Positions 1 to 64,000 of a DNA stretch of 64,000 bases are shown one piece after another. The notes beneath the pieces are model-generated. The model saw only the letters and a program-made list of their open reading frames with translations, had not been told where the DNA came from and did not search any database. The position numbers and the translations under genes were made by a program. The stretch spans positions 1 to 64,000 of the forward strand of contig NZ_CADESW010000010.1 of assembly GCF_902830275.1 (NCBI RefSeq). The letters run 5' to 3'. Source of the DNA: Burkholderia stagnalis (lineage in GTDB: Bacteria; Pseudomonadota; Gammaproteobacteria; Burkholderiales; Burkholderiaceae). The first letter of the stretch is position 1. The number at the start of each line of letters is the position of its first letter.

Positions 1-140
1 GTGTCACCAGTGCACCTGGATACATGGCCGGCTCCGTGGTCCCGCAAGGAACCGGCCAGCATACCGAGGTCAAAACACGACATTTCTAAATGGCTAGAAC
101 ACGACATTTCTAAAAAGCTACTACAGCTTTTCTGGTGATA
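1..140. mobile_element. Probable end of an IS21-family insertion sequence (partial)
   Basis: Two direct copies of a 17-base motif (AACACGACATTTCTAAA, at 74-90 and 98-114, 24 bases apart) sit next to a small hairpin at 113-131. Tandem repeats whose complement reads TTTAGAAATGTCGTG are, from memory, typical of the multiple transposase-binding repeats at IS21-family ends. No transposase frame is visible here; the element body would lie left of the window. The exact terminus and target duplication cannot be fixed. The hairpin, with A/T on both flanks, could also terminate the receptor gene that ends at 209. Confidence 0.4.
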
Positions 141-208
141 ATTGAGATTATGTCAATTAAATAACCAAGGAAGCGTTACCCCCATCCACTCCGAAAATCG
201 ACGCATGA

Positions 209-2425
209 TCACCAGTTGTATTTTGCGCTGGCCACCACCGTGCGCTCGCTGCCGAATACGCAAACCGAATACGATTGGCAACCGCTGACGTAGCGCCGGT
301 CGAACAGATTCGTCACGTTCAGCGCAAAACGCCAGTCGCGCGTGCCGTAGTGCAGCGCCGCATCGTACAGCGTATAGCTCGCGACCGTCAGCGAATTGTC
401 CGGCGCACCGGCCGACGCGCTCTGGTAGCGCACGCCGCCGCCGAGGCCGAAGCCCGCGAGCGGCCCCGTGTGCCACGTCCAGTCGGCCCACAGCGACGCC
501 ATCTGGCGCGGCCGCGGGATGTCGACCGGCCAGTGGTTCAGCGATGCATCGTTCGCCTTCACGTTCTCCACGTCCTGGTAGGCGTACGACGCGATGACCG
601 ACAACGCGCGCGTCACCTGCCCGACCGCGCTCAGCTCGATGCCGCGCGAACGCACCTCGCCCGTCTGTACCGACGTCCTGCCAGTCGGATCGAGGCGTAG
701 CGGCGCCGGCGTCACGACGTCGGTCTGGTTGATCTGGTAGATCGCCGCGCTCAGCATCAGGTTCTTGCCGGGCGGCTGCCAACGCAGGCCCGCCTCGATC
801 TGCCTGCCGCGCGTCGGCCGCGGCAGCCCGCCGCCAACCATCCTGACGCCGATGACCGGATCAAACGATGTCGAATAGCCGATGTACGGCGCCAGTCCGA
901 AGTCGCCCTGGTACGTGATGCCGGCGCGGCCCGAGAACGCACTGACGTCCTGTTTCGGCTGCGCGCCGGCAGGACGGTCATCCAGGCGCAGGTTCGCCCA
1001 GTCCTCGCGGCCGCCGAGCGTCAGCGTCCAGCGGTTCCATTTCACGCGCTCCTGCGCGTACATGCCGACCGTATCGATGGCGGTGTACGGGTCACTGTGG
1101 CCGAACGACGTCCGGCCGGAGAAAATTTCCGTCGTGACGGGCGTGTAGACCGGATGATAAAGGTCCAGATAAGGTGCCTGGGCGAGCCACTCGCTATCGG
1201 TCGACGTCTGCCGGTTGTACTGGAAGCCGAGCAGCAGCGTGTGCTCGAGCGGCCCCGTGCCGAAGCGCGCTTCGGCGTGGTTGTCGACGTCGAAGCGGCT
1301 GTAGTTCAGCTGGAACAGCCCCGCGACGCGCGTCATGGCTCGCGTGCTGCCCGGAGCAAGGCCCGCGCCGAAGACCGTCGCATCATCGAGCGACAGGTGC
1401 ATCCAGCGCAGATTCTGCCGCAACGTCCAGACCGAATTCAGCTTGTGTTCAAACTGATAGCCGAGCGACCACTGCTTCTTGCGGTAGTGGTCGAAGCTCG
1501 GGTCGCCCATGTAGATGCCTGGCGACAACGGCCCGTTCGGGTTCGGCAGAACCGTGCCCCGCGCCGGAAGGAAGTTGTATGAGATGTCGCCCCAGTCCTG
1601 CAGGTAGGTCGCCGACACGGTGAGCGACGTATCCGCGTTCGGCCGCCAGCGGAACGACGGCGCAAGCGCCACGCGCTGGTCGGCCTTCGGGCCGGTCAGC
1701 GCATTGCCGTCGCGCGCGACCCCGACCAGGCGATACGCGTACTTGCCGTCGGCGTCGAGCGCATCGCCGAGGTCGAACATCGCCTGCTTGCGCGCATGGT
1801 TGCCGATCTGCACGCCGGCCTCCCTCACGCGCTCGCCGTCGGCATGCTTCGTCTGCACGTCGACGATCGCGCCCGGATCGCCTGCGCCATACAGTACCGA
1901 CGCCGGCCCGCGCAGCACGGCGACGCTATCGACCATGTAAGGATCGACGCGCCAGCCCGCCAGGGCCGTCGTATTCGGCGCCTGCAGTCCGTCGATGAAC
2001 AGCATGGGCGTAAAGCCGCGCAGCGCTGCATACCAGTCGGTGCGGTTGTTGGAGACGAACGACGAGAAGCCGGGCGTGTAGCGCAGCGCCTGATTGAGAT
2101 CGGTCGCGCCGGTCATCTCGATCTGCTGCGCGGTGACGACGTTGACCGTCTGCGGAATCTCGGCGATCGGCGTATCGACCTTCATGCCGGTCATCGCGTG
2201 TCGAGCAACCAGGCCGGCCGGTTCCGCGTGCGCCGATCCTTGCACCGTGATGTTCGGCAGCGTGACGCCGCGCGGGTCGTCGGCCGGTATCGCTACGCCG
2301 TTTGCGCGTGTTCCGCTGGTCGGCGCCGTCGCTTGCGCGCAGGCATGACCGGCCGCAGCCTCGCAAAGTATCGCCATCGCAGCGACCATGGCCGCATGCA
2401 GCCCTGTACCCGCTTCCCGCCCCAT
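209..2425 (-). CDS. TonB-dependent siderophore receptor
   Basis: Outer-membrane receptor that would import a ferric siderophore using energy from TonB-ExbBD. After a signal peptide (cleavage near the ACAQA motif) there is a TonB-box-like stretch (LPNITVQG), a plug domain with the usual QTVNVV, RGPASVLYG and GDPGA elements, and a long beta-barrel ending in the aromatic residue W. Overall length (about 740 aa) fits the FhuE/FpvA-like class. I chose the ATG at 2425 because a GGAG lies nine bases before it; an in-frame ATG six codons upstream (2443) is the alternative. There is no siderophore biosynthesis gene nearby, so this may pick up a foreign siderophore. I saw no convincing Fur box upstream. 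The ligand is unknown. Confidence 0.9.
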   Translation of the reverse strand: MGREAGTGLHAAMVAAMAILCEAAAGHACAQATAPTSGTRANGVAIPADDPRGVTLPNITVQGSAHAEPAGLVARHAMTGMKVDTPIAEIPQTVNVVTAQQIEMTGATDLNQALRYTPGFSSFVSNNRTDWYAALRGFTPMLFIDGLQAPNTTALAGWRVDPYMVDSVAVLRGPASVLYGAGDPGAIVDVQTKHADGERVREAGVQIGNHARKQAMFDLGDALDADGKYAYRLVGVARDGNALTGPKADQRVALAPSFRWRPNADTSLTVSATYLQDWGDISYNFLPARGTVLPNPNGPLSPGIYMGDPSFDHYRKKQWSLGYQFEHKLNSVWTLRQNLRWMHLSLDDATVFGAGLAPGSTRAMTRVAGLFQLNYSRFDVDNHAEARFGTGPLEHTLLLGFQYNRQTSTDSEWLAQAPYLDLYHPVYTPVTTEIFSGRTSFGHSDPYTAIDTVGMYAQERVKWNRWTLTLGGREDWANLRLDDRPAGAQPKQDVSAFSGRAGITYQGDFGLAPYIGYSTSFDPVIGVRMVGGGLPRPTRGRQIEAGLRWQPPGKNLMLSAAIYQINQTDVVTPAPLRLDPTGRTSVQTGEVRSRGIELSAVGQVTRALSVIASYAYQDVENVKANDASLNHWPVDIPRPRQMASLWADWTWHTGPLAGFGLGGGVRYQSASAGAPDNSLTVASYTLYDAALHYGTRDWRFALNVTNLFDRRYVSGCQSYSVCVFGSERTVVASAKYNW

Positions 2426-2715
2426 CCGCTGTTGCTCCGCCATCCCGGCTGCCCCGTCAGCCGAGCCGTTTGTGTGTCAAGGCGCGACAGCCATCCGGCC
2501 GCCACCCGCTCCGCGTTCCGTCGATTCCGCACATTGCCGCGATGGTTCTTGCGCCACCGCATTATCGATGCGACCTTCGATGATATCGGCCGAGCGTGAC
2601 ACATTCTTGAGGGCAGCTTGTCGGGCGGCGCCTGCCGCCCATGCTGGCCGGCAGGAACGGGATGCGAAGGATGTCGGAACGTTCATGCAGGATCAGTGAT
2701 CAGGCGACAGGCGCA

Positions 2716-3048
2716 TCACGACTCGCGTGCCCGCTTGCCGGGCGACGCGATCCTGAACTCTTCCGGATTGCGTCCTTGCATCCATCGCGGCCGCTTGCCG
2801 CGGCCCGCCCACGTCGCGCCGCTCACCGGATCGACGTAGCGCGGTTCCACCTGCTTGCGGCGGGACATGCCGGTCGGTGCGAGGTTCGACAACCTCACCT
2901 CCACCACCCGCAAATCGATCTCGTACTCGCGAATCAGCTTGACGATTTGTTCCAAAACGTCCTCGCGGCGCGCCTCGCGCTGCGCCTCGATCTGGGCGTC
3001 CAGTTCGGCCCGCCGAGCGAGCAGTTCCGGCAACGGATCGCGTGACAT
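2716..3048 (-). CDS. H-NS family nucleoid-associated protein
   Basis: 110-aa H-NS-type DNA-binding protein. The first half is charged and helical (dimerisation region). The C-terminal part has the family motif YVDPVSGATWAGRGKRPRWM, matching the AT-hook-like loop that contacts the minor groove of AT-rich DNA. The start is set by AAAGGAG eight bases before the ATG; a much longer open frame upstream has no such support. It lies immediately downstream of the smaller adhesin gene on the same strand, and AT-rich DNA flanks the large adhesin gene, so a role in silencing the adhesin locus is a reasonable inference. From memory, adhesin clusters of B. cenocepacia also contain histone-like regulators. 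Confidence 0.85.
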   Translation of the reverse strand: MSRDPLPELLARRAELDAQIEAQREARREDVLEQIVKLIREYEIDLRVVEVRLSNLAPTGMSRRKQVEPRYVDPVSGATWAGRGKRPRWMQGRNPEEFRIASPGKRARES

Positions 3049-3229
3049 CTGTTCTCCTTTCGCTCGACGCCCCAAAGGACTGGATCGGCATGGCAATCGA
3101 CGCATGAACGAGCGTCGCGCTCTCAGCCGAATTGAAGACGTGATCGTGCCGACGGCAGCGCTTCGCCGCGTCGGCACGATACTTCCGTCGTAGGTGCACC
3201 GGCGAACGCCGGTCAGCGCGAGGCCGCGC

Positions 3230-3251
3230 AGGAATGCCCCTCGGCATTCCT
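3230..3251. other. Perfect 9-bp hairpin upstream of the H-NS-like gene
   Basis: AGGAATGCC and its exact complement are separated by a 4-base loop. A second hairpin (ACCGGCG/CGCCGGT) lies at 3198-3213. Neither is followed by a T-run. They lie about 150-200 bases upstream of the H-NS-like start and could affect read-through from the adhesin gene or expression of the regulator; no function is assigned. Confidence 0.35.
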
Positions 3252-3338
3252 GCCCTCGACACTTCCCGGGCCGACGAGCGTCGAACGTCATCGAGTCGGT
3301 TTCAACGCGGTCAACCGACGGATTCATCAAACGGACAA

Positions 3339-3367
3339 ACCGGCGAGGATGGCACGCCCTCGCCGGT
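3339..3367 (-). terminator. Terminator-like hairpin after the 622-aa adhesin gene
   Basis: A 10-bp perfect stem (ACCGGCGAGG with its complement, 9-base loop) lies 18 bases beyond the adhesin stop codon. On the minus strand it is followed by a T-rich stretch (TTTGTCCGTTTG) rather than a clean T-run. Probably ends the adhesin transcript or attenuates entry into the H-NS-like gene. Confidence 0.5.
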
Positions 3368-3384
3368 CCGTCATGCGGCCGACC

Positions 3385-5253
3385 TTACCACTGGTATCCG
3401 CCGCTCACGACCGCACCGTACGTCCCGCGCGTGTTGGACGACACGGCGGCCTTGTAGACCCAGCGGTTGCTGCCGGTGACATGCGATACCCCGATCGCCT
3501 GGCCGGATTGCCCGCGATACACGCTGCCGGCCACCGCCACCATGCTCATCCCGGGCTGGGTCGGCTGCGGCAAGCCCGCAACCGCCATCGCGGCGGCCAC
3601 CCCGCCATCCGAATCCCGGCGAATCGAATCGATCCGGTTGTTCACGCCCTGGATCTGCCGGTCGGTGTAGCCGTTCGCCTGGCCCACGCCCTGCGCGATC
3701 GAGTCGTTCAGCTGCTGGACGTTGACGCCGTCGGTCGGCGCCGTGCCGGCCGCCATGTTCGTGAGCTGGCGTGCCTGCGTCGGGCTGCCGATGGACACCA
3801 CGTTGCTGCGCCCCTCGTCCGTCGAGTTCGCGCCGAGCGCGACGGAGTTCGTTCCGCTTGCCGTCGACCCCGCGCCCACCGCGACGCTGCGGACGCCGGT
3901 CGCCGTGCCGGAGGGCGTCTGCAGCGAACTAGCCAGCGACGCCACCTGCTGATTCACGGTCGACAGGCCGGTCGACAGCGAGCCGATCTTCTGGTTGGCC
4001 GACGACAGGCCGGTCGCCAGCGTGTCCACCTGCTTGGCGACGGCATACAACTGGCTGCCATTGACGGCGTCCGTGCTGGCGGCGGAGATCTGGCCGGCGG
4101 CGACGTTCGTGATCTGCCGCTCGCTGCCGACCGCCCCGACGCTGACCACACCGACCGGATTCGTGCCGGCGAACGACGAGTACGTCGTATTGCCGACCGT
4201 CGCGCTCGACACGGGGTTCGCTGCCGACGTGGACGAACCCGCGCCCAGGGCGACCGAATTGGCGTCCGCGGCCGACGCATTGAGGCCGATCGCCACGGAG
4301 TTTTGTCCCGTCGCATTGACGTGCCCGCCCAGTGCGACCGAACCGACACCCGATGCCGTGGCGTTCTGCCCGTACGCGGCCGAACCGTCGCCCTGCGCAA
4401 ACGCGGTATTGCCCATCGCGGTCGCTTCGCCGTCGAGCGCCTTGGCGCCGACCCCGATCGCAATCGGCGACGCGTTCGACGCCGTCGCGGTCGCCCCGCT
4501 GCCGATCGCGATCGCGACCGAACCGGTGGATCCGCCGTTGGCGACCGCATTGAAGCCTTGGGCAATCGCACCGGTGCCCGATGCCGAGCTGTTTCGGCCG
4601 ATGGCGATCGTGGCGTCCCCGGTGGCCGCCGAATCCGTGCCGACCGCCACCGAATTGGTCCCCGACGCGATGGCCTGGAAGCCCATTGCGGTAGCGGCCG
4701 CGCCGGTCGCCTGACTGCCGCTGCCCAGCGCGGTCGCGAAATTCTGATTCGCCGTCGATTGCGCGCCCACCGCGGTCGCCCACGCGCCATTGGCCTTCGA
4801 CGCACCGCCATACGCCACCGCACTGGCACCGATGGCCGAGGAATTGCTGCCGACCGAAGTCGCATTCCTGCCGTTTGCCGTGACCGTGTCGCCCACCGCC
4901 ACCGCAGCGCCGCCGTTGGCGCTGACGTTGATGCCGAATGCCTCGTTCTGGCTCGTCCCGTCGGCACCGGCGATTGCCGGGTTGACGCCGCCCGTGTTGG
5001 CCGTCGGCGCCGATGCGGCGCCGCCGATCGTCGCGCTCGTCGCGCCGCTTTCGCCGCCGAATGCAAAATTGTCCGCATGCGCCTGTGCAATCGGCAACAG
5101 CATCAGCGCCGCCAGCACGGCCAGCGACGGCTTCGACCGGCGCGGCGATCGTCCGGCTTCATCTTCGCGCTGCACGCCGGCGTGAGTGCCCGCCGCCGCA
5201 ACGACGGTGTCGATCCGACGATTCCGGGCGTGCCGATTATGCTTTTCGTTCAT
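3385..5253 (-). CDS. Trimeric autotransporter adhesin, 622 aa (YadA-like)
   Basis: Surface adhesin that secretes its own passenger as a trimer through a shared 12-strand outer-membrane barrel. Residues 1-60 hold a charged N-terminal extension and a signal peptide (hydrophobic core LAVLAALMLLPIAQA, cleavage after AHA). Residues about 60-330 are YadA-head repeats with the recurring pattern S-x-A-[IV]-G. Neck/stalk segments follow (ITNVAAG and DAVNGSQLYAV elements), and the last 70-80 residues are the YadA membrane anchor ending in GGYQW. A GGAAGG ribosome-binding site precedes the ATG. It follows the OmpA-like lipoprotein gene and the giant adhesin on the same strand, so the locus appears to be a multi-gene adhesion unit. 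Binding target unknown. Confidence 0.9.
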   Translation of the reverse strand: MNEKHNRHARNRRIDTVVAAAGTHAGVQREDEAGRSPRRSKPSLAVLAALMLLPIAQAHADNFAFGGESGATSATIGGAASAPTANTGGVNPAIAGADGTSQNEAFGINVSANGGAAVAVGDTVTANGRNATSVGSNSSAIGASAVAYGGASKANGAWATAVGAQSTANQNFATALGSGSQATGAAATAMGFQAIASGTNSVAVGTDSAATGDATIAIGRNSSASGTGAIAQGFNAVANGGSTGSVAIAIGSGATATASNASPIAIGVGAKALDGEATAMGNTAFAQGDGSAAYGQNATASGVGSVALGGHVNATGQNSVAIGLNASAADANSVALGAGSSTSAANPVSSATVGNTTYSSFAGTNPVGVVSVGAVGSERQITNVAAGQISAASTDAVNGSQLYAVAKQVDTLATGLSSANQKIGSLSTGLSTVNQQVASLASSLQTPSGTATGVRSVAVGAGSTASGTNSVALGANSTDEGRSNVVSIGSPTQARQLTNMAAGTAPTDGVNVQQLNDSIAQGVGQANGYTDRQIQGVNNRIDSIRRDSDGGVAAAMAVAGLPQPTQPGMSMVAVAGSVYRGQSGQAIGVSHVTGSNRWVYKAAVSSNTRGTYGAVVSGGYQW

Positions 5254-5480
5254 GACTTCCTTCCTCTTCTCGATTGTTCAATCACTGACTGACCGCGCTC
5301 TCAAAGGCGGCACGGAATCCGTTCGACGTTCGCCGGCTACGAGGCAGGCGCGCAGGGCGACTTGCCGGTGCGATGTCGAAACACATTGTCGTCAGCGTTA
5401 ATCGCATACGCGTTTTCTGGACCGGCCAATTCTTTTTCCGGAGCGGAAATTTTTTTAGTGATCCAAAAGTAAATGCGTAT

Positions 5481-6143
5481 TCAGCGTTGCAGCGATATCT
5501 CGACGCGCCGGTTGCTTGCCCGCCCTTCGGCTGTCGTGTTGGGCGCAACGGGGTCGGCCTTGCCGCGTCCGGTCGCTGTGAAGGAGTCGGCCTGAAGCCC
5601 ATGCTCGCGCAGGTGGCCGGCGACAGCGTCCGCGCGTCGCTGCGAAAGCTGGAGATTCGACGCATCCGAGCCGATCGCATCCGTGTAGCCCATGACGGTT
5701 ACGCGGGAGAAATGCTTGCCGCCCTGCTGGCCCAACAGCGAATCGAGCGTCGCTCGGGCCACCGGCGTCAGGGTTGCCGAACCCGATGCGAACAACGCAT
5801 CGCCCGACAGGTTCACGTGTTCGGCTGGCGCAGGCTCCGCCGCCGCGGGTGCGGGCGTCGATGCGGGAGGCGCGCCGCATTGGAACACGAGCGTGCCGGG
5901 ATCGGCGCCACCGCGGAACGGCCGGGTCGAGTCGACGGTTCTCACCGGTTCGTTGCCGCACATGCGCGCGGCAACCTTCATGCAGGTCGCCTGGCTGGAG
6001 AAGATGCCGTGACAGTCGACCTGAAACGTCCGCACGCCGTCCCTCGGCTGCAGTTCATAGGCGCTGAACGTCGGGCCCGACGCGCTGGAGCAGGCAGCAA
6101 GGCACAGCGCGGGCAGGATGAGTGCGAGATGGAGATTTTTCAC
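5481..6143 (-). CDS. OmpA-family outer-membrane lipoprotein
   Basis: 220-aa lipoprotein. The signal peptide ends in a lipobox (LAAC) with lipidated Cys18. The middle is proline/alanine rich (APAAAEPAPAEH). Residues about 115-220 form an OmpA-C peptidoglycan-binding domain (GYTDAIGSDASN, LSQRRADAV, SNRRVEI). It would tether the outer membrane to peptidoglycan. The gene lies between two trimeric autotransporters, 115 bases after the giant one; similar OmpA-like genes accompany adhesin clusters in other Burkholderia (recalled). A role in stabilising or assembling the adhesins is an inference. Confidence 0.88.
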   Translation of the reverse strand: MKNLHLALILPALCLAACSSASGPTFSAYELQPRDGVRTFQVDCHGIFSSQATCMKVAARMCGNEPVRTVDSTRPFRGGADPGTLVFQCGAPPASTPAPAAAEPAPAEHVNLSGDALFASGSATLTPVARATLDSLLGQQGGKHFSRVTVMGYTDAIGSDASNLQLSQRRADAVAGHLREHGLQADSFTATGRGKADPVAPNTTAEGRASNRRVEISLQR

Positions 6144-6225
6144 TGTAGCGCTCCGGAATATCTGTGTGCAAAAGCGAAATCACGCGGTAACGCGGATGGA
6201 TTCGCGCCTGTTTCTCGACGCGCAG

Positions 6226-6250
6226 CCGGGCATGCGCGCGGCATGCCCGG
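6226..6250. other. Perfect 10-bp hairpin between the giant adhesin and OmpA-like genes
   Basis: CCGGGCATGC and its exact complement flank a 5-base loop, starting 8 bases past the adhesin stop. There is no T-run on either strand, so it looks more like an mRNA-stabilising or attenuating structure within a shared transcript than a full terminator. Confidence 0.4.
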
Positions 6251-6258
6251 TTGCGCCG

Positions 6259-9200
6259 TTACTTCCACTGATACAGCATGCCGGCGCCCACGACGCGCTG
6301 GCTTCCGCTGAAGCCGCCGTTCAGCGTCGCCTTCAGGTTCTCGGAGATGCGGGCCTGCATGCCGACCGCCATCGCCTTCTGCCCGGCGAACGTCGCCGTG
6401 CCGACGCCCATCGCGAAGTTGGAGTCCCGATCCATGTGCGGGATCGACGCCATCGCGGCGGTCGCGGCGATGCCTTCGCGCGCCATCGAGTCCGTTTGCT
6501 GGATCTGCTGCTGCATCTGGCTGACCTGGTTGCCCAGGTTGTTCACCGACGTCGACAACGCGCTCGACACGGCATTCAGCTGGTTGACGTTGACCGCGTC
6601 GGTGCCTTCCGTACCCGCCGCGACATTCACGACTTGCCTCGTCGACGTGGCGGAGCCGACCGACAGCACGCCCGAGCGCCCGCCGTCGCTGCTGCCGGTG
6701 CCGAGCGCCACCGAGCCGGTGCCGCTCGACGTCGCGCCGACGCCGATCGCGGTCGAGCCATTGCCCGTCGCCTGCGAACTGTTGCCGACCGCCGTGCTGC
6801 TCGCGCCGGATGCCACCGCCCCCAGTCCGCCCGCGGACGCGTTCGAGCCGGTCGGCGCCGGCGCGCCGTTCCCGCCGGTCGGGCTGGACGTAAACGATCC
6901 GCCGGTGTTGCTGGTCCGCTGATCGATCAGCGTGGACAAGCGATTGGCGACCGCGTCGAGCTGCGACACGTTGACGGCATCGGATCCGATACGGCCCGCG
7001 GCCAACCCGGTGATCTGCCGGTTGCCGACGTTCACTTCGCCCGCGGACGATTGCGGCGAGCTCAACCCGTACGCGACATAGTTGTTCAGCGCGCCGATCG
7101 TCGTCAGCGAGCCCGCGCCGAGCGCCACGCTGTTCGCGAACGTGGCGCTCGCCCCGGAGCCGAGCGCGACCGCATCGACTGCGCCGCTCTTCGCGCCCGA
7201 GCCGAACGCAACACCGCCGGCATTCAGCGCGCTCGCATTCGCGCCCTGCGCGATCGACTGCGCGCCGGCTGCCGTCGCCCCGCTGCCGAACGCGAGCGCG
7301 TCAGCCTGTGCCGAGCTCGCGCGCTGGCCGATCGCCACCCCGCCGGGCGCGGTCGCATCGACGATCGCGCCGTTGCCGATGCCCACGCCGTTATCGCCGT
7401 TCACGACCGTCGTCGGGCCGACCGCCACCGATTCGGCGCCGACCGCGAGCGAATCGGCGCGCGTCGAGTTCGCATGGAAGTACATCTGCCCGGTGACGGC
7501 GAACGACGACAGCGCGCCCGCCAGTTGCCGGACCGTGACCGCGTCCTGCGACTGCGTGCCGTCGGCGACGTTGGTCAATTGGCGGTAGGTGTTCGTCGTC
7601 GCATCGCCGAGCGAAACGGCGCCGAGCAGGCTGCGGTCCGACGTATTGAACGGAATCGAATGACTCCCGTTCGCAATCGAGCCGACACCCGACAGGACGG
7701 CCCGGTCCGACACCGAGCCCGCGCCGAGCGCGATGCCGCCCGCGACCGACACGGTCGACTGCGTGCCGAGTGCGAGGCCGTTCGCCGCTTGCGCGTGGGC
7801 GCCGTTGCCCGCGGCCAGGCTGCTCATGCCGCTCGCGATGGCCTGCGGGCCGATCGCGACGCTGTCGGCGCCGAGCGCCTGGCTGTCGGCGGCGGTCGAA
7901 TTCGCGCGGAAGTACTTGATGCCCCCGCCGTTCTGGATGGTATTGACAGCATTCGCGACGTTGGTCACGTTCTGGTTCGTCGCATACAGTTGCGAGCCGT
8001 TGACCGCGTCGGTGCTCGTCGGGCTCAATGCGCCGGCCGCGACGTTCGTGATCGTGTTCTGGCCGCTGCCGCCATGCGCGGCACTGAACGCGCCAGTGCC
8101 GCCGTTCGCCGCCGGATCCCACAACAGCGCGTCGTTCTGCACCTGGTTCAGTTGCGAGCTGACCGCCTGCAACTGGCTGACGTTCACCGCATCGGTCGGC
8201 GCCGCGCCGGCCGCCACGTTGGTGATGCGCCGCTCGGCGCCCGCCGAGCCCACCGACACTTCACCCACGGGCGCAGCGCCGGCCAGCGCGCCGGTGCCGG
8301 GGTTGTATGCCGCGAGACCGAGGTTCGCCGTGGTCGTCGCATTTGCGCCGAGCGCCACCGAGTTCGCGGTGGTCGCCTGCGCGTTGCCGCCGATCGCGAC
8401 GCTGTCGGCCCCCGTCGCCTGGCTGTCCGCCGCCGTCGAATTGGCGTGGAAGTATTTGATGCCGCCGCCGTTGGTCATGTTCGCGATGGCCGTGGTATTC
8501 GCGGTGACCTGCTGGTTCGTGGCAAAGAGCTGGGAGCCGTTGACGGCATCGGTACTGCCGCCGTTCAACTGTCCGGCCGCGACGTTCTGGATCTGCCGCG
8601 ATGCGCCGGAGGCGCCCACGCTCACCGCGCTCGCCGGATTCGCGCCCGCGAAGCTGTAGCTGGTGCCGCCGATCGTCGTACCGGGTGTCGGCACCACCGC
8701 CGTGGTCGTCGAATTCGCGCCCAACGCGACGTCGCCCGCATGGCCGGCGACGGCGTTCGGGCCGATCGCGACGCTGTCGGCGCCGAGCGCCTGGCTGTCG
8801 GGCGCCGTCGAATTCGCGTGGAAATACTTGACGCCCGCGGTCGTACCGCCGCCGCCGATCGCGTTCAAGACGTTCTGCACGGAGTTGTACGAATTTCCCG
8901 CATAGTTCAGGCTCGTCGTCACCGCGCCGGTCGAGCTGTCGTAGGTGCTGCCGCCGCCGAGACTCGATGCGACGCTGTTGCCCAGCGTATTGACGCCTGC
9001 GGCCACCGAGAACAGCTGCGAGCCGTTGATCGCGTCGGTGCTCGTCGACGCGATCACGCCGGCCGCGACGTTCTGCAGTTGCCGCTCCCGGCCGGCGGCG
9101 CCGATCGACACGACGCCGTTGGCCGCGCTCGCCGGGCCCGCCGCGGTGCCGCCGTACAGCGCCGTCGTGCCCGTGTTCGGGGCCGCTGCCGCGCTGCCGG

Positions 9201-12147
9201 CGCCGAGCGCGACGCTGTTCGCGAGCGTGGCGCTGGCACCGGCACCCAGCGCCAGCGCATTGATCGCGCTGCTTCGCGCGCCCGAGCCGAGCGCCACGCC
9301 GCCTGCGTTCAGCGCAACTGCATTCGCGCCTTGTGCGACCGACTGCGCGCCGGCCGCCGTCGCGCCGCTGCCGAGCGCGATCGCGTCGGCCTGCGCCGAG
9401 CTCGCACCCTGGCCGATCGCCACGCCGCCGGGCGCGGTCGAATCGACGATGGCGCCGTTGCCGATGCCCACGCCGTTGTCGCCGTTCACGACGGTCGTCG
9501 GGCCGACCGCCACCGACTCCGTGCCGACCGCGAGCGAATCCGTTTGCGTCGAATTCGCGTGGAAGTACTTCTGGCCCGTCACCGCAAACGACGCCAGCGC
9601 GCCGGCGAGCTGCCGCACGGTCACCGCGTCCTGCGCTTGCGTGCCGTCGGCCACGTTGGTCAGTTGCCGATAGGTATTGCCGCTCGAATCACCGAGCGAA
9701 ACGGCGCCGAGCAAGGTCCGGTCCGACGTATTGAACGGAATCGCCCGGCTGCCGATCGTCACCGAGCCCGCGCCGGACAGCACGGCGCGATCCGATACCG
9801 AGCCCGAACCAAGCGCGACGCCCCCCGCCACCGACACGTTCGACTGCGTGCCGAGCGCCAGGCCGTTCGCCGCTTGTGCGTGGGCGCCGTTGCCCGCGGC
9901 CAGGCTGCCCGCGCCGCTTGCGACGGCTTGCGGGCCGATCGCGACGCTGTCGGCGCCGAGCGCCTGGCTGTCCGCGGCGGTGGAATTCGCGTGGAAGTAC
10001 TTGATGCCTTGCGCATTGATGTTGTCGACGACCGAGCCAACGTTGTGGTTGATCGTGGTGGAGCCGTCTGCGTTGTACGTCGTGTAGGTCGGCGCGGAGA
10101 TCGTGCCCGTCGACGTGTTGTAGGTGGCGCCGCCGCCGAGCGCCGTGGCGGTGCTGTTGCCCAGGTTGGTGACGGTGCCGGCGACCGTGACGATGCTCGT
10201 CGACAGCGAGCCGATGCCGGTGGAGGTTGACGTGGAGAGCGACGCGATCGCGCTGTTCGCGCTGCTGATGCCGGTCGAGGCAGACGTCGACAGCGAGGCG
10301 ACCGAGCTGTTGGTCGCGCTCAGGCCGGTCGAAAGCGAACCGATGCCGGTGAAAGTCGACGTGGAAAGCGATGCAATCGCGCTGGTTGCCGACGAGAGAC
10401 CGGTCGAGGCGGACGTCGACAGCGAGGCGACCGCCAGATTTGTCGCATTCAATTGCGAGCCGTTGATCGCATCGGTGCTCGACCCGCTGATTCGCCCCGC
10501 CGCCACATTGGTGATCTGACGCTCGCTGCCCGCAGCGCCAACGCTCACGACGCTGGTTGGGTTCGTCCCCTGAAAGCTGTACGTCGTGCCACCGATCGTC
10601 GCGCTCGCCGTGGGATTCGGCGCGGCCGTCACCGAGCCGGAACCCAGCGCGACGTCGCCCGCATTGCTGGCGAACGCGGAAGAGCCGAACGCGACCGCGC
10701 CGGCGGCGGCCGCCGTCGACGTATTGCCGAGCGCGAGCGAGCCCGTGCCCTGCGCGATGTTCGAATTACCGATCGCGACTGCGCCGTCGCCGTTCGCCGT
10801 GTTGTTCGAGCCGGCCGTGACCGCGCCGGTGCCGATCGCGGTGCTCGGGTCGCCGATCGCCACCGCGCCGTTGCCGCTGACCGTCTGGCCCTGGCCGAGC
10901 GCGACGGCGCCGGTACCCGCCAGCACCTTCGAGTTGTTGCCGCCGGCGATCGAGCCCGCGCCCGCAGCGGCAGCGACCGAGTTGGTGTCGCCGATCGCGA
11001 CGGTGGATCCCGCAGCCGCAACGCTGTTGATGCCGATTGCGGTCGAATTGATGGCCGACGCCGTCGCACCGGCGCCCAATGCCGTCGCCGATATGCCGCT
11101 TCCGAGCGCAAGATTGCCGAGCGCGACCGCGAACTGCTGCGTCGCGGTCGCCTGCACGCCCATCGCGACCGAACTGACGCCCGACGCATTGGCGCTCAGG
11201 CCGAGCGCCATCGACTGGTTGGCACCGGCCGTCGTGTTCGAACCCAGCGCGATCGAACTCGTGCCGAGCGACTGCGTGCCCGATCCGGGCACGCCGGCCG
11301 TGCCGCCCCAGCCGATCGCGATCGACGTACCGCCCTTCGCACCGCTGTTGACGCCCATCGCAATGCCGGAACTGCCGCTCGCCAGCGCGCCGCTACCCAC
11401 CGCAACGGCGGCCGCGCCCGAACTCGTCGACTGGTTGCCGATCGCGACCGTGCCCGTATCGGTGGCGTGCGACGCAAAACCGAACGCGACGCTTTGAGTC
11501 CCCACCGCGCTCGACCCGAGACCGAGCGCGACCGCATACTGGCCCGACGCCAGCGCATTGTTGCCGAGCCCGACGGCCGAAACGCCGGTCGCGGCTGCGC
11601 CACTGCCGATCGCCACCGCACCGCTTTGGGTCGCGCTCGACAGATTGCCGACGGCAACCGAATAGTTACCCGAACCGATCGCCTGCACGCCGAGCGCCGA
11701 GCTGCTGACGCCGGTCGCCTGCGAGTTGATGCCGACGGTCGTCGCACCGTCGGCCGTCGCATGCGCGCCCGGGCCAATCGCCGTGGCTGAAACGCCCGTC
11801 GCCGTCGACAGGTTGCCGAATGCGGTGGAATTCACCTGCGTTGCGGCCGAACCGTTACCGATCGCTATCGAACTGGCGCCGCCAGTTGCCGCCCCGCCAC
11901 CCGCCGAGTACTGCGCATGCGCAGCAACATGGAACAAGCCGAGATACGCCGATGCCATCAGCACGGCCAGCCGCCGTAGCGACGGAGTGGCAGGCATTCC
12001 CGCGTGTGTCGACGGGCCCCCGATCGCGGTACGTTTCGCCGCGCTGCTCGACGACACAACGCGCTTGCCGCACGCACGGTCGAGCTCCGACGCCGCAACC
12101 CAAGCCCCCAATGCTTCGTTCCAGACGGTTTTGAATGACTTGTTCAT
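6259..12147 (-). CDS. Giant trimeric autotransporter adhesin, 1962 aa
   Basis: Very long YadA/Hia-type surface adhesin. It starts with an extended signal peptide region (ESPR; MNKSFKTVWNEALGAWVAAS) followed by the hydrophobic signal core. The passenger is made of many YadA-head repeats (S-x-A-[IVL]-G). Six copies of a YFHANST-type (once YFRANST) module, each followed by an S-V-A-[IV]-G head strand, are interleaved with DA[VI]NGSQL and ITNVAAG necks, and there is a coiled-coil stalk of SLSTS repeats (DNA about 10170-10440). The last ~75 residues are the YadA anchor, ending in LYQWK. Two 816-bp segments are near-duplicates. It reads away from the two-component pair across an AT-rich region. Length and repetition suggest repeat-number change by recombination. 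Ligand unknown. Confidence 0.93.
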   Translation of the reverse strand: MNKSFKTVWNEALGAWVAASELDRACGKRVVSSSSAAKRTAIGGPSTHAGMPATPSLRRLAVLMASAYLGLFHVAAHAQYSAGGGAATGGASSIAIGNGSAATQVNSTAFGNLSTATGVSATAIGPGAHATADGATTVGINSQATGVSSSALGVQAIGSGNYSVAVGNLSSATQSGAVAIGSGAAATGVSAVGLGNNALASGQYAVALGLGSSAVGTQSVAFGFASHATDTGTVAIGNQSTSSGAAAVAVGSGALASGSSGIAMGVNSGAKGGTSIAIGWGGTAGVPGSGTQSLGTSSIALGSNTTAGANQSMALGLSANASGVSSVAMGVQATATQQFAVALGNLALGSGISATALGAGATASAINSTAIGINSVAAAGSTVAIGDTNSVAAAAGAGSIAGGNNSKVLAGTGAVALGQGQTVSGNGAVAIGDPSTAIGTGAVTAGSNNTANGDGAVAIGNSNIAQGTGSLALGNTSTAAAAGAVAFGSSAFASNAGDVALGSGSVTAAPNPTASATIGGTTYSFQGTNPTSVVSVGAAGSERQITNVAAGRISGSSTDAINGSQLNATNLAVASLSTSASTGLSSATSAIASLSTSTFTGIGSLSTGLSATNSSVASLSTSASTGISSANSAIASLSTSTSTGIGSLSTSIVTVAGTVTNLGNSTATALGGGATYNTSTGTISAPTYTTYNADGSTTINHNVGSVVDNINAQGIKYFHANSTAADSQALGADSVAIGPQAVASGAGSLAAGNGAHAQAANGLALGTQSNVSVAGGVALGSGSVSDRAVLSGAGSVTIGSRAIPFNTSDRTLLGAVSLGDSSGNTYRQLTNVADGTQAQDAVTVRQLAGALASFAVTGQKYFHANSTQTDSLAVGTESVAVGPTTVVNGDNGVGIGNGAIVDSTAPGGVAIGQGASSAQADAIALGSGATAAGAQSVAQGANAVALNAGGVALGSGARSSAINALALGAGASATLANSVALGAGSAAAAPNTGTTALYGGTAAGPASAANGVVSIGAAGRERQLQNVAAGVIASTSTDAINGSQLFSVAAGVNTLGNSVASSLGGGSTYDSSTGAVTTSLNYAGNSYNSVQNVLNAIGGGGTTAGVKYFHANSTAPDSQALGADSVAIGPNAVAGHAGDVALGANSTTTAVVPTPGTTIGGTSYSFAGANPASAVSVGASGASRQIQNVAAGQLNGGSTDAVNGSQLFATNQQVTANTTAIANMTNGGGIKYFHANSTAADSQATGADSVAIGGNAQATTANSVALGANATTTANLGLAAYNPGTGALAGAAPVGEVSVGSAGAERRITNVAAGAAPTDAVNVSQLQAVSSQLNQVQNDALLWDPAANGGTGAFSAAHGGSGQNTITNVAAGALSPTSTDAVNGSQLYATNQNVTNVANAVNTIQNGGGIKYFRANSTAADSQALGADSVAIGPQAIASGMSSLAAGNGAHAQAANGLALGTQSTVSVAGGIALGAGSVSDRAVLSGVGSIANGSHSIPFNTSDRSLLGAVSLGDATTNTYRQLTNVADGTQSQDAVTVRQLAGALSSFAVTGQMYFHANSTRADSLAVGAESVAVGPTTVVNGDNGVGIGNGAIVDATAPGGVAIGQRASSAQADALAFGSGATAAGAQSIAQGANASALNAGGVAFGSGAKSGAVDAVALGSGASATFANSVALGAGSLTTIGALNNYVAYGLSSPQSSAGEVNVGNRQITGLAAGRIGSDAVNVSQLDAVANRLSTLIDQRTSNTGGSFTSSPTGGNGAPAPTGSNASAGGLGAVASGASSTAVGNSSQATGNGSTAIGVGATSSGTGSVALGTGSSDGGRSGVLSVGSATSTRQVVNVAAGTEGTDAVNVNQLNAVSSALSTSVNNLGNQVSQMQQQIQQTDSMAREGIAATAAMASIPHMDRDSNFAMGVGTATFAGQKAMAVGMQARISENLKATLNGGFSGSQRVVGAGMLYQWK
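7108..7923 (-). repeat. Adhesin internal duplication, copy A (272 codons)
   Basis: This segment encodes 272 residues, from a GIKYFRANST start to a VALGAGS end, nearly the same order and length as the segment at 9193-10008. Differences are scattered substitutions, indicating an old or selected duplication. The two copies are 2085 bp apart in direct orientation. Confidence 0.8.
9193..10008 (-). repeat. Adhesin internal duplication, copy B (272 codons)
   Basis: Partner of the segment at 7108-7923: the same 816-bp length and the same module order (YFHANST module, GNGAHAQAANGLALG, SDRAVLSG, GAVSLGD, second YFHANST module, VVNGDNGVGIGNGAIVD). Recombination between them would remove or add 2085 bp in frame. 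Confidence 0.8.
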
Positions 12148-13066
12148 CTTTTCTCCACTTGTTATCTACGTGCCTGATGACGCAATCGCCAACGCATCGG
12201 CGAGCGAAGACGTCCCGCTTGTCTCGTCCATCGTTCACCGCGGTCTTTTCCAAAAAATATTCGGATCACTAAATACAGAATTGAAAATCCTCTTTCCTTG
12301 CTCATGAAAAGTAGAGACGCACGAGCGCAAGCCACCGTCCCGATGCGGCGGGAATTTTCTGACTGGAAAGAAGGATCGTCGTCGACAGGGCGGGCGCGCC
12401 CGCCTGCCTGAACCGTCAGGCAGCCGACGAGGTGTCGATCAGGGGGGCGCGTGGCCCCGTGCGGCGCCCGCGCTCGAATGGAATGCCGCGGCCGAATATG
12501 CGTCGACAGCGGACCTCCGCGCCGACGAACCGATCCCCCGTGCCACCGTGCCCACAATGCTCATCACTCTGTGCCCTGTTGATTTCGGGGGAAACCTGCG
12601 CGCGGCAATGCACCTTTTTCTATTCCGCGCCCCACCCGAATACTTATTTATTTAAATATTTTGCAAACCGATAAAGCGTTTTATTTATTTCATTTTCCCA
12701 CTCGCCGGTGCAAGCGAGCCGGCCGTCCGGGCCATCCCGCCTGCTCCTGCGCCGACGGCGAGGACGTACCGAGCAGTGTGTCGCGATCCGGCCGGCCGTG
12801 TATTTTTTCGAGCGGACGAATTGTTTTAGCGAGCGGAAAACCTGCTCGTCGCGCACGCATTGCCGGCCATTTTCGATACACGCATAACCGGCAAATAATG
12901 CCGAAAATAACCAGGAAAATATTTCCGGATTTTCTTCGAAATCGCGCCCCGCCTCGCCTCCCACTATTCGGGACGCCGACGCGCGGCAAGCCGCTCCGGG
13001 GCAGGCATGTTGCAACACCATGACGCCCGGATCGCGCAATATTCCCCGCCATTGTTTCTGCCCGTT
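12148..13066. other. Long non-coding control region with AT-rich tracts
   Basis: About 920 bases between the divergent giant adhesin and response-regulator genes with no credible gene. It contains strongly AT-rich tracts at about 12640-12702 and 12880-12945, unlike the GC-rich surroundings, and an 8-bp perfect hairpin at 12404-12423 (CTGCCTGA/TCAGGCAG). Such AT-rich DNA is what H-NS-type proteins bind, so this may be the main regulatory target in the locus. No start-proximal sigma-70 promoter for the adhesin was identified. Confidence 0.5.
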
Positions 13067-13072
13067 TATAAT
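13067..13072 (+). promoter_or_regulatory. Consensus -10 box upstream of the response regulator
   Basis: An exact TATAAT lies 28 bases before the ATG at 13100. No clear -35 element is present 16-18 bases upstream, so an activator may be required. If it is a promoter, starts upstream of about 13080 are excluded for the next gene. Confidence 0.35.
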
Positions 13073-13099
13073 TTTGAGATAGCGCGTCCGCGGGTCGCG

Positions 13100-13972
13100 A
13101 TGTCGTCCGTCCTGTTTACCTCCCACTCGTTCGTCGTCATGTCATCTCGCTTGCCTGGTTCGACGTCGCTGCAGGCCGCGCCGGATATCTCCGGCGCCCA
13201 TATCCTGGTCGTGGATGACCGGCCGAACGAGCTTCAGTTGCTGATCGAGATACTGCGTATCGCGCGATGCCGGATCAGCGTCGCATTCGATGGCTTGCAG
13301 GCGTACCACCGTGCCCAGGCGATCGCCCCGGACCTGATCCTGATGGATGTGCGCATGCCCCGCATGGACGGCTTCGCCGCATGCAGGTTGCTGACCGCCA
13401 CCCCCGCCACGCAGGCCATCCCGATCATCATCCTGACCGCCGAGGGCGATCTCGATCGTCGCATCGAAGGGCTCGAGACCGGTGCCATGGACTACATCGT
13501 CAAGCCATTCGAACCGGCGGAAGTGATCGCGCGCATCCGGAATCATTTGAAGAAGGTGCTGCGCAAACGCGTCGACGAACACCTGCCCGCGCTTCCCGAC
13601 AATCCGGATGCTTCGCTCGTCCGGGCGGCCAGCGAGATCCTGCTGCGTGACCTGCGCAATCCACCGACGCTCGAGGCGCTCGCCAAGCGAGTCGGCACGC
13701 ACGAGAAGCGCCTGTCCCGCGTGTTCCGGGACACGCTCGGGCAGACGGTGTTCGAATATCTGCGCGATACGCGATTGCGCACCGCCCAGCGCTTTCTTGC
13801 CGATACGTCGATGGGCATCGGGGATATCGCCGAAGAGATCGGTTTTTCCACCGCGGGCAATTTCGCCACCGCGTTCCGCGAACGCTTCGACATGACGCCG
13901 TCCGATTGGCGACGGCAGCGCGGCCAGATCCACGCCGACGACTCTGGCGACGAACCGCAGCCCGATGCGTAG
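13100..13972 (+). CDS. Response regulator, REC domain plus AraC-type DNA-binding domain
   Basis: 290-aa transcription regulator. The receiver domain has the acidic pair (VVDD), the phospho-acceptor Asp at about residue 83 in LILMDVRMP, the T/S switch (ILTAEGD) and Lys at about 135 in YIVKPF. The C-terminal third is an AraC/XylS helix-turn-helix domain (LEALAKRVGTHEKRLSRVF, then IGDIAEEIGFSTAGNFATAF). The start is uncertain: ATGs at 13100 and 13139 are both possible, neither with a good ribosome-binding site; I prefer 13100, just after a TATAAT box. It overlaps the following kinase gene by eight bases, so the two form a cognate pair. Position next to the giant adhesin suggests control of that gene (inference). 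Confidence 0.9.
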   Translation: MSSVLFTSHSFVVMSSRLPGSTSLQAAPDISGAHILVVDDRPNELQLLIEILRIARCRISVAFDGLQAYHRAQAIAPDLILMDVRMPRMDGFAACRLLTATPATQAIPIIILTAEGDLDRRIEGLETGAMDYIVKPFEPAEVIARIRNHLKKVLRKRVDEHLPALPDNPDASLVRAASEILLRDLRNPPTLEALAKRVGTHEKRLSRVFRDTLGQTVFEYLRDTRLRTAQRFLADTSMGIGDIAEEIGFSTAGNFATAFRERFDMTPSDWRRQRGQIHADDSGDEPQPDA

Positions 13973-16316
13973 GCTCCACGTCGCATGGGCGTCGGGGTAC
14001 CGAGCGCTGCTGTTCGGCTTGCTGCTCGCGTGTCTCTCCCATTCGGCCGCGCGGGCGGCGACGACCGAACCTGCCGCGCTGCTGGAACACGTCTCGGCAT
14101 TCGAAGACGCCACGGCCGCGCTGACCGTCGACGAGGTACTCGCGCGTTTCACGCATGCGCCAGGCAGCTTCCTGCCCGCGACCAAGGAGCGGCTCGCCCC
14201 GGGATTTTCACGGTCGGCGTGGTGGCTTCATCTCACTGTGGTGAATCGCGCCGGCGCGGCGCGCGCGCTCACGCTGGCGCTCCGTGATGCGCGTGTCGAT
14301 CGCGTCGATTTCTACACACTCCGGAACGGCCGATGGACACCGGAAGCCGTGTTCCCTCCAGCCGGCGTCGACGCATTTGCGGCACGAGCCCGGTACCCGG
14401 TGCTCGACATCACGCTCCCGCCGGGCGAAGCGCTTCCCGTCCTGGTGCGTGTCACCTCCCGCAAGGCGATGCGCCTCGAACCCACGATCATGACCCGGCA
14501 GGCGTGGCAAGCAAACGAGCTGCGCGCTGCCATGTGGGACTGCGGGCTGCTCGGCGGACTGCTGGCGCTCGCGTGGTCTGCGTTGCTGATCGGGTTCTTT
14601 TCCCGCAGCGGCGCGTTCTATCTGCTGGCGGCGCTGACCCTCTGCACGGCGTTGTTCGAGGCGGGCGTCCGCGGCTATACGCGAACGTATCTGTGGCCCG
14701 ATTCGCCCGAATGGTCGGCCCGCAGCGAAACCCTGTTCGCGTATCTCGCCATCGCATGCTTCATCGTGTTCGTCCTGAAGATCGCACGCGGCGAACAGGT
14801 CCGGTTGCCGGTGCGCATCGCCTACCTGGTCGTATTCGCCCTCGAATGCGTCGGCATGGTGGGCACCGCGTTCGGCGATCTCCATTTCTTCGTGCAATTC
14901 TGCGCGCGCCTGAACGCCGGGTTCGGCATCTTGAATATCTGCATCGTGCTGCTGCTTGCCAGGCGCCGAACCCCGACCGGCCGCCTGATGCTGGTCACGG
15001 TCAGCTTCGGGTTGTTCAATTTCCTGGTACGGACGATCGGCGAACTCGATGCGGCCCTGCCGGCGCTCTCATGGTTGAAGTCCGATATCTATCCCAACCC
15101 CGTCATCGCGATCATCGGCCTCGCCACGCATCTCGTGGTCCTGGCCGCGTGGATCAACCATGTGGGCCGGCAACGCACCGAAGCGCGGCAGCGGCTGGAA
15201 CACTGGCAACTGACGGAGCAGGAGCGGCTGCGGGAGGAAGTCGCCAAACGGACGCTCGCGCTCAATGACGCGCTTCATCAGGCGAACACCAACATGCAGC
15301 AGAAGATCGAGACCCTCGGCTACGTGAGCCACGATCTGCGCGCGCCGCTGTCCACGATCAACGGTTACTCGAAACTCCTGCTGCAAGGCGCCACGCAGAA
15401 GCAGACCCGGCTGATCCAGTCCATTGATCGAAGCATCCGGTATCAGCTGACCCTGATCGACGAATTGCTGGAGTTCACGAAGGCCGAACTGCAGCCGCTC
15501 AGCGTCGCGCCCGATGCCACGGACCTGCCCGGCCTGCTGGACGATATCGGCAGCTATGCCGTTGCACTGTGCGCGCAGCAGGACAACCGGTTCGTCTATC
15601 GGCCGCTCGCGTCGCTGCCGCGGACGCTGGTGATCGACGGAATTCGTCTCCAGCAGGTGTTGCTCAACCTGCTGTCCAACGCGTCGAAATTCACGCGCAA
15701 CGGCGTCGTCACGCTCGCCGTCGACGCGCGCCGGGAATCCGACGGGTACCGCATCGGCATCGAGGTTGCCGACACCGGCATCGGCATCGACGTGAACGGC
15801 AAGTCCGACATCTTCCGCGCGTACCAGCAAGTGCATGCCGTCGACGGCGGAACCGGGCTTGGCTTGTTCATCGCCCAGCGCATCGTCAAGGCCATGGGGG
15901 GCGAACTGGCCGTATCCAGCAAACCGGGTGTCGGCACGTCGTTTTCATTCCAGATCGTCGCGCGTGCGGTCGGGCACACGCTCGTGGCGCCGTCGGATCT
16001 CGCCCGCCTGTCTTCGCCGCAGGTCGATGCAACGCACGCCCCGGTGCCGAACCTTTACCGCGCGCCATCCGTGAAGGCCCTCGATGAACTGGCCCGATTC
16101 GCAAGGAACGGCCGCCTGACCGACGTGGAAGCATGGATCGAAAGACATGCGCCCGATTCCGGTCACGCGGGCTTGCTCCGCGAAGTGCAGGCGCGCATCG
16201 ATGCGCTGGATTTCGAGGGAATCGAGGTGCTCGTCGAGTCGCTGAAAACGCGGGAGGAATCCGCGTTTCATTCCGAGGCCGCGGCGCATGCTGGCGAGGG
16301 CGAGCGGTTCGGATGA
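13965..16316 (+). CDS. Membrane sensor histidine kinase with 7TMR-DISM sensor
   Basis: 783-aa kinase, partner of the overlapping response regulator. A signal peptide (to about residue 31) is followed by a periplasmic beta-sandwich of 7TMR-DISMED2 type (residues ~35-175), seven membrane helices (~185-400), a coiled coil (~405-450), a HisKA domain with phospho-acceptor His456 in SHDLRAP, and a HATPase domain (NLLSNASKFT, VADTGIGID, GTGLGLFIAQ). After the ATPase comes an unusual ~120-residue C-terminal extension, helical in its second half (LDELARFARNGRLTDVEAWI), rather than a receiver or Hpt domain. 7TMR-DISM sensors often detect carbohydrate-like or envelope signals; the ligand here is unknown. 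Confidence 0.9.
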   Translation: MRRLHVAWASGYRALLFGLLLACLSHSAARAATTEPAALLEHVSAFEDATAALTVDEVLARFTHAPGSFLPATKERLAPGFSRSAWWLHLTVVNRAGAARALTLALRDARVDRVDFYTLRNGRWTPEAVFPPAGVDAFAARARYPVLDITLPPGEALPVLVRVTSRKAMRLEPTIMTRQAWQANELRAAMWDCGLLGGLLALAWSALLIGFFSRSGAFYLLAALTLCTALFEAGVRGYTRTYLWPDSPEWSARSETLFAYLAIACFIVFVLKIARGEQVRLPVRIAYLVVFALECVGMVGTAFGDLHFFVQFCARLNAGFGILNICIVLLLARRRTPTGRLMLVTVSFGLFNFLVRTIGELDAALPALSWLKSDIYPNPVIAIIGLATHLVVLAAWINHVGRQRTEARQRLEHWQLTEQERLREEVAKRTLALNDALHQANTNMQQKIETLGYVSHDLRAPLSTINGYSKLLLQGATQKQTRLIQSIDRSIRYQLTLIDELLEFTKAELQPLSVAPDATDLPGLLDDIGSYAVALCAQQDNRFVYRPLASLPRTLVIDGIRLQQVLLNLLSNASKFTRNGVVTLAVDARRESDGYRIGIEVADTGIGIDVNGKSDIFRAYQQVHAVDGGTGLGLFIAQRIVKAMGGELAVSSKPGVGTSFSFQIVARAVGHTLVAPSDLARLSSPQVDATHAPVPNLYRAPSVKALDELARFARNGRLTDVEAWIERHAPDSGHAGLLREVQARIDALDFEGIEVLVESLKTREESAFHSEAAAHAGEGERFG

Positions 16317-16847
16317 ATCGGTCAAACGCCCGATCCGAGCAAAACCAGCAGGAACAATATTGCTCAAACGGACGGGTAATCAAAGCATCCCTGTTCCCGG
16401 CATCCGTCTCACATCAGAACCAATCGCGCTCCGCGTCCGGAACACAAAACCATGCGTGCCTGTACGCGTTCCTTCTCGACTGGCAGATCACGGGTATGTC
16501 TCTCCATTCCTTATCTCGCCTCCATCGTATCTCCATCAAATTTCACGAGAACGCTCACCGACGCCAAGCACACTCCTCGTTGTCTCATCAGGCCTTGGAC
16601 ACACGGGTACGCGTGAGGCGCAAGACCGTGGCTTGAAGGATGTATGTCGTGAGTCCGGCTGTTCGCGGGGGGCGAACGCGCCGGCCTTCGACCGTCAGCG
16701 TATCCGGTCGAAATCGACGTTGTGCCCCAAGTTATCGACTCACCGCATGGACACCTTTCCAACCTTGATTGCCTGCGAGCACCGCGACAGCGTCGCCCGA
16801 CCTGCCCGGGCAACGCGTCGCTGTTGAAGCGTTTGTTCTCAATCCGA
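16317..16847. other. Non-coding stretch, nothing recognised
   Basis: About 530 bases between the kinase stop and the end of the PsiE-like gene. GC content is lower than in neighbouring genes and open frames here lack family features. A CGACCG/CGGTCG inverted repeat lies near 16690-16712. No RNA gene, promoter or mobile element is evident. Confidence 0.4.
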
Positions 16848-17372
16848 TTACCGGCCACCCGGCCAGTCATCAGTCTCATCCGCCTCGGCCGGAAACCGAT
16901 GCTGCCCAAACCGCAGAGTCAGCACGCCCACCGCAAGCAGCACGATACCGAGCGTCGTCATCAGCATGTGTTCCGGGCTGTCCGTCACGCCGCGCAGGAT
17001 CAAGTCCCGCGCGAGCGACGTCATCGCGATATAGAGCGGAAAACGCACCGGCAGCCGCCCGAGGCGCAGGTAGCGGACGGTCATCGCGAGCACCTCGAGG
17101 TACAGGAACATCAGCAGCAGGTCCGTCAGCGAAACCCCGCCCGCCATGACGACCTTCCACGCTTCCTGCCCCATCGCAAACGACGTCGCCAGACCGATCA
17201 GGACGAGCCCGGCGAGTTCGGCCGCGTGGAGAAAGCGGTCGAAGCGCCGGCGAATGCGGTCTGCCGCGGTCGGCAGCGGACGGGAAGTGTTCAGCGTGTT
17301 CAAGATGATAGGCAGCCAAAAATTGGATCGAATGTCGATCGGAAACGCATTCGCTGTCGATTCGTTATCCAT
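16848..17372 (-). CDS. PsiE-family inner-membrane protein
   Basis: Small membrane protein of about 174 aa with four predicted hydrophobic helices (AELAGLVLIGLATSFAMG, VSLTDLLLMFLYLEVLAMTV, FPLYIAMTSLARDLIL, LMTTLGIVLLAVGVLTL). The pattern, including EVLAMTVRYLRLGRLPVRFPLYIAMT, fits the phosphate-starvation-inducible E (PsiE) family, whose molecular role is unknown. I chose the ATG at 17372; upstream in-frame starts (TTG at 17468) would add 32 residues that do not look like this family. Isolated gene; no Pho box was identified. Confidence 0.72.
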   Translation of the reverse strand: MDNESTANAFPIDIRSNFWLPIILNTLNTSRPLPTAADRIRRRFDRFLHAAELAGLVLIGLATSFAMGQEAWKVVMAGGVSLTDLLLMFLYLEVLAMTVRYLRLGRLPVRFPLYIAMTSLARDLILRGVTDSPEHMLMTTLGIVLLAVGVLTLRFGQHRFPAEADETDDWPGGR

Positions 17373-17822
17373 ATCAATACGCGGCGAATCGATCCGCGCT
17401 TCGCCGATCGCCAGCGGATGGCATGGATGAAGCGCCGTGCCGGCGCCATTGCGCATGTCGCCGATCAAGCCGCCCTAATCTACTGCACGCGGCGCGGTGG
17501 CATCAAGAGCACAGCTGCCCCCGCTCCGCATGCCGCCCCGGCAATGAATCAAGCATTCGAATAACAGATCGGCGATCCGGGTTCCAAATACGCACCGAAG
17601 CTGATAGATTGCTTGCGCATCAATGTTCTGCGGCATGCGCCGCGCCGAGCGAGGGCCGCCGGCGTTCGGCGAACGCGCGACAAAATGGCGCGCCTCCCCG
17701 CCGCATGATTACGCCTGTCACAAAAGAGAACACAGACGCATGACACACTTCGCCGTTTTGCAACCGCGCTGCATCGATTCGCCGATCCGCGTATCGTATC
17801 GGCATCACTGAGGCACGCTCCG
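17373..17822. other. Intergenic region upstream of the DyP-encapsulin pair
   Basis: 450 bases between two divergent genes, presumably holding promoters for both. I see no convincing OxyR, Fur or sigma-factor site; one GAGG lies before the peroxidase ATG. Confidence 0.3.
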
Positions 17823-18872
17823 ATGCAGATACATCCCCCCTCCTCCCAGAACGTCCACAGCCCGCCGACCCGCAACGCGATCTTCCTCGTTGCGACCGTC
17901 AACCCGGGCGCCGACCACGCGGACACGGTCCGCGCGTGGTGCGGCGATATCGCCGCCCTCGTCCGCTCGGTCGGCAAGCGCGTGCCGTCCGGCAACCTGT
18001 CCTGCGTATGCGGCTTCGGCGCCGATGCATGGGATGCGCTGTTCGGCGCGCCACGGCCGGCGGAATTGCACCCGTTTCGCGAGTTCGGCGCGGGGCAGCG
18101 CGTCGCGGTGGCGACACCCGGCGACATCCTGCTGCACATCCGGGCCGACGCGATGGATCTGTGCTTCGAGCTGGCGACGCAACTGGTCGGGCGCCTCGGC
18201 GACGCGGTGAAGATCGTCGACGAAGTACATGGCTTCCGCTATTTCGACCAGCGCGCAATAATCGGCTTCGTCGACGGCACCGAGAATCCGACCGGTGGCG
18301 AAGCCGTCGACTTCACGGTGATCGGCGACGAAGATGCCGAATTCGCGGGCGGCAGCTATGTGATCGTGCAGAAATACCTGCACGACATGGCCGGATGGAA
18401 CGCACTGCCGGTCGAGACGCAGGAGCGCATCATCGGCCGCACCAAGCTGTCCGACATCGAGCTCGACGCCGCGGTCAAGCCGTCGTCGTCGCACAGCTCG
18501 CTGACGACGCTGGTCGAAAACGGCGAGGAAGTGAAGATCCTGCGCGACAACATGCCGTTCGGCCGCCCCGGCGCGGGCGAGTTCGGCACCTACTTCATAG
18601 GCTACGCGCGCTCGCCCGCGCCGATCGAACAGATGCTCGAGAACATGTTCGTCGGCCGGCCGCCCGGCAACTACGACCGGCTGCTCGATTACAGCCGCGC
18701 GGTGACGGGCTCGCTGTTCTTCGTGCCGGCGGCCGACCTGCTCGACGCGCTCGCGACGCGCGCCGCGCCGGCCGCCGGCGCCGACGAGCCGCCCCCATCC
18801 CCATCGACCGAGCCGCCGTCCAACGGCTCGCTGAACATCGGATCGCTGAAAGGAGCCCACCCGTATGAATAA
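17823..18872 (+). CDS. Dye-decolorizing peroxidase, encapsulin cargo
   Basis: 349-aa class P/B DyP heme peroxidase. It has the GFVDGTENP motif with catalytic Asp151, a proximal heme His at 224 (SSSHSSL) and the distal Arg241 and Asn243 in LRDNMPFG. The end of the protein is a low-complexity linker (PPPSPSTEPPSNG) followed by SLNIGSLKG (336-344), which matches the encapsulin cargo-loading peptide. The next gene, overlapping by eight bases, encodes the encapsulin shell, so the enzyme is packaged in a protein nanocompartment. Peroxide-driven oxidation protects against oxidative stress or acts on an unknown substrate. All heme and catalytic residues appear intact. Confidence 0.95.
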   Translation: MQIHPPSSQNVHSPPTRNAIFLVATVNPGADHADTVRAWCGDIAALVRSVGKRVPSGNLSCVCGFGADAWDALFGAPRPAELHPFREFGAGQRVAVATPGDILLHIRADAMDLCFELATQLVGRLGDAVKIVDEVHGFRYFDQRAIIGFVDGTENPTGGEAVDFTVIGDEDAEFAGGSYVIVQKYLHDMAGWNALPVETQERIIGRTKLSDIELDAAVKPSSSHSSLTTLVENGEEVKILRDNMPFGRPGAGEFGTYFIGYARSPAPIEQMLENMFVGRPPGNYDRLLDYSRAVTGSLFFVPAADLLDALATRAAPAAGADEPPPSPSTEPPSNGSLNIGSLKGAHPYE

Positions 18873-19677
18873 CCTGCACCGCGAACTCGCCCCGATCTCG
18901 TCGGCCGCCTGGTCGCAAATCGAGGAGGAAGTGGCCCGCACCTTCAAGCGCTCGGTGGCGGGCCGGCGCGTGGTCGACGTCGAAGGCCCCGGCGGCACCG
19001 AACTGTCGGCCGTCGGCACCGGCCACCTGCTCGACCTCGACGCGCCGCGCGACCAGGTCGGCGCCAGGCTGCGCGAGGTGAAGGCGCTCGTCGAGCTGAC
19101 CGTGCCGTTCGAACTCGCGCGCGACGCGATCGACAGCGTCGCACGCGGCGCGCGCGACGCCGACTGGCAGCCCGCGAAGGACGCGGCGCAGCGCCTCGCC
19201 TACGTCGAGGACAGCGCGATCTTCGACGGCTACACGGCCGCGGGCATCGCCGGCATCCGCCAGGCATCGTCGAACCGCGCACTCACGCTGCCGGCCGACG
19301 TGCGCGATTATCCGGCCGCGATCGGCGAGGCGCTCGAAGCGCTGCGGCTCGCGGGCGTCGACGGCCCCTATTCCGTGCTGCTCGGCGCGGATGCGTACAC
19401 GGCGCTCGGCGAAGCGCGCGAGCACGGCTATCCGGTCATCGATCACATCAAGCGGATCGTCAGCGGCGAGATCATCTGGGCGCCCGCGATCACCGGCGGC
19501 TGCGTGCTGTCGACGCGCGGCGGCGATTTTGCGCTGCATCTCGGCGAAGACGTGTCGATCGGCTATCGCAGCCACAACGACGACGTCGTGCGCCTGTACC
19601 TGCGCGAAACGTTCACCTTCCTGATGCTGACGAGCGAAGCATCGGTCGCGGTGGCGCCGCAACCGCCGGCGGCGTAA
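18865..19677 (+). CDS. Encapsulin shell protein (type 1)
   Basis: 270-aa HK97-fold shell protein of the linocin-M18/CFP29 family. Recognisable family blocks are the N-terminal LHRELAPISSAAW, a central FDGYTAAGIAGI and the C-terminal DVSIGYRSHNDDVVRLYLRETFTF. About 60 copies would self-assemble into a ~24-nm shell. The gene starts inside the last codons of the DyP peroxidase gene, ensuring co-translation with its cargo. A GGAG sits seven bases before its ATG, within the peroxidase reading frame. Function: compartmentalising the peroxidase. Confidence 0.95.
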   Translation: MNNLHRELAPISSAAWSQIEEEVARTFKRSVAGRRVVDVEGPGGTELSAVGTGHLLDLDAPRDQVGARLREVKALVELTVPFELARDAIDSVARGARDADWQPAKDAAQRLAYVEDSAIFDGYTAAGIAGIRQASSNRALTLPADVRDYPAAIGEALEALRLAGVDGPYSVLLGADAYTALGEAREHGYPVIDHIKRIVSGEIIWAPAITGGCVLSTRGGDFALHLGEDVSIGYRSHNDDVVRLYLRETFTFLMLTSEASVAVAPQPPAA

Positions 19678-19685
19678 CGCTTTCC

Positions 19686-19719
19686 CGGCGACGCGGACGC
19701 ACGATCGTCCGTGTCGCCG
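19686..19719 (+). terminator. Strong hairpin after the encapsulin gene
   Basis: A 14-bp stem with one G-T pair (CGGCGACGCGGACG and complement, 6-base loop) begins nine bases after the stop. No T-run follows, so termination would depend on Rho or on the structure alone. Confidence 0.45.
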
Positions 19720-19911
19720 CGGCCCTCCCTCCGCCCTTCCCCGACAGCCCTCCTTCGCGCGGATACCGCATCGCGCCCGATACCGCGCGCGGCATTCGCA
19801 CGACGAAACGCGACGCACGCGCATTCGTCTGTACTCCATTCCGGCACGCACACCGCGCACAGGCGCGCGCACAAGGGTGCAATTCACCCGCCACGACAGG
19901 CCGAACTGTGC

Positions 19912-19940
19912 CTTGGATGGCACCCGTCGATCCGCTATTT
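19912..19940 (+). promoter_or_regulatory. Possible heat-shock (sigma-32-like) promoter of the disaggregase gene
   Basis: CTTGGAT, 13 bases, then CCGCTATTT, resembling the sigma-32 pattern CTTGAAA-N13/14-CCCCATNT. It lies about 130 bases upstream of the ATG of a Clp-type ATPase, a class usually under heat-shock control. Imperfect match. Confidence 0.35.
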
Positions 19941-20068
19941 TTTGCACGTAGTCGCGGTGACGCTGCGGGCGTCATGAAGCACGCGCGTTCCCGCCGTCGG
20001 CGCGCACCACGCGCACCGCATCCGCCATAGCCCAATCGACCCCTTCCACCGACAGGAGCCGCCCCGCC

Positions 20069-22750
<2,682 letters not shown>

Positions 22751-22901
22751 CGCAGCCGCCGCACCCCGATCGAGCGGCGCGCGCCCCCGCACGCGCCGCT
22801 GGCGCCGCCCCGCCCTCGCGCGGCGGCGCCGAACCCGGCCGCCACGCGGCCTAACCCGAGTCGCGATCCGGCGTCGCCGGAACGGCTCACGGAGCATTCA
22901 C

Positions 22902-25181
22902 ATGACAAATCGACGCGAAGTGCCAGGTATCAGGAAGTACGACGGGCCCGCCGGCGGTTGGGGCGCGCTTCGCGCCACGGCCGATGCCGTACGGACGCAG
23001 ATGGACGCCATCGAGGCGCCGATCATCCTGATGCGGACCAACCAGCCAGACGGCTTCGATTGCCCCGGCTGCGCATGGCCCGACAAGGAGCACAAGTCCA
23101 CGTTCCAGTTCTGCGAGAACGGCGCGAAGGCCGTCACGTGGGAAGCGACGAGCAAGCGCGTGACGCCCGAGTTCTTCGCGGCGAACACCGTGTCGTCGCT
23201 GTTGCGCATGTCGGATTACGAACTGGAGAACATGGGCCGGCTCACGCATCCGCTCGTCTACGATCGCGCGAGCGACACGTTCCGCGCGGTCGAATGGGAC
23301 GACGCGTTCGCGCGCATCGGCGAGGTGCTGCGCGGCCTGCCGCCCGAACAGGTCGAGTTCTACACGTCCGGCCGCGCGTCGAACGAAGCCGCGTACCTGT
23401 ACCAGTTGTTCGCGCGCGAGTTCGGCACCAACAACTTCCCCGACTGCTCGAACATGTGCCACGAGCCGACCAGCGTCGGCCTGCCGCAATCGATCGGGAT
23501 CGGCAAGGGCACGGTGTCGCTCGAGGATTTCGATCATTGCGACCTGATCATCTCGATCGGCCACAATCCCGGCACGAACCACCCCCGGATGATGGGCACG
23601 CTGCACGAATGCTCGCGGCGCAACGTGCCGATCATCGTCTTCAATCCGCTGCGCGAGCGCGCGCTCGAACGTTTCGCGGATCCGCAGGACATGATCGAGA
23701 TGGCGTCGTTCGGCTCGACGCGCATCGCATCGACGTACTTCCAGGTCGACGCGGGCGGCGACGCGGCCGCGCTGAAAGGCATCATGAAGGCGCTGTTCGC
23801 GCTCGAGGCCGAACAGGGCAACGTGCTGGACCGTGCGTTCATCGCCGAGCACACCAGCGGGTTCGACGCGTTCGCGGCCGACCTCGAGGCGACGACGTGG
23901 GACGACATCGAGCGCGCGAGCGGCCTGAGCCAGGCGCAGCTCGAACAGGTCGCGCTCGCGTACGCGAAATCGAACGCGACGATCGTCACCTACGGGATGG
24001 GCGTCACGCAGCACAACAAGGGCACCGCCACCGTGCGCCTGATCGCCGACCTGTTGCTGCTGCGCGGCAACTTCGGCAAGCCCGGCGCCGGCATCTGTCC
24101 GCTGCGCGGCCACTCGAACGTGCAGGGCAACCGCACGGTCGGCATCACCGAGAAGCCGTCCGCCGACTTCCTGAAGAAGATCGAGGACGTGCTCGGCTTC
24201 ACCCCGCCGGCGCATCACGGCCACGACGCGGTGCAGACGATGCAGTCGATGGTCGCCGGCACCTCGAAGGCGCTGATCTGCCTCGGCGGCAACTTCGCGG
24301 TGGCGCTGCCCGATCCCGAGCAGTCGTTCCCGGCGATGGGCAAGCTCGACCTGAGCGTGCACATCGGCACCAAGCTCAATCGCTCGCACCTGCTGGTCGC
24401 GAAGGAAACCTACGTGTTCCCGTGCCTCGGCCGCACCGAGCTCGACGTCCAGGCGGGCGGCACGCAGTCGGTGACGGTCGAGGATTCGATGTCGATGGTG
24501 CACGCGTCGGCCGGCAAGCTGAAGCCGGCGTCCGAGCACCTGCGCTCCGAGCCCGCGATCGTTGCCGGCATGGCGCATGCGACGCTGCCGAACAGCAAGG
24601 TGCAGTGGCTCGACCTGATCGCCGACTACGACCGGATCCGCGACCTGATCGACAAGACGATTCCCGGCTTCGAGGCGTTCAACGCGCGCATCCGCACGCC
24701 GGGCGGGTTCCGCCTGCCGCTGCCGCCGACCGAGCGCGTATGGCCGACGGAGACCGGCAAGGCGATGTTCTCGGTCTACAAGGGCGTGAAGGAAGACGCG
24801 GACGTGCTCGGCGCCGAGCACGTGCTGCGCCTGATCACGCTGCGCAGCCACGACCAGTACAACACGACGATCTACGGGCTCGACGACCGCTATCGCGGCG
24901 TGTTCGGGCGTCGCGACGTGCTGTTCATGAACCCGGCGGATCTCGCGAAGTACGGGCTCGAGCATGGCGATCTGGTCGACATCGAGACGGTCGCGCCGTC
25001 GGGCCGGCCGCTGCGTCTCGAGAAGATCACCGCGATCGAGTACGACATCGCGCCGGGGTCGGTGGGTGCGTATTATCCGGAAGCGAACGTGCTGGTGCCG
25101 CTTGACTATATCGACAAGGAAAGCGGTACGCCGTCGTATAAGTCGGTGCCGGTGCGGGTGGTGAGGTCGGCTACCGTGTGA
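22902..25181 (+). CDS. FdhF/YdeP-family molybdopterin oxidoreductase
   Basis: 759-aa catalytic subunit of the YdeP-type branch of molybdopterin enzymes. Early residues hold a short cysteine cluster motif (FDCPGCAWPD). Central blocks (NNFPDCSNMCHEP, SIGHNPGTNHPRMMG, GMGVTQHNKGTATVR) and a C-terminal molydopterin-dinucleotide-binding domain (LRSHDQYNTTIYGLDDRYRGV) follow. The family is annotated as formate-dehydrogenase-like, and E. coli YdeP is linked to acid resistance; the true substrate is unknown. A complete set of cofactor genes, including fdhD, lies 4 kb downstream. It stands alone and ends at a strong terminator. Confidence 0.9.
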   Translation: MTNRREVPGIRKYDGPAGGWGALRATADAVRTQMDAIEAPIILMRTNQPDGFDCPGCAWPDKEHKSTFQFCENGAKAVTWEATSKRVTPEFFAANTVSSLLRMSDYELENMGRLTHPLVYDRASDTFRAVEWDDAFARIGEVLRGLPPEQVEFYTSGRASNEAAYLYQLFAREFGTNNFPDCSNMCHEPTSVGLPQSIGIGKGTVSLEDFDHCDLIISIGHNPGTNHPRMMGTLHECSRRNVPIIVFNPLRERALERFADPQDMIEMASFGSTRIASTYFQVDAGGDAAALKGIMKALFALEAEQGNVLDRAFIAEHTSGFDAFAADLEATTWDDIERASGLSQAQLEQVALAYAKSNATIVTYGMGVTQHNKGTATVRLIADLLLLRGNFGKPGAGICPLRGHSNVQGNRTVGITEKPSADFLKKIEDVLGFTPPAHHGHDAVQTMQSMVAGTSKALICLGGNFAVALPDPEQSFPAMGKLDLSVHIGTKLNRSHLLVAKETYVFPCLGRTELDVQAGGTQSVTVEDSMSMVHASAGKLKPASEHLRSEPAIVAGMAHATLPNSKVQWLDLIADYDRIRDLIDKTIPGFEAFNARIRTPGGFRLPLPPTERVWPTETGKAMFSVYKGVKEDADVLGAEHVLRLITLRSHDQYNTTIYGLDDRYRGVFGRRDVLFMNPADLAKYGLEHGDLVDIETVAPSGRPLRLEKITAIEYDIAPGSVGAYYPEANVLVPLDYIDKESGTPSYKSVPVRVVRSATV

Positions 25182-25220
25182 CGATGGAAGGCACGGATTC
25201 GTAGCCGTGCCGTCCACGTG

Positions 25221-25250
25221 AAAATGGCGCGTCGATGACGCGCCATTTTT
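25221..25250 (+). terminator. Rho-independent terminator after the YdeP-type gene
   Basis: A perfect 13-bp stem (AAAATGGCGCGTC and complement) with a 3-base loop is followed by TTTTTTCGCCTTTTTT. It separates the oxidoreductase gene from the convergent bestrophin gene. Confidence 0.9.
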
Positions 25251-25285
25251 TCGCCTTTTTTCGTACCGCGCTGCGGCGCGGCAAT

Positions 25286-26209
25286 TCACGTCAACTGATA
25301 CGTCTCCGTCGGCGCAACCTCCTTCGGCAATTCAGCCCCACAAAGCTCCAGCACCGACCGCTCGATCGTCCGGGCCATCGCATCGAGCGCCAGCGCATTG
25401 GGCGCCGTGCTGAACGGCTCGGCCACTTCATTGGCGATCGCTTCGAGCGCGATCAGCGTATACGAGATGAACACACAGATGAGCGGCGTGAAGAACTCCG
25501 TCGAATCGACGAGCCCGAACGGCAGCAGCACGCAGTACGCATAGACGGTGCGATGCAGCAGCACGCTGTACGCGAACGGGATCGGCGTCGACGCGATCCG
25601 CTCGCAGCCGCCCACGGCATCGCCGAGATGATTGAGCTGCGCGTCGAACATCCAGGTCGTGACGTCGGGCCCGGCGGCGGCACGGCCCTGCATCCGCAAC
25701 AGGTTGCCCCGTATCTCGTCGAGCAGCGCAACCGGCTTGTAGACCTTGCCGCTCAGCGCATCGATGCGCTCGCGCCCGAGGATGCGCGTCAGGTCCTCGC
25801 CCGGATCGGTGCGGCGCAGCTGATGCTTCAATGCGTAGACGAATGCGATCAGCAAGTCGGTCGTCTGGTTGCGCTCGGCCGCGTCGACGTGCTCGGGCAG
25901 GTAGCGGCGCATCTGCGACGTCAGCGCGCGCGACGCGATCAGCACGTTGCCCCACAGATGGCGCGCCTCCTTGAAGCGCTCGAAGCTCGCGTTGTTGCGA
26001 AACGCGAGGAAGATCGCGAGCGCGAGGCCGAACAGCGTGAACGGCGCCGTGTTGAGCGGAATCTTCTCGCCGAAGATGCGGCCGTTCGTGAAGACCGCCA
26101 GCGTGCTGACGATCGCCATGAAGACGAGCTGCGGAATGATCGATTGCAATACCGAGCCGTTCCATACGAACAGCATCTGCAACCAGTTTTGTCTCGGTCT
26201 GACGATCAT
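25286..26209 (-). CDS. Bestrophin-family anion channel
   Basis: 307-aa bestrophin/UPF0187 protein. Family features are the N-terminal membrane helix (PQLVFMAIVSTLAVF), the PFTLFGLALAIFLAFRNNASFERFKEAR block that lines the pore, and the C-terminal helices (PFAYSVLLHRTVYAYCVLLPFGL). Bacterial homologues form pentameric ion channels in the inner membrane. It is in the same direction as cydAB but separated from it by a terminator, so it is a distinct unit. Confidence 0.88.
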   Translation of the reverse strand: MIVRPRQNWLQMLFVWNGSVLQSIIPQLVFMAIVSTLAVFTNGRIFGEKIPLNTAPFTLFGLALAIFLAFRNNASFERFKEARHLWGNVLIASRALTSQMRRYLPEHVDAAERNQTTDLLIAFVYALKHQLRRTDPGEDLTRILGRERIDALSGKVYKPVALLDEIRGNLLRMQGRAAAGPDVTTWMFDAQLNHLGDAVGGCERIASTPIPFAYSVLLHRTVYAYCVLLPFGLVDSTEFFTPLICVFISYTLIALEAIANEVAEPFSTAPNALALDAMARTIERSVLELCGAELPKEVAPTETYQLT

Positions 26210-26254
26210 GATGATTCTCTGCGGGCCGCGGCACGGCCGCGTGGCCCCTGCGTA

Positions 26255-26282
26255 ACGAAAACGGCCCCGCGAGGCGGGGCCG
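26255..26282 (-). terminator. Rho-independent terminator of cydAB
   Basis: On the minus strand CGGCCCCGC, loop CTC, GCGGGGCCG is followed by TTTTCGTT. It starts about 50 bases past the cydB stop and shows there is no further gene such as cydX directly after cydB. Confidence 0.85.
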
Positions 26283-26330
26283 GAGTGCGGGCGTCGCGAA
26301 GCCCGTTGGCATAGCCTGCGCCCGCAGGCA

Positions 26331-27338
26331 TCAGTGGTGGTAGCCGTCCCCTTCGCGCACCTTGCCGCGGAACACCCGGTACTGCATCGCGTTGTAGACG
26401 AGGATGATCGGCAGCACGATCACTGTGCCGACCAGCGCGAACAGCTGGCTCGAATGGCTCGACGATGCGTCCCAGATCGTCAGCGACGGCGGCACGATGT
26501 TCGGCCAGATGCTGATGATGAGGCCCGTGTAGCCGAGGAAGCAGATCGCGAGCGTGAGCAGGAACGGCGTCGCCTCGTGCTTGTGGCGCACGGTGTGGAG
26601 GATGCCCCACACGCAGGCGAGCACCAGCACCGGCACCGGCGCGAACCAGATCAGGTCGCCGCTGCCGAACCAGCGGTGCGCGACCGCCGGCAGGCCGACC
26701 ACCGTCCACAGGCTGACGATCACGATCGCGCCGAGCAGCACGCCGGTCAGCGGCTTCATCAGCAGGCGCATCTTGCGCTGCAGCTCGCCGTCGACCTTCA
26801 GGATCAGCCAGCCGCAGCCGAGCGCCGCATAGGTGACGAGCACGCCGAGCCCGCAGAACAGGCTGAACGGCGACAGCCAGTCGAACGCCCCGCCGACGAA
26901 GCGGCCGTCGGCGATCTTGATGCCCTGCAGCAGCGAGCCGAGCACGATGCCCTGGCAGAACGCCGCGAGCGCGGAGCCGCCGATGAACGCGAGATCCCAC
27001 AGGTGCTGCGTGCGATTCGCCTTCGCGCGCAACTCGAACGCCGCGCCGCGGAAGATCAGCCCGACCACCATCAGGATCAGCGGCAGGTAGTTCGCCGGCA
27101 GCAGCGTCGAATACACGACCGGGAACGCGCCGTACAGCCCCGCTCCGCCGAGCACGAGGAACGTCTCGTTGCCGTCCCACACCGGCGCGACGGTGTCGAG
27201 CATCACCTGCCGCTCGACTTTCGCGTCGAAGAACGGAAACAGCAGGCCGATGCCGAGGTCGAAGCCGTCCAGCGCGACGTAGATGAACACCCCGAGCCCG
27301 ATGATCGCGGCCCAGACGACAGGAAGATCGATATGCAT
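26331..27338 (-). CDS. cydB: Cytochrome bd ubiquinol oxidase subunit II
   Basis: 335-aa membrane subunit of a cytochrome bd oxidase, which reduces oxygen to water using quinol and works at low oxygen or with cyanide. Typical blocks are VALDGFDLGIGLLFPF, PVWDGNETFLVLGGAGLYGAFP and RGAAFELRAK. It follows cydA after 10 bases. The compact size and the short-loop cydA partner suggest the CioAB (cyanide-insensitive) subfamily. Confidence 0.95.
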   Translation of the reverse strand: MHIDLPVVWAAIIGLGVFIYVALDGFDLGIGLLFPFFDAKVERQVMLDTVAPVWDGNETFLVLGGAGLYGAFPVVYSTLLPANYLPLILMVVGLIFRGAAFELRAKANRTQHLWDLAFIGGSALAAFCQGIVLGSLLQGIKIADGRFVGGAFDWLSPFSLFCGLGVLVTYAALGCGWLILKVDGELQRKMRLLMKPLTGVLLGAIVIVSLWTVVGLPAVAHRWFGSGDLIWFAPVPVLVLACVWGILHTVRHKHEATPFLLTLAICFLGYTGLIISIWPNIVPPSLTIWDASSSHSSQLFALVGTVIVLPIILVYNAMQYRVFRGKVREGDGYHH

Positions 27339-27348
27339 GGCGGGCTCC

Positions 27349-28749
27349 TTATTCCGCTTCGGTGACGTCCAGCGGCGTGGACAGCGCGCTCTTGCGCAGC
27401 CCCGGATGCCGGTGCAGTTCGATGTACCCGGCGTTCGCCGCCGGCCCGCGGTTCATCAGTTTCAACATGTAGTACACACCTGTCCCGAATACGAGGAAAT
27501 ACACCACCACGAAGATCAGCAGCGATACGCCCACCTGCTGCGCATCGAGCGGCGCGACCGAATCGATCGTGCGCAGCACGCCGTAGACCGTCCACGGCTG
27601 CCGGCCGACCTCGGTCGTGATCCAGCCGGCGAGCAGCGCGAGGATCCCCGACGGCCCCATGCACAGCACGAACCACTGGAACCAGCGCGTTTCATAGAGC
27701 CGCCCGCCCTTTCTCAGCAGCAGGCCGAGCAGCGCGGTGAGCAGCATCAGCATGCCGAGGCCCGCCATGATCCGGAACGTCCAGAAGATGATCGTCGAGT
27801 TCGGGCGGTCCTGCGGCGGGAACTCCTTCAGCCCGCGGATCTCGCCGTCCCAGCTGTGCGTGAGGATCAGGCTGCCGAGGTGCGGCACCTGCACCGCGTA
27901 GCGCGTGACTTCCGCCTTCATGTCCGGAATGCCGAACAGGTTCAGCGCGGTGCCGCCCTTCTCGGTTTCCCACAGCCCTTCGATCGCCGCGATCTTCGCC
28001 GGCTGGTACTGGCGCGTGTTGAGGCCGTGCGCGTCGCCGATGACGATCTGCACCGGCGCCAGCAACAGCAGGATCCACAGCGCCATCGAGAAGCTGCGCT
28101 TGACCGGCTCGTCGCGGCGGCCCTTCAACAGGTGCCATGCACCGCACGCGGCGACGATGAAGCCCGCGACGATGAACGCCGCGATCGTCATGTGCAGCAG
28201 GCGGTACGGGAACGACGGGTTGAACACGATCTTGAGCCAGTCGACCGGCACGACGATGCCGTCCTGGATCGCATAGCCCTGCGGCGTCTGCATGAAGCTG
28301 TTCGACGACAGAATCCAGAACGTCGAGATCAGCGTGCCGATCGCGACCATCAGCGTCGCGAAGAAATGCGCACGCGGGCTCACGCGGTTCCAGCCGAACA
28401 GCATCACGCCGAGGAAGCCGGCCTCGAGGAAGAACGCCGTCAATACTTCATACGTCAGCAGCGGCCCGGTGATGTTGCCGGCGATGCGGGAAAACCCGCT
28501 CCAGTTCGTGCCGAACTCGTAGGCCATCACGACGCCGGACACGACGCCCATGCCGAAGCCGACCGCGAAGATCTTCGACCAGAACTGGAACATCGATTTG
28601 TACGCGGCGTCCCCCGTTGCCAGCCAGCGCCATTCGAGCACCGCGAGAAAACTCGCCATGCCGATGCTGATTGCGGGGAACACGATATGAAAGGACACCG
28701 TGAACGCGAACTGGAGTCGCGCCAGGTGGAAGGCATCGAAGATTTCCAT
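27349..28749 (-). CDS. cydA: Cytochrome bd ubiquinol oxidase subunit I
   Basis: 466-aa heme-bearing subunit. It begins MEIFDAFHLARLQFAFTVSF with the conserved heme-ligand His in SFHIVFP, includes GRQPWTVYGVLRT of the quinol-site region, and ends in a histidine/proline-rich tail. The length is shorter than E. coli CydA, consistent with a short Q-loop (CioA-type). A longer upstream reading frame exists but lacks family sequence; the ATG at 28749 has no clear ribosome-binding site and sits only ~13 bases from a possible transcription start. Confidence 0.95.
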   Translation of the reverse strand: MEIFDAFHLARLQFAFTVSFHIVFPAISIGMASFLAVLEWRWLATGDAAYKSMFQFWSKIFAVGFGMGVVSGVVMAYEFGTNWSGFSRIAGNITGPLLTYEVLTAFFLEAGFLGVMLFGWNRVSPRAHFFATLMVAIGTLISTFWILSSNSFMQTPQGYAIQDGIVVPVDWLKIVFNPSFPYRLLHMTIAAFIVAGFIVAACGAWHLLKGRRDEPVKRSFSMALWILLLLAPVQIVIGDAHGLNTRQYQPAKIAAIEGLWETEKGGTALNLFGIPDMKAEVTRYAVQVPHLGSLILTHSWDGEIRGLKEFPPQDRPNSTIIFWTFRIMAGLGMLMLLTALLGLLLRKGGRLYETRWFQWFVLCMGPSGILALLAGWITTEVGRQPWTVYGVLRTIDSVAPLDAQQVGVSLLIFVVVYFLVFGTGVYYMLKLMNRGPAANAGYIELHRHPGLRKSALSTPLDVTEAE

Positions 28750-28768
28750 GACCGTAGTGTGCTCGTGG

Positions 28769-28797
28769 TTGTAAAGACGTCCGCCCGAAGCAGGCAA
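28769..28797 (-). promoter_or_regulatory. Possible promoter of cydAB
   Basis: On the minus strand TTGCCT, 17 bases, TTACAA. The implied leader is very short, which would explain the missing ribosome-binding site before cydA. Only a partial match to consensus. Confidence 0.3.
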
Positions 28798-29191
28798 CCC
28801 TGCGACGGCCCGGCCGCCGCACCTGCGTGCCGACCCAGCGATCACATGTGTATCGCATCGCACCGACAACGAAGCGAAACGACGATATCGCGTTTCGAAT
28901 GGCGCCCGCAATCAATCGTGCGCGCCGGCGAACTGTGCTCGTTGCCTCCCTTTCGATGTGTACATGTAAAACACACACACGTCGCATCGCGCCCGCCAGC
29001 TGTACTGCTTTTCCGGCCGCGAGGCTGTACACGCGCGGCGCGGCCGAACCCTCGTAAGCTTGGTCTCAGTCCGGATGCCCGGCGCTCGAACGCCCACGCG
29101 ACGACCGCCACGGCATCCACCATCATCCGCCGGCCCGGCGTGCGTCCGACAGGACGATCGCCGCGGCCGGCGCCGTCGAGAGGATTCCTTC
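28798..29191. other. Divergent intergenic region between cydAB and fdhD
   Basis: About 390 bases with no gene. A clear FNR/Anr site (TTGAT-N4-ATCAA) was looked for and not found; half sites such as ATCAAT near 28910 occur. A purine/pyrimidine alternating stretch (ACACACACACG) lies at about 28973-28983. Confidence 0.3.
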
Positions 29192-30043
29192 ATGCAGCCC
29201 TGCGCCCTCCCCGTCGAACCGACCGGCAGCGTGGCGCGCGACGTGACGCGCCATCGCCGCGGCGAGCTCGTGCGCGTCGCCGACCGCGTGGTCGAGGAGC
29301 GCCCGGTCGCGCTCGTGTTCAACGACATCTCGCACGCGGTGATGATGGCCACGCCGATCGACCTCGACGTGTTCGGCCTCGGCTTCGCGCTCAGCGAAGG
29401 CATCGTCGAGCGCGCGTCGGACGTGTTCGACATCGAGAGCGAATGCACGGCGGCGAGCGCCGTGGTGCGCCTCACCGTGTCGCAGCGCGCGTTCATGGCG
29501 CTGAAGGAGCGCCGGCGCGCGCTGGCCGGCCGCACCGGCTGCGGCGTATGCGGGATCGAGAGCATCGCGCAGCTCGACCTGCATCCGCCGCGCATCCGCC
29601 ATGCGGGCGCGGCGGCCGGCATCGGCACCGATGCGCTTGAGCGCGCCGCGCGCGCACTGCCCGCGCACCAGGTGCTGATGCGCGACACCGGCGGCATCCA
29701 TGCGGCCGCGTGGTGCAGCCGCGACGGCGAAGTCGTCGACGTGTTCGAGGACGTGGGCCGCCACAACGCGCTCGACAAGCTGATCGGCCGGCTCGCGCAG
29801 CGCCGCGCGGACACGCGCGACGGCTTCGTGTTCCTGTCGAGCCGCGCGAGCTACGAGCTGGTCCGCAAGGCCGCGCGCCTCGACATTCCGATGGTCGCGA
29901 CGATCTCCGCGCCGACCTCGCTCGCGATCGACGTCGCGCACGAGGCCGGCATCCGGCTGCTCGGCTTCTGCCGCGGCGACGGCTTCGTCGAATACGCCGC
30001 GCCGGCCGACGCCCCCGTTTCGCTTGAAGCGCCTGACCTGTGA
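29192..30043 (+). CDS. fdhD: FdhD sulfurtransferase for molybdoenzyme activation
   Basis: 283-aa FdhD. This protein passes sulfur from a cysteine desulfurase to the molybdenum cofactor of formate-dehydrogenase-type enzymes. The catalytic pair is visible as C117-x2-C120 in GRTGCGVCG, and conserved blocks MRDTGGIHAA, FEDVGRHNALDKLIG and SSRASYELVRKA follow. GAGAGG lies before the chosen ATG; the in-frame upstream extension is not conserved-looking. It heads a molybdenum-cofactor run. The likely client within this window is the YdeP-type oxidoreductase at 22.9-25.2 kb. Confidence 0.95.
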   Translation: MQPCALPVEPTGSVARDVTRHRRGELVRVADRVVEERPVALVFNDISHAVMMATPIDLDVFGLGFALSEGIVERASDVFDIESECTAASAVVRLTVSQRAFMALKERRRALAGRTGCGVCGIESIAQLDLHPPRIRHAGAAAGIGTDALERAARALPAHQVLMRDTGGIHAAAWCSRDGEVVDVFEDVGRHNALDKLIGRLAQRRADTRDGFVFLSSRASYELVRKAARLDIPMVATISAPTSLAIDVAHEAGIRLLGFCRGDGFVEYAAPADAPVSLEAPDL

Positions 30044-30054
30044 CCTGTGACTTG
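30034..30054 (+). repeat. 7-bp tandem repeat at the fdhD stop / moeA leader
   Basis: TGACCTG, TGACCTG, TGACTTG in tandem. The fdhD stop codon is the second TGA. Slippage here would change the spacing to moeA and the last residues of FdhD. Confidence 0.6.
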
Positions 30055-30064
30055 TGACGCCGAC

Positions 30065-31279
30065 ATGACCCGACCGATCGATTTCGATACCGCCCAGCAG
30101 CACTTCGCACATACGTTCGCGCGGCCGCTCGCCCGCACGTCCGTGCCGCTCGCGGAAGCGGCGGGCCGCGTGCTGGCCGCGCCGCTCGCCGCCGTGCTCG
30201 ACCAGCCGAGCGCCGACCAGAGCGCGATGGATGGTTACGCAGTGCGCTACGCGGATCTCGCACATGGCGAGCCGCTGCCCGTCGCGCAGCGCTGTTATGC
30301 GGGCGATGCGCCGCAGCCGCTCGCAGCGCGCACCGCCGCACGCATCTTCACCGGCAGCCTGATTCCGCCCGGCGCGGACACCGTGCTCATGCAGGAAAGC
30401 GCGCACGAGCAGGACGGCCACGTGAGCTTCGACGACAGCGCGCGGGCCGGCACGCACATCCGCCGCCGCGGCGAGGAATGGCGCGCGGGCCAGGTGCTGA
30501 TCCCCGCGGGGGTGCGCCTGCAGGCCGCGCACGTCGGGATGATCGCGTCGCAGGGGATGGCGTCCGTCGACGTGTATCCGGTGCCGCGCGTCGGCATCCT
30601 GACGACCGGCGACGAACTCGTCGCGTGCGGCGACGCGCGGCTGCCGCAGCAGATCTACAACAGCAACGCGCCGATGCTGGCCGCGCTGGTCGCGGGCACC
30701 GGCGCGCTCGTCAGCCGCAGCGTGCATGCGCGCGACACGCCGGCCGCGATCGACGCCGCGCTGCGCGACATGCGCGCGCAGTGCGACCTGCTCGTCTGCG
30801 TCGGCGGCGCATCGGTCGGCGACAGGGATCTGGTGCGCCCCGCGCTGAGCGCGCTCGGCGCGTCGTTCGTGCTGTCCGGCGTGCGCATGAAGCCCGGCAA
30901 GCCGGTCGCGCTCGCGCGGCTCGACGGCATGCCGGTGGTGCTGCTGCCCGGCAACCCGGGCGCGGCGCTGACCACCTTCGCGCTGTTCGTGACGCCGCTG
31001 ATCCGCTGCCTGCAGGGCCGTGAAGACCGCCTGCCGGCGCCCCCGTGGCTGCCGCTCGACGCCGACGTCGAAGCGGACGGCGCGCGCGAGCGCTTCATCC
31101 GGGTGCGCTGCGACATCGCGCCGAACGGCTCGCCCGTGCTCGACGCGCTGCGCCAGCAAGGCGCCGGCACGCTGCAGTCGCTCACGCAGGCCGGCGGCGT
31201 CGCGCGGCTGCCCGCCGGCCGCGCGGTAGCATGCGGCGACGCGGTTGCGTACTACGACTTCGCGCAATGGCTCGCGTGA
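30065..31279 (+). CDS. moeA: Molybdopterin molybdotransferase
   Basis: 404-aa MoeA, which inserts molybdate into adenylylated molybdopterin. Features are DQSAMDGYAVR in the substrate region, a central MoCF-binding domain with GILTTGDEL and PQQIYNSNAPML, a GGASVGDRD loop, MKPGKP and LPGNPGAA motifs, and the small C-terminal domain. An in-frame GTG six codons upstream lies within the tandem repeat; the ATG is preferred. Follows fdhD by 21 bases. Confidence 0.95.
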   Translation: MTRPIDFDTAQQHFAHTFARPLARTSVPLAEAAGRVLAAPLAAVLDQPSADQSAMDGYAVRYADLAHGEPLPVAQRCYAGDAPQPLAARTAARIFTGSLIPPGADTVLMQESAHEQDGHVSFDDSARAGTHIRRRGEEWRAGQVLIPAGVRLQAAHVGMIASQGMASVDVYPVPRVGILTTGDELVACGDARLPQQIYNSNAPMLAALVAGTGALVSRSVHARDTPAAIDAALRDMRAQCDLLVCVGGASVGDRDLVRPALSALGASFVLSGVRMKPGKPVALARLDGMPVVLLPGNPGAALTTFALFVTPLIRCLQGREDRLPAPPWLPLDADVEADGARERFIRVRCDIAPNGSPVLDALRQQGAGTLQSLTQAGGVARLPAGRAVACGDAVAYYDFAQWLA

Positions 31280-31508
31280 CGCCAGCCCGTCCGTTCATGT
31301 CGCAGCGCGGCGCGGCGCACGCCCGCTGTGCTCTGCGCGCCGAACTGTATTCCTGCAATTCGGCCGGGATTGTGTCTCGGCCGCGCGATTGCGGCGGACT
31401 ATCCTCCGGCATGGAGCCTGTCACGGCTGCGGCGCCGCTGTTGCGGCGCGGCATGCGCAGCGTCGGCGGCCCCGCTTCTCCCACCCTGCGCAGGCCAACG
31501 GACAGATC

Positions 31509-32618
31509 GTGAACGTCATCGACTCCGTCATGCCGACCCACCCCGCGGCGAGCCGCGGCGCGTCGGCCAGCGAATCCCCCGGCACCGTCGACACGCTCGA
31601 GCGCCCGCTGCGCGACCTGCGGCTGTCGGTCATCGATCAATGCAATTTCCGCTGCACGTACTGCATGCCGCGTGAAAGCTTCGACGCCGGCTACGCGTTC
31701 ATGCCGTCGTCCGAGCGCCTGTCGTTCGACCAGTTGACCCGCATCGCGCGCGCGTTCGTCGCGCTCGGCGTCGAGAAGATCCGCCTGACGGGCGGCGAGC
31801 CGCTGCTGCGGCGCGGCCTCGAAACACTGGTCGAATCGCTCGCGTCGCTGACGACCGTCGACGGCAAGCCGGTCGAGATCGCGCTGACGACCAACGGCTC
31901 GCTGCTCGCCGCGAAGGCGCGCGCGCTGCGCGACGCGGGCCTCGGCCGCGTGACGGTGAGCCTCGATGCGATCGACGACACCGTGTTCCGCCGGATGAGC
32001 GACGTCGACCTGCCGGTCGCGCGCATCCTCGACGGCATCGAAGCGGCACAGGCCGTCGGGCTCGCGCCCGTCAAGGTCAATGCGGTGATCGAGCGCGGCG
32101 TCAACGACAGCCAGCTGCTGCCGCTCGTGCGCGCGTTCCGCCACACCGGTGTCGCGGTGCGCTTCATCGAATACATGGATGTCGGCGGCGCGCAGTACTG
32201 GGCGACCGACAAGGTCGTGACCGCGGCGCAGATGCGCGCGATCATCGAATCGGAATTTCCGCTGCTGCCGTGCGGCGACGACGCGAATGCGCACGCCGGC
32301 ACCGCCATCCACTATCGCCACGCCGACGGCGGCGGCGATGTCGGTTTCATCGCAAGCGTCTCGCATCCGTTCTGCGGCACCTGCACGCGCGCGCGCGTGT
32401 CCGCCGACGGCCAGCTGTACACCTGCCTGTTCGCGACGCACGGCACCGATCTGCGGCCATGGCTCGACGCCGCGGCGCCGCTCGCGCCGCTGACCGATAC
32501 GATCCGCGACCGCTGGCTGCGCCGCGACGATCGCTACTCCGAGCTGCGCTCGGCGCACCGTGCGCGGCGGACCGGCAAGACGTATCCGACGGTCCGCATG
32601 TCGCTCGTCGGCGGCTGA
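31509..32618 (+). CDS. moaA: GTP 3',8-cyclase
   Basis: Radical-SAM enzyme of the first step of molybdopterin synthesis. The N-terminal [4Fe-4S] motif is C45-x3-C49-x2-C52 in DQCNFRCTYCMP and the C-terminal cluster uses FCGTCTRARVSADGQLYTC. The protein ends with the required GG. The start is uncertain: I use the GTG at 31509, which has GGA eight bases before it; the ATG at 31530 is possible. The 229 bases after moeA may carry an internal promoter. Confidence 0.93.
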   Translation: MNVIDSVMPTHPAASRGASASESPGTVDTLERPLRDLRLSVIDQCNFRCTYCMPRESFDAGYAFMPSSERLSFDQLTRIARAFVALGVEKIRLTGGEPLLRRGLETLVESLASLTTVDGKPVEIALTTNGSLLAAKARALRDAGLGRVTVSLDAIDDTVFRRMSDVDLPVARILDGIEAAQAVGLAPVKVNAVIERGVNDSQLLPLVRAFRHTGVAVRFIEYMDVGGAQYWATDKVVTAAQMRAIIESEFPLLPCGDDANAHAGTAIHYRHADGGGDVGFIASVSHPFCGTCTRARVSADGQLYTCLFATHGTDLRPWLDAAAPLAPLTDTIRDRWLRRDDRYSELRSAHRARRTGKTYPTVRMSLVGG

Positions 32619-32664
32619 TGCCCGGCAGCGCGATGCGAGACGACCCGCCCCCTGGAGAACAGTC

Positions 32665-33231
32665 ATGACGTCACTCATCGACCCGCACGCCGAGCCGGAC
32701 GACCCGGCCCATTCCGACCGCCCCCCCGGCGACGACGCCGCGGCCCCGCCCGCCCATTCGCCGCCCGCGATCTCCGCGGGCTTCGAGGTGCGCGTGCAGT
32801 ACGAGCCGATCGACGTCGATGCGGAAATCACGCCGATCGTGCGCAACCCGCGCGTCGGGGCGGTCGTGAATTTCCTCGGCGTGGTGCGCCAGAGCGGCGA
32901 CTTCGACGACGTCGTCGCGCTCGAGATCGAGCACTACCCGGGCATGACCGAGCGCGCGCTATGGAGCATCGTCGAGGAGGCGTCCGCGCGCTGGACGCTC
33001 GAGTCGGTCAGGATCGTCCACCGGATCGGCCGCATCGCGCTCGGCCACCCGGTCGTGCTGGTGGTCGTAGCCGCGCCGCATCGCGGGGCCGCGTTCGACG
33101 CATGCGAGTTCCTGATGGATTTCCTGAAGACCCATGCGCCGTTCTGGAAGAAGGAGATCCGGCAAGACGGCGCGGCCGAATGGGTCGAGGCCAAGGCGCT
33201 CGACGACCAGGCAATGAAACGGTGGGGCTGA
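32665..33231 (+). CDS. moaE: Molybdopterin synthase catalytic subunit
   Basis: 188-aa large subunit of molybdopterin synthase, which adds dithiolene sulfur using the MoaD thiocarboxylate. The conserved core runs from VRVQYEPIDV through VNFLGVVRQ, LEIEHYPGMTERAL, VHRIGRIALG, AAPHRGAAFDACEFLMDFLK and PFWKKE (active-site lysine). The first ~35 residues are a proline/alanine/aspartate-rich extension not typical for the family. GGAG precedes the ATG. Confidence 0.95.
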   Translation: MTSLIDPHAEPDDPAHSDRPPGDDAAAPPAHSPPAISAGFEVRVQYEPIDVDAEITPIVRNPRVGAVVNFLGVVRQSGDFDDVVALEIEHYPGMTERALWSIVEEASARWTLESVRIVHRIGRIALGHPVVLVVVAAPHRGAAFDACEFLMDFLKTHAPFWKKEIRQDGAAEWVEAKALDDQAMKRWG

Positions 33232-33269
33232 GCGCCCGCCGACGTCCCCCTTCCCGGCAAGACCCGACC

Positions 33270-33527
33270 ATGAGACTGACGATCAAATACTTTGCGAGCA
33301 TTCGCGAACAACTGCGCATCGACGAGGAAATCGTCGAGATCGATGCGCCCGAACTTACCGTCGACGCGCTGCGCAGCACGCTCGCGTCGCGCGACGAACG
33401 CGCCGCGCATGCGCTGCGCGACGATCGCCCGGTGCGCATCGCGGTCAACCACGAGATGGTGAACGGCGGTTTCGTCGTGCGTGAAGACAGCGAGATTGCG
33501 TTTTTCCCGCCGGTGACGGGCGGATGA
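33270..33527 (+). CDS. moaD: Molybdopterin synthase sulfur carrier
   Basis: 85-aa ubiquitin-like protein starting MRLTIKYFASIREQL and ending FFPPVTGG, the C-terminal Gly-Gly that is thiocarboxylated. It lies 38 bases after moaE. Usual order elsewhere is moaD before moaE; here it is reversed. It ends the molybdenum-cofactor run; moaC, moaB/mog and mobA are not in the window. Confidence 0.95.
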   Translation: MRLTIKYFASIREQLRIDEEIVEIDAPELTVDALRSTLASRDERAAHALRDDRPVRIAVNHEMVNGGFVVREDSEIAFFPPVTGG

Positions 33528-33533
33528 CATAGC

Positions 33534-33566
33534 GCGTGCGGCGCGGTTGCAAAGCGCGCCGCACGC
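33534..33566. terminator. Bidirectional hairpin between moaD and the MocR gene
   Basis: A perfect 12-bp stem (GCGTGCGGCGCG and complement, 9-base loop) fills the 46-base gap between convergent genes. No T-run, so an intrinsic terminator only in a loose sense. Confidence 0.5.
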
Positions 33567-33573
33567 CGGCCCG

Positions 33574-34998
33574 TCAGCGCGCGCAGAGCGCCGCGAGCTT
33601 GCCGACGGTGATCACCGCCTGTTCGATCTGGCTCGACCACGGGCTGCTGTAGTTCAGCCGGATGAAGTTCCGATAGCTGTCCGAAATCGAGAACATGTAG
33701 CCGGGGCCGATCGTGATCCCCTGCTCGAGCGCGAGCTGATACAGCCGCATCGCATCGACCTTTGCGGGCAGCTCGACCCACAGCACGTAGCCGCCTGCCG
33801 GGCTCGAGATGCGCGTGCCCTCCGGAAAGAACCGCGACACCATCGCGCGCATCAGGTTCGCCTGCTGCGCATACGCCTTGCGGATCCGCCGCAGGTGATG
33901 CTCGTAGCCGTCGCGCTCGAGGAATTCCGCGATCGCGAGCTGCGGCAGCAGCGGGGTCGCCAGCGTGTTCAGGAACTTCAGCTTCTCGACCTGATCGCGA
34001 TAGCGGCCCGGCAGCGCCCAGCCGATCCGGTACGCGGCCGTCAGGCTCTTCGAGAACGACGAACAGTGCAGCACGAGCCCCTTGCGGTCGTACGATTTCA
34101 GCGTGCTCGGGTGCGACTCGCCGAAATACAGCTCGTTGTACACGCCGTTCTCGATGATCGGCATGTCGGCCTTCGCCGCGAACTCGACCAGCTCGCGCTT
34201 GCGCTCGTCCGGCATCTGGAAGCCGAGCGGATTCTGGAAGTTCGGCATCACCATGCAGGCGGCCACCGGCTGCGACTTCATGATCGCCGCGAGCGCCGCG
34301 ATGTCGATCCCGTATTCCGGATGCGTCGACACCTCGATCGCCTTCATCCCCATCCGCTCGATCGCGTGCAGCATCGCGTAGAACGTGGGCGACTCGACCG
34401 CGATCACGTCGCCGGGCTTCGCGACGGCCTGCAGGCACAGGTTGATCGCCTCCGTCGCGCCGACCGTCACGATGATCTCGTTCGGATCGACCGACATGCC
34501 GTTCTCCAGGTAGCGGCGCGCGATCTGCCGCACGAGGCGCGGGCTGCCGGGCGGCAGCCCGTCGGTCACGCCCCACAGCGTCTTGTCGCGGCCGGCCGCG
34601 TACGCGTAGCGGTTCAGCTTCTCGAATGGAAACAGGCTCGGGTCCGGATACGGCGAGCCGAGCGGCACCGCGTCGTCCGCGCCGATCGAGCGCAGCGTCG
34701 ACAGCACGAGCCGGCTCACGTCGACCGACGACGAAATCGCGATCGGCTTCGACGGCCGCAGGTCGCGCACCTGCCCGTTGCCGTCGTCGCGGCGCAGGTT
34801 CACGAAGTAGCCGGATTGCGGGCGGCTCTCCAGCAGGCCGCGGCTTTCGAGCAGCAGGTACGCGTGCAGGACCGTCGTGATGCTGAGCCGGTGCTGCTGG
34901 CTCGCCTGCCGCACCGACGGAATCCGGTCGCCGTGCCGGTACACGCCCTGGCGGATCAGGCGCTCGATGTCGTCCGCAAGTTTTTCATACAGTTTCAT
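33574..34998 (-). CDS. MocR-type regulator (GntR domain fused to aminotransferase)
   Basis: 474-aa transcription factor. Residues 1-75 form a GntR winged helix (LYEKLADDIERLIRQGVYRHGDRIPSVRQ). The rest is a class I aminotransferase-like PLP domain with the Schiff-base Lys in SSFSKSLTAAYRIGW and VGATEAINL. A GGGAGG seven bases before the ATG fixes the start; the open frame continues upstream without family sequence. MocR proteins sense PLP or an amino-acid adduct and often control a divergent gene, but none is present upstream here, so the target is not evident. Confidence 0.92.
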   Translation of the reverse strand: MKLYEKLADDIERLIRQGVYRHGDRIPSVRQASQQHRLSITTVLHAYLLLESRGLLESRPQSGYFVNLRRDDGNGQVRDLRPSKPIAISSSVDVSRLVLSTLRSIGADDAVPLGSPYPDPSLFPFEKLNRYAYAAGRDKTLWGVTDGLPPGSPRLVRQIARRYLENGMSVDPNEIIVTVGATEAINLCLQAVAKPGDVIAVESPTFYAMLHAIERMGMKAIEVSTHPEYGIDIAALAAIMKSQPVAACMVMPNFQNPLGFQMPDERKRELVEFAAKADMPIIENGVYNELYFGESHPSTLKSYDRKGLVLHCSSFSKSLTAAYRIGWALPGRYRDQVEKLKFLNTLATPLLPQLAIAEFLERDGYEHHLRRIRKAYAQQANLMRAMVSRFFPEGTRISSPAGGYVLWVELPAKVDAMRLYQLALEQGITIGPGYMFSISDSYRNFIRLNYSSPWSSQIEQAVITVGKLAALCAR

Positions 34999-35490
34999 CG
35001 CGCGCCTCCCGCCGGTGCGCCGCGTGTGCGGGTGCTCCGCGCAGCGGTCGGGTCGTGGTTCGTCGCGATAATTCCCTCCGGTTTTGCCTTTTCCATCGCC
35101 GTGGCTCTCATGTAGATGCATCCGCATACCCGGGATCCGGGATTTGCGGCGCTGTGCTTTTGGTAATGGAAGAGTACGAGGAGAACAGTCACCCGCAGGC
35201 ACACACATTCATCGTGCCCGCAAGAGTACAGTTTCGGCAATCCGTAACGGACCGGGGCAACTGTATGTCTTACGAATTCTGTAAGGAAAGGGAGGACGGA
35301 TGCTGCGGGCCGACATCGGGCGAGCAAGGTCACTGCGAGGGCAGATGACTGGATTGACTGGATTGGGCAAGCAGGCGGCGGCGCGCGCACGCGCCCCTCA
35401 GGCGCACGGCCTGAATCGGTGCATCACGCGCCGCGGCTACCGCAGCACTTCATGCCGGCCGGCGCCCGTCCGCGCGCCGGCCGGCATCGC
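34999..35490. other. Non-coding region upstream of the MocR gene
   Basis: About 490 bases without a supported gene. It must hold the MocR promoter. Short inverted motifs occur (CCCGG-GAT-CCGGG near 35139). A 27-codon frame beginning at 35265 resembles no known protein and was not called. Confidence 0.3.
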
Positions 35491-35976
35491 TCAGGACGCC
35501 ATGCCCTGCATCTTGTGCGAGAAATGCGCGCGTTCGGCGGTTTCCATCAGCGACAGGAACTCGTCCTGCGTCATGTGGATCAGCGCCTCGTGATCGCCTG
35601 CCTCGAAATAGACTTCCGGCTGCGTCGCCAGATGCTCTTCGAGGAAGGTCTGCATCCCGTAGGCCATGCAGACCGGCGGCAGCGCGCCCGCATCGCAGTC
35701 CTTGAACAGTTCGCGCAGCTCGACTTCCTTCGCGAGCACGAGATGACGGCCGGTCTTCGCCCAGAGATCCGACAGGCGCACCGCGTGCGTCGTCGGCAGC
35801 ACGGCCGCGACGTAGCCGCCGTCGTCTTCGAGCAGCACGGTTTTCGCGAGCCGATCGCCGGGGATATGCGCGGCCGCGGCGGTCTCCATGCTCGTATGGC
35901 TATAGGGGTGGTACACGACTTCATACCGCGAGGACTTCTGGCGCAGGCAATCCTGCAGGGTCGCAGACATCGACAT
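35491..35976 (-). CDS. YbaK/EbsC-family aminoacyl-tRNA deacylase-like protein
   Basis: 161-aa YbaK-fold protein, a family that hydrolyses mischarged aminoacyl-tRNAs. The body has VYHPYSHTSMETAAAAHIPGDRLAKTVLLEDDGGY-type segments with the conserved Lys in LAKTVLL, and LPPVCMAYGM near the GIPP-like loop. GAGGTG seven bases upstream supports the start at 35976. Substrate specificity cannot be read from sequence. Confidence 0.85.
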   Translation of the reverse strand: MSMSATLQDCLRQKSSRYEVVYHPYSHTSMETAAAAHIPGDRLAKTVLLEDDGGYVAAVLPTTHAVRLSDLWAKTGRHLVLAKEVELRELFKDCDAGALPPVCMAYGMQTFLEEHLATQPEVYFEAGDHEALIHMTQDEFLSLMETAERAHFSHKMQGMAS

Positions 35977-36100
35977 GGCACACCTCGTCTGAACATATCG
36001 GGCGAACGGCGTTCGCACCGGGTTCGTTCAGCATAGGTCGCATTTGCGCGGATGGAAAATCCCGTTGCACCCTCGTTGCACCGTTCGCCGCGCACGCCTG

Positions 36101-37075
36101 TCACGCGGGCGCCAGCCCCTTCTCGCGCAGCCATTCGGGGTTGAACAGCCGGGCGCGATAGATGTCGCCGCGGTCGCACAGCAGCGTCACGATCGTATGC
36201 CCCGGGCCCATCTGCCGCGCGAGCCACACCGCCGCCGCGACGTTGATGCCGCTCGAGCCGCCCACGTACAGCCCTTCCTCGCGCAGCAGCCGGTACACCA
36301 TCGCCACGCACTGCGGATCGTCGATGCGCACCGCGTCGTCGATCGCCGTGCCTTCGAGATTCGCGGTGACGCGCGTCGAGCCGATGCCTTCGGTGATCGA
36401 GCTGCCCTCGGCCTTGATCTCGCCGGTCTTCACGTGGCTGTAGAGGCCGCTACCCTGCGGATCGGCGAGCACGATCCGGATCGCCGGGTTCTGCTCCTTC
36501 AGGTAGCGGCTCACGCCGGCCAGCGTGCCGCCCGTGCCGGTCGCGCACACGAACGCATCGACCGTGCCCGCGGTGTCGCGCCAGATCTCCGGCCCGGTCG
36601 TCTCGTAGTGCGCCTGCCGGTTGACCGGGTTGTCGAACTGGTTGGCCCAGATCGCGTTGTCGAGTTCGCCTGCGAGCCGCCCGGCAATCTTCTGATAATT
36701 GTTCGGGTCGCGGTACGGCGCCGCCGGCACCGCGCGCACCTCGGCGCCGAGCGTGCGCAGGATCGCCATCTTGTCCGGCGATTGCGTGTCCGGGATCACG
36801 ATCACGCAGCGATAGCCGCGCGCCGCGCAGATGTGCGCAAGGCCGATGCCGGTGTTGCCGGCCGTGCCCTCGACGACGGTGCCGCCCGGCTTCAGCGTGC
36901 CGCGCCGCTCGGCGTCGCGGATGATGTACAGCGCCGCGCGGTCCTTCACCGAGCCTCCCGGGTTCATGAATTCCGCCTTGGCCAGGATCTCGCAGCCCGT
37001 CTGCGCGCTGAGCGCCGCCAGCCGGATCAGCGGCGTACGCCCCACGCAGTCGACGAAACCTTGTCGCACGTCCAT
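36101..37075 (-). CDS. Cysteine synthase family PLP enzyme
   Basis: 324-aa beta-family PLP enzyme. The cofactor Lys44 lies in NPGGSVKDRAA, the substrate loop is EGTAGNTGIGLA and the phosphate cradle GTGGTLAG. This is the O-acetylserine sulfhydrylase/cystathionine beta-synthase group. The sequence is longer in the middle than CysK and resembles the bacterial cysteine-synthase-like branch near human CBS; the acceptor may differ from sulfide. GGAGGC precedes the ATG. Divergent from the adenosine-specific kinase gene. Confidence 0.88.
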   Translation of the reverse strand: MDVRQGFVDCVGRTPLIRLAALSAQTGCEILAKAEFMNPGGSVKDRAALYIIRDAERRGTLKPGGTVVEGTAGNTGIGLAHICAARGYRCVIVIPDTQSPDKMAILRTLGAEVRAVPAAPYRDPNNYQKIAGRLAGELDNAIWANQFDNPVNRQAHYETTGPEIWRDTAGTVDAFVCATGTGGTLAGVSRYLKEQNPAIRIVLADPQGSGLYSHVKTGEIKAEGSSITEGIGSTRVTANLEGTAIDDAVRIDDPQCVAMVYRLLREEGLYVGGSSGINVAAAVWLARQMGPGHTIVTLLCDRGDIYRARLFNPEWLREKGLAPA

Positions 37076-37220
37076 GTCCGCCTCCGTCGCGCGCCGCATC
37101 GCGCGCGCCACACACAACGAAGGATAGGACGGCGCCGCGGCTTTCGACGCCGGCCGCCGCGTACTAAGCTTGGAGAGCCCATTCGCGACGCCAGCGCCGC
37201 ATCGCCACAAGAGGTCCGAC

Positions 37221-37709
37221 ATGCTGCAACTGCACACCGTGGCCGTCGACAAGCCCGAGACGGTGAACTTCATTCTCGGCCAGACGCATTTCATCAAGTC
37301 CGTCGAGGACCTCCACGAGGCGCTCGTCGGCACCGTGCCCGGCATCCGCTTCGGGCTCGCGTTCTGCGAGGCGTCGGGCAAGCGGCTCGTGCGACGCTCC
37401 GGCACCGATCCGGAACTGGTCGAGCTCGCGTGCCGCAATGCCGCCAAGATCGGCGCCGGCCACGCGTTCATCGTGTTCCTCGGCGACGGCTTCTATCCGG
37501 TCAACGTGCTGAACGCGATCAAGGCGGTGCCCGAGGTGTGCCGGATCTACTGCGCGACCGCGAACCCGACCGAGGTGATCGTCGCCGAAACCGGGCAAGG
37601 GCGCGGCATCGTCGGCGTGGTCGACGGTTTTCCGCCTCTCGGCGTCGAGAACGACGACGACGTGCAGTGGCGCAAGGAACTGCTGAGGACGATCGGCTAC
37701 AAGGCGTAA
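37221..37709 (+). CDS. Adenosine-specific kinase family protein (DUF355)
   Basis: 162-aa protein matching the adenosine-specific kinase family: VNFILGQTHFIKSVEDLHEALV, GIRFGLAFCEASGKRLVR, HAFIVFLGDGFYPVNVLNAIK, CATANPTEVIVAETGQGRGI(V)GVVDG. The activity is inferred from an archaeal member; in bacteria the role is untested. AGAGG precedes the ATG. Confidence 0.85.
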   Translation: MLQLHTVAVDKPETVNFILGQTHFIKSVEDLHEALVGTVPGIRFGLAFCEASGKRLVRRSGTDPELVELACRNAAKIGAGHAFIVFLGDGFYPVNVLNAIKAVPEVCRIYCATANPTEVIVAETGQGRGIVGVVDGFPPLGVENDDDVQWRKELLRTIGYKA

Positions 37710-37937
37710 ATGCGGGCCGCCGCCCTTGCCTGTAGACCCGGCTGCGCGAGCGGCGCGATGTGTCGTCAGGATTCGGCGGCGGGAAAACGCTTGACCGTTA
37801 GTTGCGATAGAGCAAGGAAACGAGGCTCGCGATCCGCACGCACCACGCCCGCACGCCTGCCCTATACTGCCCGCAACAGGCTGACGGCCGCGCCGGCGTC
37901 GCGGTCGCGGCCCCTTCGATTCTTCCGGGAGCGATGC

Positions 37938-38225
37938 ATGCACTACCAGCTGATCTACGAACTCGTCGACGACTACCTGACGCGACGCGAACCGTTCCGC
38001 GCCGAGCACCTGGCGCTCGCGCACGCGGCCACCGAACGCGGCGAGCTGATGCTCGCGGGCGCGTTCGCGGATCCGGCCGACCAGGCCGTGCTCGTGTTCG
38101 AGGGCGACTCGCCCGAGGTGGCCGAATCGTTTGCGCGCGCCGATCCGTACGTGCAGAACGGCCTCGTCAAGTCGTGGCGGGTGCGGCCGTGGCGCGTGGT
38201 GGTCGGCAAGCACGCGCCGCGCTAG
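37938..38225 (+). CDS. YciI-family protein
   Basis: 95-aa ferredoxin-like-fold protein. YELVDDYLTRREPFRAEHLALAHAA followed by GELMLAGAFADPADQAVLVF is the typical YciI pattern with conserved His and Asp. Function unknown, possibly a small enzyme. GGGAG lies eight bases upstream. The 228 bases before it contain no gene. Confidence 0.85.
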   Translation: MHYQLIYELVDDYLTRREPFRAEHLALAHAATERGELMLAGAFADPADQAVLVFEGDSPEVAESFARADPYVQNGLVKSWRVRPWRVVVGKHAPR

Positions 38226-38247
38226 CGCCGGCGCGCGCCGCCTCGGG

Positions 38248-39225
38248 CTACAGCCACCCTGCCCGCTTGAAGCGCCACCACAGCAGCAGGTCGACCACGG
38301 CCATCGTGGCGATACAGCCGTAGTAGCCGTATTTCCAGTGCAGCTCGGGGATGTTGTTGAAATTCATCCCGTAGATGCCGGCGATCATCGTCGGGATCGC
38401 GAACAGCGCGGCGAACGACCCGAGCCGCTTGGTCACCTCGTTCTCGGCGAGCGAGATCATCCCGAGATTGACCTGGATCGCGGTCACGACCATCTCGCGC
38501 CGCCCCTCGATCGTCTTCACGATCCGCTGCAGATGGTCGTACACGTCGCGGAAGTAGTGCTCCATCCCGCTGCAGACCTGCGGGATGCGCCCGCCGGTCA
38601 GTTTCGCGAGCGGCTCGAGCAGCGGCGCCGTGTGCTGGTACAGCAACACGAGCCGGCGCTTCAGCGAATAGAGATCCTCGATGATGGCGCGCGACGACGC
38701 CGGCGTGGCCTTCGTGAAGATGCGGTCCTCGAGCGCCTCGAGCTCGGCGCCGAGCCCTTCGAGGATCGGGAAATAGCGGTCGACGACCTGATCCATCAGC
38801 GCATAGAACACGAACGCGGAGCCTTCGCGCAGCAGGTGCGGCTCGCGTTCGCAGCGCGCGCGTACCGCGCGGAAATCCTGCTCGGTATGGTTGCGCACCG
38901 ACAGCACGTAGTTCGGGCCGACGAACACGTTCAGCTCGCCGATCTGGAATTCCTCGACCGCGTCGAGTTCGACCGTGTGCAGGACCGCGAACAGCGCATC
39001 GCCGTATTCCTCGATCTTCGGCCGCTGATGCCCCTTGCAGGCATCTTCCAGCGCCAACTCGTGCAGCCCGAATTCCTCGCCCATCAGCTCGAGCTCCGCG
39101 GGCGTCGGGTCCTTCAGCGCGACCCACACGAAGCATTCGGGCTTCGACACATAGTCACTGATGGCGTCGACGTCGATGTCGGCCAGCTTGCGGCCGTCCT
39201 GGTATGCAGCGCAGTTGATCAGCAT
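38248..39225 (-). CDS. corA: CorA-family magnesium/cobalt transporter
   Basis: 325-aa inner-membrane channel for divalent cations. A large cytoplasmic domain with long helices is followed by two C-terminal membrane helices; the pore signature GMN is present in IYGMNFNNIPEL, and the protein ends with positively charged residues (WWRFKRAGWL). Start at 39225 chosen from family alignment by eye; no clear ribosome-binding site. Convergent with the YciI gene. Confidence 0.92.
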   Translation of the reverse strand: MLINCAAYQDGRKLADIDVDAISDYVSKPECFVWVALKDPTPAELELMGEEFGLHELALEDACKGHQRPKIEEYGDALFAVLHTVELDAVEEFQIGELNVFVGPNYVLSVRNHTEQDFRAVRARCEREPHLLREGSAFVFYALMDQVVDRYFPILEGLGAELEALEDRIFTKATPASSRAIIEDLYSLKRRLVLLYQHTAPLLEPLAKLTGGRIPQVCSGMEHYFRDVYDHLQRIVKTIEGRREMVVTAIQVNLGMISLAENEVTKRLGSFAALFAIPTMIAGIYGMNFNNIPELHWKYGYYGCIATMAVVDLLLWWRFKRAGWL

Positions 39226-39430
39226 GGTGTTCGTCGTGTTGCAGATAGCACACCAGTTTACCGCTTTGTTGCACGGACGGCCCCGTCTCGGCGCGGCTTG
39301 CGCCCCGCGCGGTAATTGGTCATGATCGGGCTGCGTGCGCCGCAGCATGCGCGGCCAGCCGCGCGGCGGACGCACCCACACGCACGCCCGCGGCCCGGCC
39401 GCGCGGCATCACCGTCTAGGAGGCAGACCC

Positions 39431-39577
39431 ATGTGGTATTTCTCGTGGATTCTCGGCATCGGCGTCGCGCTCGGTTTCGGCATCATCAACGCGATGTGGC
39501 TCGAGGCGGAGGTGTTCCCGAATAACGCGAAACGCGCGGACGCGGCCCCGGCCGGATCGGGGAGCACGCATTCGTGA
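39431..39577 (+). CDS. cydX: CydX/YbgT-like cytochrome bd small subunit
   Basis: 48-aa membrane peptide beginning MWYFSWILGIGVALGFGIIN and continuing AMWLEAE, very close to the E. coli CydX pattern (W-Y-F-x-W-I-L-G ... F-G-I). CydX binds CydAB and stabilises its hemes. A textbook AGGAGG precedes the ATG. It is not beside cydAB (26.3-28.7 kb, opposite strand); instead its stop overlaps the start of a P-loop kinase gene by four bases. Confidence 0.85.
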   Translation: MWYFSWILGIGVALGFGIINAMWLEAEVFPNNAKRADAAPAGSGSTHS

Positions 39578-40197
39578 CGCATCTGGTGTTTTTCTGCGGT
39601 CACGCCGGCACCGGCAAGACCACGCTCGCAAAGCGGCTCATCGGGCCGCTGATGCGCGCGACCGGCGAGGCCTTCTGCCTGCTCGACAAGGACACGCTGT
39701 ACGGCCGCTACAGCTCGGCGGCGATGGGCGCCCTCACGCACGACCCGAACGACCGCGACAGCCCGCTCTACCTGAAGCACCTGCGCGATCCCGAATACCA
39801 CGGGCTGCTCGACACCGCGCGCGAAAACCTCGCGCTCGGCATCAGCGCGATCGTGGTCGGCCCGCTGTCGCGCGAGGTGCGCGACCGGCGCATCTTCGAT
39901 CGCGCGTGGCTCGGCATCGGCCCCGAGGTCACGCTGACGGTCATCTGGGTCCATGTGCCCGAAGACGTCGCGCACCAGCGCATTGTCACGCGCGGCAACC
40001 CGAACGACGCGTACAAGCTCTCGCACTGGGACGAATACCGGCAGCGCCGCTTCGCGCCGACCGGCGCCGAATGCGAAGGCCTCGTGCTGTTCGACAACAC
40101 CGCGCCGGGCGAGGCGGAGATCGACGCGCTGCTCGCGCGGATCGTGCCGCCGCCGCCCGCCCCGCCCACCCCGATCGTCCCGCCGCTGCCCGCCTGA
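39574..40197 (+). CDS. P-loop kinase-like ATPase
   Basis: 207-aa AAA/zeta-toxin-like small kinase. Walker A is GHAGTGKTT (residues 9-17), and a conserved CLLDKDTLYG follows. The tail is a proline-rich stretch (PPPPAPPTPIVPPLP). It starts with GTG in a GTGA overlap with the CydX-like gene, so translation is coupled. The family is widespread in proteobacteria but its substrate is unknown; coupling to a cytochrome bd subunit is noteworthy. Confidence 0.82.
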   Translation: MTHLVFFCGHAGTGKTTLAKRLIGPLMRATGEAFCLLDKDTLYGRYSSAAMGALTHDPNDRDSPLYLKHLRDPEYHGLLDTARENLALGISAIVVGPLSREVRDRRIFDRAWLGIGPEVTLTVIWVHVPEDVAHQRIVTRGNPNDAYKLSHWDEYRQRRFAPTGAECEGLVLFDNTAPGEAEIDALLARIVPPPPAPPTPIVPPLPA

Positions 40198-40220
40198 GCA
40201 TCGCGCCGCCCGAATGCGAC

Positions 40221-40252
40221 AACGCCGGGCGGCGTCGTGCGCCCCCGGCGTT
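40221..40252. terminator. Hairpin between convergent kinase and dehydrogenase genes
   Basis: AACGCCGGG and its complement (9 bp, 14-base loop) lie between the two convergent stops. No T-run. Confidence 0.4.
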
Positions 40253-40284
40253 GCTTCGGGCCTCGTGCGTGGCCGTGACGGCGA

Positions 40285-41385
40285 TCAGGCCACCGCGTGC
40301 ACGCGCTCCATCGTGCCGCCGTCGTACAGCTTGCCGAAGCGGTTCGCGAGGAATGCCTTCAGCGACACCTTTTCCTGCGGGATGAAGCCGTTCTGCGGCA
40401 GCTTCTTCTCGCGGAACAGGTCCAGCACCGCGCACATCGCGCCCGCGGTCGTGATCTGGATCGCGCTCATCGGCATCCCGCACACTTCCTTCGCGAAGAT
40501 CTTGCGCGTGAACACGTCCTGCACGAGCTGGCCGTCCTTCACGCCCGTCACCGTGACGAACACCAGCACGACGTCCTGCTTGGTCGACGGCACCGCGCGG
40601 CGCATGATCGACTTCAGCGTGTCGCGGTCGGTCGACAGGCGCAGGTCTTCCAGCAGGAACTGCACGAGATCGCGGTGGCCCGGGTAGCGCACCGACTTGT
40701 AGTCGAGCGTCTCGACCTTGCCCGACAGCGTCTCGCACAGCGTGCCGAGGCCGCCCGACGTGTTGAACGCTTCGTATTCGGTGCCGTCGAGCGAGAAGTG
40801 CTCGAGGCCTTCGAGCGGCTGCACCCACTGCTTGCGGCCGTCGCGGATCGCTTCGCACGGCTGGCAGTATTCGTTGATCAGGCCGTCGACGCTCCACGTC
40901 AGGTTGTACTTCAGCGCGTTGGTCGGATACTCGGGCAGCGCGCCGACGCGCATCTTCACGTCGCGCACTTCGGTGAAGCCGTTCACGAGTTCGTGCGCGG
41001 CGATGCCGATGAAGCCCGGCGCGAGGCCGCACTGCGGCATGAACGCGCGGTCGGAGCCGTCGGCCAGTTCGCGGATCGCGTGCGTCGCTCGCACGTCTTC
41101 GGTCAGGTCGAAGTAATGGACGCCCGCGGCCTTCGCGGCGGCGGCGACGTTCACGGCGAGGTAGTACGGCAGCGCGTTGACGAGCGCATCGAAACCCTTG
41201 ACCGCTTCGCGGATCGCGTTCGCATCGGCCGAATCGACACGTTGCGTCGCAATGCCTTCGCGCGACAGCTTCGCAAGCGCGTCCGCGTCGCGATCGAAGG
41301 CGACGACTTCGTAGTCGCCCGTTTCACGCAGCATGTGAGCAATGGTGTGGCCGATCAGACCTGCGCCGACGATGGCGATTTTCAT
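40285..41385 (-). CDS. Saccharopine dehydrogenase family oxidoreductase
   Basis: 366-aa NAD(P)-dependent enzyme. Rossmann motif KIAIVGAGLIGHTIAHML at the N-terminus; PYYLAVNVAAAAKAAGVHYFDLTED and CGLAPGFIGIAAHELV are typical of the lysine/saccharopine dehydrogenase (LysDH, Lys9) family. It may act on lysine or a polyamine-linked intermediate. AGGAG precedes the ATG. A good promoter and an inverted repeat sit upstream, then an Lrp-type regulator gene in the same orientation, which probably controls it. Confidence 0.85.
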   Translation of the reverse strand: MKIAIVGAGLIGHTIAHMLRETGDYEVVAFDRDADALAKLSREGIATQRVDSADANAIREAVKGFDALVNALPYYLAVNVAAAAKAAGVHYFDLTEDVRATHAIRELADGSDRAFMPQCGLAPGFIGIAAHELVNGFTEVRDVKMRVGALPEYPTNALKYNLTWSVDGLINEYCQPCEAIRDGRKQWVQPLEGLEHFSLDGTEYEAFNTSGGLGTLCETLSGKVETLDYKSVRYPGHRDLVQFLLEDLRLSTDRDTLKSIMRRAVPSTKQDVVLVFVTVTGVKDGQLVQDVFTRKIFAKEVCGMPMSAIQITTAGAMCAVLDLFREKKLPQNGFIPQEKVSLKAFLANRFGKLYDGGTMERVHAVA

Positions 41386-41440
41386 GCGCTTATCTCCTGA
41401 TGATGGGTTGGTGTTGTGTACGGCGTCGAGCCATGAACAC

Positions 41441-41469
41441 AGTTTAGGGACGCGCAAAATCAGTTCCAA
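41441..41469 (-). promoter_or_regulatory. Promoter of the saccharopine dehydrogenase-like gene
   Basis: On the minus strand TTGGAA, 17 bases, TAAACT; implied leader about 50 bases to the ATG at 41385. Confidence 0.5.
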
Positions 41470-41519
41470 GACCAAGAATGATGCGAAACGACGGTGATTG
41501 TCGACGTTATGACGATGTT

Positions 41520-41538
41520 TTTCGTCGAAATGACGAAA
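41520..41538. promoter_or_regulatory. Inverted repeat, candidate Lrp-type operator
   Basis: TTTCGTC-N5-GACGAAA, exact 7-bp arms, centred about 60 bases upstream of the -35 box. Related CGTCAT/ATGACG half-sites recur on both sides. Position suits an activator; the neighbouring Lrp-family protein is the natural candidate. Confidence 0.4.
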
Positions 41539-41763
41539 TGACGTGGAAATGGCCCGTGCGCCTGCCTGGGCTGGGCATTGGCGCATCGGGTTTCGAAGAT
41601 CGGTGAGGAAGGAAAGAAGGATGCGCCGGATGCGGCGCGTGACGGCTGAAGCGAAGGATTCGGCGGCGGCGTCAGTCAGCCGGCGAACGCACCTCGGACG
41701 CGAGTCAGGGGCCGGGAGACGCCCCACTCATTCCAAGGACATGCGAAATACGCGCGCGGCGCG

Positions 41764-42228
41764 TTACCCGCCCACCGTCCCGCGATCGATCTTGCGCGCG
41801 AGGATGATCGACGTCGTCGTGCGCTCGACGCCTTCGAGCGCGCCGATCTGGTCGAGCAGGTCGTTGAGCCGTTCCGGCGAATCGGCGCGCAGCCACGCAA
41901 CGTAGTCGTATTCGCCGCTCACCGCGCACAGCAGCTGCACTTCGGGCATCCGGTCGAGCTTCTTCAGCACGTCCTTGCCGTACTTCGGCGCGAGGATGAT
42001 GCCCACGTATGCGTAGATGCTCGCGTCGAGCACGTCCTGGCCGAGCCGCACGCTGTAGCCGGCGATCACGTTGGTGCGCTCGAGACGCGCAATGCGCGCG
42101 ATCACCGTCGTGCGCGCGACGTCGAGCTGGCGCGCGAGATCCGCGACGCTGGCGCGCGCATTGGCTTGCAGCAGCGCGACGAGCTGCCGGTCGAGATCGT
42201 CGAGCTGGTCGAGACGGGGTGGACGCAT
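41764..42228 (-). CDS. Lrp/AsnC-family transcription regulator
   Basis: 154-aa regulator: N-terminal helix-turn-helix (LDDLDRQLVALLQANARASVADLA, then RTTVIARIARLERTNVI) and a C-terminal RAM ligand-binding domain (VQLLCAVSGEYDYVAWLRA). Lrp proteins sense amino acids. It is 380 bases upstream of the saccharopine dehydrogenase-like gene, same strand, suggesting lysine or related amino-acid control (inference). Confidence 0.92.
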   Translation of the reverse strand: MRPPRLDQLDDLDRQLVALLQANARASVADLARQLDVARTTVIARIARLERTNVIAGYSVRLGQDVLDASIYAYVGIILAPKYGKDVLKKLDRMPEVQLLCAVSGEYDYVAWLRADSPERLNDLLDQIGALEGVERTTTSIILARKIDRGTVGG

Positions 42229-42511
42229 GAGGCTTCGAATGGGCGCGCGCAGCGCAGCCGGAATTGAACGTGACGCGATGATAGCGCCGAACGCGCACCG
42301 GCCCAATCGGTGCATGCATCGCGGCGGCGGGCGGTGTCGACCGGTGTGCACAAATGTATCCGCATCGATGTCGTTTCGTATCGGATGTAAGCAAGTGTCG
42401 CATCGGCGCCCGCGCGACGCGCCGCATGCTACTAATACGTTGCGACGCGAGTCGCGCGTGCGCCGCAGAAGCGCCGCGCCCGCTCGTACGACATCACCCC
42501 GGAGAGCCACC

Positions 42512-43042
42512 ATGAAGAAAATTTCGCTCACCCTCGCTGCCCTGACCGTTGCGGCCGGCGCGTTCGCGCAGACGCAACCCCAGGCGCAGCCGCAGCCGCC
42601 CGCGCAGCCGGCCGCTGCCGCGGCGTCGGCGCCGAGCGCCGCGCAGCACGCGGCCCGCCACGAAGCGCGCATCGAGCAACGCATCACGTACCTGCACAAC
42701 CAGCTGAAGATCACGCCGGCGCAGGAACCGCAATGGAAGACCTTTGCCGACACGATGCGCGACAACGCCAACACGATGGGCCGCCTGTATCGCCAGCGAA
42801 TGGAAACCCGCAGCGCAACCGCGGTCGACGACATGAAGCAGTATGCGGAACTCGCACAGTCGAATGCCGACGGCGCGAAAAAGCTGGCCGACGCGTTCGC
42901 GCCGCTCTATGCGAGCTTCCCGGCCGACCAGAAGGCGCTCGCCGACACGACGTTCCGCAGCTGGCTGCATCACGGCGGCGAACGCCGCGCCAAGGGCAAC
43001 GCCGCGCCGGGCGCGGCCGCGAGCGCACCCGCGAAGCCCTGA
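42512..43042 (+). CDS. Spy/CpxP-like periplasmic protein (LTXXQ type)
   Basis: 176-aa exported protein: signal peptide (MKKISLTLAALTVAAGAFA), Q/P/A-rich linker, then a helical domain with RITYLHNQLKITPAQEPQWKTF, the LTxxQ-type motif, and a second helical repeat. Members are periplasmic chaperone-like or metal/stress sensing proteins. GGAGAG lies before the ATG. The tail is low-complexity (Ala/Pro/Gly). Confidence 0.82.
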   Translation: MKKISLTLAALTVAAGAFAQTQPQAQPQPPAQPAAAAASAPSAAQHAARHEARIEQRITYLHNQLKITPAQEPQWKTFADTMRDNANTMGRLYRQRMETRSATAVDDMKQYAELAQSNADGAKKLADAFAPLYASFPADQKALADTTFRSWLHHGGERRAKGNAAPGAAASAPAKP

Positions 43043-43050
43043 CGCATCAC

Positions 43051-43085
43051 GCGCAGCCGGCCCGCCCTACGCCGGCCGGCTGCGC
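43051..43085 (+). terminator. Hairpin after the Spy-like gene
   Basis: A 12-bp stem (GCGCAGCCGGCC and complement, 11-base loop) eight bases after the stop; no T-run. Confidence 0.45.
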
Positions 43086-43166
43086 GCCTCCCGCCGGCGG
43101 ACGGCGCCGATTTCCCAGCGCGCCGTTTTCGGGATAAGCTCCACGCTTTTCCCGCATTTCTTCGCC

Positions 43167-43601
43167 ATGCTAGAACTCAAGCAACTCGATCTCAGCACCG
43201 ATCCGCAAGCCCGGCGCGTCGTCAAGGACGAGACCGTCGCGGTCGCCTTCGCGGCCGGGGACGGCGAACTGATGAGCCTCGAAGGCCCGAACCGCTACGT
43301 GGCCGGCGACGCGCTGATCACCGGCTCGACCGGCGACCGCTGGGTCGTGTCGCGCGCGCGCTTCGACGCGAAATACCTGCCCGCCGATCCGGCGCTCACG
43401 CACGGCGAGCCGGGCGCATACCGGAACCGGCCGGCGGTGGTGCTCGCCCGGCGGATGGACGAACCGTTCACGATCGCACGCTCCGCGAACGGCGACACGC
43501 TGCGCGGCGTCGCGGGCGACTGGGTGATGCAGTACGCGCCCGGCGACTACGGCGTCGTGCAGGCGCAGCGCTTCGCGCAGGTCTACCGCGACGCCGGCTG
43601 A
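43167..43601 (+). CDS. Conserved hypothetical protein, 144 aa
   Basis: Not recognised as a named family. Soluble, beta-rich sequence with no signal peptide or membrane helix; distinctive segments are LEGPNRYVAGDALITG and the C-terminal DWVMQYAPGDYGVVQAQRFAQV. Start chosen at the first ATG. It is convergent with the next gene. Typical codon use supports a real gene. Confidence 0.6.
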   Translation: MLELKQLDLSTDPQARRVVKDETVAVAFAAGDGELMSLEGPNRYVAGDALITGSTGDRWVVSRARFDAKYLPADPALTHGEPGAYRNRPAVVLARRMDEPFTIARSANGDTLRGVAGDWVMQYAPGDYGVVQAQRFAQVYRDAG

Positions 43602-43640
43602 CGGCGCGTCGCTCCAGCGGCTGCGCCAACGCAAAGCCGC

Positions 43641-44003
43641 TTACGCGAATTCCTCGTCCAGCATCAGCACCTCGTCGCGCGGCACCGCTTCGCCCGCCGC
43701 GTGACGCTCCTCCAGCGACCCCAGCGTCGCTTCCACATATGCATGCAGCACCGCGTGGCTGCGCGCGCGCTGCATCGGCTTCAGCGCGAGATAGCGCGCG
43801 AACGCGGCCGGCGCGATGCGCACGTCGAGCGTCATCCGTTTCGGCGTCGAGCCGAAGCGCATCGCGACCCACTGCACGGACAGGAAACGGCCGCGCTCGT
43901 CGCTGCTTTCGACGAAGCGGGTCTGCTCCGGGAACAGGTCGCAGATCACGCGTGCGAGCGCATCGAATTCGGCGCTCGGGCATTCGATCAGATAGTCTTC
44001 CAT
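43641..44003 (-). CDS. Conserved hypothetical protein, 120 aa
   Basis: Small acidic cytoplasmic protein beginning MEDYLIECPSAEFDALARVI; contains FLSVQWVAMRFGSTPKRMTLDVRI and a helical C-terminus ending DEVLMLDEEFA. Possibly the Burkholderia DUF3022 group (recalled, not verified). It lies 13 bases after the YhfC-like gene on the same strand and is probably co-transcribed with it. Confidence 0.6.
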   Translation of the reverse strand: MEDYLIECPSAEFDALARVICDLFPEQTRFVESSDERGRFLSVQWVAMRFGSTPKRMTLDVRIAPAAFARYLALKPMQRARSHAVLHAYVEATLGSLEERHAAGEAVPRDEVLMLDEEFA

Positions 44004-44016
44004 CTCCGTCCTCCCG

Positions 44017-44805
44017 TCAGGCCGCCGCGCGCGCGGGCAGGCAGGTCTTCACCAGCACGCCGATCAGCGCCGCGCCCAGCACGAAATAGATCGCCTCGAC
44101 CCACGCGCCCGGCAGCATGCGGACCTGGTAGAGCATCCCCGGCACGTCGGCGAGCGCATGCAGCGCGATCGCGAGCGGCAGCACGCCGCGCGAGCCGGCA
44201 CGCACGCCGCGCCACATCAGCACCGACAGCGCGACCTGCAGCGCGAACGCCGCGCCGCGCTCGATCAGCAGCAGCGCGATGGACTGCACCGACAGCGCCG
44301 ACAGCAGCACATGCAGGCGCAGCACGGCATCGCCCGGCAGCCCCGCGAGCTGCGCGTCGAGCTGGCCGTGGTTCGCGAGCCACGCGAGATACGACCACTG
44401 GCCCCACACGAGCACGCCGGCAAACCAGGCCTGCGCGCCGCCGTGGCCGATGCCGTTGCCGATCCCGCGGCCGTCGCCGGCCGATGCGCCGTAGCGGCGC
44501 TTCAGCAAGCGCATCCCGAGATAGCGCCCGATCTCCTCGAACACGCCGGCCGACAGCGCGCCGTACGCGACGAACGCGAGCGGCTGCGTCAACCAGCCGC
44601 CGGGCGACACCTGGCCCAGCACCACGCCGTGAAACGCGCGCTGGAGCACCATCGCGAACAGCGCGAAAACGGCGATGCCGACGATCGAATCGCGGCGGTC
44701 GAGGGAAAGCGGCTTGCGCAGGTAGCGGTAAAGGGCGAGCGGCAGCAGCGCGATGATCAGCGTGGCGGCGATCAGCACCGCCAGCGTGATGGGAGCAACG
44801 ATCAT
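44017..44805 (-). CDS. YhfC-family intramembrane metalloprotease
   Basis: 262-aa membrane protein with about seven hydrophobic helices. The putative catalytic elements of the YhfC/CPBP-like group are visible: EEIGR near residue 90 and GIGHGGAQAWF about 35 residues later, plus a third His in LHALADVPG. Substrate unknown. Precedes the 120-aa hypothetical. Confidence 0.82.
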   Translation of the reverse strand: MIVAPITLAVLIAATLIIALLPLALYRYLRKPLSLDRRDSIVGIAVFALFAMVLQRAFHGVVLGQVSPGGWLTQPLAFVAYGALSAGVFEEIGRYLGMRLLKRRYGASAGDGRGIGNGIGHGGAQAWFAGVLVWGQWSYLAWLANHGQLDAQLAGLPGDAVLRLHVLLSALSVQSIALLLIERGAAFALQVALSVLMWRGVRAGSRGVLPLAIALHALADVPGMLYQVRMLPGAWVEAIYFVLGAALIGVLVKTCLPARAAA

Positions 44806-44859
44806 GTAAGTCCTTGTTCGGGGCAGCGCACCTGACGCGCTGCGTGCCCCGAATGATAC

Positions 44860-45903
44860 TCAGCTTGCGGTCGATGCGCGCGCGATCAGCTCGCCCGGCA
44901 GCAGCGCGACGCGCACGTCGCCCGCCGCGCCGTCGATCCGCTCGTGGACGAATTCGACGGCCTTGTAGCCGATTTCGTAGGTCGGCTGGCGGATCGCGGT
45001 GATGCCGATCAGCTCGGCCCACTCCGGATCGTCGATCGACACGAGCGCGGCGTGCGCCTGCCACGCCGCGCCGAAACGCGCGCGCAGGTGCCGCGCGATC
45101 GCGAGCGCGACCGGCGCGTTCGCCGCGAACAGCGCCGCGCGCGTGCCGCGCAGCGCGGCCGCGTCGATGCGCGTATCGAGCTCGGCAAGCGCGGCGGCCA
45201 CCGCATCGGCCGCATTCAGGTCGAGCACGACGGCAGGCGGCGCCTGCCGCCCGTGCGCCGCCAGCGTCGCGCGGAACGCCGCCTCGCGCTGGCGCCGCGA
45301 GCTGACGCGCTCGAACGGCTGCACGACGAAATGGATCGCGTCGAAGCCGCGTTCGATCAGGTGCCGCACGACCGTCTCGACCGCGTTGCCGTTGTCGAGG
45401 CCGATCAGGTCGGCGTCGAAGCCCTCGACCGTCCGGTCGACCAGCACCGCCGGAATCCCGCCGCCGCGCAGCGGGCGCAGCACGTCCTCCTCGGCGCCGA
45501 GCGCGTTGACGATCAGCCCTTCGACGCGGTACGTGGTGAGCAGCTGCAGGAAGCGGCGCTCCATCTCGACCTCGTTGGCCGCGTGGCAGATGAGCGGCAT
45601 GTAGCCGAGCGCGTGGCACGCGGCCTCGACGCCCTGCAGCACCTCGACGGTATAGGGATTGGTCAGGTCGGCCGCGAGCATGCCGAGCAGCCGGTTGCGG
45701 CCGCGCTTGAGGCCGCGCGCCATCTGGTTCGGCCGGTAGTTCAGCCGCGCGATGGCCGCTTCGATCCGCTGGCGCAGATCCGCGGACAACACGTTCGTCT
45801 CGCCGTTGAGATAGCGCGATACGCTGGTCTTGCCGGTACCGGCCTCGCGGGCGACGTCGCTGATCGTCGCGGGACGCGGGCTGGTGGGTTGCGAATCGGT
45901 CAC
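44860..45903 (-). CDS. ptxS: PtxS-type LacI-family repressor of 2-ketogluconate genes
   Basis: 347-aa LacI/GalR regulator: N-terminal helix-turn-helix (ATISDVAREAGTGKTSVSRYLNG) and a periplasmic-binding-protein-like sensor domain. It is the last gene of the kgu block, the position of ptxS in pseudomonads, and a perfect palindrome close to the known PtxS operator lies before kguE. PtxS is released from DNA by 2-ketogluconate. The symbol is assigned by context plus family; direct orthology was not tested. Confidence 0.85.
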   Translation of the reverse strand: MTDSQPTSPRPATISDVAREAGTGKTSVSRYLNGETNVLSADLRQRIEAAIARLNYRPNQMARGLKRGRNRLLGMLAADLTNPYTVEVLQGVEAACHALGYMPLICHAANEVEMERRFLQLLTTYRVEGLIVNALGAEEDVLRPLRGGGIPAVLVDRTVEGFDADLIGLDNGNAVETVVRHLIERGFDAIHFVVQPFERVSSRRQREAAFRATLAAHGRQAPPAVVLDLNAADAVAAALAELDTRIDAAALRGTRAALFAANAPVALAIARHLRARFGAAWQAHAALVSIDDPEWAELIGITAIRQPTYEIGYKAVEFVHERIDGAAGDVRVALLPGELIARASTAS

Positions 45904-46089
45904 TGTCGTGCCTCGCGACGTGCAATCCGCGCCGCGATGCGCACGGGCGGACGTTTGTTGTTGGATACGAAAGCCAACTGGCGGACTCTCCTGTCGATCG
46001 GGGCAGGCGCTTCGGCGCCGGCCCCCGCACGGACTCGGGCCGCGCGACGCGGGGGGCTACGGCCCCGCTTTCGACGCGACGAGCGGGCG

Positions 46090-46119
46090 ATCATAACGCA
46101 GCCGATGGCCCCGCACCAA
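46090..46119 (-). promoter_or_regulatory. Possible separate promoter of ptxS
   Basis: Minus strand TTGGTG, 18 bases, TATGAT in the 295-base gap between kguD and ptxS. The size of the gap also suggests independent transcription of the repressor. Confidence 0.35.
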
Positions 46120-46198
46120 GATCATCGACTCTAACCCATGGGCGGGCGCCGTGCGGTTTCCGCGCAGACGCCGGGCCGCACCTCGCCCGCCGGTGCAA

Positions 46199-47173
46199 TC
46201 AGCCCGCGCGCGCGGGCGCAAGCGCGTCCGGATTGACCAGGTTCGCGCGCAGCGTGCCGGCCAGCGCGCCGACCAGGTTCTCCGCCGCGCAGCGGGCCAT
46301 CGCGTGGCGCGTTTCGTGCGTCGCCGAGCCGATGTGCGGCAGCGCGACCACGTTGCTCATCCGCAGCAGCGGCGAATCGGCCGCGAGCGGTTCCTGCTCG
46401 AACACGTCGAGGCCCGCGCCGCGGATCGTGCCCACGCGCAGCGCGTCGATCAGCGCCGCCTCGTCCACCACCGGGCCGCGCGACGCATTGATCAGGATCG
46501 CGCCGCGCTTCATTTTGGCGAGTTCGGCCGCGCCGATCAGGTGGCGCGTTTCCGGCGCCAGCGGCACCTGCAGGCAGACGAAATCGGCTTCGGCGAGCAG
46601 CTGGTCGAGCGCGACGCGCTGCGCGCCGAACTGCGCCTCGGCGTCCGGCTGCGCGGAGCGGTTCGTGTACAGCACCCGCATCCGGAACCCGAGCGCCGCG
46701 CGCCGCGCGACCGCCGCGCCGATCCGCCCGAGCCCGACGATGCCGATCGTCTTGCCCTGCACGTCGGTGCCGTACAGGTCCGGGCCGATGCTGCGCTGCC
46801 AGCGGCCGGCCTTCACCCACTCCGCCAGTTCGACGACGCGCCGCGCCGACGCGAGGATCAGCGAGAACACCGTGTCGGCCGTCGATTCGGTCAGCACGTC
46901 CGGCGTGTGCGCGAGCACGATGCCGCGCCGGGTCAGGTCCGCCACGTCGAAGTTGTCGTAGCCGACCGAGATCGTCGACCAGGCCCTCAGCCGCGGCGCG
47001 CCGTCGAGCATCGCCGGCGTGATCTTCAGGCTCGCGCCGATCGCGCCGTCGGCCTGCGCGAGCGCGTCGGCCAGCGCCGCGGCGCCGTCGGCCTGCACCA
47101 CCTCCGCATGCTCGCGCAGGTAGGCGAGCACGTCATCGGGCAGCGGCTTGTAGGCGACGATACGGGGCTTCAT
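46199..47173 (-). CDS. kguD: 2-ketogluconate 6-phosphate reductase (D-2-hydroxyacid dehydrogenase)
   Basis: 324-aa dehydrogenase of the GhrB/KguD group. NAD(P)-binding [13 protein letters not shown], catalytic Arg/Glu/His region with [24 protein letters not shown] and [12 protein letters not shown]. In the kgu route it reduces 2-keto-6-phosphogluconate to 6-phosphogluconate. Start at 47173 preceded by AAGGA; four bases after the transporter gene. Confidence 0.9.
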
Positions 47174-47177
47174 CGAT

Positions 47178-48458
47178 TCATTTTCCTTGCAGCGGCGCGG
47201 CGAGCGGGTGTGCATCGCGCGCCTGGGGTTTGACGGACAGCGTGAGGATCACCGCGGCGACCAGCGCGGCGCTCATGAACGCGTACGACGCGACGGGCGA
47301 GCCGGTCGCGCCGTTCAGGTAGCCGACGAAATACGAGCCGACGAACGAGCCGAGCGCGCCCATGCTGTTGATCAGCGCCATCGCGCCGCCGGCGACGTTC
47401 TTCGGCAGCAGTTCCGGAACGATCGCGAAGAACGGCCCGTACGGCGCGTACATCGCGGCGCCTGCGACCACCAGCAGCGCATACGAGATCCAGAAGTGGC
47501 TCGAGCCGAGCGCATACGACGCCGCGAACGCGGCCGCGCCGATCAGCAGGAACGGCCACACGAAGCCGCGGCGCGAGCCGACCTTGTCGGACGCCCACGA
47601 CGCGGCGAGCATCGCGATCGTCGCGGCCAGGTACGGCAGCGCGGACAGCCAGCCGGTCGCGACCATGCCGAGCGCGGAGCCGTTCTTCACGATCGACGGC
47701 AGCCACAGCACGAAGCCGTACACGCCGATGCTCCAGCAGAAGTACTGCGCGCACAGCTTGATCACGGCCGGCGAGCGGAACGCCTCGCCGTAGTTGCGCA
47801 TCGGCTTGATCGCCGCCTGCTCGGCCGCGAGCGCCGCGTCGAGGTCGCGCTTTTCCTGCGCGGTGAGCCAGGTGGCCTGCGCGGGCTTGTCCTGCACCAG
47901 GAACCACCAGCACACGGCCCACAGGATCGCCGGCACGCCCTCGGCGACGAACATGTGGCGCCAGCCGAATTCATGCACCAGGTAGCCCGACACGACCGAC
48001 ATCCACAGCACCGTGACCGGGTTGCCGAGGATCAGGAACGTGTTCGCGCGCGAGCGCTCGTTCTTCGTGAACCAGTTGCTGATGTAGATCAGCATCGCCG
48101 GCATCACGGCCGCCTCGACGACGCCTAGCACGAAGCGGATCGCCATCAGCGAAGGGATGTTGCTGACCACGCCCGTGAGCGCCGCGCATGCGCCCCACAG
48201 GATGAGGCTGACGAACACCAGCTTCTTGACGCTGCGCCGTTCCGCGTAGATCGCGCCGGGGATCTGGAAGAAGAAGTAGCCGAGGAAGAACAGCGCGCCG
48301 ATCAGCGACGACAGGCCCTTGCTGATGCCGAGATCCTGGTTGATGCCCGCCGCCGCCGCGAACCCGTAGTTCGCGCGGTCGAGATAGGCGAGGCTGTAGG
48401 TGATGAAGACGATCGGCATGATCGTCCACCAGCGACGTGCGGCGAGATTGGCAGTCAT
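47178..48458 (-). CDS. kguT: 2-ketogluconate transporter (MFS, ACS family)
   Basis: 426-aa, 12-helix major facilitator protein. The N-terminus [27 protein letters not shown] and the loop [11 protein letters not shown] are typical of the anion:cation symporter subfamily that carries sugar acids. Context (kguK/kguE upstream, kguD downstream, PtxS) identifies 2-ketogluconate as the likely substrate. AGGAG lies before the ATG, just downstream of the tandem repeat array. Confidence 0.9.
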
Positions 48459-48473
48459 GGGTGTGTCTCCTGT

Positions 48474-48718
48474 GTCGACCGGAGTTAGCGCTTTAGCGCT
48501 TACTCCGGTCCCATGCTTTGCGGTCGACCGGAGTTGGCGCTTCAGCGCTTACTCCAGTCCCATGCTATGCGGTCGACCGAAGTTGGCGCTTCAGCGCTTA
48601 CTCCGGTCCCATGCTTTGCGATCGACCGAAGTTGGCGCTTTAGCACTTACTCCAGTCCCATGCTATGCGATCGACCGAAGTTGGCGCTTTAGCGCTTGCC
48701 CCGGTCCCACGCAAAACA
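48474..48718. repeat. Five 49-bp tandem repeats with internal palindromes
   Basis: Units begin at 48474, 48523, 48572, 48621 and 48670 with [GA]TCGACCG. Each contains GGAGTTAGCGC-type arms and complementary GCGCTTACTCC, making a hairpin of about 10 bp, then CCCATGCTTTGCG. Copies differ at a few bases, with some compensatory in the arms and some not. The array fills the kguK-kguT gap inside the operon. It may modulate mRNA stability or read-through, or be a dispersed Burkholderia intergenic repeat. Confidence 0.9.
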
Positions 48719-48765
48719 GTGCGTAATGATCGAAATGAGTTCGCGATTGTGCCGTGGACGGCATC

Positions 48766-49758
48766 TCATTGCGCCGCGAAGGTTTCCTCTAGACGATCGG
48801 GCCGATTGCTGACGGTTTCGATACGATCGAGCTCCGTGCGCGTCGGCAGGCCTTCCGAGTCGCCGATCACCTGGATCGCCAGCGCGCCGATCCGGTTGCC
48901 GCGCGCGACCGCCTGCTCCATCGGCCTGCCTTCGAGCAGCGCGCTCACGACGCCGACCGCGAAGCCGTCGCCGGCGCCGACCGTGTCGACGACGCGCGCG
49001 ACACGCTCGCCGTCGACCGTGCCTTCACGGCCGTCGGCGCACCGGTAATACGCGCCCTGCGCGCCGAGCTTGATCACGACGCCGCGCGCGCCCTGGTCCA
49101 GATAAAAGCGCGCGATGTCGGCCGGCGCGTCGCGACCGGTCAGCTGCCGGCCTTCGGCCAGGCCCGGCAGCACCCAGTCGGCGAGCGCGGCGAGCGCGTT
49201 CAGCGTGCTCGCCATCGCGTCGGCGGACGGCCACAGCGTCGGGCGCAGGTTCGGATCGAACGAAATCGTCTTGCCGGCCGCGCGCATTTCCCGGGCCAGG
49301 TGAAACGCGAGCTCGCACGACGACGCGGAAATCGCCGGCGCAACGCCCGTCAGGTGCAGGTGGCGCGCGCCGAGCACGTAGTCGGCCACGTAATCGGCGC
49401 ACGACAGGTGGCTTGCCGCCGAGCCCTTGCGGAAATACTCGACGGTCGGATCGCTGCCGTCGTCGCTGCGCGACTTCAGCTGGAAGCCGGTCGGATAACG
49501 TTCGTCTACCGTCACGCACGACGCGTCGATGCCTTCGCGCGCCAGTGTGTCGAGCACGTAGCCGCCGAACGAATCGCGGCCGACGCGGCTCAGGTAGCCG
49601 ACCCGAAAGCCGAGCCGGGACAGGCCGATCGCGACGTTCAGGTCGGCGCCCGCGATCCGCTTCGTGAATTGCGACGCATGCGCGAGGTGGCCGGGCTCGG
49701 CGGCGACGAACATCGCCATCGCTTCGCCGTAGGTGACGACATCGAGGGGTTGCTGCAT
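48766..49758 (-). CDS. kguK: 2-ketogluconokinase (PfkB family sugar kinase)
   Basis: 330-aa PfkB/ribokinase-type kinase. N-terminal VVTYGEAMAMFVA and GGxGxN-like GADLNVAIGLSRLG; C-terminal anion hole/catalytic base in VDTVGAGDGFAVGV (Asp). It would phosphorylate 2-ketogluconate. GGAGG nine bases before the ATG decides the start over a longer upstream frame. Followed by the tandem repeats. Confidence 0.92.
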   Translation of the reverse strand: MQQPLDVVTYGEAMAMFVAAEPGHLAHASQFTKRIAGADLNVAIGLSRLGFRVGYLSRVGRDSFGGYVLDTLAREGIDASCVTVDERYPTGFQLKSRSDDGSDPTVEYFRKGSAASHLSCADYVADYVLGARHLHLTGVAPAISASSCELAFHLAREMRAAGKTISFDPNLRPTLWPSADAMASTLNALAALADWVLPGLAEGRQLTGRDAPADIARFYLDQGARGVVIKLGAQGAYYRCADGREGTVDGERVARVVDTVGAGDGFAVGVVSALLEGRPMEQAVARGNRIGALAIQVIGDSEGLPTRTELDRIETVSNRPDRLEETFAAQ

Positions 49759-49802
49759 GGGTGGTTTCCTCCGGATCCTTCTTGCGTACGGCCGTTCGTG
49801 CG

Positions 49803-50567
49803 TTATGCGGCCTCGAGCCACGCCACGCGCCGACGCGCATCGCCGGCCAGATCGGCGGCATCGAACGGAAACTCGATGCCGCGCGGCACGTCCCGCGGCA
49901 GCGCCGCCAGCACCGCGGCGACGAGCGGGTCGTGCGGCGCCGGCGCGGCCGCGAAACGGCGCGCGCCCTCGCCTTCGACGGCCTTGCAATGAATGTATTC
50001 GACATGCGGCGCAAGTGCCTGCGCGCACGCGAGCGGCGCTTCGCCCGGCCATTGCCAGTTGCCGATGTCGAACGTCATGCCGAGCGCGCGCGGCGCGCCG
50101 GCCGCGGCGAGCGCCGCGAACAGGTCGCGGAACTGCGCGAACGCGCCGCCCACCGCCAGTTGGCCGTTCTCGACCACCACGCGGGCGCGGGCGTCGCGGG
50201 ACAGCGCGACGATGTCGGCCGCATGCGCGTCGCCGGCAAAGCCGCCGAGCTGGAATTTCACGAAGCGCGCGCCGAGCGCGTCGGCTTCGGCGAGCGCGTC
50301 GCGCAGCGCGTCGGCGTCGAGCGCGCCGGTTTCGGTGTACAGCGTCGCGGGCGTCGAATACACCGACCAGATGCCGTGCGCCGCCAGGTGCGCGCCCAGT
50401 GCGGCCAGCGCGTCGCGTGCCGCGTCCGCGTCGGACGCGAACAGCTCGCGCCGCACCTCGAAGCCGGCTGCGCCCGCCTGCGCGGCGGTCGCGACGAATG
50501 CCCGGTGGCCCTCCTGTCGCACCCGGTCCATCCCGAATGCGCTCGCCACGATCACGATGTCTGCCAT
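49803..50567 (-). CDS. kguE: KguE, xylose-isomerase-like TIM-barrel protein
   Basis: 254-aa sugar-phosphate isomerase/epimerase-like protein, first gene of the kgu operon. TIM-barrel blocks: FGMDRVRQEGHRAFVATAA, WSVYSTPATLYTETGALD, ARFVKFQLGGFAGD, GMTFDIGNWQWPGEAPL with metal ligands. KguE is epimerase-like and its exact reaction is not settled. GAAGGG before the ATG at 50567; the PtxS-like operator is 23 bases upstream. Confidence 0.88.
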   Translation of the reverse strand: MADIVIVASAFGMDRVRQEGHRAFVATAAQAGAAGFEVRRELFASDADAARDALAALGAHLAAHGIWSVYSTPATLYTETGALDADALRDALAEADALGARFVKFQLGGFAGDAHAADIVALSRDARARVVVENGQLAVGGAFAQFRDLFAALAAAGAPRALGMTFDIGNWQWPGEAPLACAQALAPHVEYIHCKAVEGEGARRFAAAPAPHDPLVAAVLAALPRDVPRGIEFPFDAADLAGDARRRVAWLEAA

Positions 50568-50590
50568 GTTTGCCCTTCTATTGCCGGAAT

Positions 50591-50604
50591 TGGAACCGGT
50601 TCCA
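50591..50604. promoter_or_regulatory. PtxS operator
   Basis: Perfect 14-bp palindrome TGGAACCGGTTCCA, two symmetric changes from the Pseudomonas PtxS site TGAAACCGGTTTCA (recalled). Located 23 bases upstream of kguE, where a bound repressor would block the kgu promoter. Strongly supports regulation by the LacI-family protein at the other end of the cluster. Confidence 0.8.
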
Positions 50605-50705
50605 TCAATGTGAGACGGATGGTGCGCCTCGGGGTGGGCCGGCGCCATAGTGGAAATCCCTAGGAATCGGCCGGCCAGGGTTCGCCGCGAGGCAACCGGG
50701 CTGCA

Positions 50706-51899
50706 TCAGGACGCGTGGCGGCCGATCTCGTCGAGCCACGCGCCGTGCAGGCACCGCACTGCCCAGTCGATGTCGTCGTCGGTCGTCTCGACGCCGACCG
50801 ACAGCCGCACCGCGCCGGCGACACGCGCGGCATCGCCCCCCATCGCCGCGACGGCGCTCTCGCCCGCCATGCCGCCGACGACGCGCGCGGGCCCGGCCGA
50901 CGCGGCGAGCCGGTCGTCGAGCGCGGCCAGCAACGCGCGCGCGTTGCAGCCGGGAAAGGACACGTTCAGGGTGTTCGGCAGGCGCGCGTCCGGCGAGCCG
51001 TTCAGCAGCAGGCCCGGCACGCACTCGAACAGCGCGCGCGCCAGGCGGTCGCGCGCCGCGCGCATCGCCTGCGCGCGCCGCGACAATTGCGTATCCGCGA
51101 GCCGCGCCGCCGCGCCGAGGCCGACGATCAGCGGCACGCTTTCCGTGCCGGGGCGCAGCCCGAACTCCTTCGGCACGCCGTGCAGCAGCGGCACGAGCGG
51201 CAGCGCCGGATCGCGCACCAGCGCGCCGACGCCGGGCGGGCCGTAGAACTTGTGCCCCGACAGCGTCAGCATGTCGACGCCGAGCGCGTGCACGTCGACC
51301 GGCACCTTGCCGATGCTTTGCGACGCGTCGGTATGCACCCGCGCGCCGCATGCGCGGCTGCGCGCGGCGAACACGCCCAGCGGCTGCACGACGCCCGTTT
51401 CGTTGTTCGCGTGCGCGAGCGACACGAGCCGCGTCTGCGGCGTCAGGCATGCATCGAACGCGTCGATGCGCAGCGTGCCGTACCCGTCCACCGGCACGGT
51501 CGCGACGTCCCACCCGTGCGTGCGCAACGCGGCCGCCGCGTACTGGATCGACGGATGCTCGACCGCGCTCACGATCATCCGCCGCGCGGGCCCCGCGCGC
51601 GCGGCGTCCGACCACGCGAAGCCGGCGAGCGCCAGGTTGTTCGCTTCGGTCGCGCCGCTCGTGAACACGATCCACTCGGGCGTGACGCCGACCAGCGCCG
51701 CGACGGCCGCCCGCGCACCGTCGAGCGCGTCGCGCGCGAGCCGCCCCTGCCGGTGCGATGCCGACGGATTGCCGTACACGTCGCGCCAGTAAGGCGCCAT
51801 CGCGTCGATCACTTCCGGCGCGACCGGCGTGCGCGCATTGAAGTCGAGGTAGACGAACCGCTCGCCGGCGCCCGGCCTTGCCGCGTCGGCTCTGCTCAT
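50706..51899 (-). CDS. Class V PLP enzyme, cysteine-desulfurase-like without catalytic Cys
   Basis: 397-aa fold-type I PLP enzyme of the NifS/IscS family. The N-terminal YLDFNARTPVAPEV, FTSGATEANNLAL, SAVEHPSI, ANNETGVVQPL, HTDASQSIGKVPVDV and SGHKFYGPPGVGAL (PLP Lys217) are all present. The loop that holds the desulfurase cysteine (SSGSAC in IscS) reads LAASAGPARV (331-340) with no cysteine. It may therefore catalyse another reaction (lyase, epimerase, transaminase). Its ATG overlaps the stop of the upstream oxidase-like gene (ATGA), indicating co-translation in the candidate biosynthetic cluster. Confidence 0.85.
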   Translation of the reverse strand: MSRADAARPGAGERFVYLDFNARTPVAPEVIDAMAPYWRDVYGNPSASHRQGRLARDALDGARAAVAALVGVTPEWIVFTSGATEANNLALAGFAWSDAARAGPARRMIVSAVEHPSIQYAAAALRTHGWDVATVPVDGYGTLRIDAFDACLTPQTRLVSLAHANNETGVVQPLGVFAARSRACGARVHTDASQSIGKVPVDVHALGVDMLTLSGHKFYGPPGVGALVRDPALPLVPLLHGVPKEFGLRPGTESVPLIVGLGAAARLADTQLSRRAQAMRAARDRLARALFECVPGLLLNGSPDARLPNTLNVSFPGCNARALLAALDDRLAASAGPARVVGGMAGESAVAAMGGDAARVAGAVRLSVGVETTDDDIDWAVRCLHGAWLDEIGRHAS

Positions 51900-52903
51900 A
51901 GCGAGAAGAAGTCGACCTTCAGCCGCGGCACGTAATTCGACATGTCCGTGTAGTACTGGATCACCTGGTCGTGGAACTGGTCGAACGCGTGCTTGACGTC
52001 GTGCATATGGTTGATCGCCAGGTGCGCGGCGTCGGCCGGCACGTGTTGCGTGCGCGCGAGCGCCTGCTCCAGCAGGCCCGCATGGCCGGCGCCGACGTCG
52101 ATCCGCATGTGGCGCATCAGCCCGTCGAACACGTCCGCGTCGAGCCCGGCCGTGCGCGCGATCTCGCGCCACGCGCCGCGCGCGCCGGCCTCCTCGTCCG
52201 GGCTCGCCTCGATCAGCTTCAGGCAGCACAGGTAGCCGAGCGACGACGCGCGGCCGACCTCGCACAGCATGTTGACGAGCGACAGCGTGCCGATCACGGG
52301 ATGCGCGTCGCGGATCTGCTCGCGCGGGATGCCGAGCTTCTCGACCGACGCGGCGATCAGCCCGTGATGCGCATACTCGTCGGCCAGGTAGCCGCACAGC
52401 AGCTCGGCCGTCGCCTGCTCGCGGCAGTGCGCTATCGCGGCGCCGATGTGGCGCGGCGCGAGCCGCACGAAGTGATACGTCTCGAGCAGCAGGCCGGCGA
52501 TCAGGTCGCGGCTGGCCTCGCCGCGCTCGAGCATGCCGAACAGCCGGTGATAGCCGATCTGCGCGCGCCACATCCGGGTGCTGCGGTTCACCCGCTCGAG
52601 GAAATCCGCCACGGCAATCGTCGCGGCCGGCCGTTCGCGGCGCAGCAGGCCGAGCTCGCCCAGTTGCCCGACGATCGTCCGTACGCTGCCATACGACACG
52701 TCCGAGCGCTGCGCGATGTCCTCGAGCGTGTGCCGCCCGTCCAGGTAGCGCTTCATGCGCAGAAACGCGTCGCGCGTGCCCTGCACCTGCTCGAGCTCGA
52801 AGCGCTCGTCGCCCACGATCATCGCCAGCCGCTCGCCGGCCAGCGCCACGAGCGTGCAATGCCGCAGCCGCGGCCGCTCGCCGGTTTCCGTCGTCTCGCC
52901 CAT
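51896..52903 (-). CDS. Heme-oxygenase-like diiron oxidase, 335 aa (HDO 1)
   Basis: Helical protein of the heme-oxygenase-like/PqqC-TenA superfamily. Putative metal ligands: E176-x2-H179 in LADEYAHHG, and H265-x3-D269-x4-H274 in the last bundle helix (HMRIDVGAGH). Residues 15-90 form a separate segment (FLRMKRYLDGRHTLEDIAQ ... VGQLGELGLL) like a winged helix or PqqD-type peptide-binding domain. AGGAG sets the start. Divergent from the small-protein/oxidase operon and coupled to the PLP enzyme gene. Related enzymes oxidatively cleave or desaturate amino and fatty acids; substrate here unknown. Confidence 0.78.
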   Translation of the reverse strand: MGETTETGERPRLRHCTLVALAGERLAMIVGDERFELEQVQGTRDAFLRMKRYLDGRHTLEDIAQRSDVSYGSVRTIVGQLGELGLLRRERPAATIAVADFLERVNRSTRMWRAQIGYHRLFGMLERGEASRDLIAGLLLETYHFVRLAPRHIGAAIAHCREQATAELLCGYLADEYAHHGLIAASVEKLGIPREQIRDAHPVIGTLSLVNMLCEVGRASSLGYLCCLKLIEASPDEEAGARGAWREIARTAGLDADVFDGLMRHMRIDVGAGHAGLLEQALARTQHVPADAAHLAINHMHDVKHAFDQFHDQVIQYYTDMSNYVPRLKVDFFSL

Positions 52904-53252
52904 GTCCCCGTCTCCTGGTTCTTTCGAGCGTCCACCGATTCGTTTTCCGAAACGATCGCCGCGCGCGGTGATCCACGGAAAACAATCGCACATGCCATTA
53001 AATCGATCTTGAATCGCGCAAACGTTGTACTAGATTATCCCCAGGATTCCTGTAATTCAAGAAATCCGCAAATGCTTAAAATAACGTTCTCTTTTCCAAG
53101 AAAATAAATCGGGGCTCCATTCCATCGAATCACTCCACCGCATTTGAAGATCGGAGATGCCGCCGCTCCGGTGCCGCATGGCCGCGGCATGGCTGCGTGC
53201 CGCGCTAATGGCGGCCGGGCGCTTGCGCCCTTTTCCATCGTCGGAGGTTGCT
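52904..53252. other. Divergent control region of the oxidase cluster
   Basis: About 350 bases, AT-rich in the middle (52980-53110) compared with the flanking genes. Must contain promoters for both arms. A possible rightward promoter is listed separately; an operator could not be assigned and no dedicated regulator gene lies inside the cluster. Confidence 0.4.
53009..53036 (+). promoter_or_regulatory. Possible promoter of the small-protein/oxidase operon
   Basis: TTGAAT, 16 bases, TAGATT; implied 5' leader of about 210 bases before the 68-aa protein gene. Moderate match. Confidence 0.35.
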
Positions 53253-53459
53253 ATGAGTGAACCGCTTACTGTCATCGTGCCGCGAGGCACCAAGGTCGCC
53301 GTCAAGGAAGTCGACGCGCTGCACACCGTCGACCCGCGCGCCGGCGCCGATCGCCACGCGCTGATCGTCGGCGGCGCCGATCTGAAGGTGGCGATCGCGA
53401 AGCAGGCGGACGGCCTGCCGCTTTCCGCCCGCGCCGCGTTCATGACCATGTGCGGGTGA
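53253..53459 (+). CDS. Small protein, 68 aa, first gene of the oxidase operon (candidate precursor)
   Basis: No family recognised. Beta-like N-terminus (LTVIVPRGTKVAVKEVDA), a VGGADLKVAIAKQADG middle and a C-terminus RAAFMTMCG, in which the only cysteine is the penultimate residue. No signal peptide. GGAGG seven bases before the ATG is one of the best ribosome-binding sites in the region, so high expression is likely. Its place at the head of an operon of four oxidase-like enzymes makes it a candidate peptide substrate or carrier; this is inference. Confidence 0.65.
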   Translation: MSEPLTVIVPRGTKVAVKEVDALHTVDPRAGADRHALIVGGADLKVAIAKQADGLPLSARAAFMTMCG

Positions 53460-53603
53460 ATATCCGCCCATGAATCATCCGCACAACGGATAAAAGGAAA
53501 CAAGACCGACATTTTTATTTCGTTCCAGATTTCTCCGCAAATCCCCCAGCCCGATTATTCGAATCAGGCCGGACGCCCTTTCATTTTCAAAACGGTGATC
53601 GAC

Positions 53604-53783
53604 ATGGCAAATACGCAGCAGGCAACGGTTCATGAAGTGAAAAACGCCGAAACGGGCAAGAACGTGTTCGACGGCCACAAGGTGGATCTCTACATCAATA
53701 CGGGCACGCTCGGCGGCAAGCACTATCTTGTCACCGTGAACAAGCCCGACGGCACGCCGACGCTGATCGCGATCCACCTGTAA
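53604..53783 (+). CDS. Small protein, 59 aa, second gene of the oxidase operon
   Basis: No family recognised. Begins MANTQQATVHEVKNAETGK and ends KPDGTPTLIAIHL; predicted mostly beta-strand, no cysteine, no signal peptide. A weak GGTGA precedes the ATG. 144 bases separate it from the 68-aa gene and 76 from the first oxidase gene. It might be a second precursor, an RRE-like binding partner or a structural subunit. Confidence 0.6.
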   Translation: MANTQQATVHEVKNAETGKNVFDGHKVDLYINTGTLGGKHYLVTVNKPDGTPTLIAIHL

Positions 53784-53859
53784 TCGCCGCGGCACCGGTT
53801 CAGCCTGTTGCGGGGCGAGCCGCGCGCCCGCCCCGCGCGCCCTCTTCGGGAGTGTCATC

Positions 53860-54825
53860 ATGGAACGGATCGAATCGCCGGCGCCACGCCCGCGGCTGGT
53901 GGCGCCCGTCGCGCTGCGGCACGTCGACGCGCTGCCCGGCAGCCCGCACGCCGCCGTCGCGCTCGCGCGCACGCTCGACCAGTTCGACGGCCGCCACGAT
54001 CTCGACGAGATCGCGCGCGACGAGCCCGACCTGCCGCGCGCGCTGCTCGACGAACTGGTCGGCTCGCTCGACGAGGCCGGCCTGATCGACGACGACGCGC
54101 CGGTCGCGAGCCGCCCCGGCTCGGAAGTGATCCTCGAGATCGAGGATCTCGTCGAGCAGTACGCCGAGCAGACGCTGTACCGCAATCCGTTCTGGCGCGC
54201 GTGCCTCGACACGCGGGCGCCGGGCGACCTGCCCGAACGGCTCGCGATCGGCATGGTGATCGAGAACTGGCACTTCCTGTTCCGCGAAAGCTATTTCGAT
54301 GCGCCCGTGCTGTCCTACGTGCCGAGCACGCCGGTGCGGCTCACGCTCAACCGCTTCTTTTCCGAGGAGTACGGGCACGACGAGATCCTGCTGCGCGCGC
54401 TGAATTTCGCGGGGCTCACCCGCGCCGACATGCTCGATGCGATCCCGCTGCCCGAGACGATGGGGCTGTGCAACGCGCTCGCGTACTGGTCGCACAGCGA
54501 TCCGCTGTTCTTCTTCACCACGCTCGGCCTGCTCGAAGGCCAGGGCCTGCAGCACGACAGCTTCATCCAGGCGTGCGAGCGCGCGCAACTCCCCGACGGG
54601 CTCGTCGGCCCGCTCAAGACGCACGCGAACATCAACCTCAACGCCGCGCACGGCAGCCTGACGCGCGCGATCTTCCAGGACATCCCGGTGCTCGACGCCG
54701 CCACCGTCGCGCGCGTGAAGGCCCAGCTGCGGCTGTTCGTCGAGCTCTACGACGATTTCTACACGGCCGTCTGGCGCTACTACACCTCCGATGCGCCGCT
54801 GCTGCGGCGCGTGTCCGACCTGTGA
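53860..54825 (+). CDS. Heme-oxygenase-like diiron oxidase, 321 aa (HDO 2)
   Basis: Putative ligands E170/E169-H173 in FFSEEYGHDE and H255-x3-N259-x4-H264 in HANINLNAAH. Residues ~30-80 (ARTLDQFDGRHDLDEIA ... LVGSLDEAGLIDD) repeat the winged-helix/PqqD-like layout of HDO 1, followed by the all-helical bundle (NWHFLFRESYFDAPVLSYVP). The last residues before the stop (VWRYYTSDAPLLRRV) resemble the HDO 3 tail. Ten bases separate it from HDO 3. Reaction unknown; oxygen-dependent C-C or C-N bond chemistry is the family precedent. Confidence 0.78.
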   Translation: MERIESPAPRPRLVAPVALRHVDALPGSPHAAVALARTLDQFDGRHDLDEIARDEPDLPRALLDELVGSLDEAGLIDDDAPVASRPGSEVILEIEDLVEQYAEQTLYRNPFWRACLDTRAPGDLPERLAIGMVIENWHFLFRESYFDAPVLSYVPSTPVRLTLNRFFSEEYGHDEILLRALNFAGLTRADMLDAIPLPETMGLCNALAYWSHSDPLFFFTTLGLLEGQGLQHDSFIQACERAQLPDGLVGPLKTHANINLNAAHGSLTRAIFQDIPVLDAATVARVKAQLRLFVELYDDFYTAVWRYYTSDAPLLRRVSDL

Positions 54826-54835
54826 GGCGACCATC

Positions 54836-55831
54836 ATGGACAGCACGCTAGCGGCTCCCGCGATGCCGAAATTCCGCGGCATCGTCACCTCGCAGGTCAC
54901 GGATACCGGCGCCGTGCTGAGCGCCGGCGGCCGGCAGTGCGCGTTCCAGTTCGCGCCGGACGAGGCGAACGACGTCGCGCGGCTGATCGGCGACCTGCAC
55001 GTGGGCGGCCTGACGCCGCAGGAACTGGCGGCGCGCTCGCGCCGCATCGCCGACAAGATTCCGCCGCTGCTCGCCGATTTCAACGCGCTGCGCCTGCTGA
55101 TCGAATCGGACCCGCGCCGCGCCGCCGCCGCGACGAGCGGCGCGCAGCTCTACCGCGACATCCGCCGGATCGCGGATCGCACGGCCGCGCGCAGCGCGCG
55201 CTCGGCGTTCCTGCGCGCGCTGGTCGAGCAGCAGGCGACGCGCCGGCAACTGATCGGCTATGCGCTCGAGTATTACTGGATCGTGCGCGCGGCGCCGGGG
55301 CTGATCGGCCCCGCGCTCGGCTGGGCCGCCAGCGCCGAAGAGCGCGCGCTGCTGCAGGATTTCCTGAAATCGGAGCTCGGGCACGACCGGTTTCTCGCGG
55401 CGTCGCTGAAGGCGGTGGGACTCGCGGAGGCCGTCATCGAGCAGCACCAGCCGCTGCCCGCCACCTTTTCGCTCGCGGCCGCGCTCGGCGTGCACGCGCG
55501 CCAGCATCCGCTGTCGTTCAAGGCGAGCCTGTTCCTGTTCGAACGCGCGCAGCCCGCGTTCATCGACGCGTTCGACGCGCGCTGCGTCGCGCTCGGCCTG
55601 CCCGAAGCGTTCTACCGGCCGCTGCGCGCGCACGCCGACCTGAACGACACGTACCGCCACGAGGACATCTCGCGGCAGCTGATGGCGCTCGACGCCGCGA
55701 TCGATCCCGAGGCGTGCACGGTCACGAAACGCAACGTCTCGCTGATGGTCGAGACGCTGGTGCGCCAGGAGCACGCCATCCTCGCCTACTACGCCGACGA
55801 CAGCGCGCCGCTGCCGCGCATCTTCCATTGA
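54836..55831 (+). CDS. Heme-oxygenase-like diiron oxidase, 331 aa (HDO 3)
   Basis: Putative ligands E180-x2-H183 in FLKSELGHDR and H266-x3-N270-x4-H275 in HADLNDTYRH. The N-terminal ~90 residues (LIGDLHVGGLTPQELAARS ... LLADFNALRLLIES) again look like a winged-helix segment. GAGG precedes the ATG. The tail (ILAYYADDSAPLPRIF) parallels that of HDO 2, suggesting an ancient duplication. Sequence identity among the cluster members is otherwise low, so they are probably not redundant. Confidence 0.77.
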   Translation: MDSTLAAPAMPKFRGIVTSQVTDTGAVLSAGGRQCAFQFAPDEANDVARLIGDLHVGGLTPQELAARSRRIADKIPPLLADFNALRLLIESDPRRAAAATSGAQLYRDIRRIADRTAARSARSAFLRALVEQQATRRQLIGYALEYYWIVRAAPGLIGPALGWAASAEERALLQDFLKSELGHDRFLAASLKAVGLAEAVIEQHQPLPATFSLAAALGVHARQHPLSFKASLFLFERAQPAFIDAFDARCVALGLPEAFYRPLRAHADLNDTYRHEDISRQLMALDAAIDPEACTVTKRNVSLMVETLVRQEHAILAYYADDSAPLPRIFH

Positions 55832-55841
55832 GGGTCGCCAC

Positions 55842-57329
55842 ATGGAACTCTGGACGTTTCAGCGTTATCGGTCGCCGCGCCTGTTCGTCGACGCGATCCA
55901 CCACGAACCGGGCTCGGCGCTCGTCAGCCTGCGCGCGGGCGCGCACGAATACCGGCTGGCGTTCGACGCCACCGACGCCGCCGATCAGATCGCCGCGCAG
56001 CTCGACGACCTGACCGACGCCGCATCGCCGCTGTGGTCGACGCTGCGCGACAGCGAGCCCGACTCCGGCTGGCATGCGCTCGGCACGTTTCTCGATACGC
56101 ATTCGCTGATCGGCGAGGCCGGCGACGCGGCCACCGATGCGCTCGCGGCACAGGCGGCGCGCATCGACACATGCATCGCGCAGACGGTCGCCGCGAGCCT
56201 CGCGGGGCTCGACTCCGCGCGGCGCGACGCGATCGCGCGCGACGCCGCGTCGCTGCGGCTGCACCTCGAACGGCCCGCATCCGGGCCCACGCTGTTCGAC
56301 GCGGACGACGACCCGTTCGACGCGCAGGCCGAACCCAACTTCCATCTCGCGCTGCTGCGCATCGAGTTCGAATACTTCCGCCGCGCGGTGCCGCTCACGC
56401 TGGCGGCCGTCGACCTGATGCTCGACGCGTTCTCCGGCGCGCCCCGCGCAAGCGCGGCGCACGATGCGCGGTTCGACACGGCCGGGCTGTACGACGAGCA
56501 CGACCTGATGTCGCACCTGTGGCTCGTCGCGTCGAGCCTCGTCGCCGCGAGCGGCGACGACGCGCAGCGGCTGCCGTGCGCGGACCTGCCGCCCGTGTCG
56601 CTGTCGAACGGGCTCGAGTTCATGCGGCAGACCGAGCTGATCACGCGCGAGACGCTGAACCGCTGGGGCGAGAATCCGTACGTGAGCGCGGTCGATGCGC
56701 TGAACGGCGGCTACGCGCCGCTCGTCGCGGGCCCGTTCATCGAGCAGTACCACGTGACGCGGCGCTTCGTCGAGATCATCGCGCCGCTGCTGAGCATGCG
56801 GCTCAGCATCCCGCTGCGCGCGATGATGTTCCGCTACTACGGCGAGGAATACGGCCACGAGGCGCTCGAAAGCACGACCTGCGAGGCTCTCGGCGTCGCG
56901 CCCGGCCAGCTCGCGCGGATCGTGCCGCTGCCGCTGCACTTCGCGTTCGTCGACGCGCTCACGCTGCTCGCCGATGCCGACCCGGTGTCGTCGTTCGCCG
57001 CGATCATGGTCGTCGAGGGGATCTTCGGCGAGCCGCCGAAGATGTCGCTGCGCCTGATGGCCGCGGTCAAGGACAACGACGCGTTCCACAGCGTGTCCGG
57101 CGATCACGAGGAGTTGAACGAATCGCTGAACCACAACAGCATCTCGCGCGACATGTTCGAGCGGATCGCCGCGATCGGCCCGGCACGGCAGGCGCTCGCG
57201 ATGCGCCGCATCCTGTTCCTGCTCGAGCTGAACCATCGCGCATGGAGCGGCATCGCCGGGTTCTACGGCGCGCAATCCACGCTCGTGCTGCACGGCCCGT
57301 ACGGCCGGCTGCTCGACCCGCGCGGCTGA
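55842..57329 (+). CDS. Large heme-oxygenase-like protein, 495 aa (HDO 4)
   Basis: Longer member: residues 1-95 form a beta/winged-helix-like segment (IAAQLDDLTDAASPLWSTL ... FLDTHSLIGE), 100-300 are an extra helical region, and the C-terminal half is the oxidase-like bundle with E336-x2-H339 in YYGEEYGHEA and H422-x3-N426-x4-H431 in HEELNESLNH. The N-terminal half also contains a possible degenerate bundle (FHLALLRIEFEYFRR), so it may be a tandem fusion with one inactive half. Ten bases after HDO 3. Confidence 0.72.
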   Translation: MELWTFQRYRSPRLFVDAIHHEPGSALVSLRAGAHEYRLAFDATDAADQIAAQLDDLTDAASPLWSTLRDSEPDSGWHALGTFLDTHSLIGEAGDAATDALAAQAARIDTCIAQTVAASLAGLDSARRDAIARDAASLRLHLERPASGPTLFDADDDPFDAQAEPNFHLALLRIEFEYFRRAVPLTLAAVDLMLDAFSGAPRASAAHDARFDTAGLYDEHDLMSHLWLVASSLVAASGDDAQRLPCADLPPVSLSNGLEFMRQTELITRETLNRWGENPYVSAVDALNGGYAPLVAGPFIEQYHVTRRFVEIIAPLLSMRLSIPLRAMMFRYYGEEYGHEALESTTCEALGVAPGQLARIVPLPLHFAFVDALTLLADADPVSSFAAIMVVEGIFGEPPKMSLRLMAAVKDNDAFHSVSGDHEELNESLNHNSISRDMFERIAAIGPARQALAMRRILFLLELNHRAWSGIAGFYGAQSTLVLHGPYGRLLDPRG

Positions 57330-57366
57330 CGGCGCCCGGCCGCTTCACGTGCACGAGGAGGACCCC

Positions 57367-58863
57367 ATGAACGCACACTACGACTACATCGTCATCGGCT
57401 CCGGTTCGGCGGGCAGCATCGTCGCCGGGCGGCTCGCCGCTCATCCGTCGATCAAGGTGCTGCTGCTCGAGGCCGGGCCGCTCGCGTCGCATTACCCGGC
57501 GATCCGCGACCCGAACCAGATCAACTGCCTGTACGGCATCGAAGCGATTCACTGGGGCTACAAAAGCGTGCCGCAGACGCGCATGAACGATCGCGTGATG
57601 GACGTCTGGCGCGCGAAGGTGACGGGCGGCTGCACCGCGCACAACGACATGGTCTACGTGCGCGGCGCCCCCGCCGACTTCGACCAGTGGGCGAGCCAGT
57701 ACGGCTGCGTCGGCTGGCGCTACCAGGATGTCGCGCCGCACTTCGAGCAGGTCGAAAGCATGCTGCAGCCGACCACCACCACGCGCAACGCATTCGGCCA
57801 GGCGTTCGTGAGCGCGTGCGAGCAGCTCGGCCACCGCTTCAACCCGAACTACAACGACGGGCGCCCGATGGCCGGCGTGTCGCCGCTGCGCTCGACGATC
57901 GACGCGCGCTTCGAGCGCGTCACGAGCTACCAGCGCTACGTCGAGCCGCTGCTCGCGCGGCAGACGAACCTGACGCTGGCCGACGAATCGCTCGTCGAGC
58001 GGATCGAATTCAGCAGCACGCGGCGCGCGGCTGCCGTGTACTACATCCGCGGCGGCGAGCGCGTGCGCGCGGCGGCCAGCCGGGAAATCGTGCTGTGCGC
58101 CGGCGCCATCAACTCGCCGCAGATCCTGATGCGCTCCGGCATCGGCGACGCCGCGCAGCTGCGGCGGCTCGGCATCCCCGTGCAGGCGGACCTGCCGGGC
58201 GTCGGCGCGAACCTGATGGATGCGCTGATCTTCCAGGGCATCTGGACGTCGAAGCAGCCGATCCTCGACCAGCCCGTCAACGAGGGTTACGCGATCGTCT
58301 GGGCAAACGCGAACGCCGACGGCCAGCCCGCCAATGCGGCCGAGATGATGCGCGGGCGCTATACGTGCGGACAGTCGGAGCACGAGCTGCGCAGCTTCTA
58401 TTCGGTGACGGGCGACATGATGCGGCTGCAGAGCCGGGGCCGCGTCGCGCTGCGCTCGGCCGATCCGGCCGTCGCGCCGCTGATCGACATGAACTTCCTG
58501 TCGGCGCCGGGCGACTTCGAGCAGTGCGTGCAGGGCTTCGAGCTGATGCGCTCGCTCGGCAACGCGCCGGGGCTGTCGGCGTGGCGCGGCGAAGAACAGG
58601 CGCCCGGCCCGTCGGTACGCACGCCCGGCGAGATCCGCAACTGGATCCTGAAAAACGCCGGCTCGCTGAGCCACCCGGTCGGCACCTGCCGGATGGGCGT
58701 CGGCCACGACGCGGTGGTCGATCCGCAGCTGCGCGTGCGCGGGGTCGAGGGGCTGCGGGTGGTCGACGCGTCGATCATGCCGCGCATCACGTCCGGGCAC
58801 ACGCAGGGGCCGGCGCTGATGATCGGCGAGAAAGGCGCCGCGCTGGTGCTCGCGCACGCTTGA
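57367..58863 (+). CDS. GMC-family FAD oxidoreductase
   Basis: 498-aa glucose-methanol-choline oxidoreductase. FAD-binding YDYIVIGSGSAGSIVAGRLA at the N-terminus, VTGGCTAHNDMVYVRG in the flavin-attachment region, INSPQILMRSGIG signature, and the C-terminal catalytic SHPVGTCRMG ... RVVDASIMPRITSGH with the conserved His. It oxidises an alcohol. GGAGGA before the ATG. Last gene of the rightward oxidase operon, 37 bases after HDO 4, so it probably acts on the same product. Confidence 0.9.
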   Translation: MNAHYDYIVIGSGSAGSIVAGRLAAHPSIKVLLLEAGPLASHYPAIRDPNQINCLYGIEAIHWGYKSVPQTRMNDRVMDVWRAKVTGGCTAHNDMVYVRGAPADFDQWASQYGCVGWRYQDVAPHFEQVESMLQPTTTTRNAFGQAFVSACEQLGHRFNPNYNDGRPMAGVSPLRSTIDARFERVTSYQRYVEPLLARQTNLTLADESLVERIEFSSTRRAAAVYYIRGGERVRAAASREIVLCAGAINSPQILMRSGIGDAAQLRRLGIPVQADLPGVGANLMDALIFQGIWTSKQPILDQPVNEGYAIVWANANADGQPANAAEMMRGRYTCGQSEHELRSFYSVTGDMMRLQSRGRVALRSADPAVAPLIDMNFLSAPGDFEQCVQGFELMRSLGNAPGLSAWRGEEQAPGPSVRTPGEIRNWILKNAGSLSHPVGTCRMGVGHDAVVDPQLRVRGVEGLRVVDASIMPRITSGHTQGPALMIGEKGAALVLAHA

Positions 58864-58871
58864 CGGCGGGC

Positions 58872-58897
58872 GTGACGGCGGGCGCCCCGCCCGTCAC
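58872..58897. terminator. Hairpin between the GMC gene and the LysR gene
   Basis: GTGACGG ... CCGTCAC with an inner GGGCG/CGCCC region lies between convergent stops; imperfect and without a T-run. Confidence 0.35.
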
Positions 58898-59808
58898 CCG
58901 AGCGTCTGCGCGAGGCTCATCGCCAGAAACTGCGCGGCGAGCCGCGACGGCGCGGCGCCGTGCGGCACGAGGATCGAGAAGTGCCGCGTGAGCGGCGCGG
59001 GCGCGAGCGAGCGCATCGCGAGCGCCGCATCGTCGTGCCGCAGCGACATCGCCGACACGAAGCCGACGCCCATGCCCGCGCGCACCGCTTCCTTCACCGC
59101 CTCGACGCCCGCGATCTCGAGCGCGACGCGCATCGGCGCGCCCGCGCTCGCGAACGCGCGCTCGACGAGCTGGCGCACGCCCGAGCCGGCCTCGCGCAGC
59201 ACCAGCGGATGCGCGGCGAGCGCATCGAGCGTTACGCCGCCCCCATCGCCGCCTTGGCCGCCACCGCCCGCGCGCGCCGCCAGCGGGTGCCCGGCCGGCA
59301 TGATCGCGACGATCTCGTCCTCGTGCCAGCGATGCGCGGCCGTGCCGGGCGGCAGCGCCTCGCCCGGCGGCCCCTCGATCAGCGCGATGTCGAGCGACGG
59401 CAGCGCGGCGACCACCTCGGCGGTGTTGCCGCTCATCGTCTGGATCGCGACGCGCGGCGCCGTCGGCTGGAACGCGGCGATCAGGTACGGCAGCAGGTAG
59501 CTCGCCGGCGTCGTGCTCGCGCCGATCCGCAGCGTGCCGGCCTCCAGCCCGCGCACCGCATCGCGGAACGCGCGCGCCTGCGCATACGTGTCGCGCAGCG
59601 AAGTCGCGTAATGCGACAGCTGCTCGCCGATCGGCGTCAGGCGGATGCCGCGGCCGTCGCGCTGGTACAGCGGCTCGCCGAACTCGTCCTGCAGCAGGCG
59701 CAGCTGGCCGGATACCGCCGGCTGCGACAGGTGCAGCGCCAGCGCGGCGCGGCTGATGTTCAGGTGCTCGGCGACGGCCGCGAAAGTTATCAGTTGATCC
59801 GGGGTCAT
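58894..59808 (-). CDS. LysR-family regulator (YeiE-like)
   Basis: 304-aa LysR protein: winged helix-turn-helix (TFAAVAEHLNISRAALALHLSQPAVSGQLRLL) and a type 2 periplasmic-binding-like effector domain. A glycine-rich insertion (ARAGGGGQGGDGGG) interrupts the effector domain, probably a surface loop. It is divergent from a YeiH-like gene, the same arrangement as YeiE-YeiH in E. coli, so it most likely controls that transporter rather than the oxidase cluster. Confidence 0.9.
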   Translation of the reverse strand: MTPDQLITFAAVAEHLNISRAALALHLSQPAVSGQLRLLQDEFGEPLYQRDGRGIRLTPIGEQLSHYATSLRDTYAQARAFRDAVRGLEAGTLRIGASTTPASYLLPYLIAAFQPTAPRVAIQTMSGNTAEVVAALPSLDIALIEGPPGEALPPGTAAHRWHEDEIVAIMPAGHPLAARAGGGGQGGDGGGVTLDALAAHPLVLREAGSGVRQLVERAFASAGAPMRVALEIAGVEAVKEAVRAGMGVGFVSAMSLRHDDAALAMRSLAPAPLTRHFSILVPHGAAPSRLAAQFLAMSLAQTLG

Positions 59809-59897
59809 GGCGATGAATTATCGGCTTTCCGGATAGTTTATGTCACAAATCACAATTTTTCATATCGATATAACGAAACTAGCATTAGGGCATTGAA
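59809..59897. promoter_or_regulatory. Divergent LysR/YeiH promoter region
   Basis: 89 AT-rich bases containing the palindrome ATATCGATAT at 59862-59871, a plausible LysR-binding core. Confidence 0.4.
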
Positions 59898-60995
59898 ATG
59901 ACGATCCGATCCGGGTTCCATATGTCCACTGCTCCCGCCCCTCATCTGAATCACGCCGCGCCGTCGATGCGCGGCCAGTTGAACGGCATCCTGTTCGTCG
60001 CGCTGTTCGCCGCGGCCGTGACGAGCCTGTCCGAATTGCCCGCGATCGCCGGGCTCGGCCTGTCCCCGCTGATCGTCGGCATCGTCGCAGGCGCGTTGTA
60101 CGGCAATGCGCTGCGCGACGGCATGCCGGCCAGCTGGGCTGCCGGCGTGAATTTCTCGGCGCGCAAGCTGCTGCGCATCGCGGTCGCGTTCTTCGGGCTG
60201 CGCGTGAGCCTGCAGGAAATCGCGCAGGTCGGCCTGCCGGGGCTGACGGTGTCGGTGCTGATCGTCGTCAGCACGCTCGCGATCGGCACCTGGGCCGGCA
60301 TGAAGCTGATGAAGCTCGACCGCGATTCGGCGCTGCTGACCGCCGCCGGCAGCGCGATCTGCGGCGCGGCCGCCGTGCTCGCGTTCGAATCGACGCTGCA
60401 GTCGAAGCCGCACCAGAGCGCGATGGCGGTGGGCAGCGTCGTGCTGTTCGGCACGCTGTCGATGTTCCTGTACCCGCTCGCCTACCACGCCGGCTGGCTG
60501 AACCTCGACGCGGCCGGCCTCGGCCTGTTCTTCGGCGGGACGATCCACGAGGTGGCGCAGGTGGTCGGCGCGGCGAGCGACGTGAGCCCGCAGGTCGCGC
60601 ATATCGCGACGATCGTCAAGATGACCCGCGTGATGCTGCTGGTACCGGTGCTGCTCGCGCTCGGCTGGTGGCTCGCCCGCTCGGCGAAGGCCACGGCGAC
60701 GGCCGGCGGCGCGCACGGCAAGCGCAGGATCGCGGTGCCGTGGTTCGCGCTCGGCTTCCTCGGCTTCGTGATCGTCAACTCGCTGAACGTGCTGCCGGGC
60801 GAGCTCACGCACACGCTCAACGTGCTCGACACGTTCGCGCTGACGATGGCGATGACGGCGCTCGGCATCGAGACCCGCGTGTCGCAGATCCGCGAAGCCG
60901 GCCCCCGCGCGCTGACCACCGGCCTGATCCTGTACGTGTGGCTGATCGCCGGCGGCTACGGCATCACCTGGGCCGTGCAGCGCTGGCTTGGCTGA
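59898..60995 (+). CDS. YeiH-family putative sulfate/anion exporter
   Basis: 365-aa UPF0324/YeiH membrane protein with about ten helices. Family blocks: NFSARKLLRIAVAFFGLRVS, CGAAAVLAFES, FGGTIHEVAQVVGAA and ALTMAMTALGIETRVSQIREAG. Predicted sulfate-type exporter; function unproven. AGGG precedes the first ATG; an in-frame ATG eight codons later is possible. Confidence 0.88.
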   Translation: MTIRSGFHMSTAPAPHLNHAAPSMRGQLNGILFVALFAAAVTSLSELPAIAGLGLSPLIVGIVAGALYGNALRDGMPASWAAGVNFSARKLLRIAVAFFGLRVSLQEIAQVGLPGLTVSVLIVVSTLAIGTWAGMKLMKLDRDSALLTAAGSAICGAAAVLAFESTLQSKPHQSAMAVGSVVLFGTLSMFLYPLAYHAGWLNLDAAGLGLFFGGTIHEVAQVVGAASDVSPQVAHIATIVKMTRVMLLVPVLLALGWWLARSAKATATAGGAHGKRRIAVPWFALGFLGFVIVNSLNVLPGELTHTLNVLDTFALTMAMTALGIETRVSQIREAGPRALTTGLILYVWLIAGGYGITWAVQRWLG

Positions 60996-61098
60996 GCCGC
61001 GCGCCCGTGCCGCCTCGCGCGCCGCGCCCGCCGGGAAGGTCCCGCGGGCGCGGCGCAGTGCTATGCTTCGCGTCGTTTTCCACGGTCCTCGCTCAGTC

Positions 61099-62832
61099 GT
61101 GCTTTCTTTCCTGCTGAAGCTGCGCACCCGCGCCCAGACGCTGTTCCGCCTGTCGGACGCTCACACGATGCTGATCTGGTCGGTGATCGTCGGGATCGGC
61201 GGCGCTTTCGCCACGATCGCGTTCCGCGAGGGCATCGAACTGATGCAGCGCGCGATCTCGGGCCACAGCGGCAGCTTCGTCGAGATGGCGAAGCGGCTGC
61301 CGTGGTACGTGCGCTTCTGGCTGCCCGCCGCGGGCGGCTTCCTGGCCGGCTGCGTGCTGCTGTTCGCGAACCGCGGCGAATCGAAGACGAGCAAGACCGA
61401 CTACATGGAAGCGGTCGCGCTCGGCAACGGCGTCGTGCCGGTGCGGCAGAGCCTGTGGCGCAGCGTGTCGTCGCTGCTGACGATCGGCACCGGCGGCTCG
61501 ATCGGCCGCGAAGGCCCGATGGTGCAGCTCGCCGCGCTCGCCGCGTCGCTGGTCGGCCGCTTCGCGCACTTCGACCCGCCGCGCCTGCGCCTGCTCGTCG
61601 CGTGCGGCGCGGCGGCCGGCATCACGTCCGCGTACAACGCGCCGATCGCCGGCGCGTTCTTCGTGTCCGAAATCGTGCTCGGCGCGATCGCGATGGAAAG
61701 CTTCGGGCCGATGGTGGTCGCGTCGGTCGTCGCGAACATCGTGATGCGCGAGTTCGCCGGCTACCGGCCGCCGTACGAGATGCCCGTGTTCCCGGCCGTC
61801 ACGGGCCCCGAGGTGCTGCTGTTCGTCGTGCTCGGCCTGCTGTGCGGCGTGCTCGCGCCGCAGTTCCTGCACCTGCTCGACGCGTCGAAGCACCAGTTCA
61901 GGCGGCTGCCCGTGCCGCTGCCGGTGCGGCTCGCGCTCGGCGGCCTGGTCGTCGGCGTGATCTCGATCTGGGTGCCGGCCGTGTGGGGCAACGGCTACAG
62001 CGTCGTGAACCAGATCCTGCATTCGCCGTGGACCTGGCAGGCGCTCGTCGCGGTGCTGGTGTTCAAGGTGCTCGCGACCGCCGCGACGGCAGGCTCCGGC
62101 GCGATCGGCGGGGTCTTCACGCCGACGCTGTTCGTCGGCGCGGTGTTCGGCTCGCTGTTCGGGCTCGGGATGCAAGCGCTGTGGCCGGGGCACACGTCCG
62201 CGTACTTCGCGTACGCGATGGTCGGGATGGGCGCGTTCATGGCGGGCGCGACGCAGGCGCCGCTGATGGCGATCCTGATGATCTTCGAGATGACGCTGAG
62301 CTACCAGGTCGTGCTGCCGCTGATGGTGTCGTGCGTGGTCGCCTACTTCGTCGCGCGCGCGACCGGCACGACGTCGATGTACGAGATCACGCTGCATCAC
62401 CACCAGGACGCGCTGGAGCGCCTGCGGCTGCGCACCACGCAGATGCGCGAGCTGATCCAGCCCGCGCAGACGGTCGTGCCGCTCACCGCGAGCGTCGCCG
62501 ACATGACCCGCGTGTTCCTCGAATATCCGGTGAAATACCTGTACGTGACCGACGAGGCCGGGCGCTTCCGCGGCGCGGTCGCGCTGAAGGACATCACGTC
62601 CGACCTGCTCGACAAGCGGGACACGACCGACAAGACGGCCGCGCACTACGTGCACACGCCGTTCCCGCTGCTAACCCCCGACATGCCGCTCGGCACCGCG
62701 CTCGAGCACTTCATGTGCTTCCAGGGCGAGCGCCTGCCGGTGATCGAGAGCGTCGCGGAGCCGACGCTCGCGGGCGTCGTCTACAAGACGTCGCTGCTCG
62801 ATGCGTACCGCAGGATGACGGGCGAGCGCTGA
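61099..62832 (+). CDS. ClC-family chloride channel/transporter with CBS domains
   Basis: About 577 aa. Selectivity motifs are visible: GTGGSIGREGPMVQ, then GSGAIGGVFTPTLFVG, with the ClcB-like membrane core. Two C-terminal CBS domains (QTVVPLTASVADM ... PLLTPDMPLGTALEHF) probably sense nucleotides. The start is uncertain: GTG at 61099 gives a compact MLSFLLKLRTRAQ beginning, ATG at 61063 would add 12 residues; neither has a clear ribosome-binding site. About 100 bases after the yeiH-like gene. Confidence 0.9.
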   Translation: MLSFLLKLRTRAQTLFRLSDAHTMLIWSVIVGIGGAFATIAFREGIELMQRAISGHSGSFVEMAKRLPWYVRFWLPAAGGFLAGCVLLFANRGESKTSKTDYMEAVALGNGVVPVRQSLWRSVSSLLTIGTGGSIGREGPMVQLAALAASLVGRFAHFDPPRLRLLVACGAAAGITSAYNAPIAGAFFVSEIVLGAIAMESFGPMVVASVVANIVMREFAGYRPPYEMPVFPAVTGPEVLLFVVLGLLCGVLAPQFLHLLDASKHQFRRLPVPLPVRLALGGLVVGVISIWVPAVWGNGYSVVNQILHSPWTWQALVAVLVFKVLATAATAGSGAIGGVFTPTLFVGAVFGSLFGLGMQALWPGHTSAYFAYAMVGMGAFMAGATQAPLMAILMIFEMTLSYQVVLPLMVSCVVAYFVARATGTTSMYEITLHHHQDALERLRLRTTQMRELIQPAQTVVPLTASVADMTRVFLEYPVKYLYVTDEAGRFRGAVALKDITSDLLDKRDTTDKTAAHYVHTPFPLLTPDMPLGTALEHFMCFQGERLPVIESVAEPTLAGVVYKTSLLDAYRRMTGER

Positions 62833-62833
62833 T

Positions 62834-63454
62834 TCAGTCCGGCGCGCGCCCCAGCACCGCCCACGAGAAGAACCCCGCGAGCACCGCCTCGGCCGCCTCG
62901 GCCGACACCTGCTGCGGATCGGCCGTGTAGTACGACTGCACGCCGTCGCACAGGCTCATCAGCCCGAGCGCGAGCGTCTCGGCCGGCAGCCGCAGCGGCG
63001 TGCCCGAATGCTCCGCGAACGCGCGGATGATGTCGGCCATCTGCGTGCGCGATTCCTGCAGGAACTGGTTGAACCGCACGCGGAACTTCGCGTCGCGCGC
63101 CGCCTGCAGCTTCGCCTCGACCCACAGCAGGTGGCACCGGTCGTCGATATGCATCCGCCGGTAATAGGCCAGCGCGGTCGCCTCCATGTGCTCGCGCGTG
63201 CCGCCGCCCTGGAAGATCTGCCGCAACTCCGCCTGCATCGACGCGTGATCCCGCGCGAGCAGCTCGAACAACAGCTCCGCCTTGCTGCGGAAATTCGAAT
63301 AGAACGCGCCGCGCGTATAGCCGGCCGCGGCCGTGATGTCCTCGACGCTCGCGGCGACGAAGCCTTTCTTCAGAAAAATGTCCTGCGCAGCACTCAGCAG
63401 ACGCTCGCGCGTCTGGTCCTTGCTCTGCTCCCGGGTCAAGCGCTGTGGTTTCAT
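62834..63454 (-). CDS. TetR-family repressor of RND efflux genes
   Basis: 206-aa TetR/AcrR-type protein: N-terminal helix-turn-helix (RERLLSAAQDIFLKKGFVAASVEDITAAAGYTRGAFYSNF) and a helical ligand domain. It is divergent from an RND adaptor gene, the usual layout for AcrR/TtgR-like repressors. A palindrome overlies the efflux promoter. The stop is one base past the ClC gene's stop, convergent. Confidence 0.9.
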   Translation of the reverse strand: MKPQRLTREQSKDQTRERLLSAAQDIFLKKGFVAASVEDITAAAGYTRGAFYSNFRSKAELLFELLARDHASMQAELRQIFQGGGTREHMEATALAYYRRMHIDDRCHLLWVEAKLQAARDAKFRVRFNQFLQESRTQMADIIRAFAEHSGTPLRLPAETLALGLMSLCDGVQSYYTADPQQVSAEAAEAVLAGFFSWAVLGRAPD

Positions 63455-63493
63455 GGCGCGAAGTCTAGCACTTTTCACCTTTCAAATTCATCT

Positions 63494-63524
63494 TTGCATT
63501 CAGATACAGGCGTGTATTAGAATG
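63494..63524 (+). promoter_or_regulatory. Efflux promoter with overlapping TetR-type operator
   Basis: TTGCAT, 18 bases, TAGAAT forms a promoter. A 28-bp dyad, CATTC-N2-ATACA-N4-TGTAT-N2-GAATG at 63497-63524, covers the region between and including the -10 box, so bound repressor would block polymerase. This is the classic AcrR/TtgR geometry. Confidence 0.7.
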
Positions 63525-63634
63525 CGCCACTGTTTCAGAAAGATCGTGTCCGCCCGCGCGCCGCCGCGCGCTGTTCGAGGCAAGCGCCCGCCGCTTGCCG
63601 GTTTCGTTCCGCTGTTATCGCCTCTGGGGGTTTC

Positions 63635-64000
63635 GTGAATCGCTCCGGTTCCCGCGCCGCGCTGCTGCTCGGCGCCGCGCTCGTCCTCGCCGCCTGTCAT
63701 CCGAAAGAATCCGCGCCACCCGCGCCGCGCCCCGTGGTCGCGCAGCCGGCCCGCGCCGACGGCGCCGCGGTGTCCCGCACGCTGCCCGGCGAGATCCAGC
63801 CGCGCTACGCGACGCCGCTGTCGTTCCGCATCGCCGGCAAGATCGTCGAGCGCAAGGTGCGGCTCGGCGATACCGTGAAGAACGGCCAGGTCGTCGCGCT
63901 GCTCGACCCGTCCGACGTCGAGAAGAATGCCGCGAGCGCACAGGCGCAGCTCGACGCCGCATCGCACCGCCTCGCGTTCGCGAAGCAGCAGCTCGAGCGC
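63635..64000 (+). CDS. RND efflux periplasmic adaptor lipoprotein (runs off the window)
   Basis: First 122 codons of a membrane-fusion protein. Signal peptide with lipobox LAAC, followed by a proline-rich linker and the biotinyl-lipoyl-like region (LSFRIAGKIVERKVRLGDTVKNGQVVALLDPSDVE), then the start of the coiled-coil hairpin (AASAQAQLDAA). It would bridge an inner-membrane RND pump and an outer-membrane channel. GTG start, with GGGGG seven bases upstream. 3' end missing. Confidence 0.9.
   Translation, partial: MNRSGSRAALLLGAALVLAACHPKESAPPAPRPVVAQPARADGAAVSRTLPGEIQPRYATPLSFRIAGKIVERKVRLGDTVKNGQVVALLDPSDVEKNAASAQAQLDAASHRLAFAKQQLER

What the first reader, a model, noticed from the sequence alone, without database searches (positions are those of the whole stretch)
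50706..58863. Candidate undescribed biosynthetic cluster with four heme-oxygenase-like oxidases and two tiny proteins
Four distinct helical proteins (335, 321, 331, 495 aa) each carry an E-x2-H motif in a [DES]E[YL][GA]H context and an exact H-x3-[D/N]-x4-H signature in a late helix, the pattern of heme-oxygenase-like diiron oxidases. They are packed with a class V PLP enzyme, a GMC flavoprotein and two small proteins of 68 and 59 aa, in two divergent arms with overlapping or 10-base spacing. Four members of this oxidase superfamily in one small cluster is unusual. I know of no named pathway with this gene set.
Basis: partly seen in the sequence, partly recalled or inferred. Interest (0 to 1): 0.9.

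Follow-up and report, generated by a model that had tools for sequence, protein, structure and literature searches.

The report
Iron-oxidase trio tailoring a tiny peptide
A rare, mobile group of bacterial genes appears to make a tiny peptide whose last two letters, histidine and leucine, are rebuilt by up to three related iron oxidases, which looks like an undescribed route to peptide natural products but has not been tested in the laboratory.

Summary
In detail: four heme-oxygenase-like (HDO) genes and two small ORFs are present.

An upstream ORF ending in an [A/P]-x-His-Leu-type motif lies at 45 of 48 loci (Pseudomonadota, Bacteroidota, one Rhodococcus), against 2 of 22,415 background ORF segments. 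The three exceptions, cyanobacterial, have other peptides; two show a double-glycine leader, the third is cut by its contig end.

Five of six metal ligands of MboA, a peptide-modifying HDO, are invariant in HDO3 and HDO4 and nearly so in HDO2; the sixth, Asp, is mostly Asn. An RRE-like N-terminal domain is supported for HDO2 only.

Best reading: a RiPP-type pathway in which HDO2-4 oxidise the precursor's C-terminal His-Leu and the GMC flavoprotein may finish a carbonyl. HDO1 and small A look like a Burkholderia addition. The class V PLP gene is not conserved and lacks the desulfurase cysteine.

My searches found no description of this gene set. Product, reaction order and structures are untested; the folding server stayed full. 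Interest 0.72.

The parts
53604..53783 (+). small B: 59-aa candidate RiPP precursor ending ...NKPDGTPTLIAIHL
   Evidence: Same-strand upstream ORF with a C-terminal [APSV]xHL motif at 45 of 48 loci vs 2 of 22,415 background ORF segments; dN/dS 0.05-0.37
53860..54825 (+). HDO2: RRE-like N-terminal domain + heme-oxygenase-like oxidase; ligand positions E170,H173,E226,H255,N259,H264
   Evidence: PF14518 30.9 bits; profile hit to MboA 9ypi E=4.6e-4; PqqD hhalign prob 86.6; ligand columns
54836..55831 (+). HDO3: oxidase with ligand positions E180,H183,E236,H266,N270,H275
   Evidence: All six invariant in 25 of 25 rows and in 3 of 3 cyanobacterial copies; profile hits CADD-type 8va9 E=7e-7, MboA E=0.003; below the Pfam cut-off
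55842..57329 (+). HDO4: long oxidase; ligand positions E336,H339,E392,H422,N426,H431 and Tyr332 at the spacing of MboA Tyr82
   Evidence: Tyr332 and five ligand positions invariant in 26 of 26; position 426 Asn in 23, Asp in 3; only weak profile hit 3dde E=0.034; below the Pfam cut-off
57349..58863 (+). GMC flavoprotein oxidoreductase, clade-specific partner
   Evidence: PF00732/PF05199; kept in L029 (cut by contig end), L030, L031, L032 = L074, L075 and L076
51896..52993 (-). HDO1: fourth oxidase with winged-helix N-terminal domain; E206-x2-H209, H295-x3-D299-x4-H304
   Evidence: PF14518 36.0 bits, HTH_NPRL3 27.3 bits against a cut-off of 27.2; motif positions in the window copy; matches of at least 91% identity in 4 of 398 family genomes, own included, and 23-26% matches in three more
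53253..53459 (+). small A: 68-aa protein ending AAFMTMCG; candidate second precursor, paired with HDO1
   Evidence: Found in L032 = L074, L075 and L076 and in none of the other 42 loci of that search (L029-L071, L074-L076); dN/dS 0.08-0.11; homology to small B not supported (hhalign 0.5%)
50706..51899 (-). Class V PLP enzyme, NifS/IscS-like without catalytic Cys; probably NOT part of the conserved system
   Evidence: (Cys aligned with Arg)
50649..58893 (.). Whole insertion between a TIM-barrel gene (49803-50648) and a LysR gene (58894-59808)
   Evidence: Matches to these two genes lie 51-624 bp apart in 22 of 25 same-genus genomes that have both; parted by the cluster in own and G007; on separate contigs in G013

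Best explanation
This is a RiPP-type (ribosomally made, post-translationally modified peptide) cassette. SHOWN: small B and HDO2-4 form a conserved unit; the peptide C-terminus is conserved as [A/P]-x-His-Leu; HDO2-4 carry the MboA-type ligand spacing, mostly with Asn in place of Asp. INFERRED: the beta-strand-like stretch before the core docks on the RRE-like N-terminal domain of the HDOs; the free C-terminal carboxylate of Leu binds iron, as the substrate C-terminus does in MboA; HDO3 (the most constant enzyme) oxidises the C-terminal Leu; HDO2 acts on, or needs, His(-2), because in the cyanobacterial loci HDO2 has lost four ligands and His(-2) is Ile/Val while Leu and the HDO3 ligands stay; HDO4, with an invariant Tyr at the MboA Tyr82 spacing, carries out a further step such as desaturation. 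Here a GMC flavoprotein would turn an alcohol into a carbonyl; in other clades an aminotransferase or a TPP enzyme would handle the carbonyl, and GNAT, ATP-grasp ligase and transporters follow. HDO1 and small A look like a second, Burkholderia-only oxidase-peptide pair.
For: Peptide motif at 45 of 48 loci; HDO3 at 47 and HDO4 at 41 of 48 loci, in order and adjacent except in L048 and L064; MboA as best PDB hit of HDO2 and ligand match; Sphingomonas loci with the quartet but no shared further partner; RRE-like domain of HDO2 and relation of HDO1-3 and HDO3-4 N-terminal domains; in cyanobacteria, double-glycine-leader peptides (two of three loci; third cut by contig end) with ligand-poor HDO2 and intact HDO3; carbonyl-handling partner enzymes; HDO2 and HDO4 clades well supported and distances correlated, r=0.87-0.96.
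Against: No structure prediction could be run (21 attempts, all 'busy'). Only HDO2 matched PqqD; HDO1, HDO3 and HDO4 gave 0.7, 1.1 and 3.7%, little or no better than an unrelated control domain at 1.8%. HDO2 lacks the N-terminal domain in L067, L068 and L070. Asn at the sixth ligand may weaken metal binding. The HDO3 clade has support 0.03 only. No dedicated protease or reductase partner among the window genes scanned. The cyanobacterial correlation rests on three loci of one lineage.
Confidence: 0.7

Rival explanations
1. A version of the best reading with another fate: the peptide is a disposable scaffold and a small amino acid-like product is cut from its modified C-terminus, as in pearlins, PQQ or mycofactocin (these three recalled), rather than a mature peptide being secreted.
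For: Some precursors are very short (20-27 aa) and share mainly the tail; partner genes typical of small amino-acid products: GNAT, ATP-grasp L-amino-acid ligase, EamA/MFS transporters.
Against: No lantibiotic-dehydratase-like peptide-aminoacyl-tRNA ligase among the window genes and partner representatives scanned (most neighbours were not scanned); Sphingomonas loci share no downstream gene.
Confidence: 0.4
2. The small proteins are subunits, metallochaperones or activators of the HDOs, not substrates.
For: Small A and the long form of small B (59-70 aa) are conserved over much of their length; three of four HDOs have an unusual Asn ligand.
Against: Other versions are 20-27 aa and share mainly the C-terminal tail; MboA binds its substrate by a peptide C-terminus; two cyanobacterial versions have a double-glycine leader.
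Confidence: 0.12
3. Small B is a regulatory leader peptide (attenuator or arrest peptide) controlling the operon.
For: Short upstream ORF with a conserved C-terminus.
Against: No terminator-like hairpin found between 53783 and 53860 (window only); in TPP-enzyme clades the ORF lies about 1.8-2.0 kb upstream of HDO2; N-terminal parts are also conserved in the long form.
Confidence: 0.06
4. The HDOs act on a free small molecule and the peptide is incidental.
For: HDOs are described as specialising in amino acid substrates (PMC13185094 introduction).
Against: Peptide association at 45 of 48 loci across three phyla.
Confidence: 0.06

Closest known systems
Mangotoxin MboA (HDO acetylenase; PDB 9YPI/9YPL/9YPM; PMC13185094)
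   Same: Same ligand spacing E-x2-H, E, H-x3-[D/N]-x4-H; acts on the C-terminal residue of a peptide whose carboxylate binds iron; HDO4 keeps a Tyr at the Tyr82 spacing
   Different: Its tripeptide is made by ATP-grasp ligases and it has a dedicated reductase, MboB; here the peptide is ribosomal, HDOs come in threes, have N-terminal domains and mostly Asn for Asp176
Thiovarsolins, VarO (PMC6511847)
   Same: A heme-oxygenase-like protein modifying a ribosomal peptide (passages)
   Different: A YcaO-TfuA system with repeat precursors and one HO-like protein; no YcaO among the genes scanned here
Daptides (PMC10036551)
   Same: C-terminal residue rebuilt by oxidation and a class III aminotransferase (passages); a partner aminotransferase from L045 hits NF041821 daptide_amino at 8.4e-46, below its cut-off
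   Different: C-terminal Thr, alcohol dehydrogenase plus DUF-RRE and methyltransferase; the window cluster itself has no class III aminotransferase
FVG gvg cluster (PMC8064604)
   Same: Includes ORFs of under 50 aa, listed as required in the abstract of PMC8067088 (search listing), to make a non-protein amino acid
   Different: Core of GvgA/B/C and a carbamoyltransferase; GvgA and GvgC sequences were not compared here
CADD-type p-aminobenzoate synthase (PDB 8VA9)
   Same: Best PDB sequence hit of the HDO3 profile, E=7e-7
   Different: A 240-residue chain without room for the extra N-terminal domain; self-sacrificing enzyme (abstract of PMC11965152 in a listing)

Membership tests
HDO superfamily (MboA-type) | 3 His + 3 Glu/Asp ligands | tested here: inconclusive
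   Five of six met: invariant in HDO3 (25 of 25) and HDO4 (26 of 26), 33-37 of 37 in HDO2; sixth is Asn in HDO2 (35 of 37), HDO3 (25 of 25), HDO4 (23 of 26), Asp in the window HDO1
HDO superfamily (MboA-type) | Sequence relation to HDO structures or Pfam PF14518 | tested here: met
   Two of four over the Pfam cut-off; profiles of HDO2 and HDO3 hit MboA 4.6e-4 and CADD-type 7e-7; HDO4 only 3dde at 0.034
HDO superfamily (MboA-type) | Seven-helix bundle fold with dimetal site | not tested
RiPP | Genetically encoded precursor with conserved core beside modifying enzymes | tested here: met
   45 of 48 loci; other peptides in the remaining 3, two with a GG leader
RiPP | RRE (PqqD-like) recognition domain (common, not universal) | tested here: inconclusive
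   HDO2 86.6% vs column-shuffle maximum 0.46%; HDO1, 3, 4 not matched directly; pairwise HDO1-2 94%, HDO1-3 81%, HDO2-3 96%, HDO3-4 93%, but HDO2-4 44% and HDO1-4 7%
RiPP | Modified peptide product | not testable with these tools
   Needs mass spectrometry
Daptide | C-terminal Thr, oxidative decarboxylase, aminotransferase, methyltransferase, DUF-RRE | tested here: not met
   C-terminus is His-Leu; no such gene set in the ten window proteins scanned
Thiovarsolin-type thioamide RiPP | YcaO-TfuA pair and repeat precursor | tested here: not met
   Not among the window genes or partner representatives scanned
Mangotoxin mbo cluster | ATP-grasp ligases MboC/MboD, reductase MboB | tested here: not met
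   Absent from the ten window proteins scanned
Cysteine desulfurase (PLP gene) | Catalytic Cys in the active-site loop (motif recalled) | tested here: not met
   Cys aligns with Arg; PLP Lys loop kept

The most novel reading that the evidence does not exclude
A RiPP class defined by a series of RRE-linked, Asn-variant diiron oxidases: HDO2 oxidises His(-2), HDO3 and HDO4 oxidise the C-terminal Leu of peptides as short as 20 residues to a carbonyl-bearing end group, which is then aminated, condensed, acylated or oxidised by clade-specific enzymes. The cassette has moved among proteobacteria, Bacteroidota, actinobacteria and, in a partly dead form, cyanobacteria.
Probability: 0.35. Interest if true: 0.87.

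Novelty: new variant of a known kind. Interest (0 to 1): 0.72.

Why it matters
In the papers I could see, VarO of thiovarsolins is the one experimentally studied heme-oxygenase-like enzyme in a RiPP pathway, and MboA is the HDO shown acting on a short peptide C-terminus. A cassette with three such enzymes and a conserved His-Leu end would give a compact, testable set (one 20-60 aa peptide, three enzymes) for C-H oxidation of peptide C-termini, and the Asn-for-Asp ligand change makes it useful for asking how HDO metal sites tune reactivity. It also shows how such systems can hide: the 27-aa Robbsia precursor is missing from the (admittedly incomplete) PLSDB gene table.

Tried and rejected
PLP as a conserved member: rejected. 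Small A as a paralogue of small B: hhalign 0.5%, not supported. HDO1 as part of the universal core: rejected; matches of at least 91% identity in 4 of 398 family genomes including own, three more at 23-26%; pieces of a broken HDO1 in Paraburkholderia atlantica L030 were matched apart and not joined. Broader sampling with the HDO3 profile at E<=1e-40 found no copy besides the own genome in 398 phylum and 369 class genomes; only up to five candidates per genome were scored, so this supports rarity without proving it. Viral contigs: no match. FVG gvg as the same cluster: not established; Gvg sequences were not compared. First PqqD comparison used some mis-oriented sequences and was redone; its HDO-to-HDO values do not depend on PqqD. 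The peptide regex was written after seeing many of these loci, so 45 of 48 is a description; the background count is the control. Peptide lengths depend on the start codon my script chose. Loci are not independent: L073 repeats L027, L032 and L074 are one genome, and several Paraburkholderia, Chromobacterium and Sphingomonas loci look like close kin. The gene calls sometimes chose antisense frames; HDO positions were therefore taken. The middle of the output was cut; the rows cited here were in view.
Full report
What is there. The eight ORFs are confirmed at the stated places. Pfam calls two of the four oxidases PF14518 above cut-off and two just below, and the own genome has nine PF14518 matches, four of them here. 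The stretch 50649-58893 is an insertion: matches to the flanking TIM-barrel and LysR genes lie 51-624 bp apart in 22 of 25 same-genus genomes that have both (41 genomes searched), are parted by the cluster in the own genome and in G007, and are on different contigs in G013. G021 carries the cluster on another contig while its TIM-LysR site is empty.

What travels together. A search of 150 relatives found the four-HDO set in 4, own included; a fifth, G006, had one weak HDO match only. In the three other Burkholderia copies (L074 = L032, L075, L076) HDO1, small A, small B, HDO2, HDO3, HDO4 and GMC are all kept; the PLP gene is in none. Among the same 150 relatives its best match is 53% identical; the five nearest show no HDO in the stretches fetched around them (about 8 kb on each side, except one that sits at a contig end). 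Its desulfurase Cys aligns with Arg. Dyella keeps small B, HDO2-4 and GMC without a close HDO1 or small A. Sphingomonas loci have the quartet with no shared further partner: neighbours are a glycosyl hydrolase and a phosphoketolase in L033, a hydrolase and an ABC transporter in L034; the other four Sphingomonas loci were not scanned to the same depth.

Wider family. A scan of the genome collection with an HDO2 alignment gave 162 pattern matches and 45 confirmed loci; with the window, the Robbsia andropogonis plasmid and the Rhodococcus gordoniae plasmid that makes 48. HDO3 is at 47 of 48; the miss, L052, is a contig end. HDO4 is at 41 of 48; of the seven misses L052, L058 and L069 are short or end soon after HDO3, L065 is a Photorhabdus copy that looks degenerate, and L028, L071 and L072 show none in the sequence held. 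HDO4 is not directly behind HDO3 in L048 and L064. Tistrella has HDO2 and HDO3 fused. In a tree of 46 catalytic domains HDO1, HDO2, HDO3 and HDO4 each group together (support 1.0, 0.99, 0.03 and 1.0), and pairwise distances of HDO2, 3 and 4 correlate at r=0.87-0.96, as expected of an old cassette inherited as a block.

The peptide. Upstream of HDO2, on the same strand, 45 of 48 loci have an ORF with C-terminal [LIVMA]2-[APSV]-x-His-Leu; among 22,415 other ORF segments of the same loci 2 match. By the starts my script chose, precursors run from 20 aa in a Lysobacteraceae bin to about 70 aa; the tail is the shared part. In the TPP-enzyme clades (Tistrella, an alphaproteobacterial bin, Pedobacter, a Bacteroidetes bin) the ORF sits before the TPP gene, 1.8-2.0 kb from HDO2. 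The three cyanobacterial loci have different peptides with tails CAVVL, CPVIL and CAVIL; in L069 and L071 these carry a leader of the type LKIENLxxLxELNxEEVxxxQGG, while in L072 the ORF is cut by the contig start. The L069 peptide matches the Pfam double-glycine bacteriocin leader weakly (E=0.021, below cut-off), the L071 peptide does not. In those three loci HDO2 has lost His173, Glu226, His255 and His264, while HDO3 keeps all six positions in 3 of 3. Loss of HDO2 chemistry thus coincides with loss of His(-2), and Leu(-1) stays; this is one lineage and only a hint.

The oxidases. The best PDB match of the HDO2 profile is MboA (E=4.6e-4), of HDO3 a CADD-type enzyme (7e-7) with MboA at 0.003, of HDO4 only 3dde at 0.034. 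MboA's ligands, read in the crystallography section of PMC13185094, are Glu86, His89, Glu143, His172, Asp176, His181, with the substrate's C-terminal carboxylate on Fe1 and Tyr82 placed as a base. HDO2-4 reproduce the spacing, with Asn for Asp176 in HDO2 (35 of 37; Lys in 2), HDO3 (25 of 25) and HDO4 (23 of 26; Asp in 3); the window HDO1 has Asp. By spacing, the Tyr82 position is Tyr in HDO4 (26 of 26), Phe or Leu in HDO3 (25 of 25) and Phe in HDO2 (35 of 37). The N-terminal domain of HDO2 matches PqqD (hhalign 86.6%, 20 column shuffles at most 0.46%); HDO1, HDO3 and HDO4 did not match PqqD directly (0.7, 1.1, 3.7%; a control stretch of HDO3 gave 1.8%), but HDO1, HDO2 and HDO3 are related to one another and HDO3 to HDO4 there. 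HDO1's N-terminus narrowly passes a winged-helix Pfam model. The RRE assignment is therefore likely, not proven.

Partner enzymes. By clade they are GMC (window, L029-L032, L074-L076), class III aminotransferase (24 loci), GNAT (16), ATP-grasp ligase (8), MFS or EamA exporters, and an acetolactate-synthase-like TPP enzyme (4). The counts come from clusters of automatically called ORFs over 48 loci, the family names from one representative per cluster. NCBIfam places one aminotransferase (L045) near PigE and the daptide aminotransferase, below their cut-offs. These fit a carbonyl or alcohol made at the peptide end; in daptides a C-terminal Thr is oxidised to a ketone and transaminated (passages of PMC10036551). 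This is the basis for the proposed GMC role and is inference.

Literature. Searches in the open PMC library found one experimentally studied HO-like enzyme in a RiPP pathway, VarO (passages of PMC6511847). Only 4 papers hold 'heme oxygenase', 'RiPP' and 'precursor peptide' together; the other three I saw as listings only. The HDO review PMC13108848 (passages) mentions ribosomal peptide modification citing that same paper, and two RRE papers (PMC12710340, PMC7470986; term search only) do not mention heme oxygenase. Of PMC13185094 I read the introduction, the first part of the results, the crystallography section and passages; of PMC8064604 the abstract and passages; of PMC13174530 passages. No paper describing this gene set appeared in those searches; most subscription journals are not covered.

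Limits. No structure could be predicted, no product is known, reaction order is inferred, and loci include close relatives. Confidence that small B is a substrate of the HDOs is about 0.7; for the detailed division of labour about 0.35.

Noticed in passing
L071:9434-9694, L069:2836-3120, L072:1-219: Cyanobacterial peptides (double-glycine leader in the first two, third cut by contig start) beside a ligand-poor HDO2 and intact HDO3
   Followed up: partly
G000:C5:307746-325301 (outside the window): Three further PF14518 matches within 18 kb on another contig of the own genome
   Followed up: no
L111 (Enterobacter chuandaensis plasmid pE20191216): Another cluster with two annotated iron-containing redox enzymes, an M14 metallopeptidase and MFS transporters
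   Followed up: no
L065: Photorhabdus luminescens DSM 3368 copy looks degenerate: HDO2 metal His replaced by Tyr and no HDO4 found
   Followed up: partly
L073:9863-11938: HDO2 and HDO3 fused into one 691-aa ORF in Tistrella mobilis
   Followed up: partly
window 48400-48726: Intergenic stretch whose translation repeats units like DRSWRFS and TPVPC, apparently tandem DNA repeats
   Followed up: no
L100:7608-9410: A 600-aa HDO-like ORF in same-genus genome G006
   Followed up: no
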